Shown here: piece by piece, positions 1-64,000 of the stretch
Position numbering within the stretch: position 1 is the stretch's first letter
How the letters are laid out: every line of letters starts with the position of its first letter
From: Oscillospiraceae bacterium
GTDB taxonomy: Bacteria; Bacillota; Clostridia; Oscillospirales; Oscillospiraceae
Reading direction: 5' to 3'
Assembly (NCBI GenBank): GCA_017535635.1
Contig: JAFXTU010000056.1
Coordinates: 1-64,000, forward strand
DNA: 64,000 nucleotides
Notes under the pieces: generated by a model
Database searches by the model: none
What the model saw: the letters and a program-made list of their open reading frames with translations, nothing else
What the model was told of the DNA's origin: nothing
Position numbers and translations under genes: made by a program

Positions 1-2834
1 ATGTTCACCCCTGGGCTCAGCTCGTCGCCCTGCTCCCGGGTGAAGACCTTCACGTCCACCACGATGCCGCTCTCGCCGTGGGGCACCTTCATGCTGGTGT
101 CCCGGACTTCCCTGGCCTTTTCGCCAAAGATGGCCCGGAGGAGCCGCTCCTCGGCGGTGAGATCCGTTTCGCCCTTGGGGGTGACCTTGCCCACCAGGAT
201 ATCGCCGGCGCGAACCTCCGCGCCCACGGTGATGATGCCCCGCTCGTCCAGGTATTTCAGGGCGTCCTCGCCCACGCCGGGGATGTCCCGGGTGATCTCC
301 TCGGGGCCCAGCTTGGTATCCCGGGAGTCGATCTCGTGCTCCTCGATGTGGATGGAGGTGAACACGTCGTCCTGCACCAGGCGCTCGTTGAGAAGGACGG
401 CGTCCTCATAGTTGTAGCCCTCCCAGGACATGAAGCCCACCAGGATGTTCTTGCCCAGGCTGATCTCACCCTGGCTGGTGGCGGGCCCGTCGGCAAGGAC
501 CGTGTCTGCCGTGACCCGCTCGCCCACGTTCACCACGGGCCGCTGGTTGGAGCAGGTGCCCTGGTTGGAGCGGGCGAATTTGCGAAGCTTGTAGGTCTTC
601 AGGTCCCCCGCGTCGTAGCGGACCCGGATCTCGTCGGCGCTCACGTAGGTGACGGTGCCGTTCCCCTCGGACATGACCACCACTCCGGAGTCCACGGCAC
701 ACTTGTGCTCGATGCCGGTGGCGACGATGGGGGCCTCGGTGACCATCAGGGGCACGGCCTGCCGCTGCATGTTGGCGCCCATCAGGGCGCGGTTGGCGTC
801 GTCGTTCTCCAGGAAGGGAATCATGGCGGAGGCCACGGAGACCATGATCCGGGGGCTGATGTCGATATAGTCCACCCGCTCCCGGTCCACCTCGATGATC
901 TCGTCCCGGTGGCGGCAGGTGATGCGCTTGTTCAGGAGGCAGCCGTTCTCGTCCAGGGGCTCGGTGGCCTGGGCGACGATGAACTCGTCCTCCACGTCGG
1001 CGGTCATGTACCGCACCTCGTCCGTCACCCGGCAGGTGCCCTTTTCCACCTTCCGGAAGGGGGCCACCAGGAAGCCGTACTCGTTCACTCTCGCGTAGGA
1101 GGCCAGGTAGGAGATGAGGCCGATGTTGGGACCTTCGGGGGTCTCAATGGGGCACATGCGGCCGTAGTGGCTGTAGTGCACGTCCCGGACGTCGAAGTTC
1201 GCCCGCTCCCGGCTCAGGCCGCCGGGGCCCAGGGCGGACATACGCCGCTTGTGGGTGAGCTCGGCCAGGGGGTTCGTCTGGTCCATGAACTGGCTCAGAG
1301 GGCTGGAGCCGAAGAATTCCTTGATGGCCGCGGTGACGGGCCGGATGTTGATCAGGGACTGGGGGGTCACGATGTCCAGGTCCTGGAGGGTCATCCGCTC
1401 CCGGATCACCCGCTCCATGCGGCTGAAGCCCACCCGGAACTGATTCTGCAGCAGCTCGCCCACGCTGCGCATCCGGCGGTTGCCCAGGTGGTCGATGTCG
1501 TCGATGTCCCCGATCCCGTGGGCCAGGCAGTTGAGGTAGTTCACCGAGGCCAGGATGTCGTCGGGGATGATGTGCTTCGGGCTCAGGTCGTCCGCCCGCT
1601 CCAGGAGGACGTTTTTCAGCTCTTCGCCCTCATAGGCGGTCAGGATCTCCTCCAGGAGAATCAGGCGCACGTGCTCCTTGAAGGCAGCCTTCAGCTCGTC
1701 GTCGCAGTCCACATAGTCCTCCAGGCGGACCATGCCGTTGGAGAAGACCTTGACCTCCTTGCCCGCGTGATCCCGGAGCCAGACCTCGTTCAGGCCGCTG
1801 CGCTCGATCTCCATGGCCTTCTCATAGCTGAGGGTCTCCCCCTCCTCGGCCAGCACCTCGCCGGTGCGGGGGCTGACGGCGGTCCGCGCCAGGACTCCGT
1901 TCTGGATGCGCTTGGCAAGGGCCATCTTCTTATTGAACTTATAGCGGCCCACGTTCCCCAGGTCGTAGCGCCGGGGATCGAAGAACAGGTTGTTCAGCAG
2001 CGTCTCGGCGGACTCCACGGTGGGGGGGTCCCCGGGGCGGAGACGGCGGTAGATCTCGATCAGGGCCTCGTCCCGGTTCTTGCAGGTATCCCGATCCAGG
2101 GTGGCGACGATGCGCTCGTCCTCGCCGAAGATCTCCTTCAGCTGCTCGGCGGTGGAGGCGCCGCCGGCGGCGTCCAGGATGGCGCTGCGGCTCCAAGGCC
2201 GGTCCTCCCAGGAGACGCCGATGGCCTTCAGCAGCCAGGTCACCGGGATCTTCCGGTTCTTGTCGATGCGGACGGAGAAAACGTCCTGGGTGTCCGTCTC
2301 ATACTCCAGCCAGGCCCCCCGGTAGGGGATGGAGGTGGCGCTGTAAACGGTGGTCAGGGTCTTGTCCGTCTTCTTGTCGTAGTACATGCCGGGGCTGCGG
2401 ATGATCTGGGAGACGATGACCCGCTCGGCCCCGTTGATGACGAAGGTGCCGCCGGGGGTCATGATGGGGAAATCCCCCATGTAGATTTCCTGCTCCTTGA
2501 TCTCCTCCGTCTTCTTGTTGCGGAGGCGGACCCGGACCTTCAGGGTCTGGGCATAGGTGGCGTCCCGGGCCTGGCACTCCTCGATGGAATACTTGGGGCT
2601 GTCGGTCATGGAGTAGTCGATGAAGGTGAGCTCCAGGTCGCCGGAATAGTCGGTGATGGCGGCCACGTCCCGGAAGGCCTCCCGGAGGCCCACGTCCAGG
2701 AACCACTGGTAGGACTTCTTCTGGATCTCCAGAAGATTGGGCATATCCTCGATCTCTTCCATCTTGGCGAAGCTCTTGCGCAGGGTCTTGCCGTACTGCA
2801 CGTCCTTGACCATGCTGTTTACGTCCACACTCAT
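1..2834 (-). CDS. rpoB: DNA-directed RNA polymerase subunit beta (partial, N-terminal ~944 residues)
   Basis: Beta subunit of RNA polymerase, forming much of the active-site cleft and the rifampicin pocket. Translation of the minus strand gives an unbroken frame from the ATG at 2834 to the window edge. It begins with a typical firmicute N-terminus ([20 protein letters not shown]) and includes the rifampicin region ([20 protein letters not shown], then [12 protein letters not shown]). The residues equivalent to E. coli D516, H526 and S531 are wild type, so no classic resistance change is seen. The frame leaves the window at [17 protein letters not shown], so roughly 250 residues are missing. 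An AGGAG lies 12 bases before the chosen ATG, a little far. Its own promoter lies directly upstream and no rplL precedes it, so rpoB is separated from the usual L10-L7/L12 genes. Confidence 0.98.
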
Positions 2835-3147
2835 CTGGCATTCACGCTCCTGTATTTTAGGATCCCGTGCGGGTGCGGGGATGATACGCACGGAGCAGTT
2901 GTTTGTTTGTTTCGGTCCCTCTTGACTTTTTCGGTCATTGTGGTAAGCTAAGCTTAGTTGGTGGAGCTTGTCTATTTCACCGATTGCGATAGAAAGCAAG
3001 AAATTATACCGAAGTTTTCCACTTTTGTCAAGGGTGTTTTTCGCATTTTGTGCCGCTGTTTTCCGCCGGTCCCCCCAGTGACCCGGAACGGCGGTTTTTT
3101 GGCGCTGTACGGGATTTTCCGGCAGCGCCGGAGGGAAAGGAACGGGC
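2835..3147. other. Intergenic region between divergent rpoB and the mannosyltransferase gene
   Basis: This 313-base gap holds the rpoB promoter and an rpoB leader of about 160 nt. The leader contains an open frame of 35 codons (2938 to 2831, minus) whose TGA overlaps the rpoB ATG, and a possible 7-bp stem (CCGTGCG/CGCACGG) around 2872-2900. A short perfect palindrome, ctaagcttag, sits at 2948-2957. No gene longer than the leader frame is convincing here. The plus-strand promoter for the mannosyltransferase is not clear. Confidence 0.6.
3003..3031 (-). promoter_or_regulatory. Consensus sigma-A promoter of rpoB
   Basis: On the minus strand TTGACA (3031-3026) and TATAAT (3008-3003) are separated by exactly 17 bases. 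Both hexamers are perfect consensus. Transcription should start near 2996, giving a leader of about 160 nt before rpoB. Confidence 0.9.
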
Positions 3148-4470
3148 ATGGTTTTGAACAAAGCGCTGCCGGGGCTGGGCATCGCCGCCTTCTTCGCCGC
3201 CGCAGCGGCGATCCTGTGTACGCTCCCCGGCGCGGCCCTCCCGGGCGTCCTGGGGATGGGGCTGGTGCTGAGCGCCGCCTTCTTCGGCGCTTTGGCGGTT
3301 CTGCGCCCGGAGCCGGGGAAGGCATTGTATTTCACCGCCGTACCGGCGGCGCTCCTCCTTCTGGCGAGGCTCTTTTTCTTCCCTGTGGAGACCTCGGACT
3401 TCAGGGATTTTCTCCTGCCCTGGACGGAGCGGCTGCGCGCCCTGGGAGGCTTCCGGGGCCTGGGACGGGAGATCGGGAACTACAACGTGCCTTATATGGT
3501 GCTTCTCGTCCTCTTTTCCTATCTTAAAACCCCGGCACTTTACCTGATCAAGCTCTCCAGCGTCCTCTTCGAGCTTTTGCAGGCCGTCGTCCTGGCCCTG
3601 CTGGTCCGGCGGCTGGGGGGCGGGAAGGGCCGGGTAAGCTTATGCTTTGTGCTGGCCTTGGCGCTGCCTACGGTGTTTCTGAACAGCGCGGTCTGGGGTC
3701 AGTGCGACAGTGTCTACGTCTCTCTGGCCCTCCTGGGCTTTTATCTCTGCCTGGCAGAGAGGCCCGGCTGGGGGATGGCGGCCCTGGGGCTCTCCTTCGC
3801 CTTTAAGCTCCAGGCGGTGTTTCTGCTGCCGGCGGTGCTGCTCCTGCTCTTCGCGGGGAAGGTGAAGTGGTTCCACCTCCCTCTCTTTCCCGCGGCCTAC
3901 GCCCTGGCGGTGTCCCCCGCCCTGATCGCGGGCCGGAGCGCGGGGGACACCTTTCTCTTCTACCTTCGCACCGCTTCCACGGCGGGGAGCGCCCTGAATT
4001 ACAACTCCCCTTCCCTCTTCTCCCTCTATCGCTTCTACTGGATGGACGAGGCGGCAAAGGAAGCGGCGGCTCGGATGGGCATCCTCGCCGCCTTCGGCCT
4101 CTGTCTGCTGGTTTTCGTCCTCTTTTTCCTTCGGAGGAAAGCGATCACGCTTCGGAGCCTGCTCTTTGCCGTGGTGCTCTTCACCCTGGGGATCCCCCTG
4201 CTGCTCCCCCACATGCACGATCGCTACTTCTATTTCTGCGACGTGCTGACTCTCTGCGCGGCCTGCCTGGTCCCCTGTTTCAGTCCGGCGGTGCTGCTGA
4301 GTCAGTTCGCTTCCCTCCTGGGATATCACGCCTACTTCTATCTGCGCTACCTCCTGCCCATGCGCCTGGGCTTTCTGGCCCTCTGCGCTGTGTTCCTGGC
4401 GGCGATGTTCCTGTGCGCGAGGGAGCTGATTCATCCGCCTGCGGATGAATCCGTGAGGAGCGAGGAATGA
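3148..4470 (+). CDS. Polytopic membrane protein related to Gpi18-type mannosyltransferases (GT-C fold)
   Basis: A 440-residue protein of alternating hydrophobic helices, about ten to twelve membrane segments. Two signatures fit the COG5542/Gpi18-like GT-C family: [17 protein letters not shown] in the middle and [14 protein letters not shown] near the C-terminus. Such enzymes transfer a sugar from a lipid-phosphate carrier on the outer membrane face; the acceptor here is unknown. A GGAGGGAAAGGA ribosome site sits just before the ATG. It is transcribed away from rpoB and stands alone, so the neighbourhood does not reveal the glycan it serves. Confidence 0.85.
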
Positions 4471-4573
4471 GGAGTGAGGAGTTAAGGTGTCCCTTCGGGA
4501 CTTTTTTAATCATTATCATCATCGCCGAAGGCGATACCACAACTCCTCACTCCTAACTTCTAACTCCTCACTC
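4470..4573. repeat. MITE-like inverted-repeat element, ~104 bp
   Basis: The 14-mer aggagtgaggagtt at 4470-4483 recurs as its exact reverse complement at 4541-4554. The 13-mer gagtgaggagtta (4472-4484) also recurs inverted at 4561-4573. Two small hairpins, GTCCC-TTC-GGGAC and ATCGCC-GAA-GGCGAT, lie between the arms. The element starts at the last base of the mannosyltransferase stop codon and encodes nothing. A related purine-rich repeat is found at 42882-42915. Confidence 0.7.
4489..4507 (+). terminator. Intrinsic terminator of the mannosyltransferase gene
   Basis: A GTCCC-TTC-GGGAC hairpin is followed by six T. The stem is short but the T run is uninterrupted. It lies inside the inverted-repeat element, which therefore seems to supply the terminator. 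Confidence 0.65.
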
Positions 4574-4667
4574 TTTTTAATTGCTCCAAGTAGAAAGATA
4601 TGCTAGTATGTTATTGAAGAAACGTCTGAACGGCGGCCCTTTGGCCGCTTCGAGGGAGGAAAAAGCA

Positions 4668-6602
4668 ATGATTCAGGTCCGGGATCAGAAGATCGACGAA
4701 GCCGTTTTTATGAAGCTCCATGAAAAGGAGATCGCCGCCTGGCCCACCGGGAAGGATATCGACCTGGAGGAGGCGGTGGAGTACCAGAAGTCCCTGCCGG
4801 AGGACAAGAGCTTCTGGCGGCGGCTGGCAAAGTACAAGGCCGAGGGAAAGACCGGCCTCTATCCCCGCTCCGGCGTCCCCGTGGTGGAGAAGGAAATTGA
4901 ACTGCTGCAGGGCCTCAACAGCGTGGGGGTGGAGCTCTTCCCCTTCACCACGGACTCCTACACCCGCAACCGGCAGTTCGAGAAAGCCCAGTTCGGCCTG
5001 GAGGAGAGCATCCGCACCGGCCAGAACAAGCTCAACGGCTACCCCATCATCAACCACGGGGTAAAGACCAACCGGCGGGTGGTGGAGTCCTGCCGGGGGG
5101 CCTTCGACCCCCGGAGCAGCTACGGGGCCAACAGCTTCGTGGCGGAGATGGCCTTCGCCTCGGGCATGACCAGCATGCCCAACAGCTTCTTCGGCTGGAT
5201 CGCGGGCTACGACAAGAACGTGACCCCGGAGGCCTGTATCGAGACGGCCCAGTACCTGGGACGGCTCCTGGGCTGGTACGCCGATAGGGGCGTGATCCTC
5301 TCCTCGGCCTGCCACGGCTGGCTCCCCAACGGGGTGGTGCCCATGTATATGAACATGGCCACCCAGATCATCGAGAGCCTGGTGACCACCGGCCAGGGGG
5401 GCCGGGCCATCATCCCCCTCACCAACATGCAGGGGAATTTCTCCCAGGACCTGAGCGACATCCGGGCCAGCGAGATCCTCTTCCCCAAGTACTTTGAAAA
5501 GCTGGGGCGGAAGGACGCCTTCATCCCCGGCATCATCGGCAACCAGTCCTCCCTCTTCCCCTTCCCCCAGGACGTGGGCATGGCCTACGGCTACATCAAC
5601 TACACCGCCATGCTGGCCGCCGTGGCGGGCCTCCCTGCCTGCTCGGTGAAGACGGTGGACGAAGCCTCCGGCGTCCCCTCCATCCAGAGCCACATGGAGA
5701 CCTACCGCAGCGCCAACTGGCTCTTCAACGTGATGCGGGCCCAGAAGTGGGAGGTGAACGAGGCGGAGGTGCAGCTGGAGACGGAGATGACGGTGAAGGC
5801 CGTCAGCGCCATCGTGGACAAGGTCCTGGAGCTGGGGGACGGGGACATCTGCGTGGGCACGGTGAAGGCCATCGAAGTGGGCGTGCTGGACTCTCCCTTC
5901 TCCATCAACAGCCATCCAAGGGACCTGTGCCTGGGGGTGCGGGACCTGCAGGGGGCCTGCCGCTACCTGGACTTCGGGAACATCCCCGTGCCGGAGGACG
6001 TGAAGGAGTACCACCGGGAAAAGCTCCGCGAGCGGGAAAAAGCGGAGGGCACGAAGCTGGGCTTCAGCACCTCCATCGCCGACTTCTGGTGCCTCAGCCG
6101 GGGACAGATCACCGGCAAGCCGGAGGTGAGCCCCTATGAGGCGGAGGCACAGAGCTTCATTCCCGAGATCAAAGCCAAGCAGCCCACGGTCATCACCGGC
6201 ACCGTGGGGGTGGACAGCCACGTGATCGGCACCAAGATCGTCTCCCGGGTCCTCAGCCAGTACGGCTTCAAGGTGGTGGCCCTGGGGGCCCAGACCAGCC
6301 CGGAGGACTTCATCAAGGCCGCCCAGGAGACCGACGCCTGCGCCATGCTCATCTCCTCCCTCTACGGCATGGCGGAGATGGACTGCCAGGGCTTCCGGCA
6401 GAAGTGCATCGAGGCGGGGGTAGGGGACATTCTCCTCTACATCGGCGGCATCCTGGGCGTGGGCGTCCGGGACTTCGCGGAGGACGAGCGGAAATTCAAG
6501 GAACCGGGGATCGGCTTCGACCGGGTCTATCCCCCGGAGACCGACGTGGAGCGGGATATCGTGGACCTGTGCAAGGACCTGAAAGCAAAGGGGCTGCTGT
6601 AA
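4668..6602 (+). CDS. Adenosylcobalamin-dependent carbon-skeleton mutase, glutamate-mutase type, E and S subunits fused
   Basis: A 644-residue single chain. Residues 1-486 match the epsilon (catalytic TIM-barrel) subunit of glutamate mutase. Residues about 505-644 match the small B12-binding subunit, with base-off motif D516-S-H518-x-x-G521, SSLYG and GG at 593-594. Compared from memory with Clostridium cochlearium GlmE, the carboxylate-binding arginines are kept (R67, R100, R149), as are Y181 and the adenosine-contacting K328/E332. Glu171, which binds the substrate amino group, is Pro171, and Tyr177 is Trp177. Substrate may therefore be a non-amino dicarboxylate such as 2-methyleneglutarate; this is inference. 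The start is the ATG with GGGAGG eight bases upstream. Its mutL follows immediately, and no methylaspartase or nicotinate genes are adjacent. Confidence 0.9.
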   Translation: MIQVRDQKIDEAVFMKLHEKEIAAWPTGKDIDLEEAVEYQKSLPEDKSFWRRLAKYKAEGKTGLYPRSGVPVVEKEIELLQGLNSVGVELFPFTTDSYTRNRQFEKAQFGLEESIRTGQNKLNGYPIINHGVKTNRRVVESCRGAFDPRSSYGANSFVAEMAFASGMTSMPNSFFGWIAGYDKNVTPEACIETAQYLGRLLGWYADRGVILSSACHGWLPNGVVPMYMNMATQIIESLVTTGQGGRAIIPLTNMQGNFSQDLSDIRASEILFPKYFEKLGRKDAFIPGIIGNQSSLFPFPQDVGMAYGYINYTAMLAAVAGLPACSVKTVDEASGVPSIQSHMETYRSANWLFNVMRAQKWEVNEAEVQLETEMTVKAVSAIVDKVLELGDGDICVGTVKAIEVGVLDSPFSINSHPRDLCLGVRDLQGACRYLDFGNIPVPEDVKEYHREKLREREKAEGTKLGFSTSIADFWCLSRGQITGKPEVSPYEAEAQSFIPEIKAKQPTVITGTVGVDSHVIGTKIVSRVLSQYGFKVVALGAQTSPEDFIKAAQETDACAMLISSLYGMAEMDCQGFRQKCIEAGVGDILLYIGGILGVGVRDFAEDERKFKEPGIGFDRVYPPETDVERDIVDLCKDLKAKGLL

Positions 6603-6603
6603 A

Positions 6604-7983
6604 TTGTCCGAAAAGCGGGTCTTTATCGACTTCGGCAGCACCTTCACCAAGGTGGTGGCCTTCGATCTGGACAGCGAAACGCTCTTGGGCCGGGTCCAGG
6701 CCCCCAGTACGGTGGATACCGACGTGAACCTGGGCCTGGACCGGGCGCTGAGAGCCCTCCGGGAGACGGTGGCGGTGGACGAGGGGGACATCCGGAACGC
6801 TCTCGCCTGCTCCAGCGCCGCCGGGGGGCTGCGGATGGCCTGCATCGGCCTGGTCCCGGAGTACACCACCGAGGCTGGCCGGCTGGCCGCCCTGGGGGCC
6901 GGGGCCAAGGTGGTGGGGTCCTTTTCCTACGAGATGACGAAGGGAGAGCTCCGGGAGCTGGAAGCCCTCACGCCCGACATCGTCCTCCTCACCGGGGGCA
7001 CCGACGGGGGCAACAGGCGCACCATCCTCCACAACGGGGAGGTATTGGCCTCCTCCCAGGTCATCCGCAACATCATCGTGGCGGGCAACAAGTCCGCCGG
7101 GGACGAGCTGCGGGACATCTTTGCTCTCAGCGGGCAGAACGTGGTCTTCACCACCAACGTTATGCCGGAATTCGGGCGGCTGGACATCGAGCCGGTGAAC
7201 CGAGTGATCCGGGAGATGTTCATCGGGCGGATCACCGAGGCCAAGGGCGTGGACAGGGCCCGGGAGCGCATCGGGGACGTGGTGATGCCCACCCCCTCGG
7301 CGGTGCTGGGGGCGGCAAAGGTGCTGGCCGACGGAACCTATGAGGAGGCGGGCCTGGGTCCGCTGATGGTGATCGACGTGGGCGGGGCCACTACGGACGT
7401 GTACTCCGTGGCCGAGGGGGTCCCCCGGAAGGCCGGGGTGGGCTACGCGGGCCTTCCCGAGCCCTACGCCAAGCGCAGCGTGGAGGGGGATTTGGGTCTC
7501 TTCCACAATCTGGACACCCTGGTGGAGCTGGCGGCGCAGGAGCACCTGGACTTTCAGGAGGGGGAGGACCGGGAGACGGTGCTCCGGGGCCTCCGGGAGG
7601 TGCTGGGCGTCCCCAGCGGAGACCGGCAGACCCAGGACCAACTGCTCCTCAGCCGCCTGGCGGTGCGCACGGCGGTGGACCGGCACGTGGGACGGCTGGA
7701 AATGCGCCTCACCATGAACGGGGAGACCTGGATCCAGCGGGGCAAGGACCTGACGGAGCTGCGCACCGTGCTGGGCGCGGGAGGGCCGCTGGCCTTTTCC
7801 GCGGACCCGCTCTTCGTGCTCCGGGGGGCTGCCGGCGCGGAGGACCCCAGCATCCTCAAGCCCAGGGAGCCAAAATTCCTGCTGGACGGGCGCTATATCC
7901 TCTTCGCCGTGGGGCTCCTGAGCCTCACCGAGCCGGAAAAGGCCCTGCGGATTTTTAAAAAGTATGTACGGAGGCTGGGGTAA
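6604..7983 (+). CDS. MutL/GlmL-family reactivating ATPase for the B12 mutase
   Basis: A 459-residue actin-fold (ASKHA) ATPase of the GlmL/MutL family. These are encoded beside glutamate mutase and are thought to exchange damaged cobalamin for adenosylcobalamin. Phosphate-1 motif is DFGSTFTKV at residues 9-17 and the phosphate-2 motif is VIDVGGATTDVYS. The start is TTG, one base after the mutase stop, with an AAAGGGG ribosome site inside the end of the mutase gene, so the two are translationally coupled. It has no similarity to the DNA-repair MutL. Tight pairing of chaperone and mutase supports the fused enzyme being functional. Confidence 0.9.
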   Translation: MSEKRVFIDFGSTFTKVVAFDLDSETLLGRVQAPSTVDTDVNLGLDRALRALRETVAVDEGDIRNALACSSAAGGLRMACIGLVPEYTTEAGRLAALGAGAKVVGSFSYEMTKGELRELEALTPDIVLLTGGTDGGNRRTILHNGEVLASSQVIRNIIVAGNKSAGDELRDIFALSGQNVVFTTNVMPEFGRLDIEPVNRVIREMFIGRITEAKGVDRARERIGDVVMPTPSAVLGAAKVLADGTYEEAGLGPLMVIDVGGATTDVYSVAEGVPRKAGVGYAGLPEPYAKRSVEGDLGLFHNLDTLVELAAQEHLDFQEGEDRETVLRGLREVLGVPSGDRQTQDQLLLSRLAVRTAVDRHVGRLEMRLTMNGETWIQRGKDLTELRTVLGAGGPLAFSADPLFVLRGAAGAEDPSILKPREPKFLLDGRYILFAVGLLSLTEPEKALRIFKKYVRRLG

Positions 7984-8000
7984 GAGGAAAAGAAGGCGTC

Positions 8001-8039
8001 GGAAATAAAAGGGCCCGCTGCTCCGAAGAACAGCGGACC
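8001..8039 (-). terminator. Terminator of the BrnT toxin-antitoxin operon
   Basis: Read on the minus strand, GGTCCGCTGTTC-TTCG-GAGCAGCGGGCC forms a 12-bp stem (two G-U type pairs) with a TTCG tetraloop, followed by TTTTATTT. It also lies just after mutL on the plus strand, but no T run is present in that direction. Confidence 0.7.
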
Positions 8040-8051
8040 ATAGCGAGGAAC

Positions 8052-8264
8052 TCAGTCCCCGGCTGCTTTGGGGCGGGGCGCATGACCGGTGCGGGGATCC
8101 ACCCGCCGGAACTGCCGGAGCTGTTCCTCGGTCATTTTCGGGCAGTCCTCGTCGTAGACGATATCCTCGTCCCGCGGGGCGCGGGCCTCGATCTCCGCGA
8201 TCTGCTCCGCAGTCAGGCTCTGGCGGGGCTTCCGGTCAAATTGCACGGTATGTCTAACGATCAT
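8052..8264 (-). CDS. Small acidic antitoxin partner of the BrnT-like toxin
   Basis: A 70-residue charged protein beginning MIVRHTVQFDRKP with the core DEDIVYDEDCPKMTEEQ. That core resembles the N-terminal part of clostridial BrnA-like antitoxins found next to DUF497 toxins, but the ribbon-helix-helix C-terminus of classical BrnA is not visible. An AAGGAGG site precedes the ATG. The ATG overlaps the toxin stop region by 11 bases, so the order is toxin then antitoxin and the two are coupled. The assignment rests mainly on context. Confidence 0.65.
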   Translation of the reverse strand: MIVRHTVQFDRKPRQSLTAEQIAEIEARAPRDEDIVYDEDCPKMTEEQLRQFRRVDPRTGHAPRPKAAGD

Positions 8265-8538
8265 AGTACAGCCTCCTTTCTGCGCTGTTCGCGTATCGGG
8301 CGGAAATGATGCGAATGGCGTCCCGGCGCTCGGTGTATACGACAAACAGGACGTCTTTCACCAGCCCTATCGTGTTGAAACGGTCTTCCTCGTCACTATG
8401 CGCGTAGTCGTAGTATTCTATGCGGTCCTCGTCGTCAAATACCCGGATGGCGTCCCAAAAATCGACGCCATGTTTTTTCAAATTCGCGGCAGCCTTTTCT
8501 TCGTCCCATTCAAACTCCAAGCTGTCTCTTATGGGCAA
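8254..8538 (-). CDS. brnT: BrnT-family (DUF497) ribonuclease toxin
   Basis: A 94-residue protein with the DUF497 signature FEWDEEKAAANLKKHGVDF at the N-terminus, VLFVVYTERRDAIRIISAR in the middle and a compact RelE-like size. Family members are mRNA-cleaving toxins neutralised by a co-encoded antitoxin. I chose a TTG start at 8538: an AGGGGG site is eight bases upstream, and any start further upstream (TTG at 8571) would lie inside the promoter's -10 box. The predicted transcription start near 8564 fits this. The antitoxin overlaps its 3' end. Confidence 0.85.
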   Translation of the reverse strand: MPIRDSLEFEWDEEKAAANLKKHGVDFWDAIRVFDDEDRIEYYDYAHSDEEDRFNTIGLVKDVLFVVYTERRDAIRIISARYANSAERRLYYDR

Positions 8539-8570
8539 CGAAACCGCCCCCTGTTTCTCTGTTTGGTGCA

Positions 8571-8599
8571 ATTATACACGCCATCTATCACTGACGCAA
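8571..8599 (-). promoter_or_regulatory. Promoter of the BrnT toxin-antitoxin operon
   Basis: On the minus strand TTGCGT (8599-8594) and a perfect TATAAT (8576-8571) are 17 bases apart. Its position decides the toxin start, since upstream in-frame codons lie in the promoter. Confidence 0.8.
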
Positions 8600-8620
8600 G
8601 TGGAAAAGGCAGACTCTCCC

Positions 8621-8652
8621 CCGGGGCCGCGGCGCGGCCCCGGATTTCTTTT
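8621..8652 (+). terminator. GC-rich orphan terminator between toxin operon and sugar operon
   Basis: CCGGGGCCGCG-g-CGCGGCCCCGG is a perfect 11-bp inverted repeat followed by atttctttt. It points along the plus strand although no plus-strand gene ends here. It would stop read-through coming from mutL across the antisense toxin genes before the sugar operon promoter. Confidence 0.6.
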
Positions 8653-8677
8653 CCCCAGGAAAAAGGCGCGGCAATTC

Positions 8678-8706
8678 TTGCTTTCCTGCTGAATCTCCGT
8701 TATACT
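8678..8706 (+). promoter_or_regulatory. Promoter of the symporter/alpha-galactosidase operon
   Basis: TTGCTT (8678-8683) and TATACT (8701-8706) are separated by 17 bases, about 45 bases upstream of the symporter ATG. No obvious operator palindrome overlaps it. Confidence 0.75.
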
Positions 8707-8751
8707 GAATCATATATTTCGGAAAAGACAAGCAGAGAGGAGCAGACAACG

Positions 8752-10197
8752 ATGGATCCCACACCCAAGCTCAGCGCAAAGGCCAAGCTCTCCTACGCCC
8801 TGGGGGCGGTGGGAAAGGACATGGTCTACATGCTCTCGGCAAGCTACGTCCTCTACTATTTCCAGGACCTGCTGGGGGTCAACGCCATCGCCATGGGCGT
8901 CATCCTCATGGCCGCCCGGGTCTTCGACGCCTTCAACGACCCCATCATGGGGGTGATCGTGGCCCGGACCAGGACCAGGTGGGGCAAATTCCGCCCCTGG
9001 CTCCTGATCGGCACCCTCACCAACGCCGTGGTGCTCTTCCTCATGTTTGCCGCCCCGCCCAAGCTGAACGCCGGGGGCCTGGTGGCCTACGCCGCGGTGT
9101 TCTACATCCTCTGGGGCGTCACCTATACCATGATGGACATCCCCTACTGGTCCATGATCCCCGCCTTCACCCAGGGAGGCAGGGAGCGGGAGGGCCTCAC
9201 CACCCTGGCACGCACCAGCGCGGGGGTGGGCAGCGCCATCGTCACCGTCTTCACCATGATGCTGGTCCCCCTGCTGGGCAGCGCCCTCGCCCCCCAGGAC
9301 GCCGGGGCCAGGATGATCGAGATCGTGGGCTTCAAGTGGTTCAGCCTCATCGTCGCCGTCCTCTTCGTGATCTTCACGGTCCTCACCTGCGTGAACGTGA
9401 AGGAGAAGTCCACCGCCGGGATGGAGACCGTCTCCGTGGGGCAGATGTTCAAGGCCCTGGTGCAGAACGACCAGGCCATGACCGTCACGATCACCATCGT
9501 CCTCATCAACGCCTCCATCTATATCACCTCCAACCTGGTCATCTACTTCTTCAAGTACGACTTCGGCACCACCGGCTGGAACGACGCCTACGTGCTCTTC
9601 AACATGTTCGGCGGGGCCATCCAGGTGCTGAGCATGATGATCCTCTATCCCCTGCTGCGGCGGAAGCTCAACAGCATCCAGATCTTCTACCTCTGCCTGG
9701 GCATGGCAGTGGCGGGCTACGCCGTACTGCTGATCCTGGCCTTCACCAGCATGACCGTCGTCTACCTTCTCTTCATCCCCGCCTTCTTTATCTTCGCCGC
9801 CAACGGGATGCTCAGCGTCCTCACCACCGTGTTCCTGGCCAACACCGTGGACTACGGAGAACTGAAAAACAAGCGGCGGGACGAGAGCGTCATCTTCTCC
9901 ATGCAGACCTTCGTGGTGAAGCTGGCCTCCGGCATAGCGGCCCTGGTGGCCTCCGTCTGCCTCAGCATCAATCACCTCCAATCCGGCACCGAGGTCAGCG
10001 AGGCGGACAAGCTGGTGGACTGGTCCCTGGGGGTGAGCCAGAGCGCCAAGGCGGGGCTGCGGTTCACCATGGCGGTGATCCCCATCCTCGGCCTCCTGGC
10101 AGCCTTCATCTGGTTCCGCAAGCGCTACCTGCTCACCGACGCCAAGGTCGCCGAGATCGCCGCCCAGGTCCGGGCGCGAAAGGAGGGCAAAGCATGA
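8752..10197 (+). CDS. GPH-family sugar:cation symporter (melibiose-permease type)
   Basis: A 481-residue, twelve-helix secondary transporter of the glycoside-pentoside-hexuronide family. The family signature region is FNDPIMGVIVARTRTRWGKF after helix 2, and ITVVYLL/NGMLSVLTTVFLANTVDYGE lies in the second half. It should import an alpha-galactoside such as melibiose or raffinose with Na+ or H+. The start is the ATG preceded by AGAGAGGAG; an open frame extends upstream to 8398 but crosses the promoter and is not used. The next gene, an alpha-galactosidase, overlaps its stop by four bases (ATGA), which fixes the likely substrate. Confidence 0.92.
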   Translation: MDPTPKLSAKAKLSYALGAVGKDMVYMLSASYVLYYFQDLLGVNAIAMGVILMAARVFDAFNDPIMGVIVARTRTRWGKFRPWLLIGTLTNAVVLFLMFAAPPKLNAGGLVAYAAVFYILWGVTYTMMDIPYWSMIPAFTQGGREREGLTTLARTSAGVGSAIVTVFTMMLVPLLGSALAPQDAGARMIEIVGFKWFSLIVAVLFVIFTVLTCVNVKEKSTAGMETVSVGQMFKALVQNDQAMTVTITIVLINASIYITSNLVIYFFKYDFGTTGWNDAYVLFNMFGGAIQVLSMMILYPLLRRKLNSIQIFYLCLGMAVAGYAVLLILAFTSMTVVYLLFIPAFFIFAANGMLSVLTTVFLANTVDYGELKNKRRDESVIFSMQTFVVKLASGIAALVASVCLSINHLQSGTEVSEADKLVDWSLGVSQSAKAGLRFTMAVIPILGLLAAFIWFRKRYLLTDAKVAEIAAQVRARKEGKA

Positions 10198-12446
10198 TCC
10201 GACGATTTGACGGGGCGCAGAGCGCCTTCCACCTGCAAACGGCGGGGACCAGCTACCTCTTCCGGGTCCTCCCCACGGGACATTTGGAACAGCTCTACTA
10301 CGGGAAGCGCATCGACCCGGAAAGCATGGAGGAGCTCAGTTCCCTCACGGAGAAGCGCAGCTTCGAGCCGGGAGGCGTCATCCGCTACGATACGTCAACC
10401 CCGCCCCTGGTTCTGGAGGACATCTGCCTGGAACTATCCTCCGGGGGGAAAGGGGACATCCGGGAGCCTTTTCTGGAGCTCGTCCACGCCGACGGGAGCC
10501 GTACTTCGGACTTTCTCTTTGAGAAGGCAGAGATCAGCGAAACGAAGTCCCCGTTTGAGACCCTTCCCGGCTCCTGCGCCGAGGACGGGCGGGCGGAGCG
10601 CCTGACGATCATCCTGCGGGACCGGGAATACGGACTCACTTTGGAACTGAGTTACTGCGTCTGGGCGGACTGTGACTGCATCACCCGCAGCGCCAGGCTG
10701 GTGAATGACAGCGGCGAGCGGGTGGAGGTGGAGCGGCTTCTCAGCCTGCAGCTGGATCTGCCCGATTCCGGCTACGGCGTCACCTGCTTCCACGGGGCCT
10801 GGGTCCGGGAGATGGACCGGGACACGGTGAGCCTCCCGGCGGGGAAATTCGCCATGGAGTCCCGGGCAGGCGCCTCCTCCAGCCGCATGAACCCCTTCTT
10901 CCTCCTCCACGACCCCCGGGCCACAGAGGACAACGGGACAGCCATGGGCTTCAACCTCATCTACAGCGGCAACCATTACGAGGCCGTGGAGGTGAATGCC
11001 TACGGAAAGACCCGCGTCGTCACCGGGATGAACCCCCAGGGCTTCCGCTGGCTCCTGGGGCCGGGGGAAAGCCTGGAGGCGCCGGAGGCGGTGATGTGCT
11101 GGTCTGACCGGGGCTTCGGCGGCGTGAGCCGGAATATGCACCGCTTCGTCCGGGAGCACATCGTCCGGGGGGAGTGGAAGCGCAGGCCCCGCCCCGTCCT
11201 CCTGAACAGCTGGGAGGCCAGCTACTTTGATTTCACCGAGGATACCCTTCTCTCCCTGGCCGGGGCCGGGAAGGAGCTGGGCGTCGAGCTCTTTGTCATG
11301 GACGACGGCTGGTTCGGGGAGCGCAGCGACGATACCCGCTCCCTGGGGGACTGGGACGTGAACCTGCGTAAGCTCCCCGGCGGTCTCAAGGGCCTCAGCG
11401 ACAAACTGAGGGAGCTGGGACTGGACTTCGGCCTCTGGGTGGAGCCGGAGATGGTGAACGTAAACAGCCGCCTGTACGAAGCCCACCCGGACTGGGCCAT
11501 GGCCATCCCCGGCAAGCCCCACGCCGAGGGTCGGAAGCAGCGGGTCCTGGACCTGGCGAATCCGGCAGTGCAGGACTTCCTGATCGGCAAAATGACGGAG
11601 GTCTTCTCCTCTGCCGACATCCGCTATGTGAAGTGGGACTTCAACCGCATCTTCTCCGACGTCTACTCCCCTTCCCTCCCGCCGGAGCGGCAGGGGGAGA
11701 CGGCCCACCGCTACATGCTGGGCTTCTACCGGGTCATGGAAACTCTGACGGCCCGCTTCCCCCACATCCTCTTTGAGGGCTGCGCCTCCGGGGGCAACCG
11801 CTTCGACCTGGGGATCCTCTGCTACTTCCCCCAGATCTGGGCCAGCGACAACACCGACGCCCTCAGCCGGGCCCGTATCCAAGAGGGCTACAGCTTCGGC
11901 TATCCGCCCTCCGTCATTTCCGCCCACGTCTCCGCCTCCCCCAACCACCAGACCCTGCGCATCACCCCGGAGGACACCCGCTTCCACGTGGCGGCCTTCG
12001 GCCTCCTGGGCTACGAGCTGGACCTGCGGGGCCTGAGCGAGGAGGAAAAAAGGGCCATGTCGGAGGAGATCAGGCTCTACAAGGCCTGGCGGGAGGTCTT
12101 CCAGTTCGGGGACTTCTGCCGGGGCCGGAGCGGGAACCTCCACGAGTGGACCTGCGTTACCCCGGACAAAAGCCGGGCCGCGGGGATGCTCCTTCAGGAG
12201 CTCACAAAGCCCAACACCCAGTTTGAACGCTATTTCGCCAAGGGCCTGGAGCCTGGGGCGCGCTACCGCTTTTACAGCGGCGATCCCGGCGGCCTCTATG
12301 AGCGGGAGGATACCGTCGCCTCCGGGGAGAGCCTCCTGTCCGCCGGAGTGAAGCTGGCCCCCGGCTTCGGGGGCACCGGGCGGGACGGGACCATCCGGCT
12401 CTTCCTGGATTTCTCCTCTCGGCTGTATCTGATGGAGAAGATATGA
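10194..12446 (+). CDS. Alpha-galactosidase, glycoside hydrolase family 36
   Basis: A 750-residue cytoplasmic enzyme (no signal peptide) that removes terminal alpha-1,6-galactose from melibiose, raffinose or stachyose. The N-terminal beta-supersandwich covers roughly residues 1-330. The catalytic barrel includes NSWEASYFD, MDDGWFG, nucleophile D482 in YVKWDFNR and acid/base D552 in WASDNTDA, plus the substrate loop EGCASGGNRFD. Length matches the ~730-residue GH36 norm. It is coupled to the symporter by an ATGA overlap, so the imported sugar is cut inside the cell. A terminator follows. Confidence 0.95.
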   Translation: MIRRFDGAQSAFHLQTAGTSYLFRVLPTGHLEQLYYGKRIDPESMEELSSLTEKRSFEPGGVIRYDTSTPPLVLEDICLELSSGGKGDIREPFLELVHADGSRTSDFLFEKAEISETKSPFETLPGSCAEDGRAERLTIILRDREYGLTLELSYCVWADCDCITRSARLVNDSGERVEVERLLSLQLDLPDSGYGVTCFHGAWVREMDRDTVSLPAGKFAMESRAGASSSRMNPFFLLHDPRATEDNGTAMGFNLIYSGNHYEAVEVNAYGKTRVVTGMNPQGFRWLLGPGESLEAPEAVMCWSDRGFGGVSRNMHRFVREHIVRGEWKRRPRPVLLNSWEASYFDFTEDTLLSLAGAGKELGVELFVMDDGWFGERSDDTRSLGDWDVNLRKLPGGLKGLSDKLRELGLDFGLWVEPEMVNVNSRLYEAHPDWAMAIPGKPHAEGRKQRVLDLANPAVQDFLIGKMTEVFSSADIRYVKWDFNRIFSDVYSPSLPPERQGETAHRYMLGFYRVMETLTARFPHILFEGCASGGNRFDLGILCYFPQIWASDNTDALSRARIQEGYSFGYPPSVISAHVSASPNHQTLRITPEDTRFHVAAFGLLGYELDLRGLSEEEKRAMSEEIRLYKAWREVFQFGDFCRGRSGNLHEWTCVTPDKSRAAGMLLQELTKPNTQFERYFAKGLEPGARYRFYSGDPGGLYEREDTVASGESLLSAGVKLAPGFGGTGRDGTIRLFLDFSSRLYLMEKI

Positions 12447-12466
12447 AAAACCACATTGAAGCGAAA

Positions 12467-12512
12467 GGGCCCGGAGCGCCCGGCTCATGCCGGAGGCTCC
12501 GGGTCCTGTTTT
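12467..12512 (+). terminator. Intrinsic terminator of the alpha-galactosidase operon
   Basis: gggcccggagc (12467-12477) pairs with gctccgggtcc (12496-12506), enclosing a second CCGGC/GCCGG stem, and is followed by TGTTTT. It abuts the 3' end of the convergent M56 gene and may serve both directions. Confidence 0.75.
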
Positions 12513-14788
12513 CATCGCCAGGGCATTCCCAGCTGCGCGTCGAAGCTCTCGCAGCCCTCCAGGGCCTCGTCCGGCGCTTCCACCAGGACCAGCCACCCCG
12601 CCATGTCCGAGGTATAGGTCTCGGGGTCGTTCGTCTGCTCCACGTACATGCAGAAGGAGTCCCCGTCACAGGCAACGTCGTACAGGCCATAGCGGAAGGA
12701 GCCGCTGCCGGAGGCCACGTAGGCCAGCACCAGGGAGTGGTCCGCGAAGAAGGCTTCGTCATATTCCACCACGGCCTCCAGGAAGGAGGGTGCCTCGTCG
12801 TGCCCCCGGTCCAGGGTCAGGACCTCCCGAAAGTCTGCCTTGAAGGCATCCAGCTCCGCCAGGGTGTCCAGCCGGAAGACCGGAATGTGGTGCACGGAGC
12901 TGATCGCCATGGTGCCGCCGTTCAGGCAGCCGGTATAAACCGCAGAAAGGTCGTTTTCGGCAGGGTATCCCGCCCAGGCCACCCGGGCCCGGAAGACGGG
13001 CTTACCAAACAGCAGCTCCCGCAGCAGCGCCGGATCCATGTCCTCTGCCGGGGGGATATAGCTGGAATAGGGCTTCTGGATGGGCTGGATGAAGATGTTC
13101 TCCTCCGGGATGTCGTAGGAGGAGAGGATAAGGCGCATCTCCTCCGTGGCAGCCCCCCGCAGGTTCCACAGCTCTTCGCCGGTTTTCTCCCGGTTGGTCC
13201 CCTCCATTACGCCCCAGGAATAACTGCCATCCGCCATCTGCCAGACGTAGACCTCCAGGCCCTTGAAGGCGGAAAGGCCGAAATATTCCGGGTATTTCTC
13301 CCGCAGGGCGTCCATGTCCTCCGCGGTTGGGGCGGTGAAGCCGGTTTCCCCGGACCCGGCCTCCTCCGGCGGCGCGATCTCCGGGCCGGGAACCGCGGTC
13401 CCATCCTCCGCCAGGGCGAACACGTAGCGGATGCCGGTATCATCGGAGTGTGGATCGTTCTTTTCCGAGTAGTCCCAGTAGCCGTAAGTGAGATAGACCT
13501 CCCCGCTCTTTTGCAGCAAAAGATAATAGAAGATGTCCGGCGAATCCGCGTCCACCAGGACCCAGGCGCTTTGGTTATTGCGGCGCAGGCCGGCAGCGCC
13601 GCCGCTGTTATCCAGGAAATAACGGTCGAAAATCTCCTTTGTCAGCTCGGTTTCCCCAAAGGTCCCCGCCCTCCGCCAGCTCTGGGTGCTCCTGTCCTGC
13701 TCCAGCAAGTCGTATTCAGCAGTGACGCAGTAGCGGGGTACGTTTTCCATGGTATAGGCGAAGCCTTGGAGTTGGAAGCGCGGAGCGCCGGAAACACAGA
13801 CGATTTCCTCCACCCGATAAAACCTTCCGGAAGGCTCTATGATCGGGGCGGGCTCCTTCGGATCCGTCAGGAAGCACACGGCCACGACGGCGCAGAGGAC
13901 CAGGGCCGCGATCACGACCCAGAAGGCCGGTTTCCGGTAATTCAATATCCCCTTCACCCGCTGCTTCAGCCCCGTCTCCCCGAAGGCCAGGGGGCAGGCG
14001 GCGACGCTTCTTCTGGGGAAGCTGCAATCCAGCAGGGCCTGGGAGTAGACCGCCGCCCCTTCCCGGTCCAGGTCCCGGATCACCCTTTCGTCGCAGGCCG
14101 CCTCGATATCCCGGCAAAGGAGGACATAGCCCAGCCAGCACAGGGGCTGGAACCAGTAGACCGCCAGCAGGAGAAAGCCCAGGGGCTTCCACCAGTGGTC
14201 CCGCCGCCGGAGGTGGGCCCGCTCGTGGGCGAGCACACAGTCCAGGGTCTTCCCTGTCATACCGGAGGGCACATAGATCTTCGGCTTTATTACGCCCAGG
14301 ATGAAGGGGGACTCCACCTCGTCGCAGGCCAGGACGCCCGCTTCCAGCGGGACGGCGGCGGAGACCGACCTTCTCAGCTTCCCGTAGCTGAGAAGGGCAT
14401 AGCCCAGCATGGCGGCCGCGCCCAGGAGCCAGACCAGGGCCAGGACCGGGACGACGATTTGCAGAGGGTTGGCGCTGTCCCCCACCCTCGGCGTAAAAGC
14501 CTCCGCCACCACCGGGTTCACTGCGGAGTTGAGCGCGGTTATTCCGGAGTGGATGGCGGGAGACTTCGCCGCGGCAATGTCCAGGGGCACCGTCTCCCCG
14601 CTGGGGAGGAGGCTCAGGGCGCTTTCCGGGGAGAGGGGGCAGAGAAGCCGCACCGCCGCCAGGGCCCAGAGCAGGCAGGCGATCCACTTCGGCGCTTTTT
14701 TCAGGAGGAAGCGGACCAGGACCGCCGCCAGGATCAGCCAGCCGGCGGAGATGCCCATGTTCAGGATCTTGAGAAAAACGGCGCTCAC
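12512..14788 (-). CDS. BlaR1/MecR1-type M56 membrane metalloprotease sensor
   Basis: A 758-residue membrane protein. Several N-terminal helices surround a cytoplasmic zinc protease with H188-E-R-A-H192 and a downstream EAACDE glutamate motif. A further helix near residues 292-308 is followed by a ~440-residue extracellular region with no penicillin-binding motif that I can recognise, so it probably does not sense beta-lactams. In this family, ligand binding outside activates the protease, which removes the BlaI repressor. The start is GTG, overlapping the repressor stop (GTGA), with GGAGGGGG upstream. Together with the blaI gene it forms sensor-repressor pair 1. Confidence 0.85.
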   Translation of the reverse strand: MSAVFLKILNMGISAGWLILAAVLVRFLLKKAPKWIACLLWALAAVRLLCPLSPESALSLLPSGETVPLDIAAAKSPAIHSGITALNSAVNPVVAEAFTPRVGDSANPLQIVVPVLALVWLLGAAAMLGYALLSYGKLRRSVSAAVPLEAGVLACDEVESPFILGVIKPKIYVPSGMTGKTLDCVLAHERAHLRRRDHWWKPLGFLLLAVYWFQPLCWLGYVLLCRDIEAACDERVIRDLDREGAAVYSQALLDCSFPRRSVAACPLAFGETGLKQRVKGILNYRKPAFWVVIAALVLCAVVAVCFLTDPKEPAPIIEPSGRFYRVEEIVCVSGAPRFQLQGFAYTMENVPRYCVTAEYDLLEQDRSTQSWRRAGTFGETELTKEIFDRYFLDNSGGAAGLRRNNQSAWVLVDADSPDIFYYLLLQKSGEVYLTYGYWDYSEKNDPHSDDTGIRYVFALAEDGTAVPGPEIAPPEEAGSGETGFTAPTAEDMDALREKYPEYFGLSAFKGLEVYVWQMADGSYSWGVMEGTNREKTGEELWNLRGAATEEMRLILSSYDIPEENIFIQPIQKPYSSYIPPAEDMDPALLRELLFGKPVFRARVAWAGYPAENDLSAVYTGCLNGGTMAISSVHHIPVFRLDTLAELDAFKADFREVLTLDRGHDEAPSFLEAVVEYDEAFFADHSLVLAYVASGSGSFRYGLYDVACDGDSFCMYVEQTNDPETYTSDMAGWLVLVEAPDEALEGCESFDAQLGMPWR

Positions 14789-15156
14789 GGTCTTTCCCCC
14801 TCCCTGAAGGCGTCGATCATTTTCTGGATCTCCTCGGCCTCTCCGGCCGTCAGGGTCTTCCGGGAAATGAAGGCCGCGACGAAGGCGGGAAGGGAGCCCT
14901 GATAGGATTCCCGGACGATCTGTTCGCTCTTGGAGGAATAGAATTCCTCCCGGGAAACGCGGGAAGAAACCACGCCTCCCTCGTTTTTCAGCAGGCCCTT
15001 CTCGCAGAGCTTGCGGAGCACGGTGTAGGTGGTGGGCTTCTTCCAGTTCAGTTCTTTTTCGCAGAGTTTCACCAGCTCCCCGGAGCCGATGGGCTCATAG
15101 GCCCAAATAAGGTCCGCAAACCGCTCCTGCACCGCGCCCAGCTCGATCTCACTCAC
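14785..15156 (-). CDS. BlaI/MecI-family transcriptional repressor
   Basis: A 123-residue winged-helix repressor. The DNA-binding helix region is KKPTTYTVLRKLCEKGLLKNEGG, followed by a helical dimerisation and cleavage region. It should repress its own operon until the adjacent M56 protease inactivates it. Start codon is GTG with AGGGAGG nine bases upstream. A near-perfect inverted repeat covering its promoter is the likely operator. The gene overlaps the sensor gene by four bases. Confidence 0.9.
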   Translation of the reverse strand: MSEIELGAVQERFADLIWAYEPIGSGELVKLCEKELNWKKPTTYTVLRKLCEKGLLKNEGGVVSSRVSREEFYSSKSEQIVRESYQGSLPAFVAAFISRKTLTAGEAEEIQKMIDAFREGERP

Positions 15157-15175
15157 GGATCAGCGCCTCCCTTTC

Positions 15176-15230
15176 GGTTTATTCGGATAAACTTCAATGA
15201 TAGTTTATCTGAATAAACCGATTCTGTCAA
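15176..15230 (-). promoter_or_regulatory. blaI-blaR1 promoter with large operator dyad
   Basis: The minus-strand promoter is TTGACA (15230-15225), 17-base spacer, TAAACT (15207-15202). A dyad ggtttattcggataaac (15176-15192) and gtttatctgaataaacc (15203-15219), one mismatch in 17 positions and a 10-base centre, covers the -10 and the start site. This placement suits repression by BlaI. Confidence 0.8.
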
Positions 15231-15283
15231 GGGGTTCTGATGAAAAAACACTCTGCCATATCCAGGAATCTCGGCCAGGATCG

Positions 15284-15312
15284 TTGACATTACGGACACG
15301 ATCGTGTACCAT
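15284..15312 (+). promoter_or_regulatory. Toxin-antitoxin promoter with internal palindrome
   Basis: TTGACA (15284-15289), 17 bases, then TACCAT (15307-15312). A perfect 12-bp palindrome, acacgatcgtgt (15296-15307), fills the space between the two boxes, a good place for autorepression by the Phd/YefM-type antitoxin. Confidence 0.7.
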
Positions 15313-15331
15313 ATATTCAGGAGGTGGTATT

Positions 15332-15607
15332 ATGAATTTCTACTCCATCCGGGACCTGCGCACGGACTCCAAAAGTATGTGGCAGGACCTGAGCAGCGGA
15401 GACGAGGTCGTTCTTACCAACAACGGAAAGCCCTCCGCCCTGATCATCGGCATTCCCGAGGGCAGCTTTGACGAGGTGGTTCAGGCCGTCCGGCAAGCCA
15501 AGGCCATGATCGCCCTGAACAACATGCGACGGCGAGCGGCCATGGCCGGTTTTCACACCGAGGAAGAAATCGAAGCCCTGATCGACGAGGCCAGAGGCGC
15601 AACATGA
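15332..15607 (+). CDS. Phd/YefM-family antitoxin
   Basis: A 91-residue antitoxin. The N-terminus MNFYSIRDLRTDSKSMW and the strand VVLTNNGKPSALIIGIP are typical of the prevent-host-death/YefM fold, which binds the operator and, through its C-terminal helix, the toxin. The chosen ATG has a strong AGGAGG site; the longer upstream frame runs through the promoter. It overlaps the PIN toxin by four bases (ATGA), so the pair is translationally coupled. Confidence 0.85.
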   Translation: MNFYSIRDLRTDSKSMWQDLSSGDEVVLTNNGKPSALIIGIPEGSFDEVVQAVRQAKAMIALNNMRRRAAMAGFHTEEEIEALIDEARGAT

Positions 15608-15996
15608 ACATCGTGCTGGACACCAATGTCCTGGTTTCCGCCGTCTGGTCTCCCGGCAGAAACGCGTACAATATTCTGAGTGCCGCTTTTGCCCGGCGGT
15701 TCACTCTCTGCTATGACCACCGCATCCTGGAGGAATACGAGCGGGTCCTCCGTTATCCGAAGCTGGGATTCACGGCGCAGGAAGTGAACGCCGTTCTGGA
15801 CCCGCTCCTGAAAAACGGTCTCTCCGTGGTGGCGGACCCCATTCCGGAGGTCCCCTTTGAAAGGGACGAGACGGACCGGAAGTTTTATGAGGTCGCAAAG
15901 TTTTGCTGCGCGGTCCTGATCTCCGGCAACCTGGCGCATTATCCTCCCGACCCGGAGATCCTTTCCCCGGCGGACTTCTGCCGCCGTTATCTGTGA
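15604..15996 (+). CDS. PIN-domain toxin (ribonuclease)
   Basis: A 130-residue PIN-domain protein of the TIGR00305-like toxin group. The first acidic residue is in MNIVLDTNVLVSAVW (Asp6), followed by ILEEYERVL and a C-terminal SGNLAHYP segment. In this group the last conserved Asp usually sits in a SGDxH motif; here it reads SGNLAH, so one acidic metal ligand is replaced by Asn and activity may be reduced. It is coupled to the preceding antitoxin and followed by a strong terminator. Confidence 0.85.
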   Translation: MNIVLDTNVLVSAVWSPGRNAYNILSAAFARRFTLCYDHRILEEYERVLRYPKLGFTAQEVNAVLDPLLKNGLSVVADPIPEVPFERDETDRKFYEVAKFCCAVLISGNLAHYPPDPEILSPADFCRRYL

Positions 15997-15998
15997 AG

Positions 15999-16055
15999 GA
16001 ACCGCCCCTGCCCAGCTTCATCCGCTGAACAGGGGCGGTTCTGATTTGTTTTTTC
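15999..16055 (+). terminator. Terminator of the Phd/PIN operon
   Basis: gaaccgcccctg (15999-16010) pairs perfectly with caggggcggttc (16030-16041), followed by tgatttgtttttt. A 12-bp perfect stem with a T-rich tail. Confidence 0.85.
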
Positions 16056-16064
16056 AGTGATTGC

Positions 16065-16418
16065 TTACTTCCCCAGGGCCTCTTCCCATTCCTTTTCCCG
16101 GAAGCCCACCAGGGCGAAGCTCTCCCCCACCAGGATCGGGCGCTTCACCAGCATCCCGTCGGAGGCCAGGAGGGAAAGCTGTTCCTCCTCGCTCATTTCC
16201 GGCAGCCGGTCCTTCAGGCCCAGTCCCTTGTACTTCATGCCGCTGGTGTTGAAGAGGCGCCGCAGGCCCAGGCCGCTGCGGCCCTGCCAGGCGCGCAGCT
16301 CCTCAGCCGTGGGGTTTTCGTCCTTGATGTGGCGTTCCTCGTAGGGGACGCCTTTTTCCTCCAGCCACTTCCGGGCCTTCTGGCAGGTAGTGCATTTCGG
16401 ATAGCAGACAAAGAGCAT
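16065..16418 (-). CDS. ArsC/Spx/YffB-family thioredoxin-fold protein
   Basis: A 117-residue thioredoxin-fold protein with YPKCTTCQKARKWLEE at the N-terminus (Cys9 and Cys12 as a CxxC pair), the RxLFNTSG segment and a final KRPILVGESFALVGFR. These features define the arsenate-reductase-like family that also includes Spx. With CxxC it could be a redox-sensing Spx-like regulator or a thiol reductase; arsenate activity cannot be assumed and no ars genes are near. It starts with AAGGAGAAGG upstream and is 12 bases after hflC, so it is the last gene of the GH25-hflK-hflC operon. Confidence 0.85.
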   Translation of the reverse strand: MLFVCYPKCTTCQKARKWLEEKGVPYEERHIKDENPTAEELRAWQGRSGLGLRRLFNTSGMKYKGLGLKDRLPEMSEEEQLSLLASDGMLVKRPILVGESFALVGFREKEWEEALGK

Positions 16419-16430
16419 GGGTCCTTCTCC

Positions 16431-17312
16431 TTAATAGAAAAGCTGGGCGATGGGGCTGGAGGCGTCCAGGATGAGAGTCTTCTGCTCCCCGGTCATGGAG
16501 GCCTTCAGGGCGTCCAGGGCGATCATGAAGGTGTAGAAATCCGCCTCGTCCCCGGTGTCGTAGACCTCGCTGAGGATGCGCATATACTCCGCGTCCCCCT
16601 CGGCCTTGAGGATCTCCGCCTGGGCCTTGGCCTCAGCCACGGTGATCTCCACCTGCTTATCCGCCTCGTTGCGGATCTCCTTGGCCTGCCGCTGGCCCTC
16701 GGCCAGGTAGCTGGCGGCGATGTTGTTCCGCTCGGAGATCATGCGGGTGTAGACGGCGCTCTTGTTGTCGTCGGGCAGGTCCAGCTTCTTGGTCTCCACG
16801 GCCTGGAGGGCGATGCCGTAGCGCTCGAAGGCGTCTCCGATGTTATGCATGATGGCCTCCACCACCGCGCCGCTGCGCCCGGAGATGATCTGGTCCCGGG
16901 TGAGGGAGCTCATGACCGTTTTCAGGGCGTTGTAGACGTTGGCATTGATCCTGCTCTCGGCGTTTTCGATGCTGCCGGAGAGGGTCTCGATGAAGAGCCG
17001 GGGATCGTCGATGGACCAGATGGCGAAGCAGTCTGCGATGAGGCTGGTCTTGTCGGCGGTGAGCAGGTCGCTCACCGGCAGGTCGTAGAGCAGCACCGTG
17101 TTGGGCAGGGTGGTGACGGTCTGGACAAAGGGGACCTTCAGGTAGAGCCCGGGCTGGTCCTTTACGTTCTTCACCGCGCCGAACTGCAGAATGACGCCGT
17201 ACTCGTTCTGCCGCACCACGAAGGTGCCCGTGGAAATGAGGACCGCCAGGACGACGATCACCACCGCCAGGACGACGTAGCGCCCGGCGCCCGTCTTTTT
17301 CGTCTTAGCCAT
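16431..17312 (-). CDS. hflC: HflC, SPFH-domain membrane protease modulator
   Basis: A 293-residue band-7/SPFH protein. One N-terminal membrane helix (about 11-32) is followed by VVRQNEYGVILQFG, the SPFH domain, and a C-terminal coiled coil rich in EAKAQAEILKAEGDAEYMRI. In well-studied bacteria HflC pairs with HflK to form a cage around the FtsH protease. The gene overlaps hflK by eight bases, as expected for a one-to-one complex. Confidence 0.93.
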   Translation of the reverse strand: MAKTKKTGAGRYVVLAVVIVVLAVLISTGTFVVRQNEYGVILQFGAVKNVKDQPGLYLKVPFVQTVTTLPNTVLLYDLPVSDLLTADKTSLIADCFAIWSIDDPRLFIETLSGSIENAESRINANVYNALKTVMSSLTRDQIISGRSGAVVEAIMHNIGDAFERYGIALQAVETKKLDLPDDNKSAVYTRMISERNNIAASYLAEGQRQAKEIRNEADKQVEITVAEAKAQAEILKAEGDAEYMRILSEVYDTGDEADFYTFMIALDALKASMTGEQKTLILDASSPIAQLFY

Positions 17313-18423
17313 TGCCGTTCCCCCCTTCGGTGTTCGCGCCGTAGCCCGGATAGCCGGGAAGGCCGGAATAGACCGGCGCGCTGCTTTCCCCGCCGGTGAA
17401 GTCGTCCAGAGGCAGGACCGTCGTCATCTCGCTCCCGTCCTCCCCCACGATGATGACCTTCATGCCGGGGAAGATCTCCGCGATGGTCTCGTAGAAGAGC
17501 CGCTGGCGGATGATCTCCGGGTAGCGGGAATACTCGGCGTAGAGCTCCCGGAAGCGGGAGGCTTGACCGTTGGCTTCCGCAATCCTCGCGGCCTTATAGG
17601 CTTCCGCCTGGCGGAGGATCTCGTCGGCGTTGGCCTCTGCGGCGGGAAGCTCCTCATTGGCGTACTTGTTGGCGTTGTTGATGGCGGTCTCCGCCTCCTG
17701 CTTGGAGGTCTCCACCGCCTTGAAGGCCTGCTGGACCTCTCTCGTGGGGGGCTCGGCGTCCTGCATGGCGATGTTCACCAGCTCCAGGCCCAGGTCCTCC
17801 TGGAGGAGCCGGTTGACGATCTTCTCCTTGATGGCCCCCTGGATCTCGGACTTGCCGGTGGTGATCACGTCGTCCACGTTGTACAGGCCGATGGTGTCCC
17901 GGATATAGCTCTGGCAGAGCATTTTCAGGATGCCCACAGGGTCCTGGCTGTTGTAGAGGTACTTCACCGGGTCGATGATCCGGTACTCCACATAGAAGTC
18001 CACGTTGACAAAGTTGAAGTCCACGGAGATCATCACGCTCTCGTCCTCCACGCTGGCCCCGGTGTCCATCCGGTAGCCGATGGGGAAGCCCTGCACGTTC
18101 TTGGAGACGATGCTTTTCTTCTGGATCAGGGGAATCTTGAATTTCAGGCCTGAGGTATTCACCACGCGGGGGACCCCGAAGGTGGTGATCACCGCGTACT
18201 GGTCCTCCCGCAGCTGATAGACCGAGCTGCCGATCAGCGCCAGGAGCAGCACGACCACCACGATGACGACGACGAGCTTAGAGTTCATCGGCTTCCGGGG
18301 AGGCTTAAAGGTAACAGTCGTTCCGTCCACAGTTGTTTCCTTCTTCTCCTTTCGTTTGCCCAGGATGATCCGAACCACGGCAACGGCGATCAGAACCAGG
18401 GCCAGAATCAGGGATAAGTTCAT
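17305..18423 (-). CDS. hflK: HflK, SPFH-domain membrane protease modulator
   Basis: A 372-residue partner of HflC. A short N-terminal helix plus a second helix around residues 50-68 lead into YQLREDQYAVITTFGVPR, the SPFH core with LNIAMQDAEPPTREVQQAF-like sequence, and a coiled coil. The C-terminus is rich in glycine and proline. Start is an ATG after GAGAGGAGG. It lies 13 bases after the lysozyme gene, so both are probably on one transcript; whether the lysozyme has any relation to membrane quality control is not known. Confidence 0.93.
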   Translation of the reverse strand: MNLSLILALVLIAVAVVRIILGKRKEKKETTVDGTTVTFKPPRKPMNSKLVVVIVVVVLLLALIGSSVYQLREDQYAVITTFGVPRVVNTSGLKFKIPLIQKKSIVSKNVQGFPIGYRMDTGASVEDESVMISVDFNFVNVDFYVEYRIIDPVKYLYNSQDPVGILKMLCQSYIRDTIGLYNVDDVITTGKSEIQGAIKEKIVNRLLQEDLGLELVNIAMQDAEPPTREVQQAFKAVETSKQEAETAINNANKYANEELPAAEANADEILRQAEAYKAARIAEANGQASRFRELYAEYSRYPEIIRQRLFYETIAEIFPGMKVIIVGEDGSEMTTVLPLDDFTGGESSAPVYSGLPGYPGYGANTEGGNGNG

Positions 18424-18436
18424 ATCTTCCTCCTCT

Positions 18437-20311
18437 CTAGGGGCCAGGGCTTTCCGGAGATACGATCTCCGACACCTCGCCCTTCAGGTCCTCGCCCTCC
18501 ACGCGCAGATAGGCGCAGACCATATATCGGCTTCCCTCTCTCCACTCCGGGTCCGTGAAGAGGGTGGAGCCCGCGCCGCTGAGGCGCCCCAGCTCCCCAA
18601 AGCCCCCGTCCCCGTCGGCCCGGTAGACGAGATAGCCCTGGGCGCCGGGGACCCGGTCCCACCGGAGGGTCTGTCCCTCCGGGCCCGGCATGATCTGCAG
18701 GCCCGTGACCTGGGGCGGCCTCAGCACATAGCGGATGTCCAGATCCACCTCCGGGCCGATGCCCGACACGTGGCCGGAGCCGGAATACTGCCAGTAATCA
18801 AAGGGGCCGTTGTAGCGGGTCTGCACTGTCCAGTGGGCCAGCCAGGCCCCGAAGCCCTCCCTGGCCAGGGCCTCCCCCAGCACGTCCCGGAACATGGCCG
18901 TTCCGGCGTAGACGGCGGCAGTATAACCGCTGCGCTCGATCTCCCGGCAGAAGGCCAGGCAGATCTCCGCGTATTCCTCCCCGCTGAGGCCGGCGTCGTA
19001 GAGCCTCCCCAGGAGGCCGCCGGAGGCGTCGGAGGCCAGCTCGAAGTCCATGACCACCGGGAGCCCCAGCTCCCGGCCCTCCAGCAGCTCCAGGACGTAC
19101 CTGGCTTCTTCCACGGCCTCCTGGGTGCTGATGGCCTGGGAGAAGAGATAGACCCCCACGTCCAGCCCCGCCGCAGCGGCCTCCCGGTAATTTGTCTCAA
19201 AGTTGGCGTCCTCGCTCAGAATTCCCTCGCTGCCGTAGCCCCGGTAGCCGATGCGCAGGAAGACGAAGCTGACGCCGCCGGCCTTCACCGCCGGCCAGTC
19301 CACCTCGCCCTGGTAGCGGGCGGCGTCGATGCCGTAGAGGGTGTAGTCCGCGACCTTTTCCCACTTGGCGTATGCCCAGGTCTCCCCCTCCAGGGGAAGG
19401 GTCCAGTCGTATTCTGTCCGCAGGCGCTCGTCCCCATACCAGCCCAGGAAGCGCCAGCCCTCCCGCACGGGCTCCTCCGGCGGCGGCACGGGCACATCGC
19501 CCCAGGCGTAGAGGGCGTCGGGCACCTCGCTCCCGCCCCAGCTGTCGAAGCGGAGGGCGACGATCTGGATCCAGCGGGCGTAGAGCACCGTGCTCTCCAT
19601 ATGTACCTGCGAGAAATCGAAGGGCCTCGTCAGCTCCGGGTCGGCGTACCAGCCGCCGAACCAGTAGCCCTCCCGCTTCGGCTCCGGCGGGACCGGCACC
19701 GGTTCGCCCCTTCGCGCCGAAGCGGTCTCATAATAGGGCTCCCCCTGCAGGAGGTGGCCCGCCGCGTCGAAAGCCCCGTCCGTCAGCAGGACGGAATAGG
19801 GGGGCAGGACCCAAAGGGTCCCCTCCTCCCGCAGGATCATGTCCATGGGGGAGACGTGCAGCTTGCCCCAGCTCAGAGGCTCCCGGCCCCGAAGAGCCAG
19901 CTCCACGCTGTCAAAAACCGTGAGACAGCCCCGGACCTGTACGCCGCTCCCCGTCCCCTCCAGAGTAAGGCTTCCCTGGCCGGAGACCGTCAGGTCGCTG
20001 AGGGCGGTAACGCCGGCGCTTTGCCCCGTGATGCGGTTGCCCCCCCGGAGCCGGAGGATCAGCTCTCCCTCCGCGTAGATGGCCGCGCCGTGAAACTGCC
20101 CCTCGATCACCGCGTCTGTCAGGGTCAGAGTCCGGCTGTCGGGGTCGTATACAGCGCTTCCTGCCGAGGTGGGCGCGCTTCCGCCCGCCGTCACCTCCAC
20201 GCCGCCCACCCAGAGGCGGGAGGGCTGGGGCAGGAGGCCCGAGGCGGCGAAAAGCACCAGGCCCAGGAGGGCCAGCAGCAGGACGCAGCAGAAATTGCGG
20301 AGCGTTTTCAT
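18437..20311 (-). CDS. Secreted GH25 lysozyme-like protein with InlB-type repeats and fibronectin-III-like end
   Basis: A 624-residue exported protein: signal/anchor helix 7-25, a beta-rich carbohydrate-binding-like region (about 30-185), two Listeria-Bacteroides (InlB B-type) repeats ending EGYWFGGWYAD and EGWRFLGWYGD, a GH25 muramidase domain (about 326-530) and a C-terminal fibronectin-III-like domain (532-624). Catalytic candidates are D329 (YGIDAARYQGEVDW), D422 and E424 (VVMDFE) and the VDLD cluster near 523. It probably cuts peptidoglycan at the cell surface. The gene has its own promoter and is first in an operon with hflK, hflC and the ArsC-like gene. Confidence 0.88.
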   Translation of the reverse strand: MKTLRNFCCVLLLALLGLVLFAASGLLPQPSRLWVGGVEVTAGGSAPTSAGSAVYDPDSRTLTLTDAVIEGQFHGAAIYAEGELILRLRGGNRITGQSAGVTALSDLTVSGQGSLTLEGTGSGVQVRGCLTVFDSVELALRGREPLSWGKLHVSPMDMILREEGTLWVLPPYSVLLTDGAFDAAGHLLQGEPYYETASARRGEPVPVPPEPKREGYWFGGWYADPELTRPFDFSQVHMESTVLYARWIQIVALRFDSWGGSEVPDALYAWGDVPVPPPEEPVREGWRFLGWYGDERLRTEYDWTLPLEGETWAYAKWEKVADYTLYGIDAARYQGEVDWPAVKAGGVSFVFLRIGYRGYGSEGILSEDANFETNYREAAAAGLDVGVYLFSQAISTQEAVEEARYVLELLEGRELGLPVVMDFELASDASGGLLGRLYDAGLSGEEYAEICLAFCREIERSGYTAAVYAGTAMFRDVLGEALAREGFGAWLAHWTVQTRYNGPFDYWQYSGSGHVSGIGPEVDLDIRYVLRPPQVTGLQIMPGPEGQTLRWDRVPGAQGYLVYRADGDGGFGELGRLSGAGSTLFTDPEWREGSRYMVCAYLRVEGEDLKGEVSEIVSPESPGP

Positions 20312-20356
20312 TCATCAAGTCCGTTTCGGATGGGATGGGGGCTACTAATTCAGTTT

Positions 20357-20385
20357 ATTATATCATCCTTTTCCTGCTCCCGCAA
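20357..20385 (-). promoter_or_regulatory. Promoter of the GH25-hflKC operon
   Basis: Minus-strand TTGCGG (20385-20380), 17 bases, perfect TATAAT (20362-20357), about 45 bases before the lysozyme ATG. Confidence 0.8.
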
Positions 20386-20462
20386 GAGCTATCGGCGGGC
20401 CGGGATCCAGGGGCTTTTTTCCTGTACTCCATGCGTTTTCCGCATGATCCATGCAGAAATGC

Positions 20463-20491
20463 TTGCCTTTTCCCCGGGTTTTGCATATAGT
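20463..20491 (+). promoter_or_regulatory. Promoter of the LysR-family gene
   Basis: TTGCCT (20463-20468), 17 bases, TATAGT (20486-20491), about 45 bases before the ATG. It lies about 75 bp from the divergent lysozyme promoter, so one bound regulator could affect both. Confidence 0.65.
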
Positions 20492-20538
20492 GGAGAAAAG
20501 AAAACGGACCGCCGGAGGCGGTCCCGGAGGGATGAACC

Positions 20539-21468
20539 ATGTCTGCCAATTTCGACGCCTACAAGATCTTCTACTTCGTGGGGCGATACAAGAACATCAC
20601 CCGCACCGCCAACGCCCTCTTCCTCTCCCAATCCACGGTGAGCCGCTGCATCCAGAACCTTGAGACGGACCTGGGCTGCCGCCTCTTCACCCGCAGCCAG
20701 GGGGGCGTGGTGCTGACTCCCAAGGGAGAGATGCTCTACAACCATGTGGCCCGCGCATGCGAGCATATTTTTCTGGGGGAGGAAAAGCTGCGGCAGATGC
20801 AGCGGGGCATCCGCACCATCCGCCTCTGCATCTCGGAGTTCTTCCTCTGGCAGTTCCTGATGCCGGTGCTGGCGGACTTCCGGAAGGAGTACCCCGACGT
20901 GTGCGTGGAGATCACCACCCACACCCTGGGGACCCAGAAGGAGGCCATGGACGAGCTGGCCGGGGGCCTCACGGACCTGGTATGCACCATGGCCCCGGTG
21001 ACGAATCCCCGCAGCGCCTCGGTGGTGGAGATCGCCTCCTTCCAGGACGTGCTGGTGGCCGGGAGCCGCTTTGCCGAGCTGAGGGAGGGGACGCGGTATC
21101 TGGCGGACCTGCGGGACTACCCCTTCGCCGCCCTGAGCACCCAGGAGAACGGCCCCAACTTCTACGACAAGCTCTTCGCCATGCAGGGCATGGACGTGGT
21201 CCCCGCCTTCAAGGTGGACACCGCCTCCCTCCTGCTGCCCCTGGTGCGGCGGGGGCTGTGCCTGGCCTTCATCCCGGAGCCCTTCGTCCGCCAGATCGCC
21301 GAGGCGGAGGACGTGTTCCAGGTGAACATCCGGGACGAGATGCCCACCCAGACCATCTGCATCGCCGCCGGGGAGCGGGAAAACCTGCCCCAGATCCAGA
21401 AGGACCTGATGGAGTACATCCGCCGCTACGCCGTCACCCTCCAGGCCCACGACGCCCTCCCGGCGTAA
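20539..21468 (+). CDS. LysR-family transcriptional regulator
   Basis: A 309-residue LysR-type regulator: N-terminal winged helix-turn-helix (NITRTANALFLSQSTVSRCI at about 19-38, with ETDLGCRLFTRSQGGVVLTP) and a C-terminal periplasmic-binding-protein-like effector domain from about residue 90. The ATG follows a GGAGG site. It is divergent from the lysozyme-hflKC operon, the classical arrangement for a LysR target, though the effector is unknown. An AT-rich stretch follows it with no terminator seen. Confidence 0.92.
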   Translation: MSANFDAYKIFYFVGRYKNITRTANALFLSQSTVSRCIQNLETDLGCRLFTRSQGGVVLTPKGEMLYNHVARACEHIFLGEEKLRQMQRGIRTIRLCISEFFLWQFLMPVLADFRKEYPDVCVEITTHTLGTQKEAMDELAGGLTDLVCTMAPVTNPRSASVVEIASFQDVLVAGSRFAELREGTRYLADLRDYPFAALSTQENGPNFYDKLFAMQGMDVVPAFKVDTASLLLPLVRRGLCLAFIPEPFVRQIAEAEDVFQVNIRDEMPTQTICIAAGERENLPQIQKDLMEYIRRYAVTLQAHDALPA

Positions 21469-21537
21469 GGGAGGATCAAGCTAAGTTTACTCGCTCTAGG
21501 CTAAAGTACTCTTACGTCCTAATATAAGGTGATTTTC

Positions 21538-21762
21538 ATGCTGTCAGTTAAGCAAAGAATTCATTCTATTCGGCAACCACGCAACGGGTTTCTAGCCAGG
21601 ACCTCATTCCATGAACATACATATTATGACGGCAAGACTAAGAATGACACCTTAGTACACCGCAGTATTACTCAGATCACGCTCGCTGCTGCTCATAGAG
21701 AAGTACCTCCTCCTGGGCAATGCTGCGGCGAAACGCCTCATCCATCCCGCCGGTGGAAATGA
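21538..21762 (+). pseudogene. AT-rich 5' remnant of a foreign gene
   Basis: From about 21478 to 21676 base composition drops sharply in GC compared with everything around it. Within it an AAGGTG site precedes ATG at 21538, and about 35 codons (MLSVKQRIHSIRQPRNGF, then YYDGKTKNDT) look like a genuine N-terminus; I recall similar openings in Firmicutes hypothetical proteins, which I cannot verify. After about codon 38 the frame runs into sequence antisense to the nucleotidyltransferase gene and ends at 21762, so the reading frame is not a plausible full protein. I read it as a truncated, horizontally acquired gene fragment. Confidence 0.5.
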
Positions 21763-21943
21763 GGTCCACGTGGGTCCCCAGGGCCTCCTCCAGGTCCCCC
21801 AGCAATCCGGCAAAGCGAAGGCCTCGGATCGATCCCCTGTCGATCCGCAGGTCCACGTCGCTGTCGGGGCGCGCTTCTCCCCGGGCGTAAGAACCGAAGA
21901 GAAAAATACGCTCCGCGGCGGAGGGGGGCGAAAACGTGCTCAA
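21677..21943 (-). CDS. Minimal nucleotidyltransferase (MNT/MntA type), no HEPN partner
   Basis: An 88-residue nucleotidyltransferase domain: the signature LFGSYARGEARPDSDVDLRI supplies GS and the DxD metal ligands, and HVDLIS gives the third strand. MNT proteins usually act as antitoxins for HEPN RNases, for example by AMPylating them. No HEPN gene lies on either side. The start is uncertain: I chose TTG at 21943, seven bases after the SLH gene stop, because no ATG exists before the signature. N-terminal truncation is possible, and the 3' end borders the AT-rich gene remnant. Confidence 0.7.
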   Translation of the reverse strand: MSTFSPPSAAERIFLFGSYARGEARPDSDVDLRIDRGSIRGLRFAGLLGDLEEALGTHVDLISTGGMDEAFRRSIAQEEVLLYEQQRA

Positions 21944-21950
21944 AAGCCGG

Positions 21951-23396
21951 TCAGTCCAGGGTGATGCTGCGCCGCAGGCCGGTGTCGGCCATGCGGGTGA
22001 CGATGGCGGCGGCAGCGGCGCGGCTGATGGACGCCTCCGGGGTGAAGGTGCCCTGCTCGTCGTTGCCGGTGAGGATGCCGGCCCGGTAGAGCCGGTAGAT
22101 CGCGTTGGCATGCTGATCCCATTCCTGCACGTCGGGGATGGCGTTAAAGCCGATGTCGCTGATCTCCGGCAGGGCCTCCGCGGGCAGGGCAAAGGCAAGG
22201 ATGGCGGCGAACTGCCTGCGGGTGGCGGGTCGGTTATAATCGTCGGCGCTGAAGGACTCGCTCAGAAGCTGGTTTTTCTCCGCGTAATCCACGTAGACCT
22301 GATACCAGGGGCTGCCCTGCACGAAGTCCGCGCTGCCGGTCTCATAGATGCTGTGGATCCGGGCGGCCATGGCGATGGCCTGGGCGACGGTGACGTTCCC
22401 ATCGGGGTCGAAGCCGTCGCCGGTGCCCTTCATCAGGTCCAGCTCAAAGGCCTTGGCAATGTTGGCTGTGCCCCAAAAGCCGGGGGCCACGTCCGGGTAC
22501 TGCCCCTCCCGGTAGGTGTTCACCGGGGCGAAGTGCTCCAGGGCGGCCAGGGCGGGATCCAGGTATGCCACCTCCGGCTCTTCCGGCTCCTCCGGCTCGC
22601 TCGGCTGCTCCGGCTCGTCGCCCTTCCCGGGATCTCCCATGCCCTCGCCGTAAAATGCGACGTGCTCCGCCTCGGCGCTGCCGTCGCCGGACTCTCCCGC
22701 CGCCGCCAGCTCCAGCTGCTGAGTGGTGATGGCGGAGCGCTGGTCGTAGAAGACCGCGGCGGAGGCGGAGCCGCTCGTCACATACCAGCGGTCGCTGCCG
22801 GAAAAACGCATCAGGGTCAGATTCACCTGGTTCCCGCCCGCATGGCTCATCACCCAGTATTCGATGCACGTGCGGCCGAAGACTTCGCCCTGCTCGTTGA
22901 TGTTCTTGGTGTTGGGTTCGTTGAAATACAGCTCCAGGGTCAGGGGCCGGTCCAGGAGGAAGCCGTTCTCCGCCGTCGCCCCTTCAAAGAACGCGCGGGG
23001 CAGCCAGCGGTAATCCGGATCGTCGAGCCGCTCGTTAAAGTAACTGTCCCAGCCGGCCTGCCCGGCCGAGCCGCCCTCGGTAAAGCCGTCTCCGTAGGGC
23101 TCCAGGTCGGCGAAGAGATACTTCATCATCTCCATGCCGTCGTCGTAGTCCGCCACCAGGCGGTTCAGGGACCAGATCCAGTACGCGGCGACGCTGCGGG
23201 GATCGCGGACGTCCACGACCTGCTTCAGTTCCTCCAGATTCCAGGGCGCAGGATCGGCAAGGGTGAATTCCTGGTCCCGCTTCCAATCCCGGGAGAGCTC
23301 GGCCTCTCCCGCGCCCAAGGCCGTCAGTGAAAGGGAGAAGAGCATCAGCGCTCCCAGGCCCAGGGAAAGGACGCGTTTCCAAAGCGCATTTTTCAT
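21951..23396 (-). CDS. Secreted SLH-domain surface protein
   Basis: A 481-residue exported protein with a clear signal peptide (residues 1-29, ending ALGA). An N-terminal domain of about 230 residues, containing the segment DRWYVTSGSASAAVFYDQRS, leads to an acidic linker of E-P repeats (around 255-278) and C-terminal S-layer homology modules (YPDVAPGFWGTANIAKAFE, FDPDGNVTVAQAIAMAARI and FTPEASISRAAAAAIVTRM). SLH modules bind pyruvylated cell-wall polymer, so the protein is wall-attached. The N-terminal domain's role is unknown to me. GGAGG stands ten bases before the ATG, and a good promoter lies upstream. Confidence 0.87.
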   Translation of the reverse strand: MKNALWKRVLSLGLGALMLFSLSLTALGAGEAELSRDWKRDQEFTLADPAPWNLEELKQVVDVRDPRSVAAYWIWSLNRLVADYDDGMEMMKYLFADLEPYGDGFTEGGSAGQAGWDSYFNERLDDPDYRWLPRAFFEGATAENGFLLDRPLTLELYFNEPNTKNINEQGEVFGRTCIEYWVMSHAGGNQVNLTLMRFSGSDRWYVTSGSASAAVFYDQRSAITTQQLELAAAGESGDGSAEAEHVAFYGEGMGDPGKGDEPEQPSEPEEPEEPEVAYLDPALAALEHFAPVNTYREGQYPDVAPGFWGTANIAKAFELDLMKGTGDGFDPDGNVTVAQAIAMAARIHSIYETGSADFVQGSPWYQVYVDYAEKNQLLSESFSADDYNRPATRRQFAAILAFALPAEALPEISDIGFNAIPDVQEWDQHANAIYRLYRAGILTGNDEQGTFTPEASISRAAAAAIVTRMADTGLRRSITLD

Positions 23397-23443
23397 CTCA
23401 GACAGACCTCCATCATATGACTATTTCTTCCGGTCTGTATTAA

Positions 23444-23472
23444 AGTATACAATGGGATTGTTGATTTGTCAC
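23444..23472 (-). promoter_or_regulatory. Promoter of the SLH protein gene
   Basis: Minus-strand GTGACA (23472-23467), 17 bases, TATACT (23449-23444), about 50 bases before the ATG. Confidence 0.7.
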
Positions 23473-23520
23473 CTGTTATTTCCGCAAAGACTGCCATAAG
23501 CCGGACGCGCGCAAGACAAC

Positions 23521-23555
23521 GCGCCCCTGCGGGGATCCTGTTCCCGCAGGGGCGC
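23521..23555 (-). terminator. Terminator-like hairpin after the C_GCAxxG_C_C gene
   Basis: A perfect 13-bp inverted repeat, gcgcccctgcggg / cccgcaggggcgc. The minus-strand tail GTTGTCTTG is only moderately T-rich, so termination efficiency is uncertain. Confidence 0.55.
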
Positions 23556-23570
23556 AGCGTGTCCTATGGA

Positions 23571-24014
23571 TCAGTCCCGGAGCATTTCCTCCAGGATGGC
23601 GCAGGCCTTTACCACCAGGCCGGGGCATTTCTTTGGGATGATCTCTCCCGCCTTGATTTTACCCTCCGGGGTGGAGGGGTCCACCCCCAGCATCTCCCGG
23701 CAGCGGAGGCAGCCGTCGTTCGCCTCGGCAACCCGGCGCTCGTACTCCATGGCCTTCTTGTTCATGAGGTCCTTACCGATGGCGTCCCCCGGCTCGCAGA
23801 AGCCGTACTTCAGGCCCAGGGCCATGAGGCCGCCGGTGACGGTGCCGCACATGTCTCCCTTGTGCATCCCGCCCCCGAAGCCGGAAGAAAGCTTCAGCGC
23901 CGTCTCCTCGTCCAGGTCCAGGTCCTCCGCGAAGTGGCTCAGCACCGTCTGGGCGCAGTCGTAGCCGTCCTCAAAGAGCTTTGCGCGGGCCATTTCCTCT
24001 GTCATGTGTTCCAT
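23571..24014 (-). CDS. C_GCAxxG_C_C family putative redox protein
   Basis: A 147-residue cysteine-motif protein. It carries GYDCAQTVL near the N-terminus, SSGFGGGMHKGDMCGTVTGG in the middle and paired cysteines in NDGCLRCREMLG and a late KKCPGLV, the arrangement that names the family. Members are thought to be redox-active or to bind a metal cofactor, but no reaction is established. It is the last gene after the sigma/anti-sigma pair with five bases of spacing, so its production may follow that sigma factor. Confidence 0.85.
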   Translation of the reverse strand: MEHMTEEMARAKLFEDGYDCAQTVLSHFAEDLDLDEETALKLSSGFGGGMHKGDMCGTVTGGLMALGLKYGFCEPGDAIGKDLMNKKAMEYERRVAEANDGCLRCREMLGVDPSTPEGKIKAGEIIPKKCPGLVVKACAILEEMLRD

Positions 24015-24019
24015 TGCTT

Positions 24020-24961
24020 CTATTCCTCCTCAGCGGCGACCAGGAGCACCAGGCCCTGCCCGGCCATCCGGTCACCAAAATAAACTTCGTCACAGATCCC
24101 GGCATCCAGAAGGCCCTTCAGGTCCTCCGCCGGGACCAGCCAGCGGCCCAGCTCCCCCTCCCGGGGCGTCTGCATGGCCCAGTCCTTCTGGGAAACGCCC
24201 TCCGGAAGGGCGTCGTAGAAGACGATGACGCCGTAGAATTCCCCCTCGCCCATGGCGCTGAGGCCCGCGTCGCTGCCCCGCAGGGAGTCCGTCAGATAGG
24301 GGGAGGCGGGCTCCTCCACAGGCTCTTCCATGGGCGCATTCGGGGCCGCAGGGGCGGGCATCGCGCCGGAGGCGGCATAGGCAATGCTTCCGTTCTCCTC
24401 TTCCGCCGGCGCTTCCTCCTCGGCGCTGAAGTCGCTCCCGGCGCTCCCCGCCGCCGGGACCGGCGCGGCAGGCGGGAGGACGGCGCCTCCCGCCGCAGTG
24501 GTCTTTGATTCCAGGGCATTCGTCCAGACGCCGTCCGGCTCTGCGGCTGCGTCATAGGCGCTTTCCGCCGGGGCAAGGCTCCCCCCGGTGCTTCCGCCCT
24601 TCACCGCGGCGGGGGCGGCCTGTTCCGTCCGGCTGACGCCTGAGCCCGTGAGCTTTACCACGCCGAAGACCACCAGACAGAGGACGGCGGCGATGGCTGT
24701 CCAGCGGCCGAAGGCCCCGAAATAGAGCTTTTGCCGCTTTTTCTCCAGCTCCAGCTTATAGGCGATGCCCTGCCGCAGGGTCTCCGGCGCGGGGGGAAGC
24801 TCTTCCTTAAGCCCCTCCTTCACGCTTTTCAGAAGGGCCAGGTATTTCTGACATTCCACACAGGTCCGGAGGTGCTTTTCCAGCTCCTTCGCCTCTTTGC
24901 CGTGGAGTTCCCCGTCCAGGTAGGCGCTGAGCATGATATTATAATTGCTGCAATCCTGCAA
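24020..24961 (-). CDS. Membrane anti-sigma factor with zinc-finger domain
   Basis: About 313 residues. A cytoplasmic zinc-finger (zf-HC2) domain reads LSAYLDGELHGKEAKELEKH then LRTCVECQKYL, giving the H-x3-C-x2-C ligands of anti-sigma factors. A single membrane helix (about 87-105) is followed by an alanine/proline-rich extracellular region. I prefer TTG at 24961, which has GGAGG eight bases upstream; a GTG at 24970 overlapping the sigma stop is possible but sits directly on the GGAGG. It should hold the co-encoded ECF sigma factor inactive until an envelope signal arrives. Confidence 0.85.
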   Translation of the reverse strand: MQDCSNYNIMLSAYLDGELHGKEAKELEKHLRTCVECQKYLALLKSVKEGLKEELPPAPETLRQGIAYKLELEKKRQKLYFGAFGRWTAIAAVLCLVVFGVVKLTGSGVSRTEQAAPAAVKGGSTGGSLAPAESAYDAAAEPDGVWTNALESKTTAAGGAVLPPAAPVPAAGSAGSDFSAEEEAPAEEENGSIAYAASGAMPAPAAPNAPMEEPVEEPASPYLTDSLRGSDAGLSAMGEGEFYGVIVFYDALPEGVSQKDWAMQTPREGELGRWLVPAEDLKGLLDAGICDEVYFGDRMAGQGLVLLVAAEEE

Positions 24962-24966
24962 GCCCC

Positions 24967-25581
24967 TCACCTCCGTTTCATCTCTTCTGACGAGGGATCC
25001 CTGAAAAAGTTCCCTTCCTCCGTCAAAAGTGCCGCCAGGCGGGCTCTGGCCCGGTAGATGCGGGATTTCACGGTGCCCAGCTCCAGCTGGAGGACGTCGC
25101 CGATCTGCTGGTAGCTGAGCCCCTCCACATCCCGGAGCACCAGGATCAGCCGCTGCTCCTCCGGCAGCTTCCGAAGCCCCGCCCGCAGCTTCTCCCGGGT
25201 CTCCTTCCGCTCCAGCTCGTTCTGGGGCTCATAGCGCAGGTCCGGCAGCTCCCTGGGCCGCCCGTCCGTCTCTTCCTCGTCCAGGGAGACGAGGGACGAA
25301 GCGCCCCGGCGCTTTTTCTTCCGCAGGAAGTCGATGCAGAGGTTGGAGGCCAGGCGGTAGAGCCAGGTGCCGAAGGAGGCCTCTCCCCGGAAGCTTTTCA
25401 GGGAGCGGAAGGCCTTCAGGAAGGTTTCCTGACTCAGGTCAAAGGCGTCCTCCTCGTTGCCGGTCATTTTCAGGGTGATGTGGTAGACCCGGTCCTGGTA
25501 TTCCAGCACCAGATCGTCGAATGCGTTTGTATTGCCGTCCAGGACGGCGCGGATGACCTTGGCTTCCTCTTCTCTCGTCAA
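24967..25581 (-). CDS. ECF-type RNA polymerase sigma factor
   Basis: A 204-residue sigma-70 protein with only regions 2 and 4. Region 2 includes FDDLVLEYQDRVYHITLKM and DAFDLSQETFLKAFRSL. Region 4 includes LPEEQRLILVLRDVEGLSYQ and a helix-turn-helix ending GTVKSRIYRARARL. The start is TTG, with AGGAGG ten bases upstream. The anti-sigma gene follows directly, which is the normal ECF arrangement. Upstream are housekeeping RNA/DNA genes (dusB, xth, trmB) that may share the transcript. Confidence 0.93.
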   Translation of the reverse strand: MTREEEAKVIRAVLDGNTNAFDDLVLEYQDRVYHITLKMTGNEEDAFDLSQETFLKAFRSLKSFRGEASFGTWLYRLASNLCIDFLRKKKRRGASSLVSLDEEETDGRPRELPDLRYEPQNELERKETREKLRAGLRKLPEEQRLILVLRDVEGLSYQQIGDVLQLELGTVKSRIYRARARLAALLTEEGNFFRDPSSEEMKRR

Positions 25582-25615
25582 GTCCTCCCCGCCTCCTCTC
25601 TTTCCTTAGCGTTTC

Positions 25616-26584
25616 CTATAGTTCCGTGCGGATCAGCTCCAGCACCTTTTCCACGTCGGCTGTGGTCTCCGCCCTGTTGATCCGCTCCTTGGCCCAGGTC
25701 GCGTAGGGGATGCCCCGGAGATACCAGCAGACGTGCTTTCTCGCCTCCAGGCAAGCGATCTTCTCCCCTTTGAACTCCAGGGCCAGGCGGAACTGCTTCT
25801 CGGCCATGTCCGCCCGCTCTCTCGCCCCCGGCATGGGGGGAACGTCCTTCCCCTCCAGGGCCGCCAGGCCCCGGGAGAAGAGCCAGGGGTTCCCCATGGC
25901 CCCCCGGCCGATCATCACCAGGTCCGCCCCGGTATAACGGAGGATGCGGGGCACGTCCTCCGGCTCGAAGACATCGCCGTTGGCCATCACGGGGATGCGC
26001 ACGGCGGCCTTCACCTCCCGGATGATATCCCAGTCCGCCCTTCCGGCGTACATCTGGGCCCTGGTCCTGCCGTGGACGCAGACAGCCGCGGCTCCGGCCT
26101 CCTGGGCGATCCTCGCCAGGGCGGGGGCGACAACATTCCCCCCGTCCCAGCCCTTGCGTATTTTCACCGTCACGGGCACGTCCACTGCCCGGACCACAGT
26201 CTCCAGGATCTTCCCCGCCAGGGGCAGGTCCCGCAGGAGGGCGCTGCCCTCCCCATTGCGCACCACCTTCCCCACGGGACAGCCCATGTTCAGGTCGATG
26301 AGCTCGCAGCCGGAGAGGTCCCGGGCCTTTTTCGCCGCCTCGGCCAGGGTTTCCGGCTCGCTGCCGAAGAGCTGCACCGCCATGGGGCGGTCCCCCGGCG
26401 CGCGCTCCAGGAGCTTCCGGGCCTTGGCATCCTGGTACAGCAGGGCCTTGGCGGAGACCATCTCGCTGACGGTGTAGGCCGCCCCCTGCTCCCGGCAGAC
26501 GGCCCGGAAGGCCGCGTCCGCCACCCCGGCCATGGGGGCCAGGGCCAGGGGGCCGGGGATGGGCACGCCGCCGATACTTACCAT
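25616..26584 (-). CDS. dusB: tRNA-dihydrouridine synthase (DusB type)
   Basis: A 322-residue FMN enzyme that reduces uridines in the D-loop of tRNA. The TIM barrel begins [16 protein letters not shown]; the catalytic cysteine is C102 in [17 protein letters not shown]; flavin-site segments include [19 protein letters not shown] and GDVF followed by [12 protein letters not shown]. The start ATG overlaps the xth stop by seven bases, so the longer upstream frame (to 26737) is antisense-like noise. It belongs to a trmB-xth-dusB string of nucleic-acid maintenance genes. Confidence 0.93.
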
Positions 26585-27333
26585 GTAAGCTCCACGCCCA
26601 CGGGGCAGTGATCCGAGCCCAGCACCCCGTCCAGGATAAAGGCGTCCTTCAGATTGCCCTCCAGCCGCCGGGAGAGGAGGAAGTAGTCGATGCGCCAGCC
26701 CGCGTTCCGGCTCCGGGCCGCGGTCCGGTAGGACCACCAGGAGTAGGCCCCGGTCCTGTCCGGGTAGAGGACCCGGAAGGAATCCAGGAAGCCGGCATCC
26801 AGAAGCAGTGTCATCTTCTCCCGCTCCTCGTCGGAGAAGCCCGCGCTCTGGTGGTTGGTGTCCGGGTTTTTCAGGTCGATCTCCTCATGGGCCACGTTCA
26901 TATCCCCGCAGACCACCACCGGCTTCTTTGCGTCCAGGGCGCAGAGGTAGTCCCGGAAGCAGTCCTCCCAGTCCATGCGGTAATCGAGGCGCTTCAGCCC
27001 GTCCTGGGAGTTGGGGGTATAGACCGTCACCAGGTAATACCGGTCGAATTCCAGGGTGATGACCCTCCCCTCCGCGTCGTGCCGGGGGATGTCCAGACCA
27101 TAGGACACGCTCAGAGGCTCCTCCCTGGTGAAAACGGCGGTGCCGGAGTAGCCCTTCTTTTCCGCGTAGTTCCAGTATTGGTGATAGCCCGGGGTTTCCA
27201 GCTGGATCTGCCCGGCCTGGAGCTTCGTCTCCTGGAGGCAGAGGCAGTCCGGCGCTTCCTCCCGGAAGAACTCCGGGAACCCCTTTCCCATGACGGCCCG
27301 GAGGCCGTTCACATTCCAGCTCAGAAGCTTCAT
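26578..27333 (-). CDS. xth: Exodeoxyribonuclease III / AP endonuclease (ExoA)
   Basis: A 251-residue Mg2+-dependent nuclease acting at abasic sites in base-excision repair. It shows the family series [11 protein letters not shown] (N7), LCLQETKLQ (E35), the middle VTVYTPNSQ, catalytic [11 protein letters not shown] and the final [12 protein letters not shown]. Length is standard. It overlaps trmB by four bases and dusB by seven, so all three are coupled. Confidence 0.95.
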
Positions 27334-27962
27334 AGCCGCGCCACCAGCCGACAGATCGGCTTTCCCTCTCCGTAGAATTTCTTTTCGTAATCCGTCATGA
27401 TGCCCACGGGACCGTTCTCATGCAGGTCCCTCGTCACCTGGCTCAGGCGGAAGCCCGCGCCCTCCAGGGTCTCCACGGACCAGTCGAAGAGGGGCAGATT
27501 GTCCGTCTTGAACCAAATCTCCCCTCCCGGAGCCAAAACCTGCTTGTACAGCTCCAGAAAGCCGGGTGCGGTGAGCCGCCGCTTGAACTGCTTTTTCTTG
27601 GGCCAGGGGTCGCAGAAATTGATGTAAATCCGCGCCACCTCCCCGGGAGCGAAGAGCTCCGGCAGACGCACGGCGTCCGCGTCCAGGAAGCGGACGTTAT
27701 GAAGCTGGGCAGCGAAAGCCCGCTCCATGGCCACCACCATGGCGTCGGGCACCCGCTCCACGGCGGCCAGGAGCACCTCCGGCGCCGCTGCCGCAGCGGC
27801 ACAGGTAAAGCCCCCCTTGCCGCAGCCCAGCTCCAGGTGCAGCTCCCTGCACTGGGGGAAAGCTTCCAGCCATTTGCCCCGCAGCGTCTCCGGCTCCGGG
27901 ACCAGAACGGCGGAGGCCCGCTCCATCCGGGGCAGGAGGTTCGGCTTTTTTCGCATTCTCAT
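27330..27962 (-). CDS. trmB: tRNA (guanine-N7)-methyltransferase
   Basis: A 210-residue class I methyltransferase that forms m7G46 in tRNA using S-adenosylmethionine. SAM-binding motif is ELGCGKGGF, and the TrmB signature is [18 protein letters not shown], followed by [10 protein letters not shown]. Length fits. The start ATG has no strong ribosome site but lies 16 bases after the MFS gene, so it probably relies on the shared message. Confidence 0.95.
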
Positions 27963-27978
27963 GAGGTCTTGCCTCCGA

Positions 27979-29178
27979 TCAGAAGAGATGGTCCCGCAGC
28001 CTCCGCCAGCTGAGGAGGAAGAGGACGAGACCGAGGGCCAGCGGCGCGATGCCGCCGATGAGGTACATGGCGGAGTAGCTTCCCGCGCTGTAGAGGAGCC
28101 CGCCCAGGAAGGGGCCCAGGAAGTAGCCCAGGTCCATGCCGAAATACTCCGTATTGCTGGCCACGCCCCGCCGCTCCGGCTCCACGGTGCGGATGCAGAG
28201 GGTCTGGATGGCGGGGTTCAGGGCTCCGTAGCCCAAAGCGCCCAGCACCGCGCCCGCCAGAAGCACGGGAAGGCTCCGCCCCAGGCCCACGGCCACGAAA
28301 CTCAGGGCAAAGACCACGAAGCTGGGGAGCATCACCTTGTCCATGCCCACCCGGTCGCTGAGCCTGCCGAAAAGGGGCCTGGCTCCCAGGAGGACCAGGG
28401 CGTAGACCGTGAAGAAGATGCCGATGCTCTCGATGCCCAGGCTGTCGGCGTAGGGAACCATATAGGTGGTGTAGAGGATGCTGGAGACGGAGACCAGGCA
28501 GAGGAGGAGCGAGGGAGAGAGGGCCTCCCTGGCGATGATGTTCTTATACCAGGCACCCAGGCTCCTCCGTTCCTCCGCTGTGGGCTTTTTCAGGGGAATG
28601 AGGGCGCAGGGCACAAGGGCGATGAACATGAAGGCCGCCGAAACGAGAAAGACGGCGGTGTAGCCCCCGCCCTCGCCCCAGCGGGCAGAGGCCCAACCCC
28701 GGATGGCGATGCCCAGGCTGGGGCCCACGGCCTGGGACAGAGCCCCGCCGATGCCGAAGATGCCGATGCCGCTGCCCAGCTTTTCCCGGGGCAGGCTGTC
28801 GCTGGCGATGGTGAGGTTCAGGGAGCCCACAAAGGCAAATTGCAGCCCATGGAGCACCCTGGCCAGGACAAAGAGGGGGATGGTCCCCGCCGCGGCGTAG
28901 ACCAGATTGGTGACGACGCCCATGGCATAGGTCACCAGCATGATCTTTTTCTTGTCCAGAATGGTGATGACCGGGCCGGAGATGGGCCGGGCGGCGAAGG
29001 CCACGCCGAAGTAGAGACCCGAAACGGTCCCCACCAGCACCGCCCCGGCCCCCAGGTAGTCCGCGTAGGTGGAGATCAGGGTGTTGGCCGTATTCTGAGA
29101 GAAGCAGAGGAGCAGGTTGGCCAGGAAGGCGCAGGTGAAGCCCCGGTTCCAGATGCTCCGGTTTTCCGTTTTCGTCAT
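27979..29178 (-). CDS. MFS transporter (drug/efflux-like)
   Basis: A 399-residue, twelve-helix major-facilitator protein. The loop 2-3 region GVAFAARPISGPVITILDKK and helix 4 segment FVLARVLHGLQFA resemble drug:proton antiporters, and GRLSDRVGMDKV repeats the motif in the second half. No substrate can be assigned. The start is the ATG with GGAGG ten bases upstream; a TTG six codons earlier is less likely. It lies 46 bases after the transglutaminase gene and just before trmB. Confidence 0.85.
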   Translation of the reverse strand: MTKTENRSIWNRGFTCAFLANLLLCFSQNTANTLISTYADYLGAGAVLVGTVSGLYFGVAFAARPISGPVITILDKKKIMLVTYAMGVVTNLVYAAAGTIPLFVLARVLHGLQFAFVGSLNLTIASDSLPREKLGSGIGIFGIGGALSQAVGPSLGIAIRGWASARWGEGGGYTAVFLVSAAFMFIALVPCALIPLKKPTAEERRSLGAWYKNIIAREALSPSLLLCLVSVSSILYTTYMVPYADSLGIESIGIFFTVYALVLLGARPLFGRLSDRVGMDKVMLPSFVVFALSFVAVGLGRSLPVLLAGAVLGALGYGALNPAIQTLCIRTVEPERRGVASNTEYFGMDLGYFLGPFLGGLLYSAGSYSAMYLIGGIAPLALGLVLFLLSWRRLRDHLF

Positions 29179-29224
29179 GAGGAGATGGCCTCCCAAGGAT
29201 CGGGGTCAGGTCGCTGACAGAGCG

Positions 29225-31006
29225 TCAGTCCCTGGCGTAGCGGTACAGGTATTCCACGATGTCCATCCGGGGGCAGAGCTGCGCGTTGGGAGCGCCGAAG
29301 GGGTCGAAGCCGGTGCCGGCCAGAAGGCCGCCCGCCTCCGCCCAGGCCAGGGCGTCGGAGTACCAGGAGCCGGAGGCGGAATTCCGATTCCCGGTCACAG
29401 CCCGCCAGAGGATGGTGAGGATGTGGGCATAGGAGCAGTCATCGTCGGGAGAGAAGCGGACAAGTCCGGTCTCCGGGTCGGTGCCCGTGCCCTGGAGGAT
29501 ACCGTTTTCCGAGGCCCAGAGCACCGCATCCCGGTAATAGCTGCCCTCAGGCACGTCGCAGAAGGGGTTTACCGCCGTCTCCGGGACCGGACGGCCCGCG
29601 GCGCGCCAGAAGAAGGTCACCGCCTGGGCCCGGGTGCAGGTATCTTCGGGGGCGAAGCTGTCCTCCGTCTTGCCGGTGGTGATCCCGTTTTCATAGGCCC
29701 AGAGCACCGCGTCATAGTAGTAATCCGAGGGGGCGACGTCCGCGAAGGGGTTGTCGGCGGCGGGCGTCTCCTGCTGGGAAGCGTGCTTCCGCTCCGCCCG
29801 ATAGATCATGATCTCTCCCTCGTCCTTGGGTCCGGTGGAGACCAGGCAGAGGATCCCGTCCTCCGCTGCCGTGATCCCGTACAGGAAGCTGTCGCCCACG
29901 GCAAGGGTGAAGGTCTCGGTGTCTCCGGTGGAGGGATCGTAGGCATAGAGCCGTTCGGAACCGTTGAACCAGATCCTCCCGTCCCAGAGGCAGAGTCCGG
30001 AATAGATGTTCGTCCAGAAATACCCTTCCTTCCCGTACACCGGCCAGTAGTCATAGACGGTGGACACCTCCGTTTCCGCGCCGGAAGTCCAATCCCGACA
30101 CCGCAGGGAGACAGTCTGCTCGCTGCCCTTCCCCTCGCTGGAAAGAAGCCAGACGGTAGAGCTGTCGGTAAAGACCAGGGGATGCTCCAGCCCGGTCCAG
30201 AACTCCCCTTCGTCATAGCGGGTATCCCCGGCGGAGGGTTTTGCGGACCAGTCGTAGTGCAGCTTGCCGGAGCCGGAATCCCGGCTGCGGATGGCCTGGT
30301 CGCTGAGGAGGAAAAACGTATGCTCCGCCTGCCCCAGCCGGTCCGGCGTGGGGTCGTCCCAGGTCACGTCCGCGTGATACCAGCTCCCGTCCAGCTTCAC
30401 CAGGGTCCAGCCGTGGTTCATGGCATCGCTGGAGGCATAGGCCGCCTGGATGCCGCAGCGCTCCAAAAGGGCCATGTAGGCCATGGAGTAGCCCTGGCAG
30501 ACCGCGCTTCGCTTTACCAGCGCGCCGAAGGCATTGAAGGCGTCGTCGTCGACGGAGGTCCCCTCATAGGTGGCCTGGTCATAGCTCACGTTGACCGCCA
30601 GCCAGTCATGGAGGGCCAGGGCTTTCTGCAGGTCGCTCATGCCGGGAAGGAGGGCCTCCTCCAGCACTGCGCGGGTGGCCTCCTCATACTCCAGAACCTC
30701 GGCCTTCGTGTAGGGCAGGTAGCGGAACGTGACGGAGATCGCGGTCTCCGGCGCATCCGGGTAATAGGAGTAGGAGTAGCCCTCGTAATAAAACAGATCC
30801 GGCTTCTCATAAAAGCCGTCCAGGACCTCCAGCAGCTCCGACATCTTCACGCCGCCGGAGGCGAATTCCACGGTCTCCTCCCAATTCCGGACGGCCGCTT
30901 CCAGCGTCTCCTGCCAACCGTCGGCAGGGGCGGTAAGAGCGGCGGCATCCACCGCCAGCGACAGGAGCAGCAGGGTGACCAGCAGCAGGGTAAGCTTTCT
31001 CTTCAT
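29225..31006 (-). CDS. Secreted transglutaminase-like protein with SLH domains
   Basis: A 593-residue exported protein. Signal peptide 1-23 is followed by a transglutaminase-core domain with candidate triad C170 (KRSAVCQGYS), H198 (AMNHGW) and D213 (WYHADVTWDD). A beta-rich domain of about 200 residues comes next, then three SLH modules (NPFADVAPSDYYYDAVLWAY, NPFCDVPEGSYYRDAVLWAS, and a last degenerate one) that attach it to the wall. In bacteria such surface proteins are proteases or crosslinkers; which one is unclear. AAGGAGAG precedes the chosen ATG, and a good promoter lies upstream. Confidence 0.88.
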   Translation of the reverse strand: MKRKLTLLLVTLLLLSLAVDAAALTAPADGWQETLEAAVRNWEETVEFASGGVKMSELLEVLDGFYEKPDLFYYEGYSYSYYPDAPETAISVTFRYLPYTKAEVLEYEEATRAVLEEALLPGMSDLQKALALHDWLAVNVSYDQATYEGTSVDDDAFNAFGALVKRSAVCQGYSMAYMALLERCGIQAAYASSDAMNHGWTLVKLDGSWYHADVTWDDPTPDRLGQAEHTFFLLSDQAIRSRDSGSGKLHYDWSAKPSAGDTRYDEGEFWTGLEHPLVFTDSSTVWLLSSEGKGSEQTVSLRCRDWTSGAETEVSTVYDYWPVYGKEGYFWTNIYSGLCLWDGRIWFNGSERLYAYDPSTGDTETFTLAVGDSFLYGITAAEDGILCLVSTGPKDEGEIMIYRAERKHASQQETPAADNPFADVAPSDYYYDAVLWAYENGITTGKTEDSFAPEDTCTRAQAVTFFWRAAGRPVPETAVNPFCDVPEGSYYRDAVLWASENGILQGTGTDPETGLVRFSPDDDCSYAHILTILWRAVTGNRNSASGSWYSDALAWAEAGGLLAGTGFDPFGAPNAQLCPRMDIVEYLYRYARD

Positions 31007-31060
31007 GAGTCTCTCCTTTCCGCGGCACAGGGCCCAAGGGAATGACTTTGACATTTTTCT

Positions 31061-31088
31061 ATTATATCAGACCTGTTCCTTCCGTCAA
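31061..31088 (-). promoter_or_regulatory. Promoter of the transglutaminase/SLH gene
   Basis: Minus-strand TTGACG (31088-31083), 16 bases, perfect TATAAT (31066-31061). It may drive the whole minus-strand chain down to 23571, because later gaps are 46 bases or less. Confidence 0.8.
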
Positions 31089-31150
31089 GATTTCGTTTTC
31101 CCCGTCGAAGCAATTCACGGCTCCTTGGCAAGAAAAACCTCTCTGCGCCC

Positions 31151-31179
31151 TTGCAATCCGGCTTCGCCCGTGCTATTAT
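31151..31179 (+). promoter_or_regulatory. Promoter of the SDR gene
   Basis: TTGCAA (31151-31156), 17 bases, TATTAT (31174-31179). The leader to the SDR ATG is about 88 nt and holds nothing else recognisable. Confidence 0.7.
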
Positions 31180-31273
31180 GAGCACAATCCACAAAAAGGC
31201 GCCCTGTAAAAGGTCCTGACGGCGTCACATTTCATAGCTGGGTAAAAAAATGAACATAAATGGAGGAAAGAAA

Positions 31274-32329
31274 ATGGCAAAGAAAGCTGTAGAGAGCGAG
31301 ATCCTGAACATCGTCCCCATCGATCTCAACTACCTGAACGACCGGGGCATCACCGAGGACTGCCTGGCGGGCAAGACCGCCGTGGTCACCGGCGGCGCCA
31401 GCAACGTGGGCCTGGGCTACGCCCGCGCCCTGGCCTGGGCCGGCGCCAACGTAGTGGTGGCGGACCTGAACGAGAAATCCGGCGATGAGACCCAGCGGGT
31501 CATCAACGAGGAGAACGGCCGGGACTGCTGCCTCTTCGTAAAGACCAACGTCACCAAGCAGGAGGACATCGACAATTTGGCCGCCCAGGCCTTCGCCAAG
31601 TTCGGCAAGGTGGACATCCTCATCAACAACGCCATGAACATGCGCCTCAACGGCCCCGTGCTCTCCAGCCCGGTGGAGGATCTGGTGTCCTCCTTCGAGA
31701 TTTCCGGCAAGGGCGTCATGATGGCCATTAAGGCCTTTGTCCCCGCCATGCTGGAGCGGGGCTACGGCGTGGTCACCTACTCTGCCACCCAGTTCCACTA
31801 CTGCCCGCCCATGGTCGGCGGCACCATCTACACCGCCGGCAAGGCGGCGGCCACCAGCCTGGTGATGAGCCTGGCCAACGAGGTGAAGGGCAAGGGCGTT
31901 TACTGCTTCTGCCTGACCCCCGCCGGCATCGGCCGCATCGACTTCTCCAAGATGCCGCCCATGCCCGAGCCCAAGCCCGGCGATCCCCCGCGCCCGAAGT
32001 TTGACCCCAAGATGATGAAGCGGATGATGGGCATGCCCGGCTTCGACGGCATGATCCCCCCCGAGGCGGGCGGCGCCGGCATGGTGTACTGCATCCTGAA
32101 CGCCGAGAAGCTCACCGGCTCCGGCTTCATGATCAGCGACGTCTTCCACGCCATGGATTTCCCCTACCCGGTCCCCGAGACGGCCCCCAAGGGCGGCAGC
32201 ACCGGTCACAGGCTCTCCGACATGGAGATGACCATGGCCTTCTGCACCAAGGGCCCCGCCTTCGACGGTCCGGAAAAGGCCCCCTCCTTCGGCGCGCCTC
32301 CCGCGCCCGCGGCCGGCGGTCCGTTCTGA
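31274..32329 (+). CDS. Short-chain dehydrogenase/reductase with proline/methionine-rich insertion
   Basis: A 351-residue NAD(P)-dependent oxidoreductase of the classical SDR family. Rossmann motif is TGGASNVGLG (39-48), LINNAMNM gives the NNAG-type motif, and the catalytic set is S170, Y186 and K190 (YTAGK). It is longer than the usual ~250: an extra N-terminal ~30 residues and a loop at about 220-260 rich in Pro, Met and Lys (PPMPEPKPGDPPRPKFDPKM, then MMKRMMGMPG), plus a Pro/Ala tail. Substrate is unknown. GGAGG precedes the ATG. It is monocistronic, with its own promoter and terminator. Confidence 0.88.
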   Translation: MAKKAVESEILNIVPIDLNYLNDRGITEDCLAGKTAVVTGGASNVGLGYARALAWAGANVVVADLNEKSGDETQRVINEENGRDCCLFVKTNVTKQEDIDNLAAQAFAKFGKVDILINNAMNMRLNGPVLSSPVEDLVSSFEISGKGVMMAIKAFVPAMLERGYGVVTYSATQFHYCPPMVGGTIYTAGKAAATSLVMSLANEVKGKGVYCFCLTPAGIGRIDFSKMPPMPEPKPGDPPRPKFDPKMMKRMMGMPGFDGMIPPEAGGAGMVYCILNAEKLTGSGFMISDVFHAMDFPYPVPETAPKGGSTGHRLSDMEMTMAFCTKGPAFDGPEKAPSFGAPPAPAAGGPF

Positions 32330-32350
32330 TCCTTTAAGCCAAAGTCATTC

Positions 32351-32392
32351 TGCGGCGCACAGGCTTTTGCCTGTGCGCCGCACTTTTCTGTT
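32351..32392 (+). terminator. Terminator of the SDR gene
   Basis: tgcggcgcacaggc pairs perfectly with gcctgtgcgccgca over 14 bp around a TTTT loop, followed by cttttctgtt. Confidence 0.88.
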
Positions 32393-32410
32393 CTGCGCGC
32401 CGCAGAAAGA

Positions 32411-32438
32411 GGGCGGCAGCGAATCATCGCTGCCGCCC
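32411..32438 (-). terminator. Terminator of the repeat lipoprotein gene
   Basis: A perfect 12-bp stem gggcggcagcga / tcgctgccgccc with a 4-base loop; the minus-strand tail is TCTTTCTG. Confidence 0.7.
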
Positions 32439-32456
32439 CCATGCTGAGTCAAGCCC

Positions 32457-34646
32457 TTACTCGGCGGGCTCGATGTAGATGATGTGGGGGTTCACGCCCT
32501 CATACCAGTAGAGGTAGCCGTAGGCGTTGATCTTCTCGCCGATCTTCAGCTCCTTCACAGCCTGGTAAACGTCTTCCTCCGGGCCGCGGAGGTAGGACTC
32601 CACGGTGAAGGTGTAGGTCTCGCCGTTCAGGGAGACGTTGAAATAGAGGTCGTCGCCCTCCTCGCCGGTACCGTTCCACTTATAGAGGAAAGCGGCCTCG
32701 TTGCCGTCGGCGTCCAGGCTGGGCTCCACGGTCAGTCCCTCGAAAGACACGAACTGGTTCTGGAACTCGATGAGCCGGTCGGTCCCCAGGAGCGCGGTCA
32801 TGTCCTTGGGAGCGGGATTGTAGTAATCCCCGTCGTCAATGTGCTCAATGGTGGCGTCGGTGATCTCGATTTCCCCGGCCCACTCGGACTTGTAGCCGGT
32901 GACCCGGATCTTGTCGCCGTAGTAGAGCTCATCGTAGAGCTCCTCGGAGCACTCGGCGTTGTAGATGAAATAGGCGCCGTCCTCGTCCTGGGTGTAGAGG
33001 GTGACCTTGTTGTCCCACCAGCTCTGGAAATCGGTGATGTAGGTCTCCACCACCACCGGGCTGTCCAGCTCGGCGGCCATGTACTCCTCGTAGGTCATGA
33101 CGCCCTCGGGCTTGACGGTGGGGGCGGCGGGAGCAACGCTGATGACGTGGGGATTCACGCCCTCGTACCAGTAAAGGTAGCACTCCACGTCGATCTTATC
33201 GCCGATCCGGAGGGCCTTCACGTCCTGATAGACCTGGCTGTCCGGACCGCGGAGATAGGATTCCACGGTGAAGGTATAGGTGACGCCGTCTTCTTCCACG
33301 TTGAAGTAGAGGTCGTCGCCCTCGGCGCCGGTGCCGTTCCACTTGTAGAGGAAGGGGGCCTCGTTGCCGTCGGCATCCACGCTGGGGACCACGGTCAGTT
33401 TGCGGAAATCCACCAGCTCATTCTGGAACAGGGAGAGGATGTATTCGTCGGACAGGCTGCCGGTGAGGTCGGTGGGCATGGCGATGTAGGTGTCGCCGTC
33501 GTCCATGATCTCGATGGTGGCGTCAGTGATCTCGATCTCCCCGGCCCACTCGGACTTGTAGCCCTTGACCAGGATCTTGGTGCCGGGAGTCAGCTGCTCG
33601 TACAGCTCCTCGGAGCACTCGGCGTTGTAGATGAAGTAGCCGCCTGCCTCATCCATGGTATAGAGCGTGGCCTTGTCCTCCCACCAGGACTGCTTGTCCT
33701 GGACGTAGGTCTCCACGATCACGGGGGTGTCCAGCTCGGCCTCGATGTACTCCCAGTAGGTGATGGCGCCGGTGCCGGGCTTCACGCCCACCACGTGGGG
33801 ATTCATGCCCTCATACCAGTAGAGGAAGCAGTCGATGTCGATGACGTCGCCGATCTGGAGGTTCTTCACATCCTTGTAGACCTGGCTGTCCGCGTCCCGG
33901 AGGTAGGATTCCACGGTGAAGGTGTAGACACCGCCGTCCTTCTCCACGTTGAAATAGAGGTCGTCGCCCTCCTCGCCGGAGCCGTTCCACTTGTAGAGGA
34001 AGGGGGCCTCGTTGCCGTCGGCGTCCACGCTGGGGACCACGGTCATGTTCCGGAACAGGGTCCGCTCGTTCTGGAACAGGATCAGGGTCTCTTCATCGCC
34101 CAGGGCATAGGTCATGTCGTAGGGCTCGGCGATGAAGGTATCGCCGTCGTCGATGAGCTCGATGGTGCCGTCGATGATCTCCACCTCGCCGGACCACTCG
34201 GACTTGTAGCCGCTCACCCGGATCTTCACGCCGGGAACCAGCTGCTCAAAGAGCTCCTCGGGGCAGTAGGCCTCATAGATGAAGTAGGCGCCGCTCTCGT
34301 CCTGGGTGTAGAGGTTTGCCTTGTCGTCCCACCAGGACTGCTTGTCCTGGACGTAGGTCTCCACGGTGACGGGGGTGTCCAGCTCGGCCTCGTGGTAATC
34401 CCACCAGTCCATCACCTCGTCGTCCGCAGGGGCGGGGGCTTCCGTGGGCGCGGGCGCTTCGGTGGGTGCGGGGGCTTCCGTGGGCGCGGGAGCCTCGGTG
34501 GGTGCAGGGGCCTCGGTGGGCGCGGGCGCTTCGGTGGGCGCGGGGGTAGCCGCGTTGGCGGGGCTCGCGCTGCTTCCGCCCTTGGCGCAGCCGGCGATGG
34601 CCAGAAGCAGCATCAGGGCCAGAAGCAGGGCAACGATCTTTTTCAT
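32457..34646 (-). CDS. Surface lipoprotein with three ~215-residue tandem repeats
   Basis: A 729-residue lipoprotein: signal peptide with lipobox AIAGC (Cys20), a flexible linker of APTEAP units (about 34-72), then three consecutive repeats of about 215 residues beginning near 81, 296 and 511. Each repeat has two beta-rich halves. One contains AYFIY and GYKSEW(S/A)GE(V/I)EI; the other contains FLYKWNG, DDLYFNV, YTFTVESYLR and YWYEG(M/V)NPH. The strand pattern suggests six OB-fold-like modules, which is inference. I do not recognise a described family. The start is the ATG with AGAAGGAGAA upstream. The gene is monocistronic, with its own promoter and terminator. Confidence 0.85.
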   Translation of the reverse strand: MKKIVALLLALMLLLAIAGCAKGGSSASPANAATPAPTEAPAPTEAPAPTEAPAPTEAPAPTEAPAPTEAPAPADDEVMDWWDYHEAELDTPVTVETYVQDKQSWWDDKANLYTQDESGAYFIYEAYCPEELFEQLVPGVKIRVSGYKSEWSGEVEIIDGTIELIDDGDTFIAEPYDMTYALGDEETLILFQNERTLFRNMTVVPSVDADGNEAPFLYKWNGSGEEGDDLYFNVEKDGGVYTFTVESYLRDADSQVYKDVKNLQIGDVIDIDCFLYWYEGMNPHVVGVKPGTGAITYWEYIEAELDTPVIVETYVQDKQSWWEDKATLYTMDEAGGYFIYNAECSEELYEQLTPGTKILVKGYKSEWAGEIEITDATIEIMDDGDTYIAMPTDLTGSLSDEYILSLFQNELVDFRKLTVVPSVDADGNEAPFLYKWNGTGAEGDDLYFNVEEDGVTYTFTVESYLRGPDSQVYQDVKALRIGDKIDVECYLYWYEGVNPHVISVAPAAPTVKPEGVMTYEEYMAAELDSPVVVETYITDFQSWWDNKVTLYTQDEDGAYFIYNAECSEELYDELYYGDKIRVTGYKSEWAGEIEITDATIEHIDDGDYYNPAPKDMTALLGTDRLIEFQNQFVSFEGLTVEPSLDADGNEAAFLYKWNGTGEEGDDLYFNVSLNGETYTFTVESYLRGPEEDVYQAVKELKIGEKINAYGYLYWYEGVNPHIIYIEPAE
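34431..34547. repeat. 18-bp minisatellite encoding the APTEAP linker
   Basis: About six copies of an 18-base unit with third-base variation encode repeated A-P-T-E-A-P. Such arrays can change copy number by slippage in steps of six residues without breaking the frame, altering how far the lipoprotein reaches from the membrane. Confidence 0.8.
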
Positions 34647-34739
34647 TCTGGTTCTCCTTCTTTCTTGGCGTCCGTAAACGCTCTTTATTGACGGATCCTC
34701 TTTCTTTCCGGACCGCTTTCCGTCAGGGAAAGCTCTACT

Positions 34740-34767
34740 ATTATAGCGAAGAGACGGCATAAATCAA
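34740..34767 (-). promoter_or_regulatory. Promoter of the repeat lipoprotein gene
   Basis: Minus-strand TTGATT (34767-34762), 16 bases, perfect TATAAT (34745-34740). It lies between the ABC transporter operon end and the lipoprotein ATG. Confidence 0.75.
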
Positions 34768-34790
34768 GCTTTTCTTCACCACGGCGCATC

Positions 34791-36389
34791 CTAAGGGCGC
34801 TTTTTCTTCTTCAAAACCCCGTACAGGGCGTAGACGCCGATGAGCACCCAGACCGCTCCCAGGCCGCAGAGCAGCCCCACGGCCATCTTCGGCAGGGGCC
34901 CCAGGTCCGCCTTGCCGGCCTCCTGGGTGACGCTGATCTGGTTCAGGCGGTAGAGGGCGGTGACGTCGCCGAAGAGCTTCTCCATATAGGCTTCATCCAC
35001 CGTCTCCTTCCGCCGCCGGGACTTCACGACGTTCTCGATGAGCTGGCCCGCCGCGTTGCGAAGGGAGGTGGAGCCGTTGAACACCGGGGTGATGAAGGTG
35101 TCCTCCACGTGGGCCAGCAGGATCTTGGAGGCCTTGATCTTCACCTCATAATGGACGTCGGTGTCCTCTCCCATCCGGCTGAGATAGTCCTGATACTCCG
35201 GGGAAGACTGGGCGCGGGTGGTCACGGGGACGTAGCCCTCCGTCTCGGAATAGGCGATCTGCACCTTATCCGACAGCAGATACTGGACAAAGAGCCAGGA
35301 GGCCAGGACCTCCTGGGGGTCCTCCTTGTTGAAGACGCAGACGCTGGGGCCCTGGGAGATCATCTGAGGATGCTCCGGGTCGAACTGGGGCAGGGGGAAA
35401 ACCTCCAGGTTGAAGCGCACCACCTTGTCCGGGGCAATGTCCATGAGCGGGGCGTCGGCCCCCAGCCAGGTGGAGCCTGCGGTGGAGTCCACGGCGAAGA
35501 TGCACTGTCCCGCGTTCAGGAAGTTGCCGGGATAGCTGGAGATCTTGAAGGTGGAGAAGGCCCCGGTGGCCGCGTGCTCCGAGATGGTGTAGAGAATGTC
35601 CTTGGTGTCGTCGTTGAAGATGAGGATGTCCCCGGCGGAGGTGGAGTAGCCCGCCCCCTTCTGCCGGAGCATCTCGATCATCATGTTGTCCGTGGACTGG
35701 TCGATGAAGGGGATCAGGACCTTCTGCCCGTTGAGGGCGAAGGTGCCGTCCTCATTCTTCTTCATGGCCGCCTCGGAGACCTCCCAGATGTAATCCCAGG
35801 TCATGGTCTCCGGCAGGGTGTAGCCCAGGGCCTCCACCAGATCCCGGTTCACGTAGCAGGCCTCGGTGGAGCGCATGAAGGGCATGGCGTAGGTCTTCCC
35901 CCCGATGGTGCACTCCTTCAGGAACTGGGGCACGATCTCCTCCCGGCTGGGGCTCTCGAAGCGGACCTCCTTCCCGCCCAGGCCGTACTTCTTGTCCGCC
36001 ATGAGCTCGTCCAGAGGGGCCATGACCCCCTCGCCGGTGAGGTAGGTGGCGATATGGTCCGGGTAGGAGATGCAGACGTTGGGGGTGGTGTTGGTGGTGA
36101 TGTTGGTGATGACGTCGTTGTAGATGTTGCCGTAGTCGGTATAGAGGCGGATGTTCACGTGGACGTTGGGGTACAGGGCCTCAAACTCCGCCGCCGCGTC
36201 CTCGTAGATCTTGGCCTGGACCCGGTTGGTGTCGTTTTTGGCCCAGAAGGTGATCTCCAGGTCCCGGCTCTCGTCAAAGGTCTCCGGGATCTCAAAGTCG
36301 CTCCGCTCCCTGGCCCCGTGGCAGCCAGCAAAGAGGGTGCAGAAGAGGAGGAGCGCCAGCATGAAGGCAAGCAGGCGTTTTCCTTTCAT
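34791..36389 (-). CDS. Sugar ABC transporter substrate-binding lipoprotein with C-terminal membrane helix
   Basis: A 532-residue extracellular solute-binding protein of family 1. Lipobox is LFAGC (Cys23); LEITFWAKND, PNVHVNIRLYTDYG, YAMPFMRSTEACYVNRDL and PETMTWDYIWE are typical of UgpB/MalE-like proteins. Unusually it ends with a hydrophobic helix (about 502-525) and a KKKKRP tail, so it may be anchored at both ends. The ATG overlaps the upstream permease stop (ATGA), making it the last gene of the ATPase-permease-permease-binding-protein operon. The sugar is unknown. Confidence 0.9.
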   Translation of the reverse strand: MKGKRLLAFMLALLLFCTLFAGCHGARERSDFEIPETFDESRDLEITFWAKNDTNRVQAKIYEDAAAEFEALYPNVHVNIRLYTDYGNIYNDVITNITTNTTPNVCISYPDHIATYLTGEGVMAPLDELMADKKYGLGGKEVRFESPSREEIVPQFLKECTIGGKTYAMPFMRSTEACYVNRDLVEALGYTLPETMTWDYIWEVSEAAMKKNEDGTFALNGQKVLIPFIDQSTDNMMIEMLRQKGAGYSTSAGDILIFNDDTKDILYTISEHAATGAFSTFKISSYPGNFLNAGQCIFAVDSTAGSTWLGADAPLMDIAPDKVVRFNLEVFPLPQFDPEHPQMISQGPSVCVFNKEDPQEVLASWLFVQYLLSDKVQIAYSETEGYVPVTTRAQSSPEYQDYLSRMGEDTDVHYEVKIKASKILLAHVEDTFITPVFNGSTSLRNAAGQLIENVVKSRRRKETVDEAYMEKLFGDVTALYRLNQISVTQEAGKADLGPLPKMAVGLLCGLGAVWVLIGVYALYGVLKKKKRP

Positions 36390-37261
36390 CCCTTGGTCCC
36401 CCCTCTCGCCACACCGGCCATGATCTTCTTGTGGAAGATCAGGAAGAGGATAATGAGAGGCACGGAAATGGCCACCACCGCCGCCATCATGGCGGGGATG
36501 TTCTCCCGGCCGAAGCCGTTCTCCCGGATGGCCTGGATGCCGTTGGAGACCAGGAAGAAGTTCTCGTCGTCGGTGATGAGCCGGGGCCAGACGTAGGAGT
36601 TCCAGCACTCGATGACCTTCAGGATGGTGATGGTGATGACCGTGGGGCGGCAGATGGGGATCATCACCTTCCAGAGGTACTTGAAGTCCGAAGCCCCGTC
36701 CACCTTGGCGGCCTTGTACAGCTCCTCCGGGATCAGCTCAAAGTTTTCCTTCAGAAGGTAGATGTAGAAGACGCTGGTCACCGAGGGGAGGATCAGGCCG
36801 GGGAAGGTGTTGCGCAGGTCCCAGTTGGTGATGGTGACAAAGTTCGTGATGATGACCAGCTCGTTGGGGATCATCATCAGGCTGAGGAAGAGGGTAAAGG
36901 CCAGGTTCTTTCCCCGGAAGCTCAGCCGGGAGAAGGCGAAGGCGGCCAGCACCGTCACCACCAGCATCGCCGCCGTGGTCACCAGGGTAAAGACCAGGGT
37001 GTTGCCGAAGTAGCGCAGCAGGGGGACCGCGGTGAAGGCCTCGGTGTAGTTCTGCAGGGTGGGTGAAAGGGTGAAGAAGGTGGGGATGTACTCCCCGTTG
37101 TAGGCGCTGTAGCTCTTGAGGGAGGTGAGGATCATCCAGTAGAAGGGAAAGAGGACGAAGACTGCCCAGACCGTCAGCAGCAGATAGGTAACGGTGCGGA
37201 GCGCGGCCGTTTTCGTCCGGGTGCGCTTTTCGATGCGCTCGAATTCCGTGCTTTTGTCCAT
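36386..37261 (-). CDS. Sugar ABC transporter permease, MalG/UgpE type
   Basis: A 291-residue inner-membrane permease with six helices and the ATPase-docking EAA loop EELYKAAKVDGASDFKYLWK. The order of segments (LFPFYWMILTSLK near the start, SLMMIPNELVIITNF in the middle) is that of the second permease in carbohydrate uptake 1 transporters. The start ATG has GAGAGGGGGCG upstream; an upstream open frame overlaps the first permease and is spurious. Four-base overlap with the binding-protein gene. Confidence 0.93.
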   Translation of the reverse strand: MDKSTEFERIEKRTRTKTAALRTVTYLLLTVWAVFVLFPFYWMILTSLKSYSAYNGEYIPTFFTLSPTLQNYTEAFTAVPLLRYFGNTLVFTLVTTAAMLVVTVLAAFAFSRLSFRGKNLAFTLFLSLMMIPNELVIITNFVTITNWDLRNTFPGLILPSVTSVFYIYLLKENFELIPEELYKAAKVDGASDFKYLWKVMIPICRPTVITITILKVIECWNSYVWPRLITDDENFFLVSNGIQAIRENGFGRENIPAMMAAVVAISVPLIILFLIFHKKIMAGVARGGTKG

Positions 37262-37275
37262 GTGCCCGCCCCCTC

Positions 37276-38166
37276 TCAGTACACGACGGTTTTCTTGCTG
37301 ACCAGGAGGTTCACGCAGGTGATGGTCAGCACGATGGCGAAAAGGATCAGGGCCGCCGCCGAGGCGTAGGAGGGATAGCCGCCGCTGTCGCCGTAGAGCA
37401 TGTCGTAGACGTAGCCCACAATGGTGTTCATCCCGGCGGCGTTCAGGTTCGTGCCGAAGAGGGCCACCTCGTCGCTGTAGGCCTTGAAGGCCCCGATGAA
37501 GCCGGTGATCACAAGGTAGAAGATCATGGGGGAGATCATGGGCAGGGTGATGCGCCGGAAGATCCTTCCCTTGGAGGTGCCGTCCACCCGGGCGGCGTTG
37601 TAATAGGTCTGGTCCACGCTGGCGAGAGCCCCGGTGAGGATCAGGATCTTGAAGGGCAGGACCACCCAGACGGTGTAGAAGCACATGACGAACATCTTGG
37701 CCCAGTAGGGGCCGTCGATGAAGTCCACCGTCTCGCCCCCGAAGGCGTGGATCAGCAGGTTCACCATGCCGTCGGTATAGGCGGTCTTTTTGAAGAGGAT
37801 CATGAACACCAGGCCCACGGCCAGGGTATTGGTGACGTAGGGCAGGAAGTACACCGTCTGGTAAAGGTTCCGCAGGGGCTTGATGGAGTTCAGCCCCACG
37901 GAGATGAGCAGGGCGAAGCCCGTGCTCAGGGGCACGGTGATGACCACCAGGATCAGGGTGTTCTTCACCGCCTGGAGGAAGTAGGGGTCGTGGAGGACGA
38001 AGGAATAGTTGTACAGCCCCACGCCGAACACCGTCTGGGAGGCGGAGTTGTAGCCCTCCTCGAAGGAATAGATGAACACGTCCACCAGGGGATAGACCAT
38101 AAAGATCCCCAGGAAGAGGATGGCCGGCAGAAGATAGAGCCAGGCCTTGAGATTTGACTGCTTCAT
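37276..38166 (-). CDS. Sugar ABC transporter permease, MalF/UgpA type
   Basis: A 296-residue permease. It opens LKAWLYLLPAILFLGIFMVY and carries the EAA loop as YYNAARVDGTSKGRIFRRIT, which reads N rather than the usual EAA-glutamate but keeps the downstream DG. About six membrane helices. It forms the channel with the second permease, 14 bases downstream, and is powered by the upstream MsmX/UgpC-type ATPase, whose gene is frameshifted. Confidence 0.93.
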   Translation of the reverse strand: MKQSNLKAWLYLLPAILFLGIFMVYPLVDVFIYSFEEGYNSASQTVFGVGLYNYSFVLHDPYFLQAVKNTLILVVITVPLSTGFALLISVGLNSIKPLRNLYQTVYFLPYVTNTLAVGLVFMILFKKTAYTDGMVNLLIHAFGGETVDFIDGPYWAKMFVMCFYTVWVVLPFKILILTGALASVDQTYYNAARVDGTSKGRIFRRITLPMISPMIFYLVITGFIGAFKAYSDEVALFGTNLNAAGMNTIVGYVYDMLYGDSGGYPSYASAAALILFAIVLTITCVNLLVSKKTVVY

Positions 38167-38182
38167 GCCTCTCCTCCCCCGC

Positions 38183-39285
38183 TCACTGCGCCCGGAAGGG
38201 GACGCGCTCTTCCGTCTCCCGGTCAAAGAGAAAAACCTTGCGCGGCCGCAGCGTGAAGCGCACCTCATGGGCCGCGCCGTCGATCCTCGTCTCGGCGTTG
38301 ATGATGGCCCGGAGGTTCTCGGAGGCGCAGGCGCTGTGGGAAGCTACCACGCTGATGTCCCTGCCCATGACCTCCACGACCGCCAGAGCGCAGTGCAGGG
38401 GGCCGTCCTCCTTGGGCAGAAGACCCTCCGCCCGGACGCCCACCCAGACCTTCCGATCCGGCGTGTCCTCCAGGCGCAGCACCTCGTCCTCCCCGATCCG
38501 GAGGACGCCGGCGCGCACCTCGCCCGCAAAGACGTTGATGGGCGGCGTCCCCAGAAACTTCGCCACGAAGAGGTTCACCGGGTTGTCGTAGACCTCCTGG
38601 GGCCTTCCGATCTGCTGGACGACCCCTTTTTGCATCACCACGATCCGGTCGGAAATGCTCATAGCCTCCTCCTGGTCGTGGGTGACGAAAACGGTGGTGA
38701 TCCCCGTCTCCCGCTGGATGCGGCGGAGCTCCTCCCGGGTCTGGAGCCGGAGCCGGGCGTCCAGGTTAGAAAGGGGCTCGTCCAGAAGCAGGACCTTGGG
38801 CATCTTCACCAGTGCCCGGGCGATGGCCACCCGCTGCTGCTGGCCGCCGGACATTTCCCCGGCTTCCGCTCCATGAGCTCCTGGATCTGCACCAGCTTCG
38901 CCGCCTCCAGGGCTCTTGCCTCCATCTGCTCCTTGTTGGGCCGCTCCGCCCCCTTCAGGTTCTGCAGGGGGAAGAGGATGTTCTGCCGCACGGTGAGATG
39001 GGGGTAGAGGGCGTAGTTCTGGAACACCAGGCCCACGCCCCGCTTTTCCGGGGGCAGGTCGGTGACGTCCTCCTCCCCGAAGAAGACGCGGCCCGCGGTG
39101 GGCTTTTCCAGGCCGGAGATCAGGTTCAGGGTGGTGCTCTTGCCGCAGCCGGAGGGCCCCAGCAGCCCCACCAGCTGCCCGTCCGGGATCTCAAAGGTGA
39201 AATCGCTCACCGCCACTACCTCTTCCCGGATCTTCCGGTTGCGGTTGGGGTAACGCTTGGTCAGGTTTTGCAGTACGACCTTCAT
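38183..39285 (-). pseudogene. MsmX/UgpC-type sugar ABC transporter ATPase, broken by a 1-base frameshift
   Basis: Two overlapping frames together encode a normal ~367-residue ATPase. The first (39285 down) has Walker [10 protein letters not shown] and the Q-loop [10 protein letters not shown]. The second (to 38183) has the signature [15 protein letters not shown], Walker [15 protein letters not shown]-loop THDQEEAMS and the regulatory C-terminal domain. The shift lies at a run of four G (minus strand, 38860-38857): restoring a fifth G gives [12 protein letters not shown]. As given, the first frame ends before the signature and the protein would be dead. Either a sequencing error at a homopolymer or a real loss; in the latter case another genomic MsmX could power this transporter. 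Confidence 0.88.
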
Positions 39286-39331
39286 GATGCTTCATCCTTC
39301 CCGTTGGGTGTCCGTATGATCTCTTTTTTGT

Positions 39332-40261
39332 TTATTCGTCAAAAAGCGGCGTGGAGAAGTACCGTTCCGCCGTGTCCGGGAGAATGGTGACCACCGTTTT
39401 TCCGGGGCCCAGCTTCTTCGCCAGGGACAGGGCCGCCGCCACGTTGGTGCCGCTGGTGATGCCGCACATGATGCCCTCCTTCCGGGCCAGGTCCCGGGCG
39501 GTGCGCAGGGCCTCCTCGTCGGTGACGATGTAGATCTGATCGTAGATGTTGATGTTCAGGTTCGAGGGGATCAGACCGTCGCCGATGCCCATCTGCACGT
39601 GGGTGCCCACGGTGCCCCCGGCGAGGATGGCGGCGTTCTCCGGTTCCACGGCCCAGATCTCCAGGCCGGGATTCAGGGCCCGGAGGGTCTCCCCGATGCC
39701 GGTGAGGCTGCCGCCGGTGCCCACGCCGGAGCAGAAGCCGTGGATGGGCCCGCCGATCTGCTCCAGGATCTCCAGGGCGGTGTGGTGGCGGTGCACCTCG
39801 GGATTGGCGGGGTTAACGAACTGCTGGGGCACATAGACCCTCGGGTCCTCCGCCGCCATGCGCTCCGCCGTCTGTATGCACTCGTCGATGCAGGCGCCGA
39901 TGTTCCCGTCGTCGTGGACGAGCAACACCTCGGCCCCGTAGTGGCGCACCAGCTTCCGCCGCTCCTCGCTCACGGAGTCTGGCATGATGATGATCACCTT
40001 CATCCCCCAGACCGCGCCCACCAAGGCAAGGCCGATGCCCTGGTTCCCGCTGGTGGGCTCCACGATGATGCTGTCCTCCTTCAAAACGCCCCGTTCTTTC
40101 GCGTCCAGGAGCATGTTGTAAGCCGTTCTCGTCTTGATGGAGCCGCCCACGTTCAGCCCCTCATACTTCACATAGACGTCCGCGCTGCCCGCTTCCGGGA
40201 GCCTCTGCAGCCGGATCATGGGCGTGTGTCCCATGGCCTCCAGGATGTTGTTATATACCAT
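39332..40261 (-). CDS. cysK: Cysteine synthase A (O-acetylserine sulfhydrylase)
   Basis: A 309-residue PLP enzyme making L-cysteine from O-acetylserine and sulfide. PLP lysine is K43 in NVGGSIKTRTA; the substrate loop reads EPTSGNQGIGL and the phosphate cradle GVGTGGSLTG. Length is standard. The ABC ATPase gene begins 46 bases downstream with no clear terminator between, so partial co-transcription is possible, though no functional link is apparent. The promoter was not clear: a TATAGT box is present near 40282-40287 without a good -35. Confidence 0.95.
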   Translation of the reverse strand: MVYNNILEAMGHTPMIRLQRLPEAGSADVYVKYEGLNVGGSIKTRTAYNMLLDAKERGVLKEDSIIVEPTSGNQGIGLALVGAVWGMKVIIIMPDSVSEERRKLVRHYGAEVLLVHDDGNIGACIDECIQTAERMAAEDPRVYVPQQFVNPANPEVHRHHTALEILEQIGGPIHGFCSGVGTGGSLTGIGETLRALNPGLEIWAVEPENAAILAGGTVGTHVQMGIGDGLIPSNLNINIYDQIYIVTDEEALRTARDLARKEGIMCGITSGTNVAAALSLAKKLGPGKTVVTILPDTAERYFSTPLFDE

Positions 40262-40401
40262 TCATTTATTCCTGCCATCTAACTATAATGCCGACACAGC
40301 GGGTGTGTTTATTCCAATAAATATGGAAGCATTATAAACCCGGAAAAAACCATCGTCAACCCTGACCCAGGGCCGACGCCGCGCAGAACGCTTCGCCGCC
40401 G

Positions 40402-40430
40402 TTGACTTTTTTCCTCCCGGTGGATATACT
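40402..40430 (+). promoter_or_regulatory. Promoter of the P-type ATPase gene
   Basis: TTGACT (40402-40407), 17 bases, TATACT (40425-40430), about 45 bases before the preferred ATG at 40476. Confidence 0.8.
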
Positions 40431-40475
40431 ACTTTATTATTTGAACCTATGTCGAGCACAAGGGACGGTGAGCGA

Positions 40476-42878
40476 ATGCGGAAGAAAGAGGCGCCGGCGC
40501 CGAAACAGACCGTTCCCCCGGTCCTGGCGGAGCCGGACCGGGGGCTGACGGAAGCCCAGGTCCGGGAGCGGGCAGAGGCCGGGCTTTCCAACCTCCCGGT
40601 GGAGGCCGCCTCCAAGACCGTGGGGCAGATCATCCTCTCCAATGTCTTCACCTATTTCAATATGCTCTTCCTCGTCCTGGCCCTCTGCGTGGCGGCGGTG
40701 CGAAGCTGGCTGGACATGACCTTCATGGGGGTCATCATCGTCAACACCCTCATCGGCATCGTCCAGGAGCTGCGAAGCAAAAAGACTCTGGACAAGCTGA
40801 GCATCCTCACCTCCCCCAGGGCCAAGGTCCTCCGGGAGGGGCGGGAGCTCACCGTTCCCACGGAGGAGCTGGTGCGGGACGACATCCTCCTTCTCTCCGC
40901 CGGAGACCAGATCCCCGCCGACGGGGAGGTGGTATCCGGGGAAGTGCGGGTGAACGAAGCCCTGATCACCGGGGAGGCAGACGAGGTGACGAAGGGCGCG
41001 GGGGACCCTCTTCTCTCCGGCAGCTTCGCCGTGGGTGGCCAGTGCCGGGCCCGGCTCACGGCGGTGGGGGCCGAATCCTTCGCCTCCCGGCTGACCCTGG
41101 ACGCCAAAAAGTCCCGGGAGCCCAGGCAGAGCGAGATGATGCGTTCCCTCAGCCGCCTGGTGAAGGTCATCGGCTTCATCGTGATCCCCTTCGGCGCGGT
41201 GCTCTTCTGCAAGGAGGTCATCTGGCTGCAGCGGGACGTGGTGAGCGCCGTCACCGGGACGGTAGCCTCGGTGATCGGCATGATCCCGGAGGGACTCTAC
41301 CTCCTTACCAGCCTGGCCCTCATCGCGGGCATCCTGCGCCTGGCCCGGAAAAAGACCCTGCTCCACGACATGGCCTCCATCGAGACCCTGGCGCGGGTGG
41401 ACGTCCTCTGCGTGGACAAGACCGGCACCATCACGGAAAACAAGATGACCGTGGAGGACCTGCGCCTTCTCAGCGACCTGAGCTTTTCGGAGCAGGAGGT
41501 CCGGCAGGTGCTGGCGGACTACGTCTTCGCCATGGCCGGGGACAACGAGACCATGCTGGCCCTCCGCCGCCGCTTCGCCGGGAGCCCGAAGCACAAGGCC
41601 GTCTCCGTCCGCCCCTTCACCTCCGAGGACAAGTTCGGCGGGGCGGACTTCGGGGAGGGGGGCGTCTGGCTCCTGGGGGCCCCGGACGTGCTGTTAAAGC
41701 TGAATTACGCCGAATACCAGGGGGAGATCGAGACCTGGGCGGAGAAGGGCTGCCGGGTCCTCCTGCTGGCGAAGCTGGACGGGAGCCTGGAGAGTGCCCC
41801 CCAGGGGCGGCTCCGTCCCGCAGCCCTGGTCCTTCTCTCCAACAAGATCCGCCGGGAGGCGCCGGACACCTTCCGCTACTTCGCGAATCAGGGCGTGACG
41901 GTGAAGGTCATCTCCGGGGACAATCCCGTCACCGTCTCCGAGGTGGCGAGGCGGGCGGAGATCCCCGATGCGGAGAAGTACGTGGACGCCCAGACCCTCA
42001 CCAACGACGCCATGCTCGCCGCCGCGGCGCGGCAGTACACGGTCTTCGGCCGGGTGAAGCCGGAGCAGAAGCGGAAGCTGGTGGAGGCACTGCGCTCTGC
42101 GGGCCACACCGTGGCCATGACCGGGGACGGAGTCAACGACGTGCTGGCCCTGAAGACCGCCGACTGCGGCATCGCCATGGCCTCCGGCAGCGATGCGGCC
42201 TGCCAGGCGGCGAACATCGTGCTGCTGAACTCCGATTTTTCCAGCATGCCCAGTGTGGTGGACGAGGGGCGGCGGGTCATCAACAACATCGGCCGCTCCG
42301 CCTCCCTCTACCTGACGAAGAACATCTTTTTCTTCCTGCTGGCAGTGGTGACCCTCATCGGGGTCCTCCCCGCCCCCTTCAGTCCGGCGGGGCTCAGCAT
42401 CGTCAACGGCCTCACCATCGGCCTCCCCTCCTTCATCCTGGCCATGGAGCCCAACAAGCAGCGGGTGGAGGGGCGCTTTCTGCCCCAGGTCCTCTACCGG
42501 GCCCTGCCCGCCGCCCTGACGGATCTGGTGCTGGTGCTGGGGATGCTCTTCTTCTACCACGCCCTGGAGCTGCCGGAGGACTCCGTGCGCACCGTGGCCA
42601 CCGGCCTCATGGGGATCGTGGGCCTCTGGATGGTGGACCGGACCAGCCGCCCCTATACCCGCCTCCGGGTGGTGCTGATCGTGGGGATCACGGTCCTCTT
42701 CGCCGCGGCTTTCCTCTTCTTCAAGCCCTGGTTTACCCTGCCTCCGGCGGGGAAGGCGGGGACGGCGATCTTCATTGTCTTCGCCCTGCTGGCCAAGCCG
42801 GTGATGGATACCGTCAGCAAGGGGCTGGACGGGCTGAAGAAGCTGGTGCTGCGGTTCCGGGGAGAGTGGGACGTATAA
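40476..42878 (+). CDS. P-type cation ATPase, CtpE-like (putative Ca2+ transporter)
   Basis: An 800-residue P-type ATPase. Phosphorylated aspartate D314 lies in CVDKTGTITENKM; TGEADEV is the dephosphorylation loop; TGDGVNDVLALKTADCGIAM is the hinge. The fourth-helix signature is GMIPEGLYLLTSLAL, which I associate with mycobacterial CtpE-type calcium pumps rather than the PEGL-lacking heavy-metal pumps. No heavy-metal-binding domain is present. I prefer ATG 40476 (AGGGA ten bases upstream) over ATG 40449, which has no ribosome site and lies close to the predicted transcription start. Confidence 0.9.
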   Translation: MRKKEAPAPKQTVPPVLAEPDRGLTEAQVRERAEAGLSNLPVEAASKTVGQIILSNVFTYFNMLFLVLALCVAAVRSWLDMTFMGVIIVNTLIGIVQELRSKKTLDKLSILTSPRAKVLREGRELTVPTEELVRDDILLLSAGDQIPADGEVVSGEVRVNEALITGEADEVTKGAGDPLLSGSFAVGGQCRARLTAVGAESFASRLTLDAKKSREPRQSEMMRSLSRLVKVIGFIVIPFGAVLFCKEVIWLQRDVVSAVTGTVASVIGMIPEGLYLLTSLALIAGILRLARKKTLLHDMASIETLARVDVLCVDKTGTITENKMTVEDLRLLSDLSFSEQEVRQVLADYVFAMAGDNETMLALRRRFAGSPKHKAVSVRPFTSEDKFGGADFGEGGVWLLGAPDVLLKLNYAEYQGEIETWAEKGCRVLLLAKLDGSLESAPQGRLRPAALVLLSNKIRREAPDTFRYFANQGVTVKVISGDNPVTVSEVARRAEIPDAEKYVDAQTLTNDAMLAAAARQYTVFGRVKPEQKRKLVEALRSAGHTVAMTGDGVNDVLALKTADCGIAMASGSDAACQAANIVLLNSDFSSMPSVVDEGRRVINNIGRSASLYLTKNIFFFLLAVVTLIGVLPAPFSPAGLSIVNGLTIGLPSFILAMEPNKQRVEGRFLPQVLYRALPAALTDLVLVLGMLFFYHALELPEDSVRTVATGLMGIVGLWMVDRTSRPYTRLRVVLIVGITVLFAAAFLFFKPWFTLPPAGKAGTAIFIVFALLAKPVMDTVSKGLDGLKKLVLRFRGEWDV

Positions 42879-42881
42879 ACA

Positions 42882-42915
42882 GAGTGAAGAGTTGAGAGTG
42901 AAGAGTTGAGAGTTG
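42882..42915. repeat. Purine-rich 14-bp direct repeat
   Basis: gagtgaagagttga occurs twice in tandem (42882-42895, 42896-42909), then a partial gagttg. It begins four bases after the ATPase stop codon. Its sequence style matches the arms of the element at 4470-4573, suggesting one dispersed family placed at gene ends. Confidence 0.65.
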
Positions 42916-42939
42916 TTGTACAGAAAGGAGTGTTGTCCT

Positions 42940-44124
42940 ATGGTTTATGAACAGGCATATGCATACGGGAGCCAGGGGTCGGCGATCCGGGCTCTGTTTG
43001 AGTACGGGCGGCAGCGGGCCGCCCTGGTGGGGCGGGAGAAGATCTGTGATTTCTCCCTGGGAAACCCCAGCACGCCGCCTCCCCAGGCGGTGCTGGAGGC
43101 TTTCCGCTCGGTGCTGGAGGAGGACCCCATGGCTACCCACGGCTACACCAGCGCCGTGGGCTGCGACGAGCTGCGAAGTGCTCTGGCGGAGAGCCTCACG
43201 CGGCGCTTCGGCATGGCTTTCGCCCCAGGCGACCTCTTCATCACCTGCGGGGCCGCCCCGGCCCTCACTGCCTGCTTCGGGGCTCTCACGCTGGGGCACG
43301 AGACGGAATTCATCGCCCTGGCCCCCTTCTTCCCGGAATACAAGGTCTTTGCGGAGACCTTCGGGGGAAAGCTGCGGGTGGTCCCGGCGGATGAAAAGGA
43401 CTTCCAGATCGACTTTGCCGCCCTGGAGGGGACCCTGAACCCCAGGACCCAGGCAGTGGTCATCAACTCCCCCAACAACCCCTCCGGCGTGGTCTATACG
43501 GAGGAGACCCTGCGAAAGCTGGGCGAGCTGCTTCGCCAAAAGAGCCGGGAGGCGGGCCACCCCATCTACCTGATCTCCGACGAGCCCTACCGGGAGCTCA
43601 CCTACGGCGGGGTGAAGACCCCCTTTGTGCCGGACTACTACGACGACACCCTGGTCTGCTACTCCTGGAGCAAGTGCCTCTCCCTCCCCGGGGACCGGCT
43701 GGGCTACGTCCTGGTGCCGGAAAAGGCCGCCGATGCGAAAAAGGTCTTCGCCGCCGTGGCCGGGGCCTCCCGGATGCTGGGCCACGTCTGCGCCCCAAGC
43801 CTCATCCAGAAGGCGGTGGCCAGGTGCGTGGACGTGATGCCGGACCTGAGGGTGTATGAAAAAAACCGGAACCTGCTGCTGGAGGCCCTGCCGAAGATGG
43901 GCTACGAGTGCGCGAAGCCCGACGGCGCCTTCTACCTCTTCTTCCGGGCCCCCTGGGGGGACGGGGCGAGCTTCGGCGCCGCGGCCAAGGAAAAGGACCT
44001 GCTGGCGGTCCCCGCCGGGAGCTTCGGCTGCCCCAACCACCTGCGCATCGCCTACTGCGTGGACACGGAGGTGGTGGAGCGGTCCCTGCCGGTGTTCGAG
44101 GCGTTAATAAAGGAGAAACGATGA
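42940..44124 (+). CDS. Class I/II PLP-dependent aminotransferase
   Basis: A 394-residue fold-type I aminotransferase. Cofactor residues are visible: N180 in INSPNNPSG, D214 in LISDEPYREL and the Schiff-base K245 in SWSKCLSLPGDRLGY; a C-terminal arginine lies in NHLRIAYC. Aspartate-like or alanine-like specificity cannot be told from sequence alone. The ATG has AAAGGAG nine bases upstream; a TTG at 42913 is less likely. Coupled by ATGA overlap to the aldehyde dehydrogenase, so the two may act in sequence on an amino acid or amine-derived aldehyde. Confidence 0.92.
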   Translation: MVYEQAYAYGSQGSAIRALFEYGRQRAALVGREKICDFSLGNPSTPPPQAVLEAFRSVLEEDPMATHGYTSAVGCDELRSALAESLTRRFGMAFAPGDLFITCGAAPALTACFGALTLGHETEFIALAPFFPEYKVFAETFGGKLRVVPADEKDFQIDFAALEGTLNPRTQAVVINSPNNPSGVVYTEETLRKLGELLRQKSREAGHPIYLISDEPYRELTYGGVKTPFVPDYYDDTLVCYSWSKCLSLPGDRLGYVLVPEKAADAKKVFAAVAGASRMLGHVCAPSLIQKAVARCVDVMPDLRVYEKNRNLLLEALPKMGYECAKPDGAFYLFFRAPWGDGASFGAAAKEKDLLAVPAGSFGCPNHLRIAYCVDTEVVERSLPVFEALIKEKR

Positions 44125-45545
44125 AAGCATACGACAAGCAGTACATCGGCGGCACCTGGCGGGAGGGCCGGGGACAGAAGGTCCTGGAAAACCGGAATCC
44201 CTACACCGGGGAAGTCCTCTATACCTACCGCTCCGCTTCCCGCGAGGACGTGGACGAGGCCTACGCCGCCGCGAAGGAGGCCCAGAGGGCCTGGGCGGCC
44301 CTGCCCCCTTCGGCAAGGGTGGATGCCCTGGAGCGGCTCTATAAGGTCATGCAGGAGTTCGCCCCGGTGATGGACGAATGCCTGCTGCTGGAAAACGGTG
44401 CCTGCGCTCCCAAGCGGGCCTACGAGGTGGGGGACAGCGCCAGGTTCGTCCGTTACTTCATGGCCTTTCCCCAGATGATGGAGGGGCGCATCCAGGCTTC
44501 CGACACTCCCGGGCAGACGAATTTCGTCTTTCGGAAGCCGAGAGGCGTGGTCACGGTCATCGCCCCCTGGAACGTGCCCTTCATTCTCGCCCTGCGGAGC
44601 GTCCTCCCCGCCCTTGCCTGCTCTAATGCCGTGGTGTTGAAGCCCGCCTCGGACACTCCCGCCTCTGCCCTCATCATCGCGGAGGCCTTTGAGAAAGCGG
44701 GACTCCCGGGAGGGCTCCTGAACGTAGTCGCCGGTGCCGGATCCGAGATCGGAGACTATTTGGTGGAGCACCCCCTCAGCGACATGGTCTCCTTCACCGG
44801 CTCCACCGAGGTGGGGCAGCGGATCGGAGAGAAGGCCGGAGCCAGAGTAAAGGACGTGTCCCTGGAGCTGGGGGGCAACAACTCCATGCTCCTCCTGCCG
44901 GACGCGGACCTGAAGCGGGCGGCGGAAAAGGCCGTCTTCGGGGCCTACTTCCACCAGGGCCAGGTCTGCATGGCCCTGAACCGAATCATCGCCGTGGGGG
45001 ATACCTACGAGAAGTTCGTCCCCATCCTGACGGAAAAGGTCCGGGCTCTGAAGGCCGGGGACCCGGCGGACCCGGAGACCTTCGTGGGCCCGCTGATCAA
45101 TGCCGGTCAGGTGAAGCATTTTAACGATTTATTGGAAGCCACCCGCCGGGCCGGGGCGAAGGTCCTGGTGGAGGGGAAGACGGAGGGGAACGTGATCCAT
45201 CCCTGGCTCCTGGGGGAAGTCACCAACGACATGCCTGCCGCCAGGAGTGAGATGTTCGGCCCCATCGTCAGCATCCTCCGGGCAAAGGACGAGGAAGAAG
45301 CCATCGCCATTGCCAACGACACCCCCTACGGGCTCAGCAACAGCGTTTTCGGACGGGACGTGTACCACGCAATGCAGATTGCCCAAAGGCTGGAGAGCGG
45401 CATGGTCCACGTGAACGACCAGTCCATCGGGGACGAAGCCCACGTCATGTTCGGCGGGGAAAAGGAGAGCGGCATCGGCCGCTTCAACGGCCATTGGGTC
45501 CTGGACAAATTTACCACGGAGCAGTGGCTGGCGGTGAATGAGTAG
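44121..45545 (+). CDS. NAD(P)-dependent aldehyde dehydrogenase
   Basis: A 474-residue ALDH-superfamily enzyme oxidising an aldehyde to the acid. Catalytic C283 lies in HQGQVCMALN, general-base E249 in SLELGGNN, and the cofactor region is TGSTEVGQRIGEKAG. The motif HQGQVCM resembles the benzaldehyde/vanillin dehydrogenase subgroup, but the substrate is not proven. AAGGAG precedes the ATG. The pair with the aminotransferase suggests a small catabolic unit, for instance deamination followed by aldehyde oxidation, with an intervening step encoded elsewhere. Confidence 0.93.
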   Translation: MKAYDKQYIGGTWREGRGQKVLENRNPYTGEVLYTYRSASREDVDEAYAAAKEAQRAWAALPPSARVDALERLYKVMQEFAPVMDECLLLENGACAPKRAYEVGDSARFVRYFMAFPQMMEGRIQASDTPGQTNFVFRKPRGVVTVIAPWNVPFILALRSVLPALACSNAVVLKPASDTPASALIIAEAFEKAGLPGGLLNVVAGAGSEIGDYLVEHPLSDMVSFTGSTEVGQRIGEKAGARVKDVSLELGGNNSMLLLPDADLKRAAEKAVFGAYFHQGQVCMALNRIIAVGDTYEKFVPILTEKVRALKAGDPADPETFVGPLINAGQVKHFNDLLEATRRAGAKVLVEGKTEGNVIHPWLLGEVTNDMPAARSEMFGPIVSILRAKDEEEAIAIANDTPYGLSNSVFGRDVYHAMQIAQRLESGMVHVNDQSIGDEAHVMFGGEKESGIGRFNGHWVLDKFTTEQWLAVNE

Positions 45546-45559
45546 TGCTTATTGAAAAC

Positions 45560-45590
45560 CCCGGGGGCGGTGAGCCGTCCCCGGGATTCT
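45560..45590 (+). terminator. Weak terminator after the aldehyde dehydrogenase gene
   Basis: cccgggggcgg / ccgtccccggg form an 11-bp stem with one mismatch and a TGAG loop, but the tail attctcag has few T. Confidence 0.5.
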
Positions 45591-45602
45591 CAGTAAAAAC
45601 AC

Positions 45603-45652
45603 GTTGACAAATGTAAGCGTCTGTGCTATGTTTTCGTTGACAAATGTAAGCG
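45603..45652 (+). promoter_or_regulatory. Promoter of blaI/blaR1 pair 2 with two direct operator repeats
   Basis: TTGACA (45604-45609), 17 bases, TATGTT (45627-45632). The 17-mer gttgacaaatgtaagcg occurs at 45603-45619, over the -35, and again at 45636-45652, just past the -10. The centres are 33 bp apart, three DNA turns. The GACAAATGTA core resembles known BlaI/MecI boxes. Confidence 0.82.
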
Positions 45653-45674
45653 ATAGCCGAAGGAGGCGCGGAAG

Positions 45675-46067
45675 ATGGCAAAAATGATCCTCTCCGACGG
45701 GGAGTGGCGCATCATGAATCTCCTGTGGGTCTCTTCGCCCCGGCGGGTGCCGGAGCTGACGGAGGCCCTGCAGGGGGATACGGGCTGGAGCCGGGCCACG
45801 GTGAACATGATGCTGAACCGGCTGGAGGAAAAGGGGGCCGTGGCCTCTGAGGTTCAGGGCCGCGCCAAAGTCTACTATCCCCTGCTCAGCCAGGCGGATG
45901 CCCGGCAGAAGGAGACCGCCCGCTTTCTGGACCGGCTCTACGGCGGCAGCCTGGGGCTGATGGTCTCCTCCATGGCAGGACAGCAGGCCCTGAGCGAGGC
46001 GGACCTGAATGCTCTTCGGGCCATCCTGGCGGAGGCGGAAGAGAAGGAGAAGACCGATGCTGAGTGA
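45675..46067 (+). CDS. BlaI/MecI-family transcriptional repressor (second copy)
   Basis: A 130-residue winged-helix repressor: ILSDGEWRIMNLLW at the N-terminus, recognition region SRATVNMMLNRLEEKGAVAS, then a helical dimer domain. It should bind the two gttgacaaatgtaagcg sites upstream. Its operator differs clearly from that of the other BlaI gene in this window, so the two circuits probably do not cross-talk. A GGAGG-type site precedes the ATG. It overlaps the sensor gene by 11 bases. Confidence 0.92.
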   Translation: MAKMILSDGEWRIMNLLWVSSPRRVPELTEALQGDTGWSRATVNMMLNRLEEKGAVASEVQGRAKVYYPLLSQADARQKETARFLDRLYGGSLGLMVSSMAGQQALSEADLNALRAILAEAEEKEKTDAE

Positions 46068-49000
46068 ATGGATCCTCTCCGCCAGTGCCCTCACGGCGGC
46101 GGTGCTGCTCCTGCGGCTCATTTTTCGCAGGCGCGTCTCCCAAAAGCTCATGTACGCCCTTTGGATCCCGGTGCTGCTGCGGTTGCTGCTCCCCATGCCC
46201 CTCTTCCACAGCCGCTACACCGTCTCCGGGGCGGCGGAGCTGTTTGAAACCACGTCCGCCCCGGCGTCCCGGGTGTATGTGACCCCCACGCCGGGGCCGG
46301 ATATCGTGCTGCCCCGCCCCACGGGAGAACCGACCGGAGAGCACTCTTCCGCCCCGCCGGTGACCCCCACTCCCGCTCCGGCCTCGCCCCGTCCCGCTTC
46401 CCAGGCCCCGGCGGCAAGACCGGCTGCGGTGCCCCGGCCCCTGAGCGTTTGGGCCATCCTGGGACGGCTCTGGCTGGCGGGGAGCGTGGCCGCGGGCCTC
46501 TGGCTCCTCTGGGTGAACCTGAATTTTGCCCACCGTCTGCGCCGAAGCCGTCAGGAATTTCGGCGGGAGGGCGTTCCCGTATACATCAGCCCGGAGATCG
46601 CCTCTCCCTGCCTCTTTGGCCTGGTGTGCCCCGCCATCTACCTGACCCCCGCCTGCGCTGAGGGGCCGGAGGAGGCGCGGAGCCAGGTGCTGCTCCACGA
46701 AGAGACCCATCATAAGCAGGGGGACCACGTCTGGGGCTGCCTCCGCTGCCTCTGCCTCGCGGTATGGTGGTGGAATCCCCTGGTGTGGCTGGCGGCCCTG
46801 TGCAGCCGCCTGGACGGGGAGCTGTGCTGCGATGAAAAGGTGATGAAGCTCCTGGGAGAAGAGGGGCGTCTCAGCTACGGGCACACCCTGGTAGACCTGG
46901 TGCCCACGAAGGCTCCCCGGCCCTTCCTCAGCGCCGCCACCCTCTCCGGCGGGGCCAGGGCCATGAAGGAGCGGCTGGACCGGATCGTGAAGCAGCCCCG
47001 GCTTTGGGCCGCGGCCGCCGCGCTGGCCCTGGCGCTGGCCATTCTCGCCGCCGCCTGCACCTTCGGCGGGAGACCGGAAGCGGGAGGCAATTCCCCCGCC
47101 GCCAAGCCTCAGCCCTCCGCCACCCCGGCGGTAACGCCTACGCCGGGGCCTGAGCCGGAGGGGGCCATCCATCCGGCCCTGCCCGCTTCGGTTCAGGAGA
47201 TCGTCCTCAGCGGCAGCGGAAAGACCGTTCACATTACGGACAGCGGGACCATCCGGGAGCTCGCCGTGGCGGCGGAAGCGCTGGAATTCCGGCCCGACCC
47301 GGAGGGGGACATGAACAAGCCCGGCGCAGTCTCCCTCAGCCTGGACTTCGTCACGGCCTCCGGCACGGAGACCCTCACCCTCCCCTACTGGCTCCGGGAC
47401 GGCGCAGTGTATTCCGCCGGGGCCGACAGCATCCGCCTCTTCGGCGGGTATCTCGGCGAGGGCGGCGAAGCGACCGGCCCCGAGGCGGCTCCGGAAGCGG
47501 CGCTGCTGCTGGAGCAGATCAATACCCGCTGGATCGTCGCGCTGACCTACGGGAACGCCCCGGAGGGCGGGCTCTCCCTCCGGGAGGAGGGGGAGGGCTT
47601 CCAGGAGGCCCTGGATCTCTTTCTCTCCCTGCGGGGGACCCCCTGCGAGGTGCCCCAAGAGATATTGAATGAGCGGCAGTTTGCCTTGAACCGTCTCTAC
47701 GGCGCCTGGCGGATCAACCTCGCCTGGGACGGAAAGTCGCTCTGCGCCCTGTGGGACGAGAGCTGGTACCGCCTGGAAAACGCGGGGCGGGCGGATCTGG
47801 AGCTGGAGGCCCTCTTTGAGGACTACGGCACCCGGAACCTCCTTCTGGTGCCGGAGGACCACAGCGGCCTGATCGAGGACGGCAGCATGACCATCGCCCT
47901 GGAGCAGACCGTTTTCAGCCTGGAAACGATCCTCGCCTGCCGGGATCTGGTGCAGGAGAAGCTGGACCGGGGAGAGACGCCCCGGGAGGAGGACTATGCG
48001 GGCGCTCTCCTTCGGCTTACCCTGCAAAACCACGCCGACGAGCCGATCAAGCCCCAATGGCCGGAGCTGGCGGCCTGGCGGGACGGGGTCTGGTACGCGC
48101 TGGACTATGCGTTCAGCCGCTACGCCATCGGCTACGTCATTTCACCGGGAGGGAGCCTGGCGGACGGAGTGGCCCTGACGGCCATTGCGCCGGAGCACCT
48201 GCTGCCGGGGCTCTACCGGGTCTGCGTCCCCTATCAGCTGGGGGAGGAGGGGCAGGGCCGGGACCACGCGGCCTTTGCGGAATTCGAGATCGCGGAGGCC
48301 CTGCCGACTCCCTCCGCCGTCCCGGAGGAACCCGCTTCTGAACCGACGCCGGAGCCGACCCCGGTCTCCTGGAAGCCGGTGACGCGGGAGATGGGAACGG
48401 ACTGGCTGACCCTGCCTGAGGAGGCCCGCTGGCTCACGGCGGAAGAAGTGGCGGACTGGGAGGCCTGGTTCGACGCCCACTGGATGCGCCGGCAGTTCCT
48501 TTGCTCCGCCTACGAGGGGCCGGAGGACGTGGACCTGAAATGGCTGTTCTACGCGGGGGTGGATACGGAAGAAAACGCGGAGGTGACCGGCTCCCATCCC
48601 GTCACCGACGAGGACATCCGCTACACCCTAATGCACCTGGGCTGGTGGGAGACAGAGTGCCCCACGGACAAGCTGCCCCGGCAGGAGATGGACGCGATCC
48701 TGCGCCGGTACCTGGGGCTGGGGCTGGAAGAGACGAAGCGGGTGGGGCTGAGCTACTATTACCTCCCGGAGACGGACTGCTACTACCACGCCCACGGGGA
48801 TACGAACTTCCACAAAACCCCCATGCTCTACGGCTACGCCCAGGGGGAGGAGGTCTGTCTCTTCTACGAGGGGGACGCCTTCTACTACGGCGACGAATAC
48901 CGGGACGGCTACACCGCCAAGGGAGATATCTACCGGGTGCAGCTGCGCAGGGATGGAGACGGCACGCGCTTCCTCTCCAACCTCCGGGTCCTGACGGACG

Positions 49001-50841
49001 GCGCGGCTTTCTCCTTCGATCCGCCCCAGCCCGCCCCCGGCGGGAGCGCCAACGAGACCGGGGATTACGGGCGGGACGTGACGCGGTACACCCCCACCGT
49101 GTGGGAGGACTTTGAGAACTACGACGCCGCCCAGGCTTCCATCGACGAGATCACCTTCCAAATTACTGGCGACGACTTCGTGCACCCCTTTGAGCGGAAG
49201 CTGGAGCGGGACTTTCCCGGTTACGGGACCCTGGTCTATGGGGAGGTGGGCACCGGAACGGTCCACGGGAGCGACAACCACATCTTCTTCGTCACGGAGG
49301 AGGGACGCCGGTACGAGCTGCCCGTTCCCGACCACATGATGGGAGAGTATGAGCTGACGGATTGGGAGAAGGCCAACGAGGGCCGGGGCTTCTACTTTAT
49401 GGGGGGATCCTCCTCCCTGGCCACCTGGTGGATGAACTGCGTGTACGAGACCTATATCGGCGCGGGCGAGATCCGCCAGGGGGGCAGCTGCTACTGGACC
49501 CTCTACCTCCCTACCATGGAGGTCTTCGCCTGGTTCCGCCCGGAGGACGGCGGGAGCATTCCGGAGCCCACACCCGAACCCACGCCTACGCCGACCCCCG
49601 AGCCCACACCTGAGCCGACGCCTACGCCGACCCAGGTCCCCTGGACGCCGGTGACTGTGGAGCAGTGGACGGATTGGCTGGAGCTTCCCGAGGGCGCCAG
49701 CTGGCTGAGCCAGGAGGAACTGTCCGAGTGGAAGGCCTGGTTCGACACGGACTGGATGCGGCGGCAGTTCCTCACCGCCCAGTATGAGCGGCCGGAGGAC
49801 GTGAGCCTGCGCTCGGTGTTCTACATGGGCGTGGATACCAAGGAGGAAAACTATATGGCCTATTCTCCCCCGGCGTTCACCCCGGAGGACAAGGGGAACT
49901 TCCTCCGCCTCTTCGGGGAATGGGACGAGGGCTGGGGGGCCGTCAAGCTGCCCCGGAGCGAGATGGAGGCCGTTCTGCAAAAATACCTGGGCCTGGGCAT
50001 GAACGACACAGCCCGGCGGGGCTTTGACTGGCCCTACGCCCCGGGCTCGGACGCCTACTACGCCATTAACGCCGGCTCCAACGCCTTCTCTCTGGCGGGC
50101 TTCCTCTACGGCTACGCCAAGGAGGAGGAGCTCAGCCTCTTCTACATGGTCAATTTCAAATACTACGACGAGCGGACCGGGCAGCCCGTCTACCCCCGGG
50201 AGGGCATTTTCCGGGTCGTCCTCCGCCGGGAGGGGGAGAGCGTCCGCTTTCTCTCCAACCTGCGGGCGCTTTCTAACGGCACGGACTCCGCCTATGAATC
50301 TCCCGAGCTGCAGGAGCCCTACCCCGACGATCTGGCGACCTACGCGGGGCGGGACGTGACGGTGATCGCCCCGGAGCCGGAGGTCTTTGAGAGCTACGAG
50401 GCGGCCCAGGCCGCCACGGACGAGATCGACTTCCGCATGGGAGAGGAGATCAATGACACCTTCCACCGCCTCCTGGAGCGGGAGTACCCCGGTTACGGGA
50501 CCCTGGTCTACGGGGAGCTGAGCACCGGGACGATACACGGTTCTTACAGCTATCTCTATTTCATCACCGAGGACGGCCGCCGGTATGAGCTTCCCACGCC
50601 CCAGTACGGCATGGGAGACATGGAGCTGGACCTGACGGCGGAGGGCTGGAGCGAGAAAGCCAACCAGGGGATGAATTACGCCCTTCTGGACAGCGGCGGC
50701 GACACGGTGCGCTGGTGGCTGAACTGCGTGTACGAGACGAACCCGGTGCTGGGCATGCTTCCGAAGCAGGGCGGAAACCTGTTTTACACCCTCTATCTCC
50801 CCACCATGGAGGTCTATGTCTGGTTCCTGCCAATGGAATGA
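46057..50841 (+). CDS. Giant BlaR1-type M56 sensor protease with duplicated ~400-residue ectodomain
   Basis: A 1594-residue protein. Helices at the N-terminus are interrupted by a Pro/Thr-rich loop (about 70-128). The zinc site is H214-E-E-T-H218, with the following GELCCDE glutamate. The last helix, about 312-335, ends in AAACTFGG. The rest is extracytoplasmic: a mixed domain (about 350-765), then two related ~400-residue units (about 769-1168 and 1195-1594) that share WMRRQFL, MGVDT/AGVDT, LPR-EM-A-L-YLGLG, FPGYGTLVYGE/YPGYGTLVYGE and LYLPTMEV. PT/PE repeats link them. Typical BlaR1 proteins are about 600 residues. No SxxK penicillin site was seen. The frame is unbroken throughout. The start ATG overlaps the repressor stop. 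Confidence 0.88.
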   Translation: MLSEWILSASALTAAVLLLRLIFRRRVSQKLMYALWIPVLLRLLLPMPLFHSRYTVSGAAELFETTSAPASRVYVTPTPGPDIVLPRPTGEPTGEHSSAPPVTPTPAPASPRPASQAPAARPAAVPRPLSVWAILGRLWLAGSVAAGLWLLWVNLNFAHRLRRSRQEFRREGVPVYISPEIASPCLFGLVCPAIYLTPACAEGPEEARSQVLLHEETHHKQGDHVWGCLRCLCLAVWWWNPLVWLAALCSRLDGELCCDEKVMKLLGEEGRLSYGHTLVDLVPTKAPRPFLSAATLSGGARAMKERLDRIVKQPRLWAAAAALALALAILAAACTFGGRPEAGGNSPAAKPQPSATPAVTPTPGPEPEGAIHPALPASVQEIVLSGSGKTVHITDSGTIRELAVAAEALEFRPDPEGDMNKPGAVSLSLDFVTASGTETLTLPYWLRDGAVYSAGADSIRLFGGYLGEGGEATGPEAAPEAALLLEQINTRWIVALTYGNAPEGGLSLREEGEGFQEALDLFLSLRGTPCEVPQEILNERQFALNRLYGAWRINLAWDGKSLCALWDESWYRLENAGRADLELEALFEDYGTRNLLLVPEDHSGLIEDGSMTIALEQTVFSLETILACRDLVQEKLDRGETPREEDYAGALLRLTLQNHADEPIKPQWPELAAWRDGVWYALDYAFSRYAIGYVISPGGSLADGVALTAIAPEHLLPGLYRVCVPYQLGEEGQGRDHAAFAEFEIAEALPTPSAVPEEPASEPTPEPTPVSWKPVTREMGTDWLTLPEEARWLTAEEVADWEAWFDAHWMRRQFLCSAYEGPEDVDLKWLFYAGVDTEENAEVTGSHPVTDEDIRYTLMHLGWWETECPTDKLPRQEMDAILRRYLGLGLEETKRVGLSYYYLPETDCYYHAHGDTNFHKTPMLYGYAQGEEVCLFYEGDAFYYGDEYRDGYTAKGDIYRVQLRRDGDGTRFLSNLRVLTDGAAFSFDPPQPAPGGSANETGDYGRDVTRYTPTVWEDFENYDAAQASIDEITFQITGDDFVHPFERKLERDFPGYGTLVYGEVGTGTVHGSDNHIFFVTEEGRRYELPVPDHMMGEYELTDWEKANEGRGFYFMGGSSSLATWWMNCVYETYIGAGEIRQGGSCYWTLYLPTMEVFAWFRPEDGGSIPEPTPEPTPTPTPEPTPEPTPTPTQVPWTPVTVEQWTDWLELPEGASWLSQEELSEWKAWFDTDWMRRQFLTAQYERPEDVSLRSVFYMGVDTKEENYMAYSPPAFTPEDKGNFLRLFGEWDEGWGAVKLPRSEMEAVLQKYLGLGMNDTARRGFDWPYAPGSDAYYAINAGSNAFSLAGFLYGYAKEEELSLFYMVNFKYYDERTGQPVYPREGIFRVVLRREGESVRFLSNLRALSNGTDSAYESPELQEPYPDDLATYAGRDVTVIAPEPEVFESYEAAQAATDEIDFRMGEEINDTFHRLLEREYPGYGTLVYGELSTGTIHGSYSYLYFITEDGRRYELPTPQYGMGDMELDLTAEGWSEKANQGMNYALLDSGGDTVRWWLNCVYETNPVLGMLPKQGGNLFYTLYLPTMEVYVWFLPME

Positions 50842-50853
50842 AGAAAAAGACGT

Positions 50854-50886
50854 CGGGCCCGGAGGCGGTTATCGTCTCCGGGCCCG
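50854..50886. terminator. Bidirectional terminator between the giant sensor and the PfkB kinase
   Basis: cgggcccggaggcg / cgtctccgggcccg form a 14-bp stem with one mismatch. The minus-strand tail ACGTCTTTTTCTTC is T-rich; the plus tail ttgattatg is weaker. Confidence 0.7.
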
Positions 50887-50903
50887 TTGATTATGTACAT
50901 GAA

Positions 50904-51821
50904 CTATAGTCCCAGTTCCTCCGGCCTCATGTCCGGGGCCACGTTCATTTTTGTGGCGATAACGGCAGACGCCAGGAGCGCCCCCACGCGGCAGGCTTCC
51001 TCCAGGCTCTTTCCCCGCCTTAGTCCCAGGCAGGTCCCGGCGAAAAAGGCGTCCCCGGCGCCGGTGGTATCTATGACCTCCGCCGGAACGGGGGGACAGA
51101 AGCCCCGCTCCCCTTCCTTCGTCGCCCACACGGCCCCCCGCTCCCCCAGGGTCACGACCATGGCGGGGATCTCTTCCCGCCGCAGATGCCGGAGCAGGCG
51201 CAGGTATACCTCATCCGGCTCCAGGTCCTCCTCCGCCTCTTCCCCGAAGAGCAGGCCCATCTCCTGCCGGTTGCAGACGAAGAGGGCCGTCCGGGGAAGG
51301 AAAGCGCGGCGGGAGGCGGCGATGCTCATGACGCTGACGGCGGCGTAAACCGGAATACGGTGCTTCTCCGCCAGGGCGCAGGCCCGCTCCAGAGTTTCCT
51401 CCTCCAGATCCAGCTCCAGGAGCACGCAGTCCGCCTCCGAGAAGATGGCCTCCCCTTCCTGGGCCAGGATCTCCCCGATGGGCCGCAGATCCGGCCTTCT
51501 TGAGACGGAGGCGACCACATCCCCCCGATGGTCGAAGACCGCCAGCCAGGTCCCCATGCCGTTCTCCGCCGTCCGGGAATGGGAGACGTCCACCCCCCGC
51601 TCCCGGAGGTGCCGAAGGACGCCCGCTCCGGTGGGCGTGGGGTCCGCCAGGCCAACGTAGACCGGCCTCTCCCCCTCCGCGGCCAGGTCCTCGGCGATGT
51701 TCCGGGCCACGCCCCCGTGGACCTCCTCGATCCGGCCCGGATTCCTCCCGCCGGGGATGTAGGTCTCCAGGGAATAGCCCTTCAGGTCCACAAAGGCGCT
51801 GCCGATGACCACCATGCTCAT
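50904..51821 (-). CDS. PfkB-family kinase, pseudouridine-kinase-like
   Basis: A 305-residue ribokinase-fold sugar/nucleoside kinase. EVHGGVARNIAEDLA near the N-terminus is the form I associate with pseudouridine kinases, and the C-terminal catalytic signature is DTTGAGDAFFAGTCLGL. If it is PsuK, it phosphorylates pseudouridine from RNA turnover; the usual partner psuG glycosidase is not in the window. AGGAGG lies ten bases before the ATG, which overlaps the dnaI stop by four bases, so it is the third gene of the dnaD-dnaI operon. Confidence 0.85.
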   Translation of the reverse strand: MSMVVIGSAFVDLKGYSLETYIPGGRNPGRIEEVHGGVARNIAEDLAAEGERPVYVGLADPTPTGAGVLRHLRERGVDVSHSRTAENGMGTWLAVFDHRGDVVASVSRRPDLRPIGEILAQEGEAIFSEADCVLLELDLEEETLERACALAEKHRIPVYAAVSVMSIAASRRAFLPRTALFVCNRQEMGLLFGEEAEEDLEPDEVYLRLLRHLRREEIPAMVVTLGERGAVWATKEGERGFCPPVPAEVIDTTGAGDAFFAGTCLGLRRGKSLEEACRVGALLASAVIATKMNVAPDMRPEELGL

Positions 51822-52822
51822 CTCAGGGATTCCTCCTTCTTCTGCAGGCGGATGTCCCTGCCGTAAAACTTCAAAACCTCGAAGCCCCCCGCCAGCCGGG
51901 AGGCGATCTGGGGAGAATACCGCCGCCCCAGTTCCTCGGCGCTGTAATTGGAGGAGACCACCATGCTTCTCCCCTCCCGCAGCCGGGTGTTCAGCAGCTC
52001 GTAGATCACGCTCACGCTGAAGGAGGTGCTCATCTCCGTGCCCAGGTCGTCCAGAATGAGCAGGTCGCAGCGGAGGCAGCGCTTCACGTCCGCTTCCGCC
52101 TCCTCCGGCTCCCCCCGGCGGCCGAAGCGGGCCTCCTCAAAACGGGAAACCACGTTCACCGTGGTATCGTAGACCACGCTATAGCCCCGCTGGGCCACCT
52201 CCCCCGCGATGCAGGCAGAGAGGAAGGTCTTCCCCAGGCCGGGGCCCCCGGTGAGGAAAAGATTGCCGCTCCCCTCCCCGAAGGTCTCGGCGTAGCGGCG
52301 GCAGATGCGCCAGACCATCTCCATGTGCTTCCGGGGGCTGACGCCGCTGAGGGGATCGGGCCGGTCGTCGTAATAGCGGAGGAGGAAGGCGTCGAAGCGC
52401 TCCCCCTGCAGGTCCAGCAGGCGGCTGAGCTCCCTGCGCTGCTCCTCCCGATAGAGCTTCATGAGACAGGAACAGGGCTCCATGCCCACATAGCCCCGGT
52501 CATTGCAAATGGGGCAGGCGGGCTCGTCGTCGATGCACCCGGCAGGATAGCCCAGGGCGGCGATGCGGCGGCCTCTCTCCTCCTGGAGCCGGAGATTCGC
52601 TTCCTGCACCCTCTCCACGGCCTGAACCGGGTCCCGCCCGCCCCCCAGGGCCAGGGCAGCCGCCTCCGCCACGCTGCTCCGGAGCCGGGCGTCCAATTCC
52701 GGCAGCACGGGGTCCAGCTCATAGAGCCTCAGGCGCAGGCGCCTCGTCTCCTCGGCGCGGCGGCGCGATTCCGCCTCGTAGCGGTCCAGCGCCCGGCGCA
52801 GGATCTTTCCGTCAAGTGCCAT
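51818..52822 (-). CDS. dnaI: DnaI/DnaC-type helicase loader ATPase
   Basis: A 334-residue AAA+ ATPase that loads the replicative helicase during initiation and restart. An N-terminal helical region is followed by a zinc-binding segment CPICNDRGYVGMEPCSCL, Walker A GGPGLGKTF, Walker B LLILDDLGTE and sensor-1 VVSSNYS. The layout matches Bacillus DnaI and the Clostridia loaders. It overlaps dnaD by 11 bases, a common pairing in this group. Confidence 0.92.
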   Translation of the reverse strand: MALDGKILRRALDRYEAESRRRAEETRRLRLRLYELDPVLPELDARLRSSVAEAAALALGGGRDPVQAVERVQEANLRLQEERGRRIAALGYPAGCIDDEPACPICNDRGYVGMEPCSCLMKLYREEQRRELSRLLDLQGERFDAFLLRYYDDRPDPLSGVSPRKHMEMVWRICRRYAETFGEGSGNLFLTGGPGLGKTFLSACIAGEVAQRGYSVVYDTTVNVVSRFEEARFGRRGEPEEAEADVKRCLRCDLLILDDLGTEMSTSFSVSVIYELLNTRLREGRSMVVSSNYSAEELGRRYSPQIASRLAGGFEVLKFYGRDIRLQKKEESLR

Positions 52823-53780
52823 GAGCTCCGCCTCCGTTCAGCTTCTTCATATAGTCCTGCATCCGGTCGTACTCCCCGGCCTCGGGCCGGGCGGCGGAAG
52901 CCTCCGCCGGAGGGCCGCCCCGCCGGGGCGGCCGGTCCCCCGCCTCGATCTCCGGGACCGTGTGCAGGCCCTTGGAATGCCAGTTTTCCAAAATGCGGTT
53001 CATATAGGGCCAGGCCAGCTCGCCCTTCTTGCTCACCGTCTTGTCATAGGCCAGGAGGATGGCCTCCTGCCTGAAGCCCATGTCCAGCCAGGAGAGCATG
53101 TATTTCTCTTCCGTGGGGGCCAGGCTCCGACCCCGGATGCCCAGCAGGGCGCTGAGCTCCCCCAGCCTCCCCCGCCTGGCGGAACGCTCCCGGAGGTAGC
53201 GGTCCGCCAGCTCCAGGTTGAACAGCTCCTCCCGGCACCAGATGTAGGCTTCCTTCTGGATCTGCCGCAGGGTGGGCTTCCGCCCCTCTCCAAAGCGGCG
53301 GCGGCACTCCTCCAGGCAGTAGCCCAACAGGAGGAGAATCACGTCCGGGGGCAGGCCCAGGTCGTTGTAGATCCCGAAGAGGATCTTCATGTCCGCCCCG
53401 GAGAGGACCCGGCCCAGCCGGTCCGAGGTCTCCCTCAGGAGCTCCCGGAAGCCGGGGTCCGCGTCGGCCTGGGAGCGGACTTCGGCGGCGGTATACTCCG
53501 GCAGTTCCTCCCGCTCCTTCGGCGGGACCTTTTCCCGGGGAGCCGGGACTGTCTCCCCCCGGATGAGGCCCGCCTGACGCAGGAGCTCCATCCCCTCCGC
53601 CAGGGGCCGGGAGAGTCTGAGTGACCGGGCGGCCGCCTCCGGGTCCAGCCTGCCTCCGTTTTTCAGAAGGTACAGATAAAGGAGGGCCGCGTCCCCGCTG
53701 CCCAGGCTGAGGAGCCGATCCACTTCCTCCGCGCCGATGGTCAGCGGCGCGGGCCTTGCCAGGACGTATTCTTCGGCCAT
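52812..53780 (-). CDS. dnaD: DnaD-domain primosome protein
   Basis: A 322-residue protein with an N-terminal winged-helix part (LSLGSGDAALLYLYLLKNGG) and two copies of the DnaB2/DnaD helical domain: the first around residues 118-185 with ILFGIYNDLGLPPDVILLLL, the second around 215-275 ending YMNRILENWHSKG. Such proteins remodel DNA and recruit the loader and helicase at the origin. AAGGAGGG precedes the ATG. A strong promoter upstream drives dnaD-dnaI-pfkB. Confidence 0.9.
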   Translation of the reverse strand: MAEEYVLARPAPLTIGAEEVDRLLSLGSGDAALLYLYLLKNGGRLDPEAAARSLRLSRPLAEGMELLRQAGLIRGETVPAPREKVPPKEREELPEYTAAEVRSQADADPGFRELLRETSDRLGRVLSGADMKILFGIYNDLGLPPDVILLLLGYCLEECRRRFGEGRKPTLRQIQKEAYIWCREELFNLELADRYLRERSARRGRLGELSALLGIRGRSLAPTEEKYMLSWLDMGFRQEAILLAYDKTVSKKGELAWPYMNRILENWHSKGLHTVPEIEAGDRPPRRGGPPAEASAARPEAGEYDRMQDYMKKLNGGGAHGT

Positions 53781-53824
53781 GGGCCGCCCTCCTTTCCAAG
53801 CGCTCGAATCGTGTCGTAATTAAT

Positions 53825-53853
53825 ATTATACTTCTCCCGTTCCCTTCCTGCAA
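53825..53853 (-). promoter_or_regulatory. Promoter of the dnaD-dnaI-pfkB operon
   Basis: Minus-strand TTGCAG (53853-53848), 17 bases, perfect TATAAT (53830-53825), about 45 bases before the dnaD ATG. Confidence 0.8.
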
Positions 53854-54010
53854 GACGATTTTCTCTTTCCGGAAGGGCGGAGAAATTTCACGCTTGCGGC
53901 AAAAAGCCTTCCCTCCCCCCTATGAAAAACCCGCCCGGCATGATATACTATAATTCTTAAGGCAGATCAAACGGGCCCGCTCTCGCGGGCCGACGGAAGG
54001 GGGCGGCAGA

Positions 54011-56122
54011 ATGGAGTTACTCACCTGGGTATCCTCGGCGGAGGCCCTGCACGCGGCGGTCGCCGCCGGGGCGGACGCGGTACGCGTCGGCCATCGGGAC
54101 TACAGTCTCACGGGGCTGGGACAGGAGGAGCTGAAAAAGGCCGCCGTCTGGTGCCGGGTCCGGGGAGTTCGCCTCTCCGTGGCGATGGACCTGCCCCTTC
54201 CCGGGAAAAGCTTCCGCGCCGCCCTGGATGCAGCGCTGGACCTGGCGCGGGCGGGCGTTAGCTCCTTCTGCGTGGGGGACCCCGGCTTTCTCCGGGCGCT
54301 GCGGCTCCTGCTGCCGGAGCTTCCCCTGGAGGCCTCCGAGCGTCTGGGGATCAGCGACGCGGCGGGCCTGAAGCTCATCGAAGCCCTGGGGGCGAGGAAG
54401 CTACTGCTGCCGCCCCAGCTCAGCCGGGAGGAGATCCTCCACGTCACCTCCCATACCAGACTGGGGACAGAGGCCGTAGTCTGCGGTCGGGTCTGTCCCG
54501 CTCTGGGGCCCTGTCGTCTCAGCGCCTTTGCCGGGGAGGGTCCCGGCTGCAGCCGGGAGTGCCGGGAGAAATACCTCTGCCTCGGCCGGAGTGCGGAGGT
54601 GCGCCCCGCCCTGAAAAGCATCCTTCTCCCGGGCGCGCCCTCGGATTGGGAGGCCCTGGGCCTGGGAACCCTGAGCCTCCGCTGCGAATCCCAGCGCCCC
54701 GAGTGCGCCGCCTTGGCCGCCGATATTTTCCGCCGCGCCCTGTCGGAGGGAAAGGTTCCCTCCGCCAGGGATCTGCAGCTTCTGACAAAAAACTTCTTTC
54801 CTGAGGGAGAGAGCGACGCCCTGTACCGGGGGAAGGCGGCGGAGGCGCTGCTCCCCGCCCAGGTGGAATGGCACTGGCCGAACCTGGCAAGAAGCGGCCT
54901 GCTGGGCTCTCTCCGCTCGGAATACGCCGGGGAGGAATTCCAGCGGGTCAAAGTCACCTTCACCGCCGAAGTGAAGCGGGGCAATTTCTCCCGGGTGGTG
55001 GCCACGGACCCGGAAGGCCGCTCCGCCGGGGCCACGGGCCCCATCCCCCAGAAGGCCGGGAGCGGGAAACGGGAGGTCACTCCCGCCTTCCTCCGCTCCC
55101 AGCTGCTGAACACCCTGGGGACCCCCTTCCTCTGCACGGAGGTACGGACCGACGTTGAGCCGGGGCTCAGTCTCTCCGGCGCCGACGTGGGCCAGATGCG
55201 CCGGGAAGCCCTGGGAAGGCTGATGGAGAAACGAAGCGAGCTCCCGGAGGTCCGGGTGGGCGAGCTGCCGCCCCTGCTGAAGGCCGAAAAACGGCGGGAG
55301 GCGCCGGACGTCACCTTCTCGGTGCGGAAGGCCGCCCAGCTCTCGGAGGCCCTGGCGGCCCTGAAGCCCAAGGTCCTGTACATCCCCCTGGAGGAGCTGC
55401 TGCGGGAGGGGCAGGCCGTGACCCCCTTCTGGGAGAACGGGACCACCGCCGTCTGCGCCGTCCTCCCCCGCCGCTACCCCGCCGGGGAGGCGAGGGAGCT
55501 GTTCCTGTGCCTGAAAAAGCTGAAGGAGCTCCACGTGAGCGAGGTGATGGCGGAGAGCTGGAACACCCTTCTTCCCGCCGGGATGCTGGGCTTCCGCCTG
55601 CGCTGCGGCCTGGGCCTCCAGGTCTGGAACGACTGGAGCCTCCGGGTCCTGCGGGAGCTGGGCGCAGCGTCGGCCATTCTCTCCCCGGAGCTGAGACTCA
55701 GCGAGATCTCCGAGATATCCAAGTGCATAGACACGGAGCTTTTCGCCTACGGAAGGCTCCCCCTCCTCGCCTCGGAGGCCCCCCTCTCCGCCCCCGGAAA
55801 CCGGGAGGACACCCTGCGGGACCGGCGGGGAAGGCAGTATCCCGTGGGAGAGGAAAATGGGCGCAGCATCCTCTACAGCCCGGACAAGCTCTTCCTGGGC
55901 GACCGGCTCCGGGACTTGGAGGACCTGGGCCTCTGGTGCCTGCACCTGAGCTTTACCACCGAAAACGCCGGGGAGTGTGTCTCCGTGGCGGAGCGATACC
56001 TGGGCATGGGGAATTATCTGCCGAATTTCAGGATCAAAGGGCTGTATTATGAAAACGAAACTCATTCTCGCTTCCGCTTCCCCGCGAAGAAGGGAGCTTC
56101 TGGAAATGCTGGGCAGCTTTGA
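54011..56122 (+). CDS. U32-family peptidase / RlhA-like protein
   Basis: A 703-residue member of the U32 family. The family core includes ADAVRVG near the N-terminus, LPPQLSREEILHV, and the cysteine cluster CGRVCPALGPCRLSA then GCSRECREKYLC, which in relatives binds an iron-sulfur centre. A C-terminal half of about 300 residues follows, as in the long U32 proteins. E. coli RlhA, a relative, hydroxylates 23S rRNA; whether this one is a protease or an RNA-modifying enzyme is open. The 3' end overlaps the maf start by 74 bases in another frame. TATACT/TATAAT boxes lie near 53944-53954 but no good -35 was found. Confidence 0.87.
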   Translation: MELLTWVSSAEALHAAVAAGADAVRVGHRDYSLTGLGQEELKKAAVWCRVRGVRLSVAMDLPLPGKSFRAALDAALDLARAGVSSFCVGDPGFLRALRLLLPELPLEASERLGISDAAGLKLIEALGARKLLLPPQLSREEILHVTSHTRLGTEAVVCGRVCPALGPCRLSAFAGEGPGCSRECREKYLCLGRSAEVRPALKSILLPGAPSDWEALGLGTLSLRCESQRPECAALAADIFRRALSEGKVPSARDLQLLTKNFFPEGESDALYRGKAAEALLPAQVEWHWPNLARSGLLGSLRSEYAGEEFQRVKVTFTAEVKRGNFSRVVATDPEGRSAGATGPIPQKAGSGKREVTPAFLRSQLLNTLGTPFLCTEVRTDVEPGLSLSGADVGQMRREALGRLMEKRSELPEVRVGELPPLLKAEKRREAPDVTFSVRKAAQLSEALAALKPKVLYIPLEELLREGQAVTPFWENGTTAVCAVLPRRYPAGEARELFLCLKKLKELHVSEVMAESWNTLLPAGMLGFRLRCGLGLQVWNDWSLRVLRELGAASAILSPELRLSEISEISKCIDTELFAYGRLPLLASEAPLSAPGNREDTLRDRRGRQYPVGEENGRSILYSPDKLFLGDRLRDLEDLGLWCLHLSFTTENAGECVSVAERYLGMGNYLPNFRIKGLYYENETHSRFRFPAKKGASGNAGQL

Positions 56123-56638
56123 GCTGACCCTTCTCCCCGCGAAGGGCGAGGCAGCCTTTCCAGCGGACAAGCCCGTCCCGGAGGCGGTGATGTATATCGC
56201 CGGGAAAAGGCCAGGGACGCCGCCGGGCGGGCCCCGGCGGGGAGCCTCGTCCTGGCGGCGGACACGGTGGTCGCCCTGGAGGGAAGGATCCTGGGAAAGC
56301 CCAGGGACCGGGAGGACGCCTTTCGGATGCTCCGGGCCCTCTCCGGGCGGATGCACACCGTCTACACCGGCATGGCCCTCCGGCAGGGAGAGCGGAGCCT
56401 TCTTGACTATGCCGAGGCGAAGGTCTGGTTCCGGGAGCTGAGCGAAGGGGAGATCTGGGACTACGTCGACACCGGCTCCCCCCTGGACAAGGCCGGGGCC
56501 TACGGGGCCCAGGACATGGCCGCCCTCTTCGTGGAGCGCATCGACGGGGAATTCTACACCGTGGTGGGCCTTCCCCTCTGCCGTCTGGGGCGGATGCTGC
56601 GTTCCTTCGGCGTATCCATCCCCGGCAGCCATGGGTAA
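56049..56638 (+). pseudogene. maf: Maf-family nucleotide pyrophosphatase, broken by a 1-base frameshift
   Basis: Two frames join into one ~196-residue Maf protein, which hydrolyses modified or canonical nucleoside triphosphates. The first frame has the signature ILASASPRRRELLEMLG; the second has DTVVALEGRILGKP, MLRALSGRMHTVYTG and YVDTGSPLDKAGAYGAQD. The shift is at the four-A run 56205-56208: one more A gives IAGKKARDAAGRAPAGS and joins the frames. As written the product is non-functional. Because the rest is well conserved and mreC follows with an overlap, a sequencing or assembly error is at least as likely as true decay. Confidence 0.88.
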
Positions 56639-57470
56639 GGCCTTCCGGACGGCGGGGCTCATCGTACTGGGGGCCCTGGTGCTGGTGTTGCTCCTCACCG
56701 GCGTCGGCCACTTCACCGGCCGCCCCAACTTCGCCACCCGCGCCTTTCAGACCGCCGCGGCCCCGGTGGAAAAGCTCCTGGGCCGGGGCCTCGGCCGGTT
56801 GGAGGACCTGAAGGCCGCCCTCACGGAGCTGGAGGAGCTGCGCGCCGAGAACGCGGCCCTGAAGGCCGAGATCGCGGGCATGGAGGCTCTCGTCCGGGAG
56901 AGCCAGGGCATGGAGTCGGAGAACGAACGTCTGCGCAGCCTCCTGGAGCTGAAGCGCAGCCACATGGACTATACCCTGCTGGACGCCTCCATCATCTCCT
57001 GGGGCTCCTCCAACTGGAGCAGCACCTTCGACCTGGACAAGGGCAGCTTCTCCGGGGTGGAGACCGGGGACTGCGTCATCACCGAAAACGGCGAGGTGGT
57101 GGGGGTGGTGACGGAGACTGGCCTCTACTCCTGCTCCGTGCGCACCCTCATTGATCCCCAGTCCGCCATGGGCGCCATCCTCCACTCCTCCGGCCTCACC
57201 GCCGTGGCGGAGGGGGACTTTGCCCTCATGCGGGAGGGAAAGCTGAAGCTCACTTACGTCTTTGAAAACGCTGGCCTGGAGCAGGGGGACACGGTCCTCA
57301 CCTCCGGGGCCGGGGGCGTGTTCTCCGCCGGTCTGGTGGTGGGGAAGATCTCCGGCGCTTCCTGGGAGGAGAGCGGCTACGGCCAGGTGGGCGTCGTGAT
57401 CCCCTCCGCCGAGCTGCAGACCCTCAGCCAGGTCTTTCTCATTCTGGACTACGGGGAGAGGGAGTCATGA
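56631..57470 (+). CDS. mreC: Rod-shape-determining protein MreC
   Basis: A 279-residue cell-elongation protein: one N-terminal membrane helix (about 6-26), a coiled coil (about 55-105, ELEELRAENAALKAEIAGME) and a periplasmic beta domain with LDKGSFSGVETGDCVI and GLVVGKISG. It organises the elongation machinery with MreD and PBP2. The ATG overlaps the maf stop region by eight bases. mreB, normally directly upstream, is absent here and must lie elsewhere. Confidence 0.95.
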   Translation: MGKAFRTAGLIVLGALVLVLLLTGVGHFTGRPNFATRAFQTAAAPVEKLLGRGLGRLEDLKAALTELEELRAENAALKAEIAGMEALVRESQGMESENERLRSLLELKRSHMDYTLLDASIISWGSSNWSSTFDLDKGSFSGVETGDCVITENGEVVGVVTETGLYSCSVRTLIDPQSAMGAILHSSGLTAVAEGDFALMREGKLKLTYVFENAGLEQGDTVLTSGAGGVFSAGLVVGKISGASWEESGYGQVGVVIPSAELQTLSQVFLILDYGERES

Positions 57471-57985
57471 AGACGGATACGCTGAAAAGCGCCCTGGGGC
57501 TCCTCCTCACCCTGCTCCTCTGCTACTTCCTGCAGCGGGGCGTCTTCTCCCGCGTCCTCATCTTCGGCGTCTCGCCTCTGCTGCTGCCCCTGGCGGCGGT
57601 GGGCGCGGGGCTCCTGTGGAGCCCCGGCTGGGGCGGGGCCGCCGGCCTCCTGGGGGGGCTCCTCTGCGACGCGGCCCTGGGAGGCGGCGGGGTCCTGTTT
57701 ACCGCGGCCCTCACGGCCATGGGCTTTTTCTCCGGCTTTCTGGGGGAATTCGTCCTCCAGAGGGGCTTTCCCTCCTTCGTTCTCCTGGGGACGGCGTCCC
57801 TGCTTCTCTCGGCGCTGCTGCAGATGTTCCGCCTGCTGTTTTATGACCGGGCCGCTCCCTGGCCCCTCATTCAGGTGGGCCTGTGGCAGACCCTCGCCTC
57901 CATGCTCTTCCTTCTTCCGATGTACTTCTGCGTCCGCCGCGCCCTGCGCGCCTGGCGGCGGCGCAGGGAAAGGACCGTCCGCTGA
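57467..57985 (+). CDS. mreD: Rod-shape-determining protein MreD
   Basis: A 172-residue hydrophobic protein with five or so membrane helices, the usual form of MreD, positioned between mreC and the class B penicillin-binding protein. Its ATG overlaps the mreC stop (ATGA), and its own stop overlaps the PBP ATG (TGATG), so all three are coupled. MreD sequences diverge strongly, so the call depends on topology and context. Confidence 0.9.
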   Translation: MKTDTLKSALGLLLTLLLCYFLQRGVFSRVLIFGVSPLLLPLAAVGAGLLWSPGWGGAAGLLGGLLCDAALGGGGVLFTAALTAMGFFSGFLGEFVLQRGFPSFVLLGTASLLLSALLQMFRLLFYDRAAPWPLIQVGLWQTLASMLFLLPMYFCVRRALRAWRRRRERTVR

Positions 57986-60018
57986 TGCCCACACGCAGCA
58001 TCCGTCCCCTTCGGGCCGCCATTCTGACTGCCATTCCCCTGCTCCTGGCGGGGGCCCTCCTGGCCATTCTCTACGGCCTGCAGGTGGTAAACGCCGCCGC
58101 CCTGCAGGAGGAGGACCACGGCACCTTCACCCGGACGGAGACCGTCTCCGCCTCCCGGGGAGACATTCTGGACCGCTACGGCCGGGTCCTGGTGACCAGC
58201 GAGGTCAGCTACGACGTGGCCATTTCCCGCAGCGCCCTGGTGGCGGATGAGGACCCCAACGGCATTCTGCTGGAGCTCATCGCCCTCACGGAGGAGGCAG
58301 GGCTGGGGCATACGGACACCCTGCCCGTGACCAGGGGCGTCCCCTATGCCTATACGGAAATGAGCTCCGGGCAGCGGGACCGCCTCGCGGACTACGCCGC
58401 CCACTTTGAGCTTGGGGAGGAACTCACGGCGGAGGAGCTGATGGCCTGGTTCCGGGAGCACTACGCCATCCCGGAGGAATATTCCCCCGAGGAGGCCCGG
58501 CTGGCCGCCGGGGTCCGCTGGGAGCTGGAGATGGACACCCTCTTCGGCGGGGGCTATACCTTCGCCTCCGGCCTCAGCCAGGGGCTCATCGCCGCTGTTT
58601 CCGAGCGCTGCTACCCCGGGGTGAGCATCGTCACCGGCTCCCGGCGGGTCTACCGGACCCCCTACGCCGCCCACCTGCTGGGGCGCGTCGGCCCCATGAA
58701 CGAGGAGCAGTGGGCCAAATACAAGGAACTGGGCTACCCCCTGAACGCCCTGGTGGGGCAGGACGGGGCCGAGGGCGCCTTTGAGGAATACCTCCACGGC
58801 ACCGAGGGGCAGCGGGTCACCGTGCGAAATACTGACGGGGAGATCCTCTCTTCCTACTACACCCAGGAGCCCCAGGCCGGCGCGGACGTGACCCTGACTC
58901 TGGACCTCAGCGCCCAGCAGGTGACGGAGGAAGCTCTGGCCGCCGAGATCGCCAAGATCAACGCCGACCGGCTGAAGGAGGCGAAGGGCGAGGAAGTGCA
59001 GCTGGCCCAGGGCGGCGCCTGCGTAGTGGTCCAGGTGGGCACCGGGGACATCCTGGCCTCCGCCTCCTACCCCTCCTATGATCTGGCCTCCTTCCAGGAG
59101 CGCTACGCCGACCTGCTGGCGGACCCGGCCCGGCCCATGGTGAACCGTGCCCTCCAGGGCCGCTACGCCCCCGGCTCCACCTTCAAGGTGGTCACCGCCA
59201 CGGCGGGGCTCAGCGAGGGGGTCATCACCCCCCTCACCACCATCTACGACCGGGGCATCATCGACGAATACGAGGGCTACAGCTACACCTGCTGGGCCTA
59301 TCCCGGCTCCCACGGGACCATCAACGTGATGGAGGCCCTGCAGATGTCCTGCAACTACTTTTTCTACATCACCGGGCGGAACGTGGGCATCGACGCCATC
59401 GACCGCTACGCCAAGGCTTACGGCCTGGGGCAGAGCACGGGCATCGAGCTCTACGAGAGCACCGGCATCCTGGCCTCCCGGGATTACAAGGAGGAGAACG
59501 TGGGGGAGAGCTGGTACGTGGGCGACACCCTCCAGGCCGCCATCGGCCAGAGCTACCACCTCTTCACTCCCCTGCAGCTGGCCTCCTACTGCGCCACCAT
59601 CGCCGGTGGCGGGGACCGGTACGCCGCCCACCTGCTCTACTCTGTCTCCGGCCCCGGCGGCTTCCTCTATCCCCCCACGGTCCTCAGCACCGTGGAGGCA
59701 GACGAGGAGACCTTCAACACCCTCCACGAGGGGATGTATATGGCCTCCCGCTACGGCAGCGCGTCCTATGTGTTCAACAGCTACTCCATCCCCGTCTGCT
59801 CCAAGACCGGCACGGCCCAGGTCAGCGAGGATACGGTGAACAACGCGGTGTTCATCGCCTTCGCGCCCAAGGAGGACCCGGAGATCGCCCTGGCGGTGGT
59901 GGTGGAGAACGGGGCCAACGGCTACTACCTGGCGGAGGTGGCCAGAGATATCTTCGACTGGTACTTCTCCCGGGACCCGGAGGCCGCTCCCATCCCGGAG
60001 AATACGATCCTGCCGTAA
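57985..60018 (+). CDS. mrdA: Class B penicillin-binding protein 2 (transpeptidase of the elongasome)
   Basis: A 677-residue membrane-anchored transpeptidase. One N-terminal helix (about 9-32), a dimerisation domain with ASRGDILDRYGRVLVTS, then the transpeptidase domain with active-site S398 in APGSTFKV (K401), the SCN motif in MSCNYFFY and CSKTGTAQ. It crosslinks peptidoglycan during lateral wall growth and is the target of beta-lactams. No unusual substitution was seen around the three motifs. The upstream open frame to 57883 overlaps mreD and is spurious. Confidence 0.95.
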   Translation: MPTRSIRPLRAAILTAIPLLLAGALLAILYGLQVVNAAALQEEDHGTFTRTETVSASRGDILDRYGRVLVTSEVSYDVAISRSALVADEDPNGILLELIALTEEAGLGHTDTLPVTRGVPYAYTEMSSGQRDRLADYAAHFELGEELTAEELMAWFREHYAIPEEYSPEEARLAAGVRWELEMDTLFGGGYTFASGLSQGLIAAVSERCYPGVSIVTGSRRVYRTPYAAHLLGRVGPMNEEQWAKYKELGYPLNALVGQDGAEGAFEEYLHGTEGQRVTVRNTDGEILSSYYTQEPQAGADVTLTLDLSAQQVTEEALAAEIAKINADRLKEAKGEEVQLAQGGACVVVQVGTGDILASASYPSYDLASFQERYADLLADPARPMVNRALQGRYAPGSTFKVVTATAGLSEGVITPLTTIYDRGIIDEYEGYSYTCWAYPGSHGTINVMEALQMSCNYFFYITGRNVGIDAIDRYAKAYGLGQSTGIELYESTGILASRDYKEENVGESWYVGDTLQAAIGQSYHLFTPLQLASYCATIAGGGDRYAAHLLYSVSGPGGFLYPPTVLSTVEADEETFNTLHEGMYMASRYGSASYVFNSYSIPVCSKTGTAQVSEDTVNNAVFIAFAPKEDPEIALAVVVENGANGYYLAEVARDIFDWYFSRDPEAAPIPENTILP

Positions 60019-60045
60019 AAGCCCCTTTTATCCCCAAGGAAAAAC

Positions 60046-60074
60046 TTGTCACCGACCTTCATTTGGAGTATACT
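60046..60074 (+). promoter_or_regulatory. Promoter of the minD-like gene
   Basis: TTGTCA (60046-60051), 17 bases, TATACT (60069-60074), 27 bases before the ATG. It separates minD from the mreCD-PBP2 operon. Confidence 0.78.
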
Positions 60075-60101
60075 ATTTTGTTGTAATTCGGAGGAGCGCC
60101 T

Positions 60102-60830
60102 ATGAGCACCGTGATCGCCGTCCTCTCCGGCAAGGGAGGGACGGGCAAGAGCACCGCCGCAGCCGCCCTCAGCTGCGCTCTCAGCGAGCTGGGGCGAAGC
60201 GTCGTCTGCGTGGACGCAGACACGGAGCTCCGGAATGCGGACCTCTGCCTGGGCCTGGGAGATCGGGCCCTGCTGGACTACGGCGACGTGCTGGAGGGCC
60301 GCTGTTCCCTGGAGGACGCCCTGCTCCCCCTCCCCGATTTTCCCCGGCTGCGGCTGCTGGCCGCGCCGCCTCAGCGGCGGCCCGGGAGCCTGGAAGAACT
60401 CATTCCGCAGTTGGAAGGACAGCTTGATTACTGCGTCGTCGACTGTCCCGGCGGCCTGGGGGACACGGTGGCGGAGGCAGCCTGCCTGGCACAGCGGGCC
60501 ATTGTGGTCGCCACGGCGGACCCCTGCAGCCACCGGGACGGAGAGCGCACCGCCCAGCTCCTGCGCTCCGCGCTCTGTCCGGAGGGCCTGCTGCTCATCA
60601 ACCGGGTCCGGCCCCGGCAGCTGAAGGCCATGGGGATCACCCTGGACGACAGCATCGACCTCATCGGCCTGCGTCTCCTGGGCTACGTACCGGAGGACGA
60701 GCGCGTCCCCCTGGCCCTGGGCGCGGGAAGGCCCCTCCTGGCGGAGGACCGCCGCCCCAGGCGGGGCGCCGCCGCCGCCTTCCGCCGCATCGCCCGGCGC
60801 CTGGACGGGCAGAGCGTCCCTCTTCCATAG
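60102..60830 (+). CDS. minD: MinD/ParA-family ATPase without a membrane-targeting tail
   Basis: A 242-residue deviant-Walker ATPase: SGKGGTGKST (9-18), VVCVDADTELRNADLCLGL and VVDCPGGLGD. These mark the MinD branch, and location after mreCD-PBP2 is typical of clostridial minD. However the usual C-terminal amphipathic helix that binds the membrane is missing: the protein stops at RRLDGQSVPLP, where relatives continue with a basic, Phe-rich helix. Neither minC nor minE is beside it. It may have lost septum positioning or be adapted to another role. A GGAGG site precedes the ATG. Confidence 0.82.
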   Translation: MSTVIAVLSGKGGTGKSTAAAALSCALSELGRSVVCVDADTELRNADLCLGLGDRALLDYGDVLEGRCSLEDALLPLPDFPRLRLLAAPPQRRPGSLEELIPQLEGQLDYCVVDCPGGLGDTVAEAACLAQRAIVVATADPCSHRDGERTAQLLRSALCPEGLLLINRVRPRQLKAMGITLDDSIDLIGLRLLGYVPEDERVPLALGAGRPLLAEDRRPRRGAAAAFRRIARRLDGQSVPLP

Positions 60831-60873
60831 AAGGAATAAAAAAGACCAGATACATATGAAGGAGGCAGCTTGC

Positions 60874-61284
60874 ATGAACGTCGCCCTCATCGCCCACGAC
60901 AACAAGCAGGAGCTGATGGTCCAGCTTTGCATCGCCTACTGCGGCATCTTCGCCGCCCATGAGCTCTGCGCCCCCAACCCCACTGCCCGGCTGGTGAGCG
61001 AGGCCACCGGCATGTCCGTGGAGAGCTATATGACCCGGAGCCAGGGGGGCATCCAGCAGCTGGCGGCCCGGATCGCCTACAACGAGATCGACCTGGTCCT
61101 CTTCCTGGCGGACCCTCAGAGCCCGGAATACATGGAGGACATGGGTCTCATTGCCCGGCTCTGCGACCAGTACAGCATCCCCTTCGCCTCCAATGTGGCC
61201 ACGGCGGAGGTCCTGATCCTGGGGCTCCAGCGGGGGGACCTGGCCTGGCGGGACATCGTGAACCCCAAAAAGAAAGCCAAATAA
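60874..61284 (+). CDS. Methylglyoxal-synthase-like protein lacking catalytic residues
   Basis: A 136-residue MGS-fold protein starting MNVALIAHDNKQELM and ending in an ATAEVLI helix. Compared from memory with E. coli MgsA, the HD pair (H8, D9) and one Asp in FLADP are kept. However the phosphate loop GTTG reads NPTA, the general-base Asp71 of GGDQQ is Ile (GGIQQ), and the PHDPD segment with His98/Asp101 reads EYMEDM. It is unlikely to convert dihydroxyacetone phosphate to methylglyoxal. It could be a regulatory or ligand-binding relative. The start has AAGGAGG eight bases upstream, and it lies 43 bases after minD, so they may be co-transcribed. Confidence 0.8.
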   Translation: MNVALIAHDNKQELMVQLCIAYCGIFAAHELCAPNPTARLVSEATGMSVESYMTRSQGGIQQLAARIAYNEIDLVLFLADPQSPEYMEDMGLIARLCDQYSIPFASNVATAEVLILGLQRGDLAWRDIVNPKKKAK

Positions 61285-61315
61285 ACACCATATTGATACA
61301 GCAAAGGAACTGACC

Positions 61316-62662
61316 ATGGAAAAAATCAAACCCAGAACTCTTTCCGGCTTTATGGAGCTCCTGCCGGGGCCCCAGAGCCAGATGGACGCCGTTTTGGACG
61401 TGCTGCGGGAGACCTACGCCCTCTTCGGCTTTGTGAACATCGACACCCCCATCCTGGAGGCCAGCGAAGTGCTCCTGGCCAAGGGCGGTGGGGAGACGGA
61501 GAAGCAGATCTACCGCTTCGAGAAGGGTGACACGGACCTGAGCATGCGCTTCGATCTCACCGTGCCCCTGGCCAAGTATGTGGCCATGAACTACGGCCAG
61601 CTGGCCTTCCCCTTCCGCCGCTGTCAGATAGGCAAGGTCTACCGGGGGGAGCGGGCCCAGCGGGGCCGCTTCCGGGAATTCTACCAGGCGGACGTGGACG
61701 TGATCGGCGACGGCAGCCTGGACCCGGCCAACGAGGCGGAGATGGTGGCGGTGATCTGCGAGACCTTCCGCCGGCTGGGGCTGAGCCGCTTCGTCATCCG
61801 CATGAACAACCGCCGCTTCCTGAACGGGCTTTTTGAATACCTGGGCCTGAAGGAGCAGTCCGCCGCCGTCCTGGGGGCCATCGACAAGCTGGAGAAGATC
61901 GGCCGGGAGAAGGTGCTGGAAGTTCTCTGCGCCCTGGACGGGGTGACGCCCGAGAGCGCCGGGCAGCTGCTGGACATCGTCTCGGCTGAGGACCCGGAGG
62001 GCATGCTGGACTCCCTCAGCGGGAAGAGCGAAGCCCTGGACAAGGGCATTTCCGAGCTGCGGCAGGTGACGGGGCTCCTTCCCGCCTTCGGCGTCCCGGC
62101 GGACAAGTGGAAGCTGGACCTCACCATCGCCAGAGGCCTGGACTACTACACCGGCACCGTCTACGAGACCACCCTCCTGGACTACCCGGAGGTGGGCTCC
62201 GTCTGCTCCGGGGGCCGCTACGACGACCTGGCGGAGTACTACACCGACAAAAAGCTCCCCGGCGTGGGGGTCAGCATCGGCGTGAGCCGCCTCTTCTTCA
62301 TTCTCCAGGACCAGGGGCTGCTGCGTGAGGAGGCTGTGAGGCCCCCCTGCGACGCCCTGGTGATCCCCATGGGGGACGTGCTGGACGCGGCGGTGACCGC
62401 CTCCACGGCTCTGCGGAGCGCGGGGGTCCGCACCCAGCTCTACATGGAGCAAAAGAAGGTGAAGGCGAAGTTCGCCTATGCGGACAAGCTGGGGGTCCCC
62501 TACGCCGTCGTCGTGGGAGAAGAGGAAAAGCAAAACGGCACCGTCGCCCTGAAGGACCTGCGCTCCGGCGACCAGGAGACCATGACGGCGGCGGAAGCGG
62601 CAAAGATAATCTTAGAGGGTCTGCCCTCCCGGGCGGCCCCCGTGCAGGAAAAGAGGAAGTAA
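61316..62662 (+). CDS. hisS: Histidyl-tRNA synthetase
   Basis: A 448-residue class II synthetase charging tRNA-His. Motif 2 is YRGERAQRGRFREFYQ, the histidine-specific signature is ARGLDYYTG with CSGGRYDDL, and a C-terminal anticodon-binding domain starts near residue 340. N-terminal LSGFMELLPG differs from the more common GTxD form but keeps the domain. AAGGA precedes the ATG. It is followed one base later by aspS, the common hisS-aspS pair of Firmicutes. Confidence 0.95.
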   Translation: MEKIKPRTLSGFMELLPGPQSQMDAVLDVLRETYALFGFVNIDTPILEASEVLLAKGGGETEKQIYRFEKGDTDLSMRFDLTVPLAKYVAMNYGQLAFPFRRCQIGKVYRGERAQRGRFREFYQADVDVIGDGSLDPANEAEMVAVICETFRRLGLSRFVIRMNNRRFLNGLFEYLGLKEQSAAVLGAIDKLEKIGREKVLEVLCALDGVTPESAGQLLDIVSAEDPEGMLDSLSGKSEALDKGISELRQVTGLLPAFGVPADKWKLDLTIARGLDYYTGTVYETTLLDYPEVGSVCSGGRYDDLAEYYTDKKLPGVGVSIGVSRLFFILQDQGLLREEAVRPPCDALVIPMGDVLDAAVTASTALRSAGVRTQLYMEQKKVKAKFAYADKLGVPYAVVVGEEEKQNGTVALKDLRSGDQETMTAAEAAKIILEGLPSRAAPVQEKRK

Positions 62663-62663
62663 G

Positions 62664-64000
62664 ATGACACAGATGCGCACCCATACCTGCGGGGAGCTTC
62701 GGCTCAGTAATGTGGGAGAAAAGGTGACCCTTTCCGGCTGGCTGGAAAACCTCCGGCTGGTGGGCTCCAACCTGGGCTTTGCCGTCCTGCGTGACTTCTA
62801 CGGCACCACCCAGGCCGTCATTGAAAACGAGGAGCTTTTGAAGTCCTTCCGTGGCATCAACAAGGAATCCACCGTTCAGATCACGGGCACCGTGCGGGAG
62901 CGGGACAGCAAGAACCCCAAGCAGGCCACCGGCGATATCGAGGTGGTGCCCGAGAGCGTCACCATCCTGGGCCGCTGCCGCTATAACGAGCTGCCCTTTG
63001 AAGTGAACCGCAGCCGGGAGGCCGGCGAGGACACCCGGCTGAAATACCGCTATCTGGACCTGCGCAACCCCGAAGTCAAAAAGAACATCATCCTCAGAAG
63101 CAATGTGGTGGCCGAGCTGCGGCGGCTCATGACCGAGCGGGGCTTTCTGGAGATCACCACCCCCATCCTCACCGCCTCCAGCCCGGAGGGGGCGCGGGAC
63201 TACCTGGTGCCCGCCCGGAAGCATCCCGGCAAGTTCTACGCCCTGCCCCAGGCCCCCCAGCAGTTCAAGCAGCTTTTGATGACCGCGGGCTTCGACCGCT
63301 ATTTCCAGATCGCCCCCTGCTTCCGGGACGAGGACGCCAGAGGCGACCGTACCCCTGGGGAATTCTACCAGCTGGATATGGAAATGGCCTTCGCCTCCCA
63401 GGACGACGTGCTGGGGGTGCTGGAATCCGTGATCGAGCCGGTCTTCCGCAAGTTCGGCCTCTATGAGCGGGTGACCCCGGCCCCCTTCCGCCGCATCCGC
63501 TATAACGATGCCATGGAGCTCTACGGCACCGACAAGCCGGACCTCCGGATCGATCTCCTGATTTCCGACACCACGGAGCTGCTGGGAGACATCGGCTTTG
63601 AGCCCTTTGCGGGAAACACGGTGAAGGCCATTGTCGTCACCGACTTCGACGCGACCCGCAAACAGATCGACAAGCTCTGCGCAGACGTGGAGGTCCAGGC
63701 CGGGCAGAAGCCCTACTGGTTCCGAATGGATGAAGCCGGCGAGCTGGTGGGCGGCATCGCCAAATTCCTCCAGCCGGTGAAGGAGCAGGTGGTTTCCGCC
63801 CTGGGGCTGAAACCAGGCTGCTTTGTGGGCCTCGCCGCAGGCAAAAAGGCTGCTGCCCAGAAGACCGCCGGCGTCCTGCGGGTAAAGCTGGGCGCTCTCT
63901 GCCCCAGGCACATGGACCGGGAGCAGTATCAGATCTGCTGGATCGTGGACTTTCCCATGTACGAGATCGGGGAGGAGAGCGGCGAGCTGGAATTCTGCCA
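62664..64000 (+). CDS. aspS: Aspartyl-tRNA synthetase (partial, N-terminal ~445 residues)
   Basis: Class II synthetase charging tRNA-Asp, read to the window edge without a stop. The N-terminal OB-fold anticodon domain starts LRLSNVGEKVTLSGW; motif 2 region is CFRDEDARGDRTPGEFYQLD, and the bacterial insertion (GAD) domain covers the later part, with QPVKEQVVSALGL. About 140 C-terminal residues including motif 3 are missing. The ATG lies one base after the hisS stop with GAGGAA upstream. Whether it also charges tRNA-Asn cannot be decided here. Confidence 0.96.
   Translation, partial: MTQMRTHTCGELRLSNVGEKVTLSGWLENLRLVGSNLGFAVLRDFYGTTQAVIENEELLKSFRGINKESTVQITGTVRERDSKNPKQATGDIEVVPESVTILGRCRYNELPFEVNRSREAGEDTRLKYRYLDLRNPEVKKNIILRSNVVAELRRLMTERGFLEITTPILTASSPEGARDYLVPARKHPGKFYALPQAPQQFKQLLMTAGFDRYFQIAPCFRDEDARGDRTPGEFYQLDMEMAFASQDDVLGVLESVIEPVFRKFGLYERVTPAPFRRIRYNDAMELYGTDKPDLRIDLLISDTTELLGDIGFEPFAGNTVKAIVVTDFDATRKQIDKLCADVEVQAGQKPYWFRMDEAGELVGGIAKFLQPVKEQVVSALGLKPGCFVGLAAGKKAAAQKTAGVLRVKLGALCPRHMDREQYQICWIVDFPMYEIGEESGELEFC

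Follow-up and report, generated by a model that had tools for sequence, protein, structure and literature searches.

The window, by which we mean the whole 64,000-nucleotide stretch of DNA that was analyzed, carries on its forward (+) strand a gene (4668–6602) for a member of the glutamate-mutase family, a fused carbon-skeleton mutase that depends on AdoCbl. The assignment of this 644-residue protein follows from Pfam matches, fold and clade membership. The open reading frame begins with ATG, and a GGGAGG read directly from the DNA approximately 10 bases upstream (4654–4659, +) is its probable ribosome-binding site. Residues 1–486 (4668–6125, +) form the E-type catalytic domain, as delimited by phmmer and structural alignment to GlmE, and residues 504–640 (6177–6587, +) form an S-type B12-binding domain that exceeds the cut-off of the NCBIfam methylaspartate mutase S models. 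A pattern match places the DxHxxG cobalamin motif at residues 516–521 (DSHVIG; 6213–6230, +). Two bases past the mutase stop codon, a reading frame with a TTG start (6604–7983, +) encodes a MutL/GlmL-type accessory protein, which matches Pfam MutL and passes the NCBIfam GlmL cut-off (519 bits; cut-off 475). The sequence-only reading of this DNA had proposed that the E and S halves are joined in one chain, which travels with its own MutL. Both points are borne out, the first by the Met_asp_mut_E (PF06368, 427 bits) and B12-binding (44 bits) domains that Pfam finds in the single chain, together with the NCBIfam matches, and the second by the GlmL-type gene directly downstream. An Rfam search of the window detected neither riboswitches nor other RNAs, and no tRNA is present.

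The mutase has the same fold as GlmE and is approximately 35% identical to it in alignment to the PDB protein. Its AlphaFold model superimposes on GlmE (6h9e_B) with a Z score of 51.0 and an rmsd of 1.9 Å over 480 residues, and the S-type domain superimposes on GlmS (1i9c_A) with a Z score of 22.2, an rmsd of 1.4 Å and 47% identity. Pocket geometry was not taken from the model, because the pocket loops at approximately 92–101, 149–153 and 178–180 are of low confidence. Active-site residues were compared by alignment to C. cochlearium GlmE from the PDB. In the window protein, R67, R100, R149, Y181, K328 and E332 take the places of GlmE R66, R100, R149, Y181, K326 and E330, and P171 and W177 stand where GlmE has E171 and Y177; there is no gap from R149 to N184. 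These matches and both replacements had been predicted in the earlier reading and hold in the PDB-based alignment; the arginines were numbered there as in the window protein, R67 being R66 in GlmE. Codons 171–177 (5178–5198, +) encode a rebuilt pocket segment, PNSFFGW, which aligns without gaps to EGGGISY of GlmE. Further pocket changes are H150 to Ser, F216 to His, G173 to Ser and I175 to Phe; H291 and M294 of GlmE are also changed, in a region where the alignment has a gap.

In the tree, the mutase falls with a monophyletic 171-Pro clade and not with the 171-Glu sequences, at 100% bootstrap and on a long branch. The earlier reading had named this outcome as a sign of a new or methyleneglutarate-type enzyme. 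Hosts of this clade are Firmicutes, Actinobacteria, Acidobacteria, Spirochaetes, Bacteroidetes and Deltaproteobacteria, and E and S are fused in most members. The carboxylate-binding R66, R100 and R149 and the adenosine-site K326 and E330 (GlmE numbering) are invariant in both the clade and the canonical group. Pro171 and Trp177 are present in every clade member that spans the region, and Glu171 in 23/23 canonical sequences. Fixed clade-specific differences number 37, six of them in codons 171–177, and positions 150 and 216 have changed in the clade as well. The scan for related loci used MPNSFFGW, the pocket segment itself, as its search peptide; segment 170–177 was not counted as proof for loci retrieved in this manner, and a member found without the pattern was used in its place. 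This protein, a member of G417, is 59% identical and reads IPQSMFGW; it thus bears out Pro171 and Trp177 independently of the pattern, with variation in the residues around them. As judged from the alignments, the residue changes are a signature of the clade.

Glu171 and Tyr177 of glutamate mutase contact the amino group of the substrate. Glutamate is unlikely to be the substrate, given that Pro and Trp have taken the place of these amino-holding residues and that the loci lack methylaspartase. Methylaspartase (methylaspartate ammonia-lyase) adjoins most canonical glutamate mutase genes, a usual but not obligatory arrangement, and was found neither in the window nor in any locus of the clade. 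Moreover, the protein scores 337.4 bits against the NCBIfam glutamate mutase E model (TIGR01503), below the equivalog cut-off of 390.1. The clade-wide loss of the amino-contact residues, the missed cut-off and the missing methylaspartase all agree with the earlier suspicion that this enzyme departs from ordinary glutamate mutases. The altered site could still take glutamate slowly.

A companion glycyl-radical enzyme (GRE) is the strongest clue to the function of the mutase. Its activase is encoded in 17 of 34 related mutase loci and the GRE itself in 15. In the genome of the window, genes for an iron alcohol dehydrogenase (Fe-ADH), the GRE (76% identical) and the activase are consecutive on contig C34, apart from the mutase contig. 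Within the family sample of 81 genomes, mutase and GRE share the same 5 hosts and the other 76 have neither, a match with a probability of 1 in 25.6 million under an independence of genomes that does not hold. Both enzymes are present in all 17 genomes reached through related loci, unlinked cases included; a few of these genomes also belong to the family sample. At the order level, the same 2 of 394 genomes have both. No such GRE was detected in the 12 order-sample genomes with canonical split-type glutamate mutase, although these negatives are weaker than those at the family level because only two candidates were scored per genome. The co-occurrence counts are not independent, since genomes share descent and the 17 loci were retrieved by a scan built on the query. 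The presence of the GRE in every sampled mutase genome suggests an as yet undescribed pathway of anaerobic breakdown in which two radical enzymes act in tandem. Our literature search returned no paper describing a glutamate-mutase-type enzyme paired with this GRE.

The partner GRE has a glycyl-radical loop (RVGGYSAYF) and a cognate radical-SAM activase, and scores below every NCBIfam equivalog cut-off. It is approximately 28–30% identical to members of the PFL2/glycerol-dehydratase family in structural alignment, and dehydratases rank first when its model is used for a fold search of the PDB. With a pLDDT of 68 the model is of modest quality, and it was therefore taken as a guide to the fold only, the active site being left aside. 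The subfamily motif is GCLGYH, in which Cys-Leu-Gly is invariant in 13 sequences. Thus, the catalytic Cys-x-Glu of known dehydratases and decarboxylases such as HypD is missing, and C-x-G is present instead (n = 13). An invariant ESS(D/E)RPEV stands at the place of the usual substrate loop.

Gene maps of the window and its relatives show GRE, Fe-ADH, ALDH, AOR and PrpD as recurrent neighbors, and an SDR or OYE is often present as well. An Fe-ADH ortholog is found in 13 of 19 mutase genomes compared to 0 of 13 genomes without the mutase, and PrpD in 8 of 19; neither is universal among mutase genomes. PrpD was rejected as a core member on account of this partial occurrence, as was AOR, which has close orthologs in some genomes only.

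We conclude that the protein is probably a free-acid carbon-skeleton mutase, most likely not for glutamate, and that it probably shares a catabolic pathway with a distinct GRE. By homology, it would generate a 5'-deoxyadenosyl radical and interconvert a linear glutarate-type dicarboxylate and its methyl-branched isomer. The three arginines would hold both substrate carboxylates, and the residues of the rebuilt segment suggest a dicarboxylate that has no free amino group. We infer that the mutase, the GRE and their companions share a pathway, the full set of which would comprise the mutase, the GCLGYH-motif GRE, the GRE activase, the dedicated MutL and usually Fe-ADH. The GRE is placed in this pathway by association. 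On balance, though with less assurance, we favor an undescribed anaerobic pathway in which a new GRE subfamily without Cys-x-Glu, whose reaction is probably novel, forms an obligatory pair with a new free-acid B12 mutase. This pair would act on a non-amino, perhaps ring-derived, dicarboxylate in at least six phyla.

Other substrates were considered for the mutase. The nearby alcohol and aldehyde dehydrogenases would suit hydroxylated or carbonyl intermediates, and together with the retained carboxylate-binding arginines they would be compatible with a 2-hydroxyglutarate/3-methylmalate-type enzyme, or one for another small hydroxy- or oxo-dicarboxylate. This is unlikely, however, in that Pro171 and Trp177 lower the polarity of the pocket, contrary to the need of a small hydroxyl, and another mutase variant (G022), which adjoins fumarase-like and malate-dehydrogenase-like genes, suits the role better. 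More doubtful is the substrate named in the earlier reading, 2-methyleneglutarate, to which no residue ties this protein. The enzyme would then be a 2-methyleneglutarate mutase as in nicotinate fermentation, which interconverts 2-methyleneglutarate and 3-methylitaconate and whose migrating acrylate would fill a more hydrophobic pocket. The fused chain, which is also reported for the Eubacterium barkeri enzyme, and the hydrophobic residues at 171, 174, 175 and 177 fit this activity, but the recurrent neighbors on the gene maps form no obvious nicotinate set. The nicotinate pathway of E. barkeri is not known to need or contain a GRE, and a PDB sequence search gave no 2-methyleneglutarate mutase among solved structures.

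By analogy with anaerobic alkane degradation, where a GRE and a B12 mutase are already known as a pair, the GRE could instead be a fumarate-adding enzyme of the X-succinate synthase type and the mutase could rearrange a substituted succinate. The GRE lacks Cys-x-Glu, as do BssA and MasD, but it is closer to dehydratases (406–375 bits) than to BSS/MasD (291–271 bits; the benzylsuccinate synthase reference fragment is near-identical to PDB 4pkc). The Cys-Met-Ser-Pro motif of X-succinate synthases is CMSP in BssA and MasD, whereas Cys is followed by LGYH in the GRE. At the spacing of the fumarate-binding Arg508 of BssA, 15 residues past the Cys, the GRE has no Arg, and its reference sequence has His. 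Alkane degraders, furthermore, employ CoA esters and a methylmalonyl-CoA-type mutase, and we consider fumarate addition improbable. The limonene GRE system was rejected as a match: according to a published paper, its GRE genuinely adds fumarate and has a methylmalonyl-CoA mutase located downstream. Least credible is an enzyme that is still a glutamate mutase, with other residues binding the amino group and an incidental GRE link, since sequence identity, GlmE fold and the retained Y181 are outweighed by the unreached curated cut-off, loci devoid of methylaspartase, many altered pocket residues fixed clade-wide, and perfect co-occurrence with the GRE in the unbiased family sample.

If a non-amino dicarboxylate mutase paired with this GRE is the correct reading, then a third free-acid B12 mutase, with a rebuilt pocket, would join the few that are known to us (glutamate mutase and 2-methyleneglutarate mutase), each radical-enzyme family would gain one reaction, and rumen, termite-gut and sediment bacteria would have a fermentation route in common. 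For one carrier, the cultured strain Sporobacter termitidis DSM 10068, growth is reported on methoxylated aromatics only, which it O-demethylates and whose ring it cleaves (PMC4585845). The substrate of the mutase is therefore directly testable.

The closest known system is the glutamate mutase GlmES/MutES of C. cochlearium (EC 5.4.99.1; PDB 6h9e/1cb7/1i9c). The present mutase shares with it the fold, the B12 domain with DxHxxG, R66, R100, R149, Y181, K326 and E330, and a dedicated MutL/GlmL. It differs in E171P, Y177W, H150S and F216H, in the mostly fused E and S, in a GRE found in every genome tested, in an E-subunit score below the equivalog cut-off and in the lack of an adjacent methylaspartase. 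The 2-methyleneglutarate mutase of Eubacterium barkeri (EC 5.4.99.4) is likewise a single fused chain, and its substrate is a free dicarboxylate that carries no amino group. In anaerobic alkane degradation, alkylsuccinate synthase, a GRE, is followed by a methylmalonyl-CoA-type B12 mutase acting on CoA esters. That pathway and the one proposed here would each combine a GRE with a B12 carbon-skeleton mutase, but our mutase belongs to the free-acid family and its GRE is without X-succinate synthase signatures. The partner GRE resembles the PFL2/glycerol-dehydratase family (HypD, CutC, HpsG, IslA and diol dehydratases) in fold, glycyl-radical loop and radical-SAM activase, and is set apart from it by C-x-G rather than the catalytic C-x-E and by ESS(D/E)RPEV at the position where the family has its usual substrate loop.

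An open reading frame of 644 residues, preceded by a good ribosome-binding site, encodes the fused mutase (4668-6602, plus strand), and the gene for its GlmL/MutL accessory protein (459 residues; 6604-7983, plus strand) starts 2 bases past the mutase stop. The mutase chain matches the Pfam families Met_asp_mut_E (427 bits) and B12-binding (44 bits). Its S part exceeds the cut-offs of the NCBIfam S-subunit models, its E part falls below the cut-off of the equivalog TIGR01503 (337.4 versus 390.1), and the second gene exceeds its NCBIfam GlmL/MutL cut-off. The sequence-only reading of a mutase travelling with its own MutL is borne out: the first gene encodes methylaspartate (glutamate) mutase E and S parts fused in one chain. 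It is the only E-domain match in the genome. In the rumen relatives the stretch 5' of the mutase (1-4470 here) holds a conserved membrane protein gene (3148-4470) and a very long minus-strand gene resembling one for RNA polymerase beta; three related loci (L002, L029 and L030) keep this layout. Two small neighboring genes at 15197-15996 resemble, by eye, an antitoxin and a PIN-domain toxin.

Alignment to the Clostridium cochlearium GlmE structure in the PDB confirmed the pocket described from sequence. GlmE residues R66, R100, R149, Y181, K326 and E330 correspond to R67, R100, R149, Y181, K328 and E332 of the window protein, and within a stretch aligned without gaps E171 is replaced by Pro and Y177 by Trp. 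Two further substitutions place Ser at position 150 (H150) and His at position 216 (F216). Across the E domain, 75 positions are invariant in both the 171-Pro and canonical groups, including the three arginines and K326/E330, and 37 are fixed but different between the groups, six of them at 171-177. Individual residues are assigned the roles that they have in the GlmE structure. The pattern is that of an enzyme that has retained its hold on the carboxylates and its radical machinery, with what is held between them altered. The AlphaFold model can be superposed on GlmE with an rmsd of 1.9 Å across 480 residues (Z 51), but its pocket loops are of low confidence.

A genome scan recovered 34 relatives of the mutase (55-93% identity), assigned by their records, mostly metagenome assemblies, to Oscillospiraceae, other Clostridia, Deltaproteobacteria, Spirochaetes, Bacteroidetes, Acidobacteria and Actinobacteria. 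As the proposed clustering check had anticipated for a new or methyleneglutarate-type enzyme, all 34 form one fully supported clade on a long branch, separate from canonical GlmE. Fusion is not universal in this clade, because two actinobacterial members (L031 and L032) encode E and S separately, whereas the rebuilt pocket is. Invariance at position 171 is partly circular, since the scan peptide MPNSFFGW spans it. A member found by whole-genome search without the pattern (G417; 59% identity) reads IPQSMFGW, keeping Pro171 and Trp177 with neighboring residues changed. A separate split mutase E subunit (L082, G022:C55, 8620-10068) also lacks Glu171, with the segment FIHGPICP and Gln at GlmE position 330. 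It neighbors two fumarase-like gene pairs, a malate/lactate-dehydrogenase-type gene and a TctA-like transporter gene, and is perhaps a hydroxy-dicarboxylate mutase.

In relatives, genes for a roughly 840-residue glycyl-radical enzyme (GRE) and for its activase repeatedly lie immediately 5' of the mutase and MutL (the activase is present at 17 of the 34 loci and the GRE at 15, with several loci truncated by contig ends). In the window's genome the GRE is unlinked to the mutase: three consecutive genes on contig C34 encode an iron alcohol dehydrogenase, a GRE that shares 76% identity with the operon GRE, and an activase. In a sample of 81 genomes from the window's family, five genomes from four genera carry the 171-Pro mutase, and the GRE (at least 75% identity) occurs in the same five and in 0 of the 76 others; the probability of this match is 3.9e-8 if genomes are independent, which they are not. 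The GRE is absent from two genomes with a canonical split mutase (G400 and G402). It is present, linked or unlinked, in each of the 17 genomes to which the related loci led, Actinobacteria included (62-85% identity), although a few of these genomes also belong to the family sample. In an order-level sample of 394 genomes the mutase occurs in two, and the GRE in those same two; absences of the GRE count for less at this level, where only a small number of candidates was scored in each genome. That the pair persists in genomes where linkage has been lost is difficult to account for unless the two share a function, and from this association we infer that GRE and mutase very likely belong to one pathway. 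A search of open-licence papers found no description of the pairing. One genome without the mutase (G432) encodes two GREs that share 46-48% identity with the mutase partner (L129, 8663-11188; L130, 3798-6362; motif GCL(A/G)YH), and the GRE subfamily is therefore wider than the pairing.

In the partner GRE the glycyl loop reads RVGGYSAYF, and the only active-site Cys lies within GCLGYH, invariant in 13 aligned sequences. Alignments to dehydratases and decarboxylases showed that it lacks their Cys-x-Glu. BssA and MasD likewise lack this motif, but theirs reads CMSP, and the partner GRE scores clearly lower against them than against dehydratases. It reaches no NCBIfam equivalog and looks like an uncharacterized subfamily. 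The window's genome has about nine GREs. A second one, of 817 aa, lies shortly past the window's right end (L085, contig C24, 64.5-72.4 kb, minus strand), with an old-yellow-enzyme-type (OYE) reductase and an activase. A third type, with its active-site Cys in GCVYP (L144 in G476, 3570-6011), adjoins the iron alcohol dehydrogenase and two aldehyde dehydrogenases, together with an SDR and a pair of OYE-type reductases.

Other genes recur with the mutase. Of 19 mutase genomes tested, 13 encode an iron alcohol dehydrogenase ortholog, among them all five from the family sample, and 8 encode a PrpD/MmgE-type enzyme at high identity; of 13 genomes without the mutase, 0 have the ortholog and 0 a high-identity PrpD/MmgE match. 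The iron alcohol dehydrogenase repeatedly lies next to two aldehyde dehydrogenases, and PrpD repeatedly adjoins a zinc alcohol dehydrogenase, an aldehyde dehydrogenase and a metallo-beta-lactamase-fold protein; a subset of loci has recurring SDR, OYE and AOR genes. These neighbors suggest that alcohol or aldehyde functions occur on pathway intermediates. The linked operon (L014) is present in Sporobacter termitidis DSM 10068, which is reported to grow only on methoxylated aromatics, via O-demethylation and ring cleavage (PMC4585845). This restriction makes the handling of ring-derived dicarboxylates a lead for the pathway, not a result.

By homology, the mutase reaction would begin with AdoCbl homolysis and hydrogen abstraction, and fragmentation-recombination or a shift would then interconvert a linear and a methyl-branched dicarboxylate. 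Judging from the pocket residues, the migrating fragment very probably has no free amino group, so the substrate would not be glutamate. Methylaspartate ammonia-lyase adjoins most of the canonical glutamate mutase loci fetched, and was not found in any 171-Pro locus or in the 64 kb window. The earlier suggestion of a non-amino dicarboxylate substrate is partly supported: pocket and missing lyase together argue against the ordinary glutamate pathway. Compared with C. cochlearium glutamate mutase, the window enzyme shares the fold, the arginines, K326/E330 and Y181, but differs at positions 150, 171, 177 and 216.

Follow-up and report, generated by a model that had tools for sequence, protein, structure and literature searches.

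A BlaR1-type M56 sensor from an Oscillospiraceae bacterium carries a modular ectodomain related to surface lipoproteins

The BlaR1/BlaI systems of Staphylococcus aureus and Bacillus licheniformis, together with MecR1/MecI, are the closest described counterparts of the operon reported here. BlaR1 is taught as an antibiotic detector, and the sensor domains of classic BlaR1 and MecR1 proteins carry the motifs SxxK, SxN and KTG. The accessible part of one account describes the BlaR1 sensor as class-D-beta-lactamase-like (PMC7593790) and, together with PMC9834060 (both available in part), it provides a precedent for a sensor that resembles its effector. According to the available portion of a DAP-seq study, a clostridial BlaI regulon can consist of a single self-regulated operon that includes a hypothetical protein (PMC8457756).

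Here, we describe a BlaI-sensor operon in a 64,000-nucleotide stretch of DNA (hereafter the window) from an Oscillospiraceae bacterium (assembly GCA_017535635.1, contig JAFXTU010000056.1). It resembles BlaR1/BlaI and MecR1/MecI in the M56 gluzincin residues and their spacing, in its adjoining BlaI-family repressor, in the operators on its own promoter and in an ectodomain that lies C-terminal of the last helix. In contrast to BlaR1 and MecR1, this ectodomain comprises ~1250 residues of modules, here termed units A and B, without a recognisable penicillin-binding domain, and the operon lacks a beta-lactamase or mecA-like gene. Likeness extends to the BlaI_1845 and BlaI_0696 regulons of Clostridium thermocellum, which in the part of PMC8457756 available are small, self-regulated BlaI-BlaR1 operons with paired operators and a hypothetical protein as presumed output, but the binding motif given there differs from the box found here. 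We propose, with a probability of about 0.6, that the operon encodes a one-step transmembrane proteolytic switch of the BlaR1/BlaI type, the outer part of which is built from exchangeable A and B modules that are also found as free surface lipoproteins.

A preliminary description of this DNA had proposed a BlaR1-type sensor of 1594 residues, a retained M56 zinc site and BlaR1/BlaI wiring, and all three proposals are borne out. The sensor gene is open throughout (Table 1), and residues 4-308 match Peptidase_M56 (PF05569) in Pfam at 134.7 bits (cut-off 31, E 5e-39). All known catalytic residues are present, and none of H214, E215, H218, D223, E255, D259, Y274 and R306 varies among the 68 M56 rows aligned, a set that includes overlapping copies of the window protein and keeps matches starting before query position 30 and ending beyond 310. 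Their spacing is that of H201/E202/H205/D210/E242/D246/Y261/R293-294 in S. aureus BlaR1, for which the accessible text of PMC9834060 names H201/H205/D210/E242/D246/Y261 and R293-294. Judged by sequence, the protease half that would serve as the switch is intact, and the sensor as a whole is real, intact and conserved within its genus.

Table 1. Features of the blaI-sensor operon, in window coordinates
Feature	Position	Strand	Basis
Operator box 1, overlapping the -35 hexamer	45604..45619	+	exact repeat
Sigma-A-type promoter, TTGACA-17-TATGTT	45604..45632	+	10/12 consensus matches
Operator box 2, 33 bp downstream of box 1	45637..45652	+	exact repeat
BlaI/MecI-family repressor, 130 aa	45675..46067	+	Penicillinase_R match; gapless PDB alignment
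M56 sensor protein, 1594 aa	46057..50841	+	ORF open throughout
Peptidase_M56 domain, residues 4-308; HExxH 214-218, ExxxD 255-259	46066..46980	+	profile match and motifs
Hydrophobic segment, residues 314-339, taken as the last transmembrane helix	46996..47073	+	hydropathy
Low-complexity linker and juxtamembrane stretch without an assigned domain, residues 346-480	47092..47496	+	
Unit A (An + Ac; Ac = Big_14 Ig-like), residues ~481-756	47497..48324	+	
PT/PE linker, residues 750-771	48304..48369	+	
Unit B copy 1, Bn then Bc	48355..49560	+	
PT/PE linker, residues 1169-1195	49561..49641	+	
Unit B copy 2, Bn then Bc	49657..50838	+	
Strong hairpin, 12 bp past the sensor stop	50854..50886	+	15-pair stem, -32.4 kcal/mol, z -4.9

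Directly upstream, blaI overlaps the sensor gene by 11 bases, and its product matches Penicillinase_R (PF03965) at 102.3 bits (cut-off 22.6, E 2.7e-29) and aligns to the MecI and BlaI chains in the PDB. The published BlaI cut site, given as Asn101/Phe102 in the available part of PMC9834060, aligns with Ser99/Met100 of the window repressor. The clear operator boxes reported earlier are confirmed as two identical 16-base copies, TTGACAAATGTAAGCG, starting at 45604 and 45637; 0.11 boxes would be expected by chance at ≤3 mismatches, and the pair was seen in 0 of 100 shuffles. The promoter is the sole promoter-like site within 45500-51000. Box 1 is found with 0-1 mismatches to the genus consensus in all six orthologous promoters, and box 2 keeps its 33-bp offset, with ≤3 mismatches, in five of six genus members, being absent in the congener G001. 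The hairpin is likely a terminator despite its poor T-run, and the operon, which in the window species consists of blaI and the sensor gene only, probably ends there. No beta-lactamase or low-affinity penicillin-binding protein gene lies in this hairpin-closed operon or its divergon; the flanks hold an aldehyde-dehydrogenase-like ORF and, on the opposite strand, a kinase-like ORF (both named by eye).

The ectodomain is more modular than had been described. Its duplicated ~400-residue unit stands as such, since the two copies of unit B (~390 residues each) share 47% identity over 392 columns (E 3e-115), but each copy is itself two separable domains, Bn (~200 residues) and Bc (~160): the G001 sensor has a Bc but no Bn, and numerous M56 proteins have a Bn but no Bc. 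A tree of unit B did not settle whether the duplication in the window sensor predates the species split. The PT/PE linkers said to join the units were located (Table 1). A domain of ~415 residues had been called unique, and this description fails: its last ~275 residues (~481-756) are unit A, single-copy in the window sensor and present in two to three copies in relatives, with an Ig-like half. Each of the 15 A units matches Big_14 (PF20251) in this second half, Ac, at E values of up to 5 (best 2.9e-14), with the window copy alone scoring 19.7 bits (E 8e-4), below the curated cut-off of 27. An AlphaFold model of unit A (mean pLDDT 83.8, pTM 0.63) gave Ig-like fold matches over residues 128-271, thus in the second half alone, the first half having barely been searched. 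The fold check of the repeat called for in the preliminary description yielded no clear structural match: the model of unit B (pLDDT 80, pTM 0.81) had no Foldseek match in the PDB at E ≤ 1e-3, and its best structural Z score (7.0, for Bc alone, with weak likeness to pieces of beta-propellers) is no higher than may be expected when no true relative exists. Both units are predicted to be mostly beta. Sequence searches of the PDB with the whole sensor, unit A and unit B found no convincing match, and no relative of unit B was found among viral contigs.

The most telling evidence comes from lipoproteins that relatives encode in the same operon, which the preliminary description had no means of seeing. 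In three congeners (G004, G001 and G002), the operon includes lipoproteins built mainly from unit A. The operon of G004 reads blaI, M56-A-A-Bn-Bc and then a lipoprotein A-A of 610 aa, and that of G001 reads blaI, M56-A-A-(another module)-Bc and again a lipoprotein A-A. In G002, an 1128-aa lipoprotein A-A-A overlaps the blaI stop by four bases and is followed by an M56 start at the contig end; another G002 contig begins with the end of a Bc and continues with a lipoprotein A-A that is 93% identical to that of G001. Over 552 residues, the A-A block of the G001 sensor (371-921) and part of the G002 lipoprotein (343-894) are 68% identical, and a maximum-likelihood tree built from 15 A units places the G001 sensor A1 with the G002 lipoprotein A2 (support 100/100) and sensor A2 with lipoprotein A3 (100/99). 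Because the ectodomain of the G002 sensor is cut by the contig end, an A-A copy could also lie there, and a true sensor-to-lipoprotein swap is only a candidate explanation. These A-unit lipoproteins in the sensor's own operon, and the closely similar block in a sensor and a lipoprotein, are what is new here. Modules vary between congeners in number, and in G006 and G003 unit B is present with no A match in the part seen. Instead of A, G003:C46 (L032, residues 1-310) and the G006 sensor (~330-600) have a further kind of ectodomain module that is apparently repeated, with 56% identity over 269 residues between the two.

Sharing of an ectodomain between a sensor and a neighbouring gene occurred in 2 of 11 cases in the genus-centred set (from which G002, with its sensor split over contigs, is excluded), in 1 of 22 in a set selected for Bn and in 0 of 37 in a family sample of M56 sensors. 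In the case from the Bn set, L119, the gene for a Bn protein lies 20 bp upstream of the one for M56-Bn. The family-wide zero restricts such sharing to this operon type and L119, and we reject it as a rule of the family. The window species itself has no co-operonic lipoprotein, since its operon closes after blaI and the sensor, and no A lipoprotein was found in its genome (82% complete).

Unit B is widely distributed. A survey of Oscillospiraceae for this unit, as the preliminary description had suggested, returned profile matches in 65 of 300 genomes and 35 of 106 genera, mostly as Bn, either immediately beyond the membrane in other M56 sensors or within free lipoproteins. Among 40 Bn loci outside the genus, the best-scoring of the matches listed, 24 ORFs combined M56 with Bn and 17 carried Bn alone; Bn started 4-53 residues past M56 in 21 of the former, and a simple lipobox pattern, which misses some, was found in 10 of the latter. 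These 24 sensors share the M56 half and Bn with the window sensor, but mostly have one Bn directly past the membrane and lack its duplicated C-terminal Bn-Bc. Records combining M56 and Bn include a Lawsonibacter sp. (L051), an Oscillospiraceae bacterium (L052), an Agathobacter sp. (L053) and a Lachnospiraceae MAG with its M56 cut at the contig end (L055). In the window genome, unit B is also present in a free lipoprotein (G000:C14, L037), and Bn is matched in a second M56 protein (G000:C39, L060, 1165-4476; 1103 aa). Lipobox signal peptides were seen by eye in the A or B products of L029 (5826-7658), L033 (358-3744), L034, L036 and L037. Ectodomain modules are shared between paralogous sensors as well: elsewhere in the window genome, the longer M56 protein of G000:C47 has a ~167-residue stretch that resembles the additional module of the G001 sensor at 48% identity. 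As side observations, the protein at G000:C39 has a near-threshold bacterial SH3 domain (SH3_3, 25.9 vs 27 bits), two M56 genes neighbour each other on the same strand at G000:C47:105429-109175 (L057), and the window holds another M56 sensor (L003, 13952-14770, minus strand; 758 aa read) with an ectodomain that has no Pfam match.

The regulon appears to be tiny. A search of the window genome for the exact box, allowing ≤2 mismatches, returned the two operon copies and one 2-mismatch site, and a looser pattern gave 19 matches in seven genomes against 7 for a reversed control, 9 of the 19 at this blaI operon; this fits the single-operon clostridial BlaI regulons in the available part of PMC8457756. 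None of the six regions upstream of free A and B lipoproteins, including that of G000:C14 in the window's own genome, had a box above chance, since their best candidates had 4-5 mismatches and most of 300 random pieces did as well, and we therefore reject these lipoproteins as BlaI targets. One match to the looser pattern is common to two congeners: a one-mismatch operator-like box lies near a glycosyltransferase-like gene in both G003 (G003:C43:8225-8239) and G006 (G006:C59:2066-2080), and the opposite flank of the G003 box holds the start of a lipoprotein that matches Ac (L073, 1636-3015). As TTGACA within the box alone makes promoter matches likely, this site is a lead only.

Under the proposed mechanism, BlaI on the two boxes observed over the -35 and start region would repress its own operon. 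An extracellular event at A or B, either ligand binding or contact with a related lipoprotein, would move the last helix, allowing the M56 site, whose catalytic residues are in place, to cut BlaI near Ser99/Met100, a position suggested by alignment. Derepression would then yield more sensor and, in congeners, also A-unit lipoproteins. In favour of this scheme are the conserved catalytic residues, the promoter and its operators, the A-unit lipoproteins of three congeners, the A-A block common to a sensor and a lipoprotein, and the occurrence of Bn both beside M56 and in free proteins. Against it stand the two-gene operon of the window species, the free B lipoprotein G000:C14 with no box above chance, and the rarity of sharing between sensor and neighbour. 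We consider it likely that the modules of sensor and lipoprotein recognise the same thing, such that the sensor would report the ligand its lipoprotein handles, which would parallel classic BlaR1, with its class-D-beta-lactamase-like sensor in control of a beta-lactamase.

The BlaR1/BlaI wiring and a penicillin-binding protein gene 8 kb away might suggest that the operon senses beta-lactams after all, with one unit a very diverged penicillin-binding domain, but we consider this highly improbable. Pfam found no penicillin-binding domain in the sensor, and no transpeptidase or beta-lactamase profile matched it or its A and B units; the preliminary description had stated that its own reading would be refuted if the repeats matched the profile of a known sensor domain for beta-lactams or peptidoglycan, and no such match was found. 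Its report that SxxK is missing holds for repeat 1, but a lone SxxK string occurs in repeat 2, at residue 1223; KTG and KSG motifs are found nowhere in the sensor. NCBIfam blaR1_generic reached 89.4 bits against a cut-off of 400, its best stretch falling in the protease half, and the predicted structures, mostly beta with half of A Ig-like, also speak against a penicillin-binding fold. A hidden penicillin-binding protein is thus rejected as the main reading. The gene 8 kb away, with its transpeptidase domain (PF00905, E 1e-54) at 59014-59955 on the plus strand, lies outside the sensor operon and is one of three transpeptidase matches in the window genome, none of which coincides with any of its eight M56 proteins. 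M56 is present in 41 of 61 Oscillospiraceae genomes, and 40 loci drawn from the better-scoring M56 rows gave 37 sensors, all with ectodomains of at least 80 residues. A transpeptidase or beta-lactamase domain was found in 0 of these 37 (Pfam, E 0.001), and its absence here is therefore not exceptional: the contrast with penicillin-binding BlaR1 drawn earlier is correct for this sensor, but it applies to the whole class and is not special to it. The window sensor belongs to a broad class of M56 sensors that is little described in searchable papers, and we found no account of M56 sensors of this kind in the literature searched, which leaves subscription journals mostly out of reach.

What the other ectodomains of this sample contain bears on a second alternative, in which the ligand of the modules is peptidoglycan, another wall polymer or a peptide active on the wall, and the system reports cell-wall or envelope stress. 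Peptidase_M23 occurred in two of the 37 and LytR_cpsA_psr in one, and such ectodomains may act in this way elsewhere; Big_14 and FG-GAP occurred in two each, and DUF4825, DUF4362, DUF4829, CBM9_2, FG-GAP_3 and Lipocalin_4 in one each. The tiny, self-regulated BlaI regulons of C. thermocellum, which in the accessible part of PMC8457756 include a putative peptidoglycan gene or hypothetical proteins, point the same way, but units A and B have no wall-binding or hydrolase profile and the operon contains no evident wall gene, and we rate this reading as rather unlikely. We regard it as somewhat less probable still that A units of lipoproteins, on the same or a neighbouring cell, bind the A unit of the sensor, which would then read lipoprotein amount or cell contact and have no soluble ligand. 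The same A modules do occur in sensors and co-operonic lipoproteins, and Ac has a weak Ig-like match to RbmA, a biofilm scaffold protein of Vibrio (Foldseek E 2e-4, TM 0.25-0.31). However, comparable scores are common between Ig folds and unrelated proteins, the incomplete window genome shows no A lipoprotein, and much of the sensor is B rather than A. Finally, the ectodomain could be a fast-drifting, non-sensing scaffold, with the switch answering to membrane state or protein turnover. It diverges faster than M56 (65% identity between window and G004 in M56, against 32% in A and 49-51% in B) and differs in module number among congeners, but all frames are intact, residues of B including W26, R45, F48, Y53 and Y136 are invariant in 11 sequences, and Bn is kept beside the membrane in many genera, all of which make a mere scaffold improbable.

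Returning to the proteolytic switch with exchangeable modules, a broader and distinctly tentative proposal is that M56 sensors of rumen and gut Clostridia capture, and give back, modules of the lipoproteins of their own operons, so that the detector would be a copy of the effector tethered to the membrane, with BlaR1 as a single instance of a wider principle. If this were true, the ligand could be found simply by identifying the binding partners of the A and B lipoproteins. A BlaR1-type switch is widespread in this gut bacterial family, and by profile none of the ectodomains sampled is penicillin-binding. Should their modules bind identifiable ligands, annotation of such proteins as beta-lactam sensors or in antibiotic resistance would be misleading, and the family would hold a large untapped set of extracellular sensors, for which the link to lipoproteins makes the question of the ligand directly testable.
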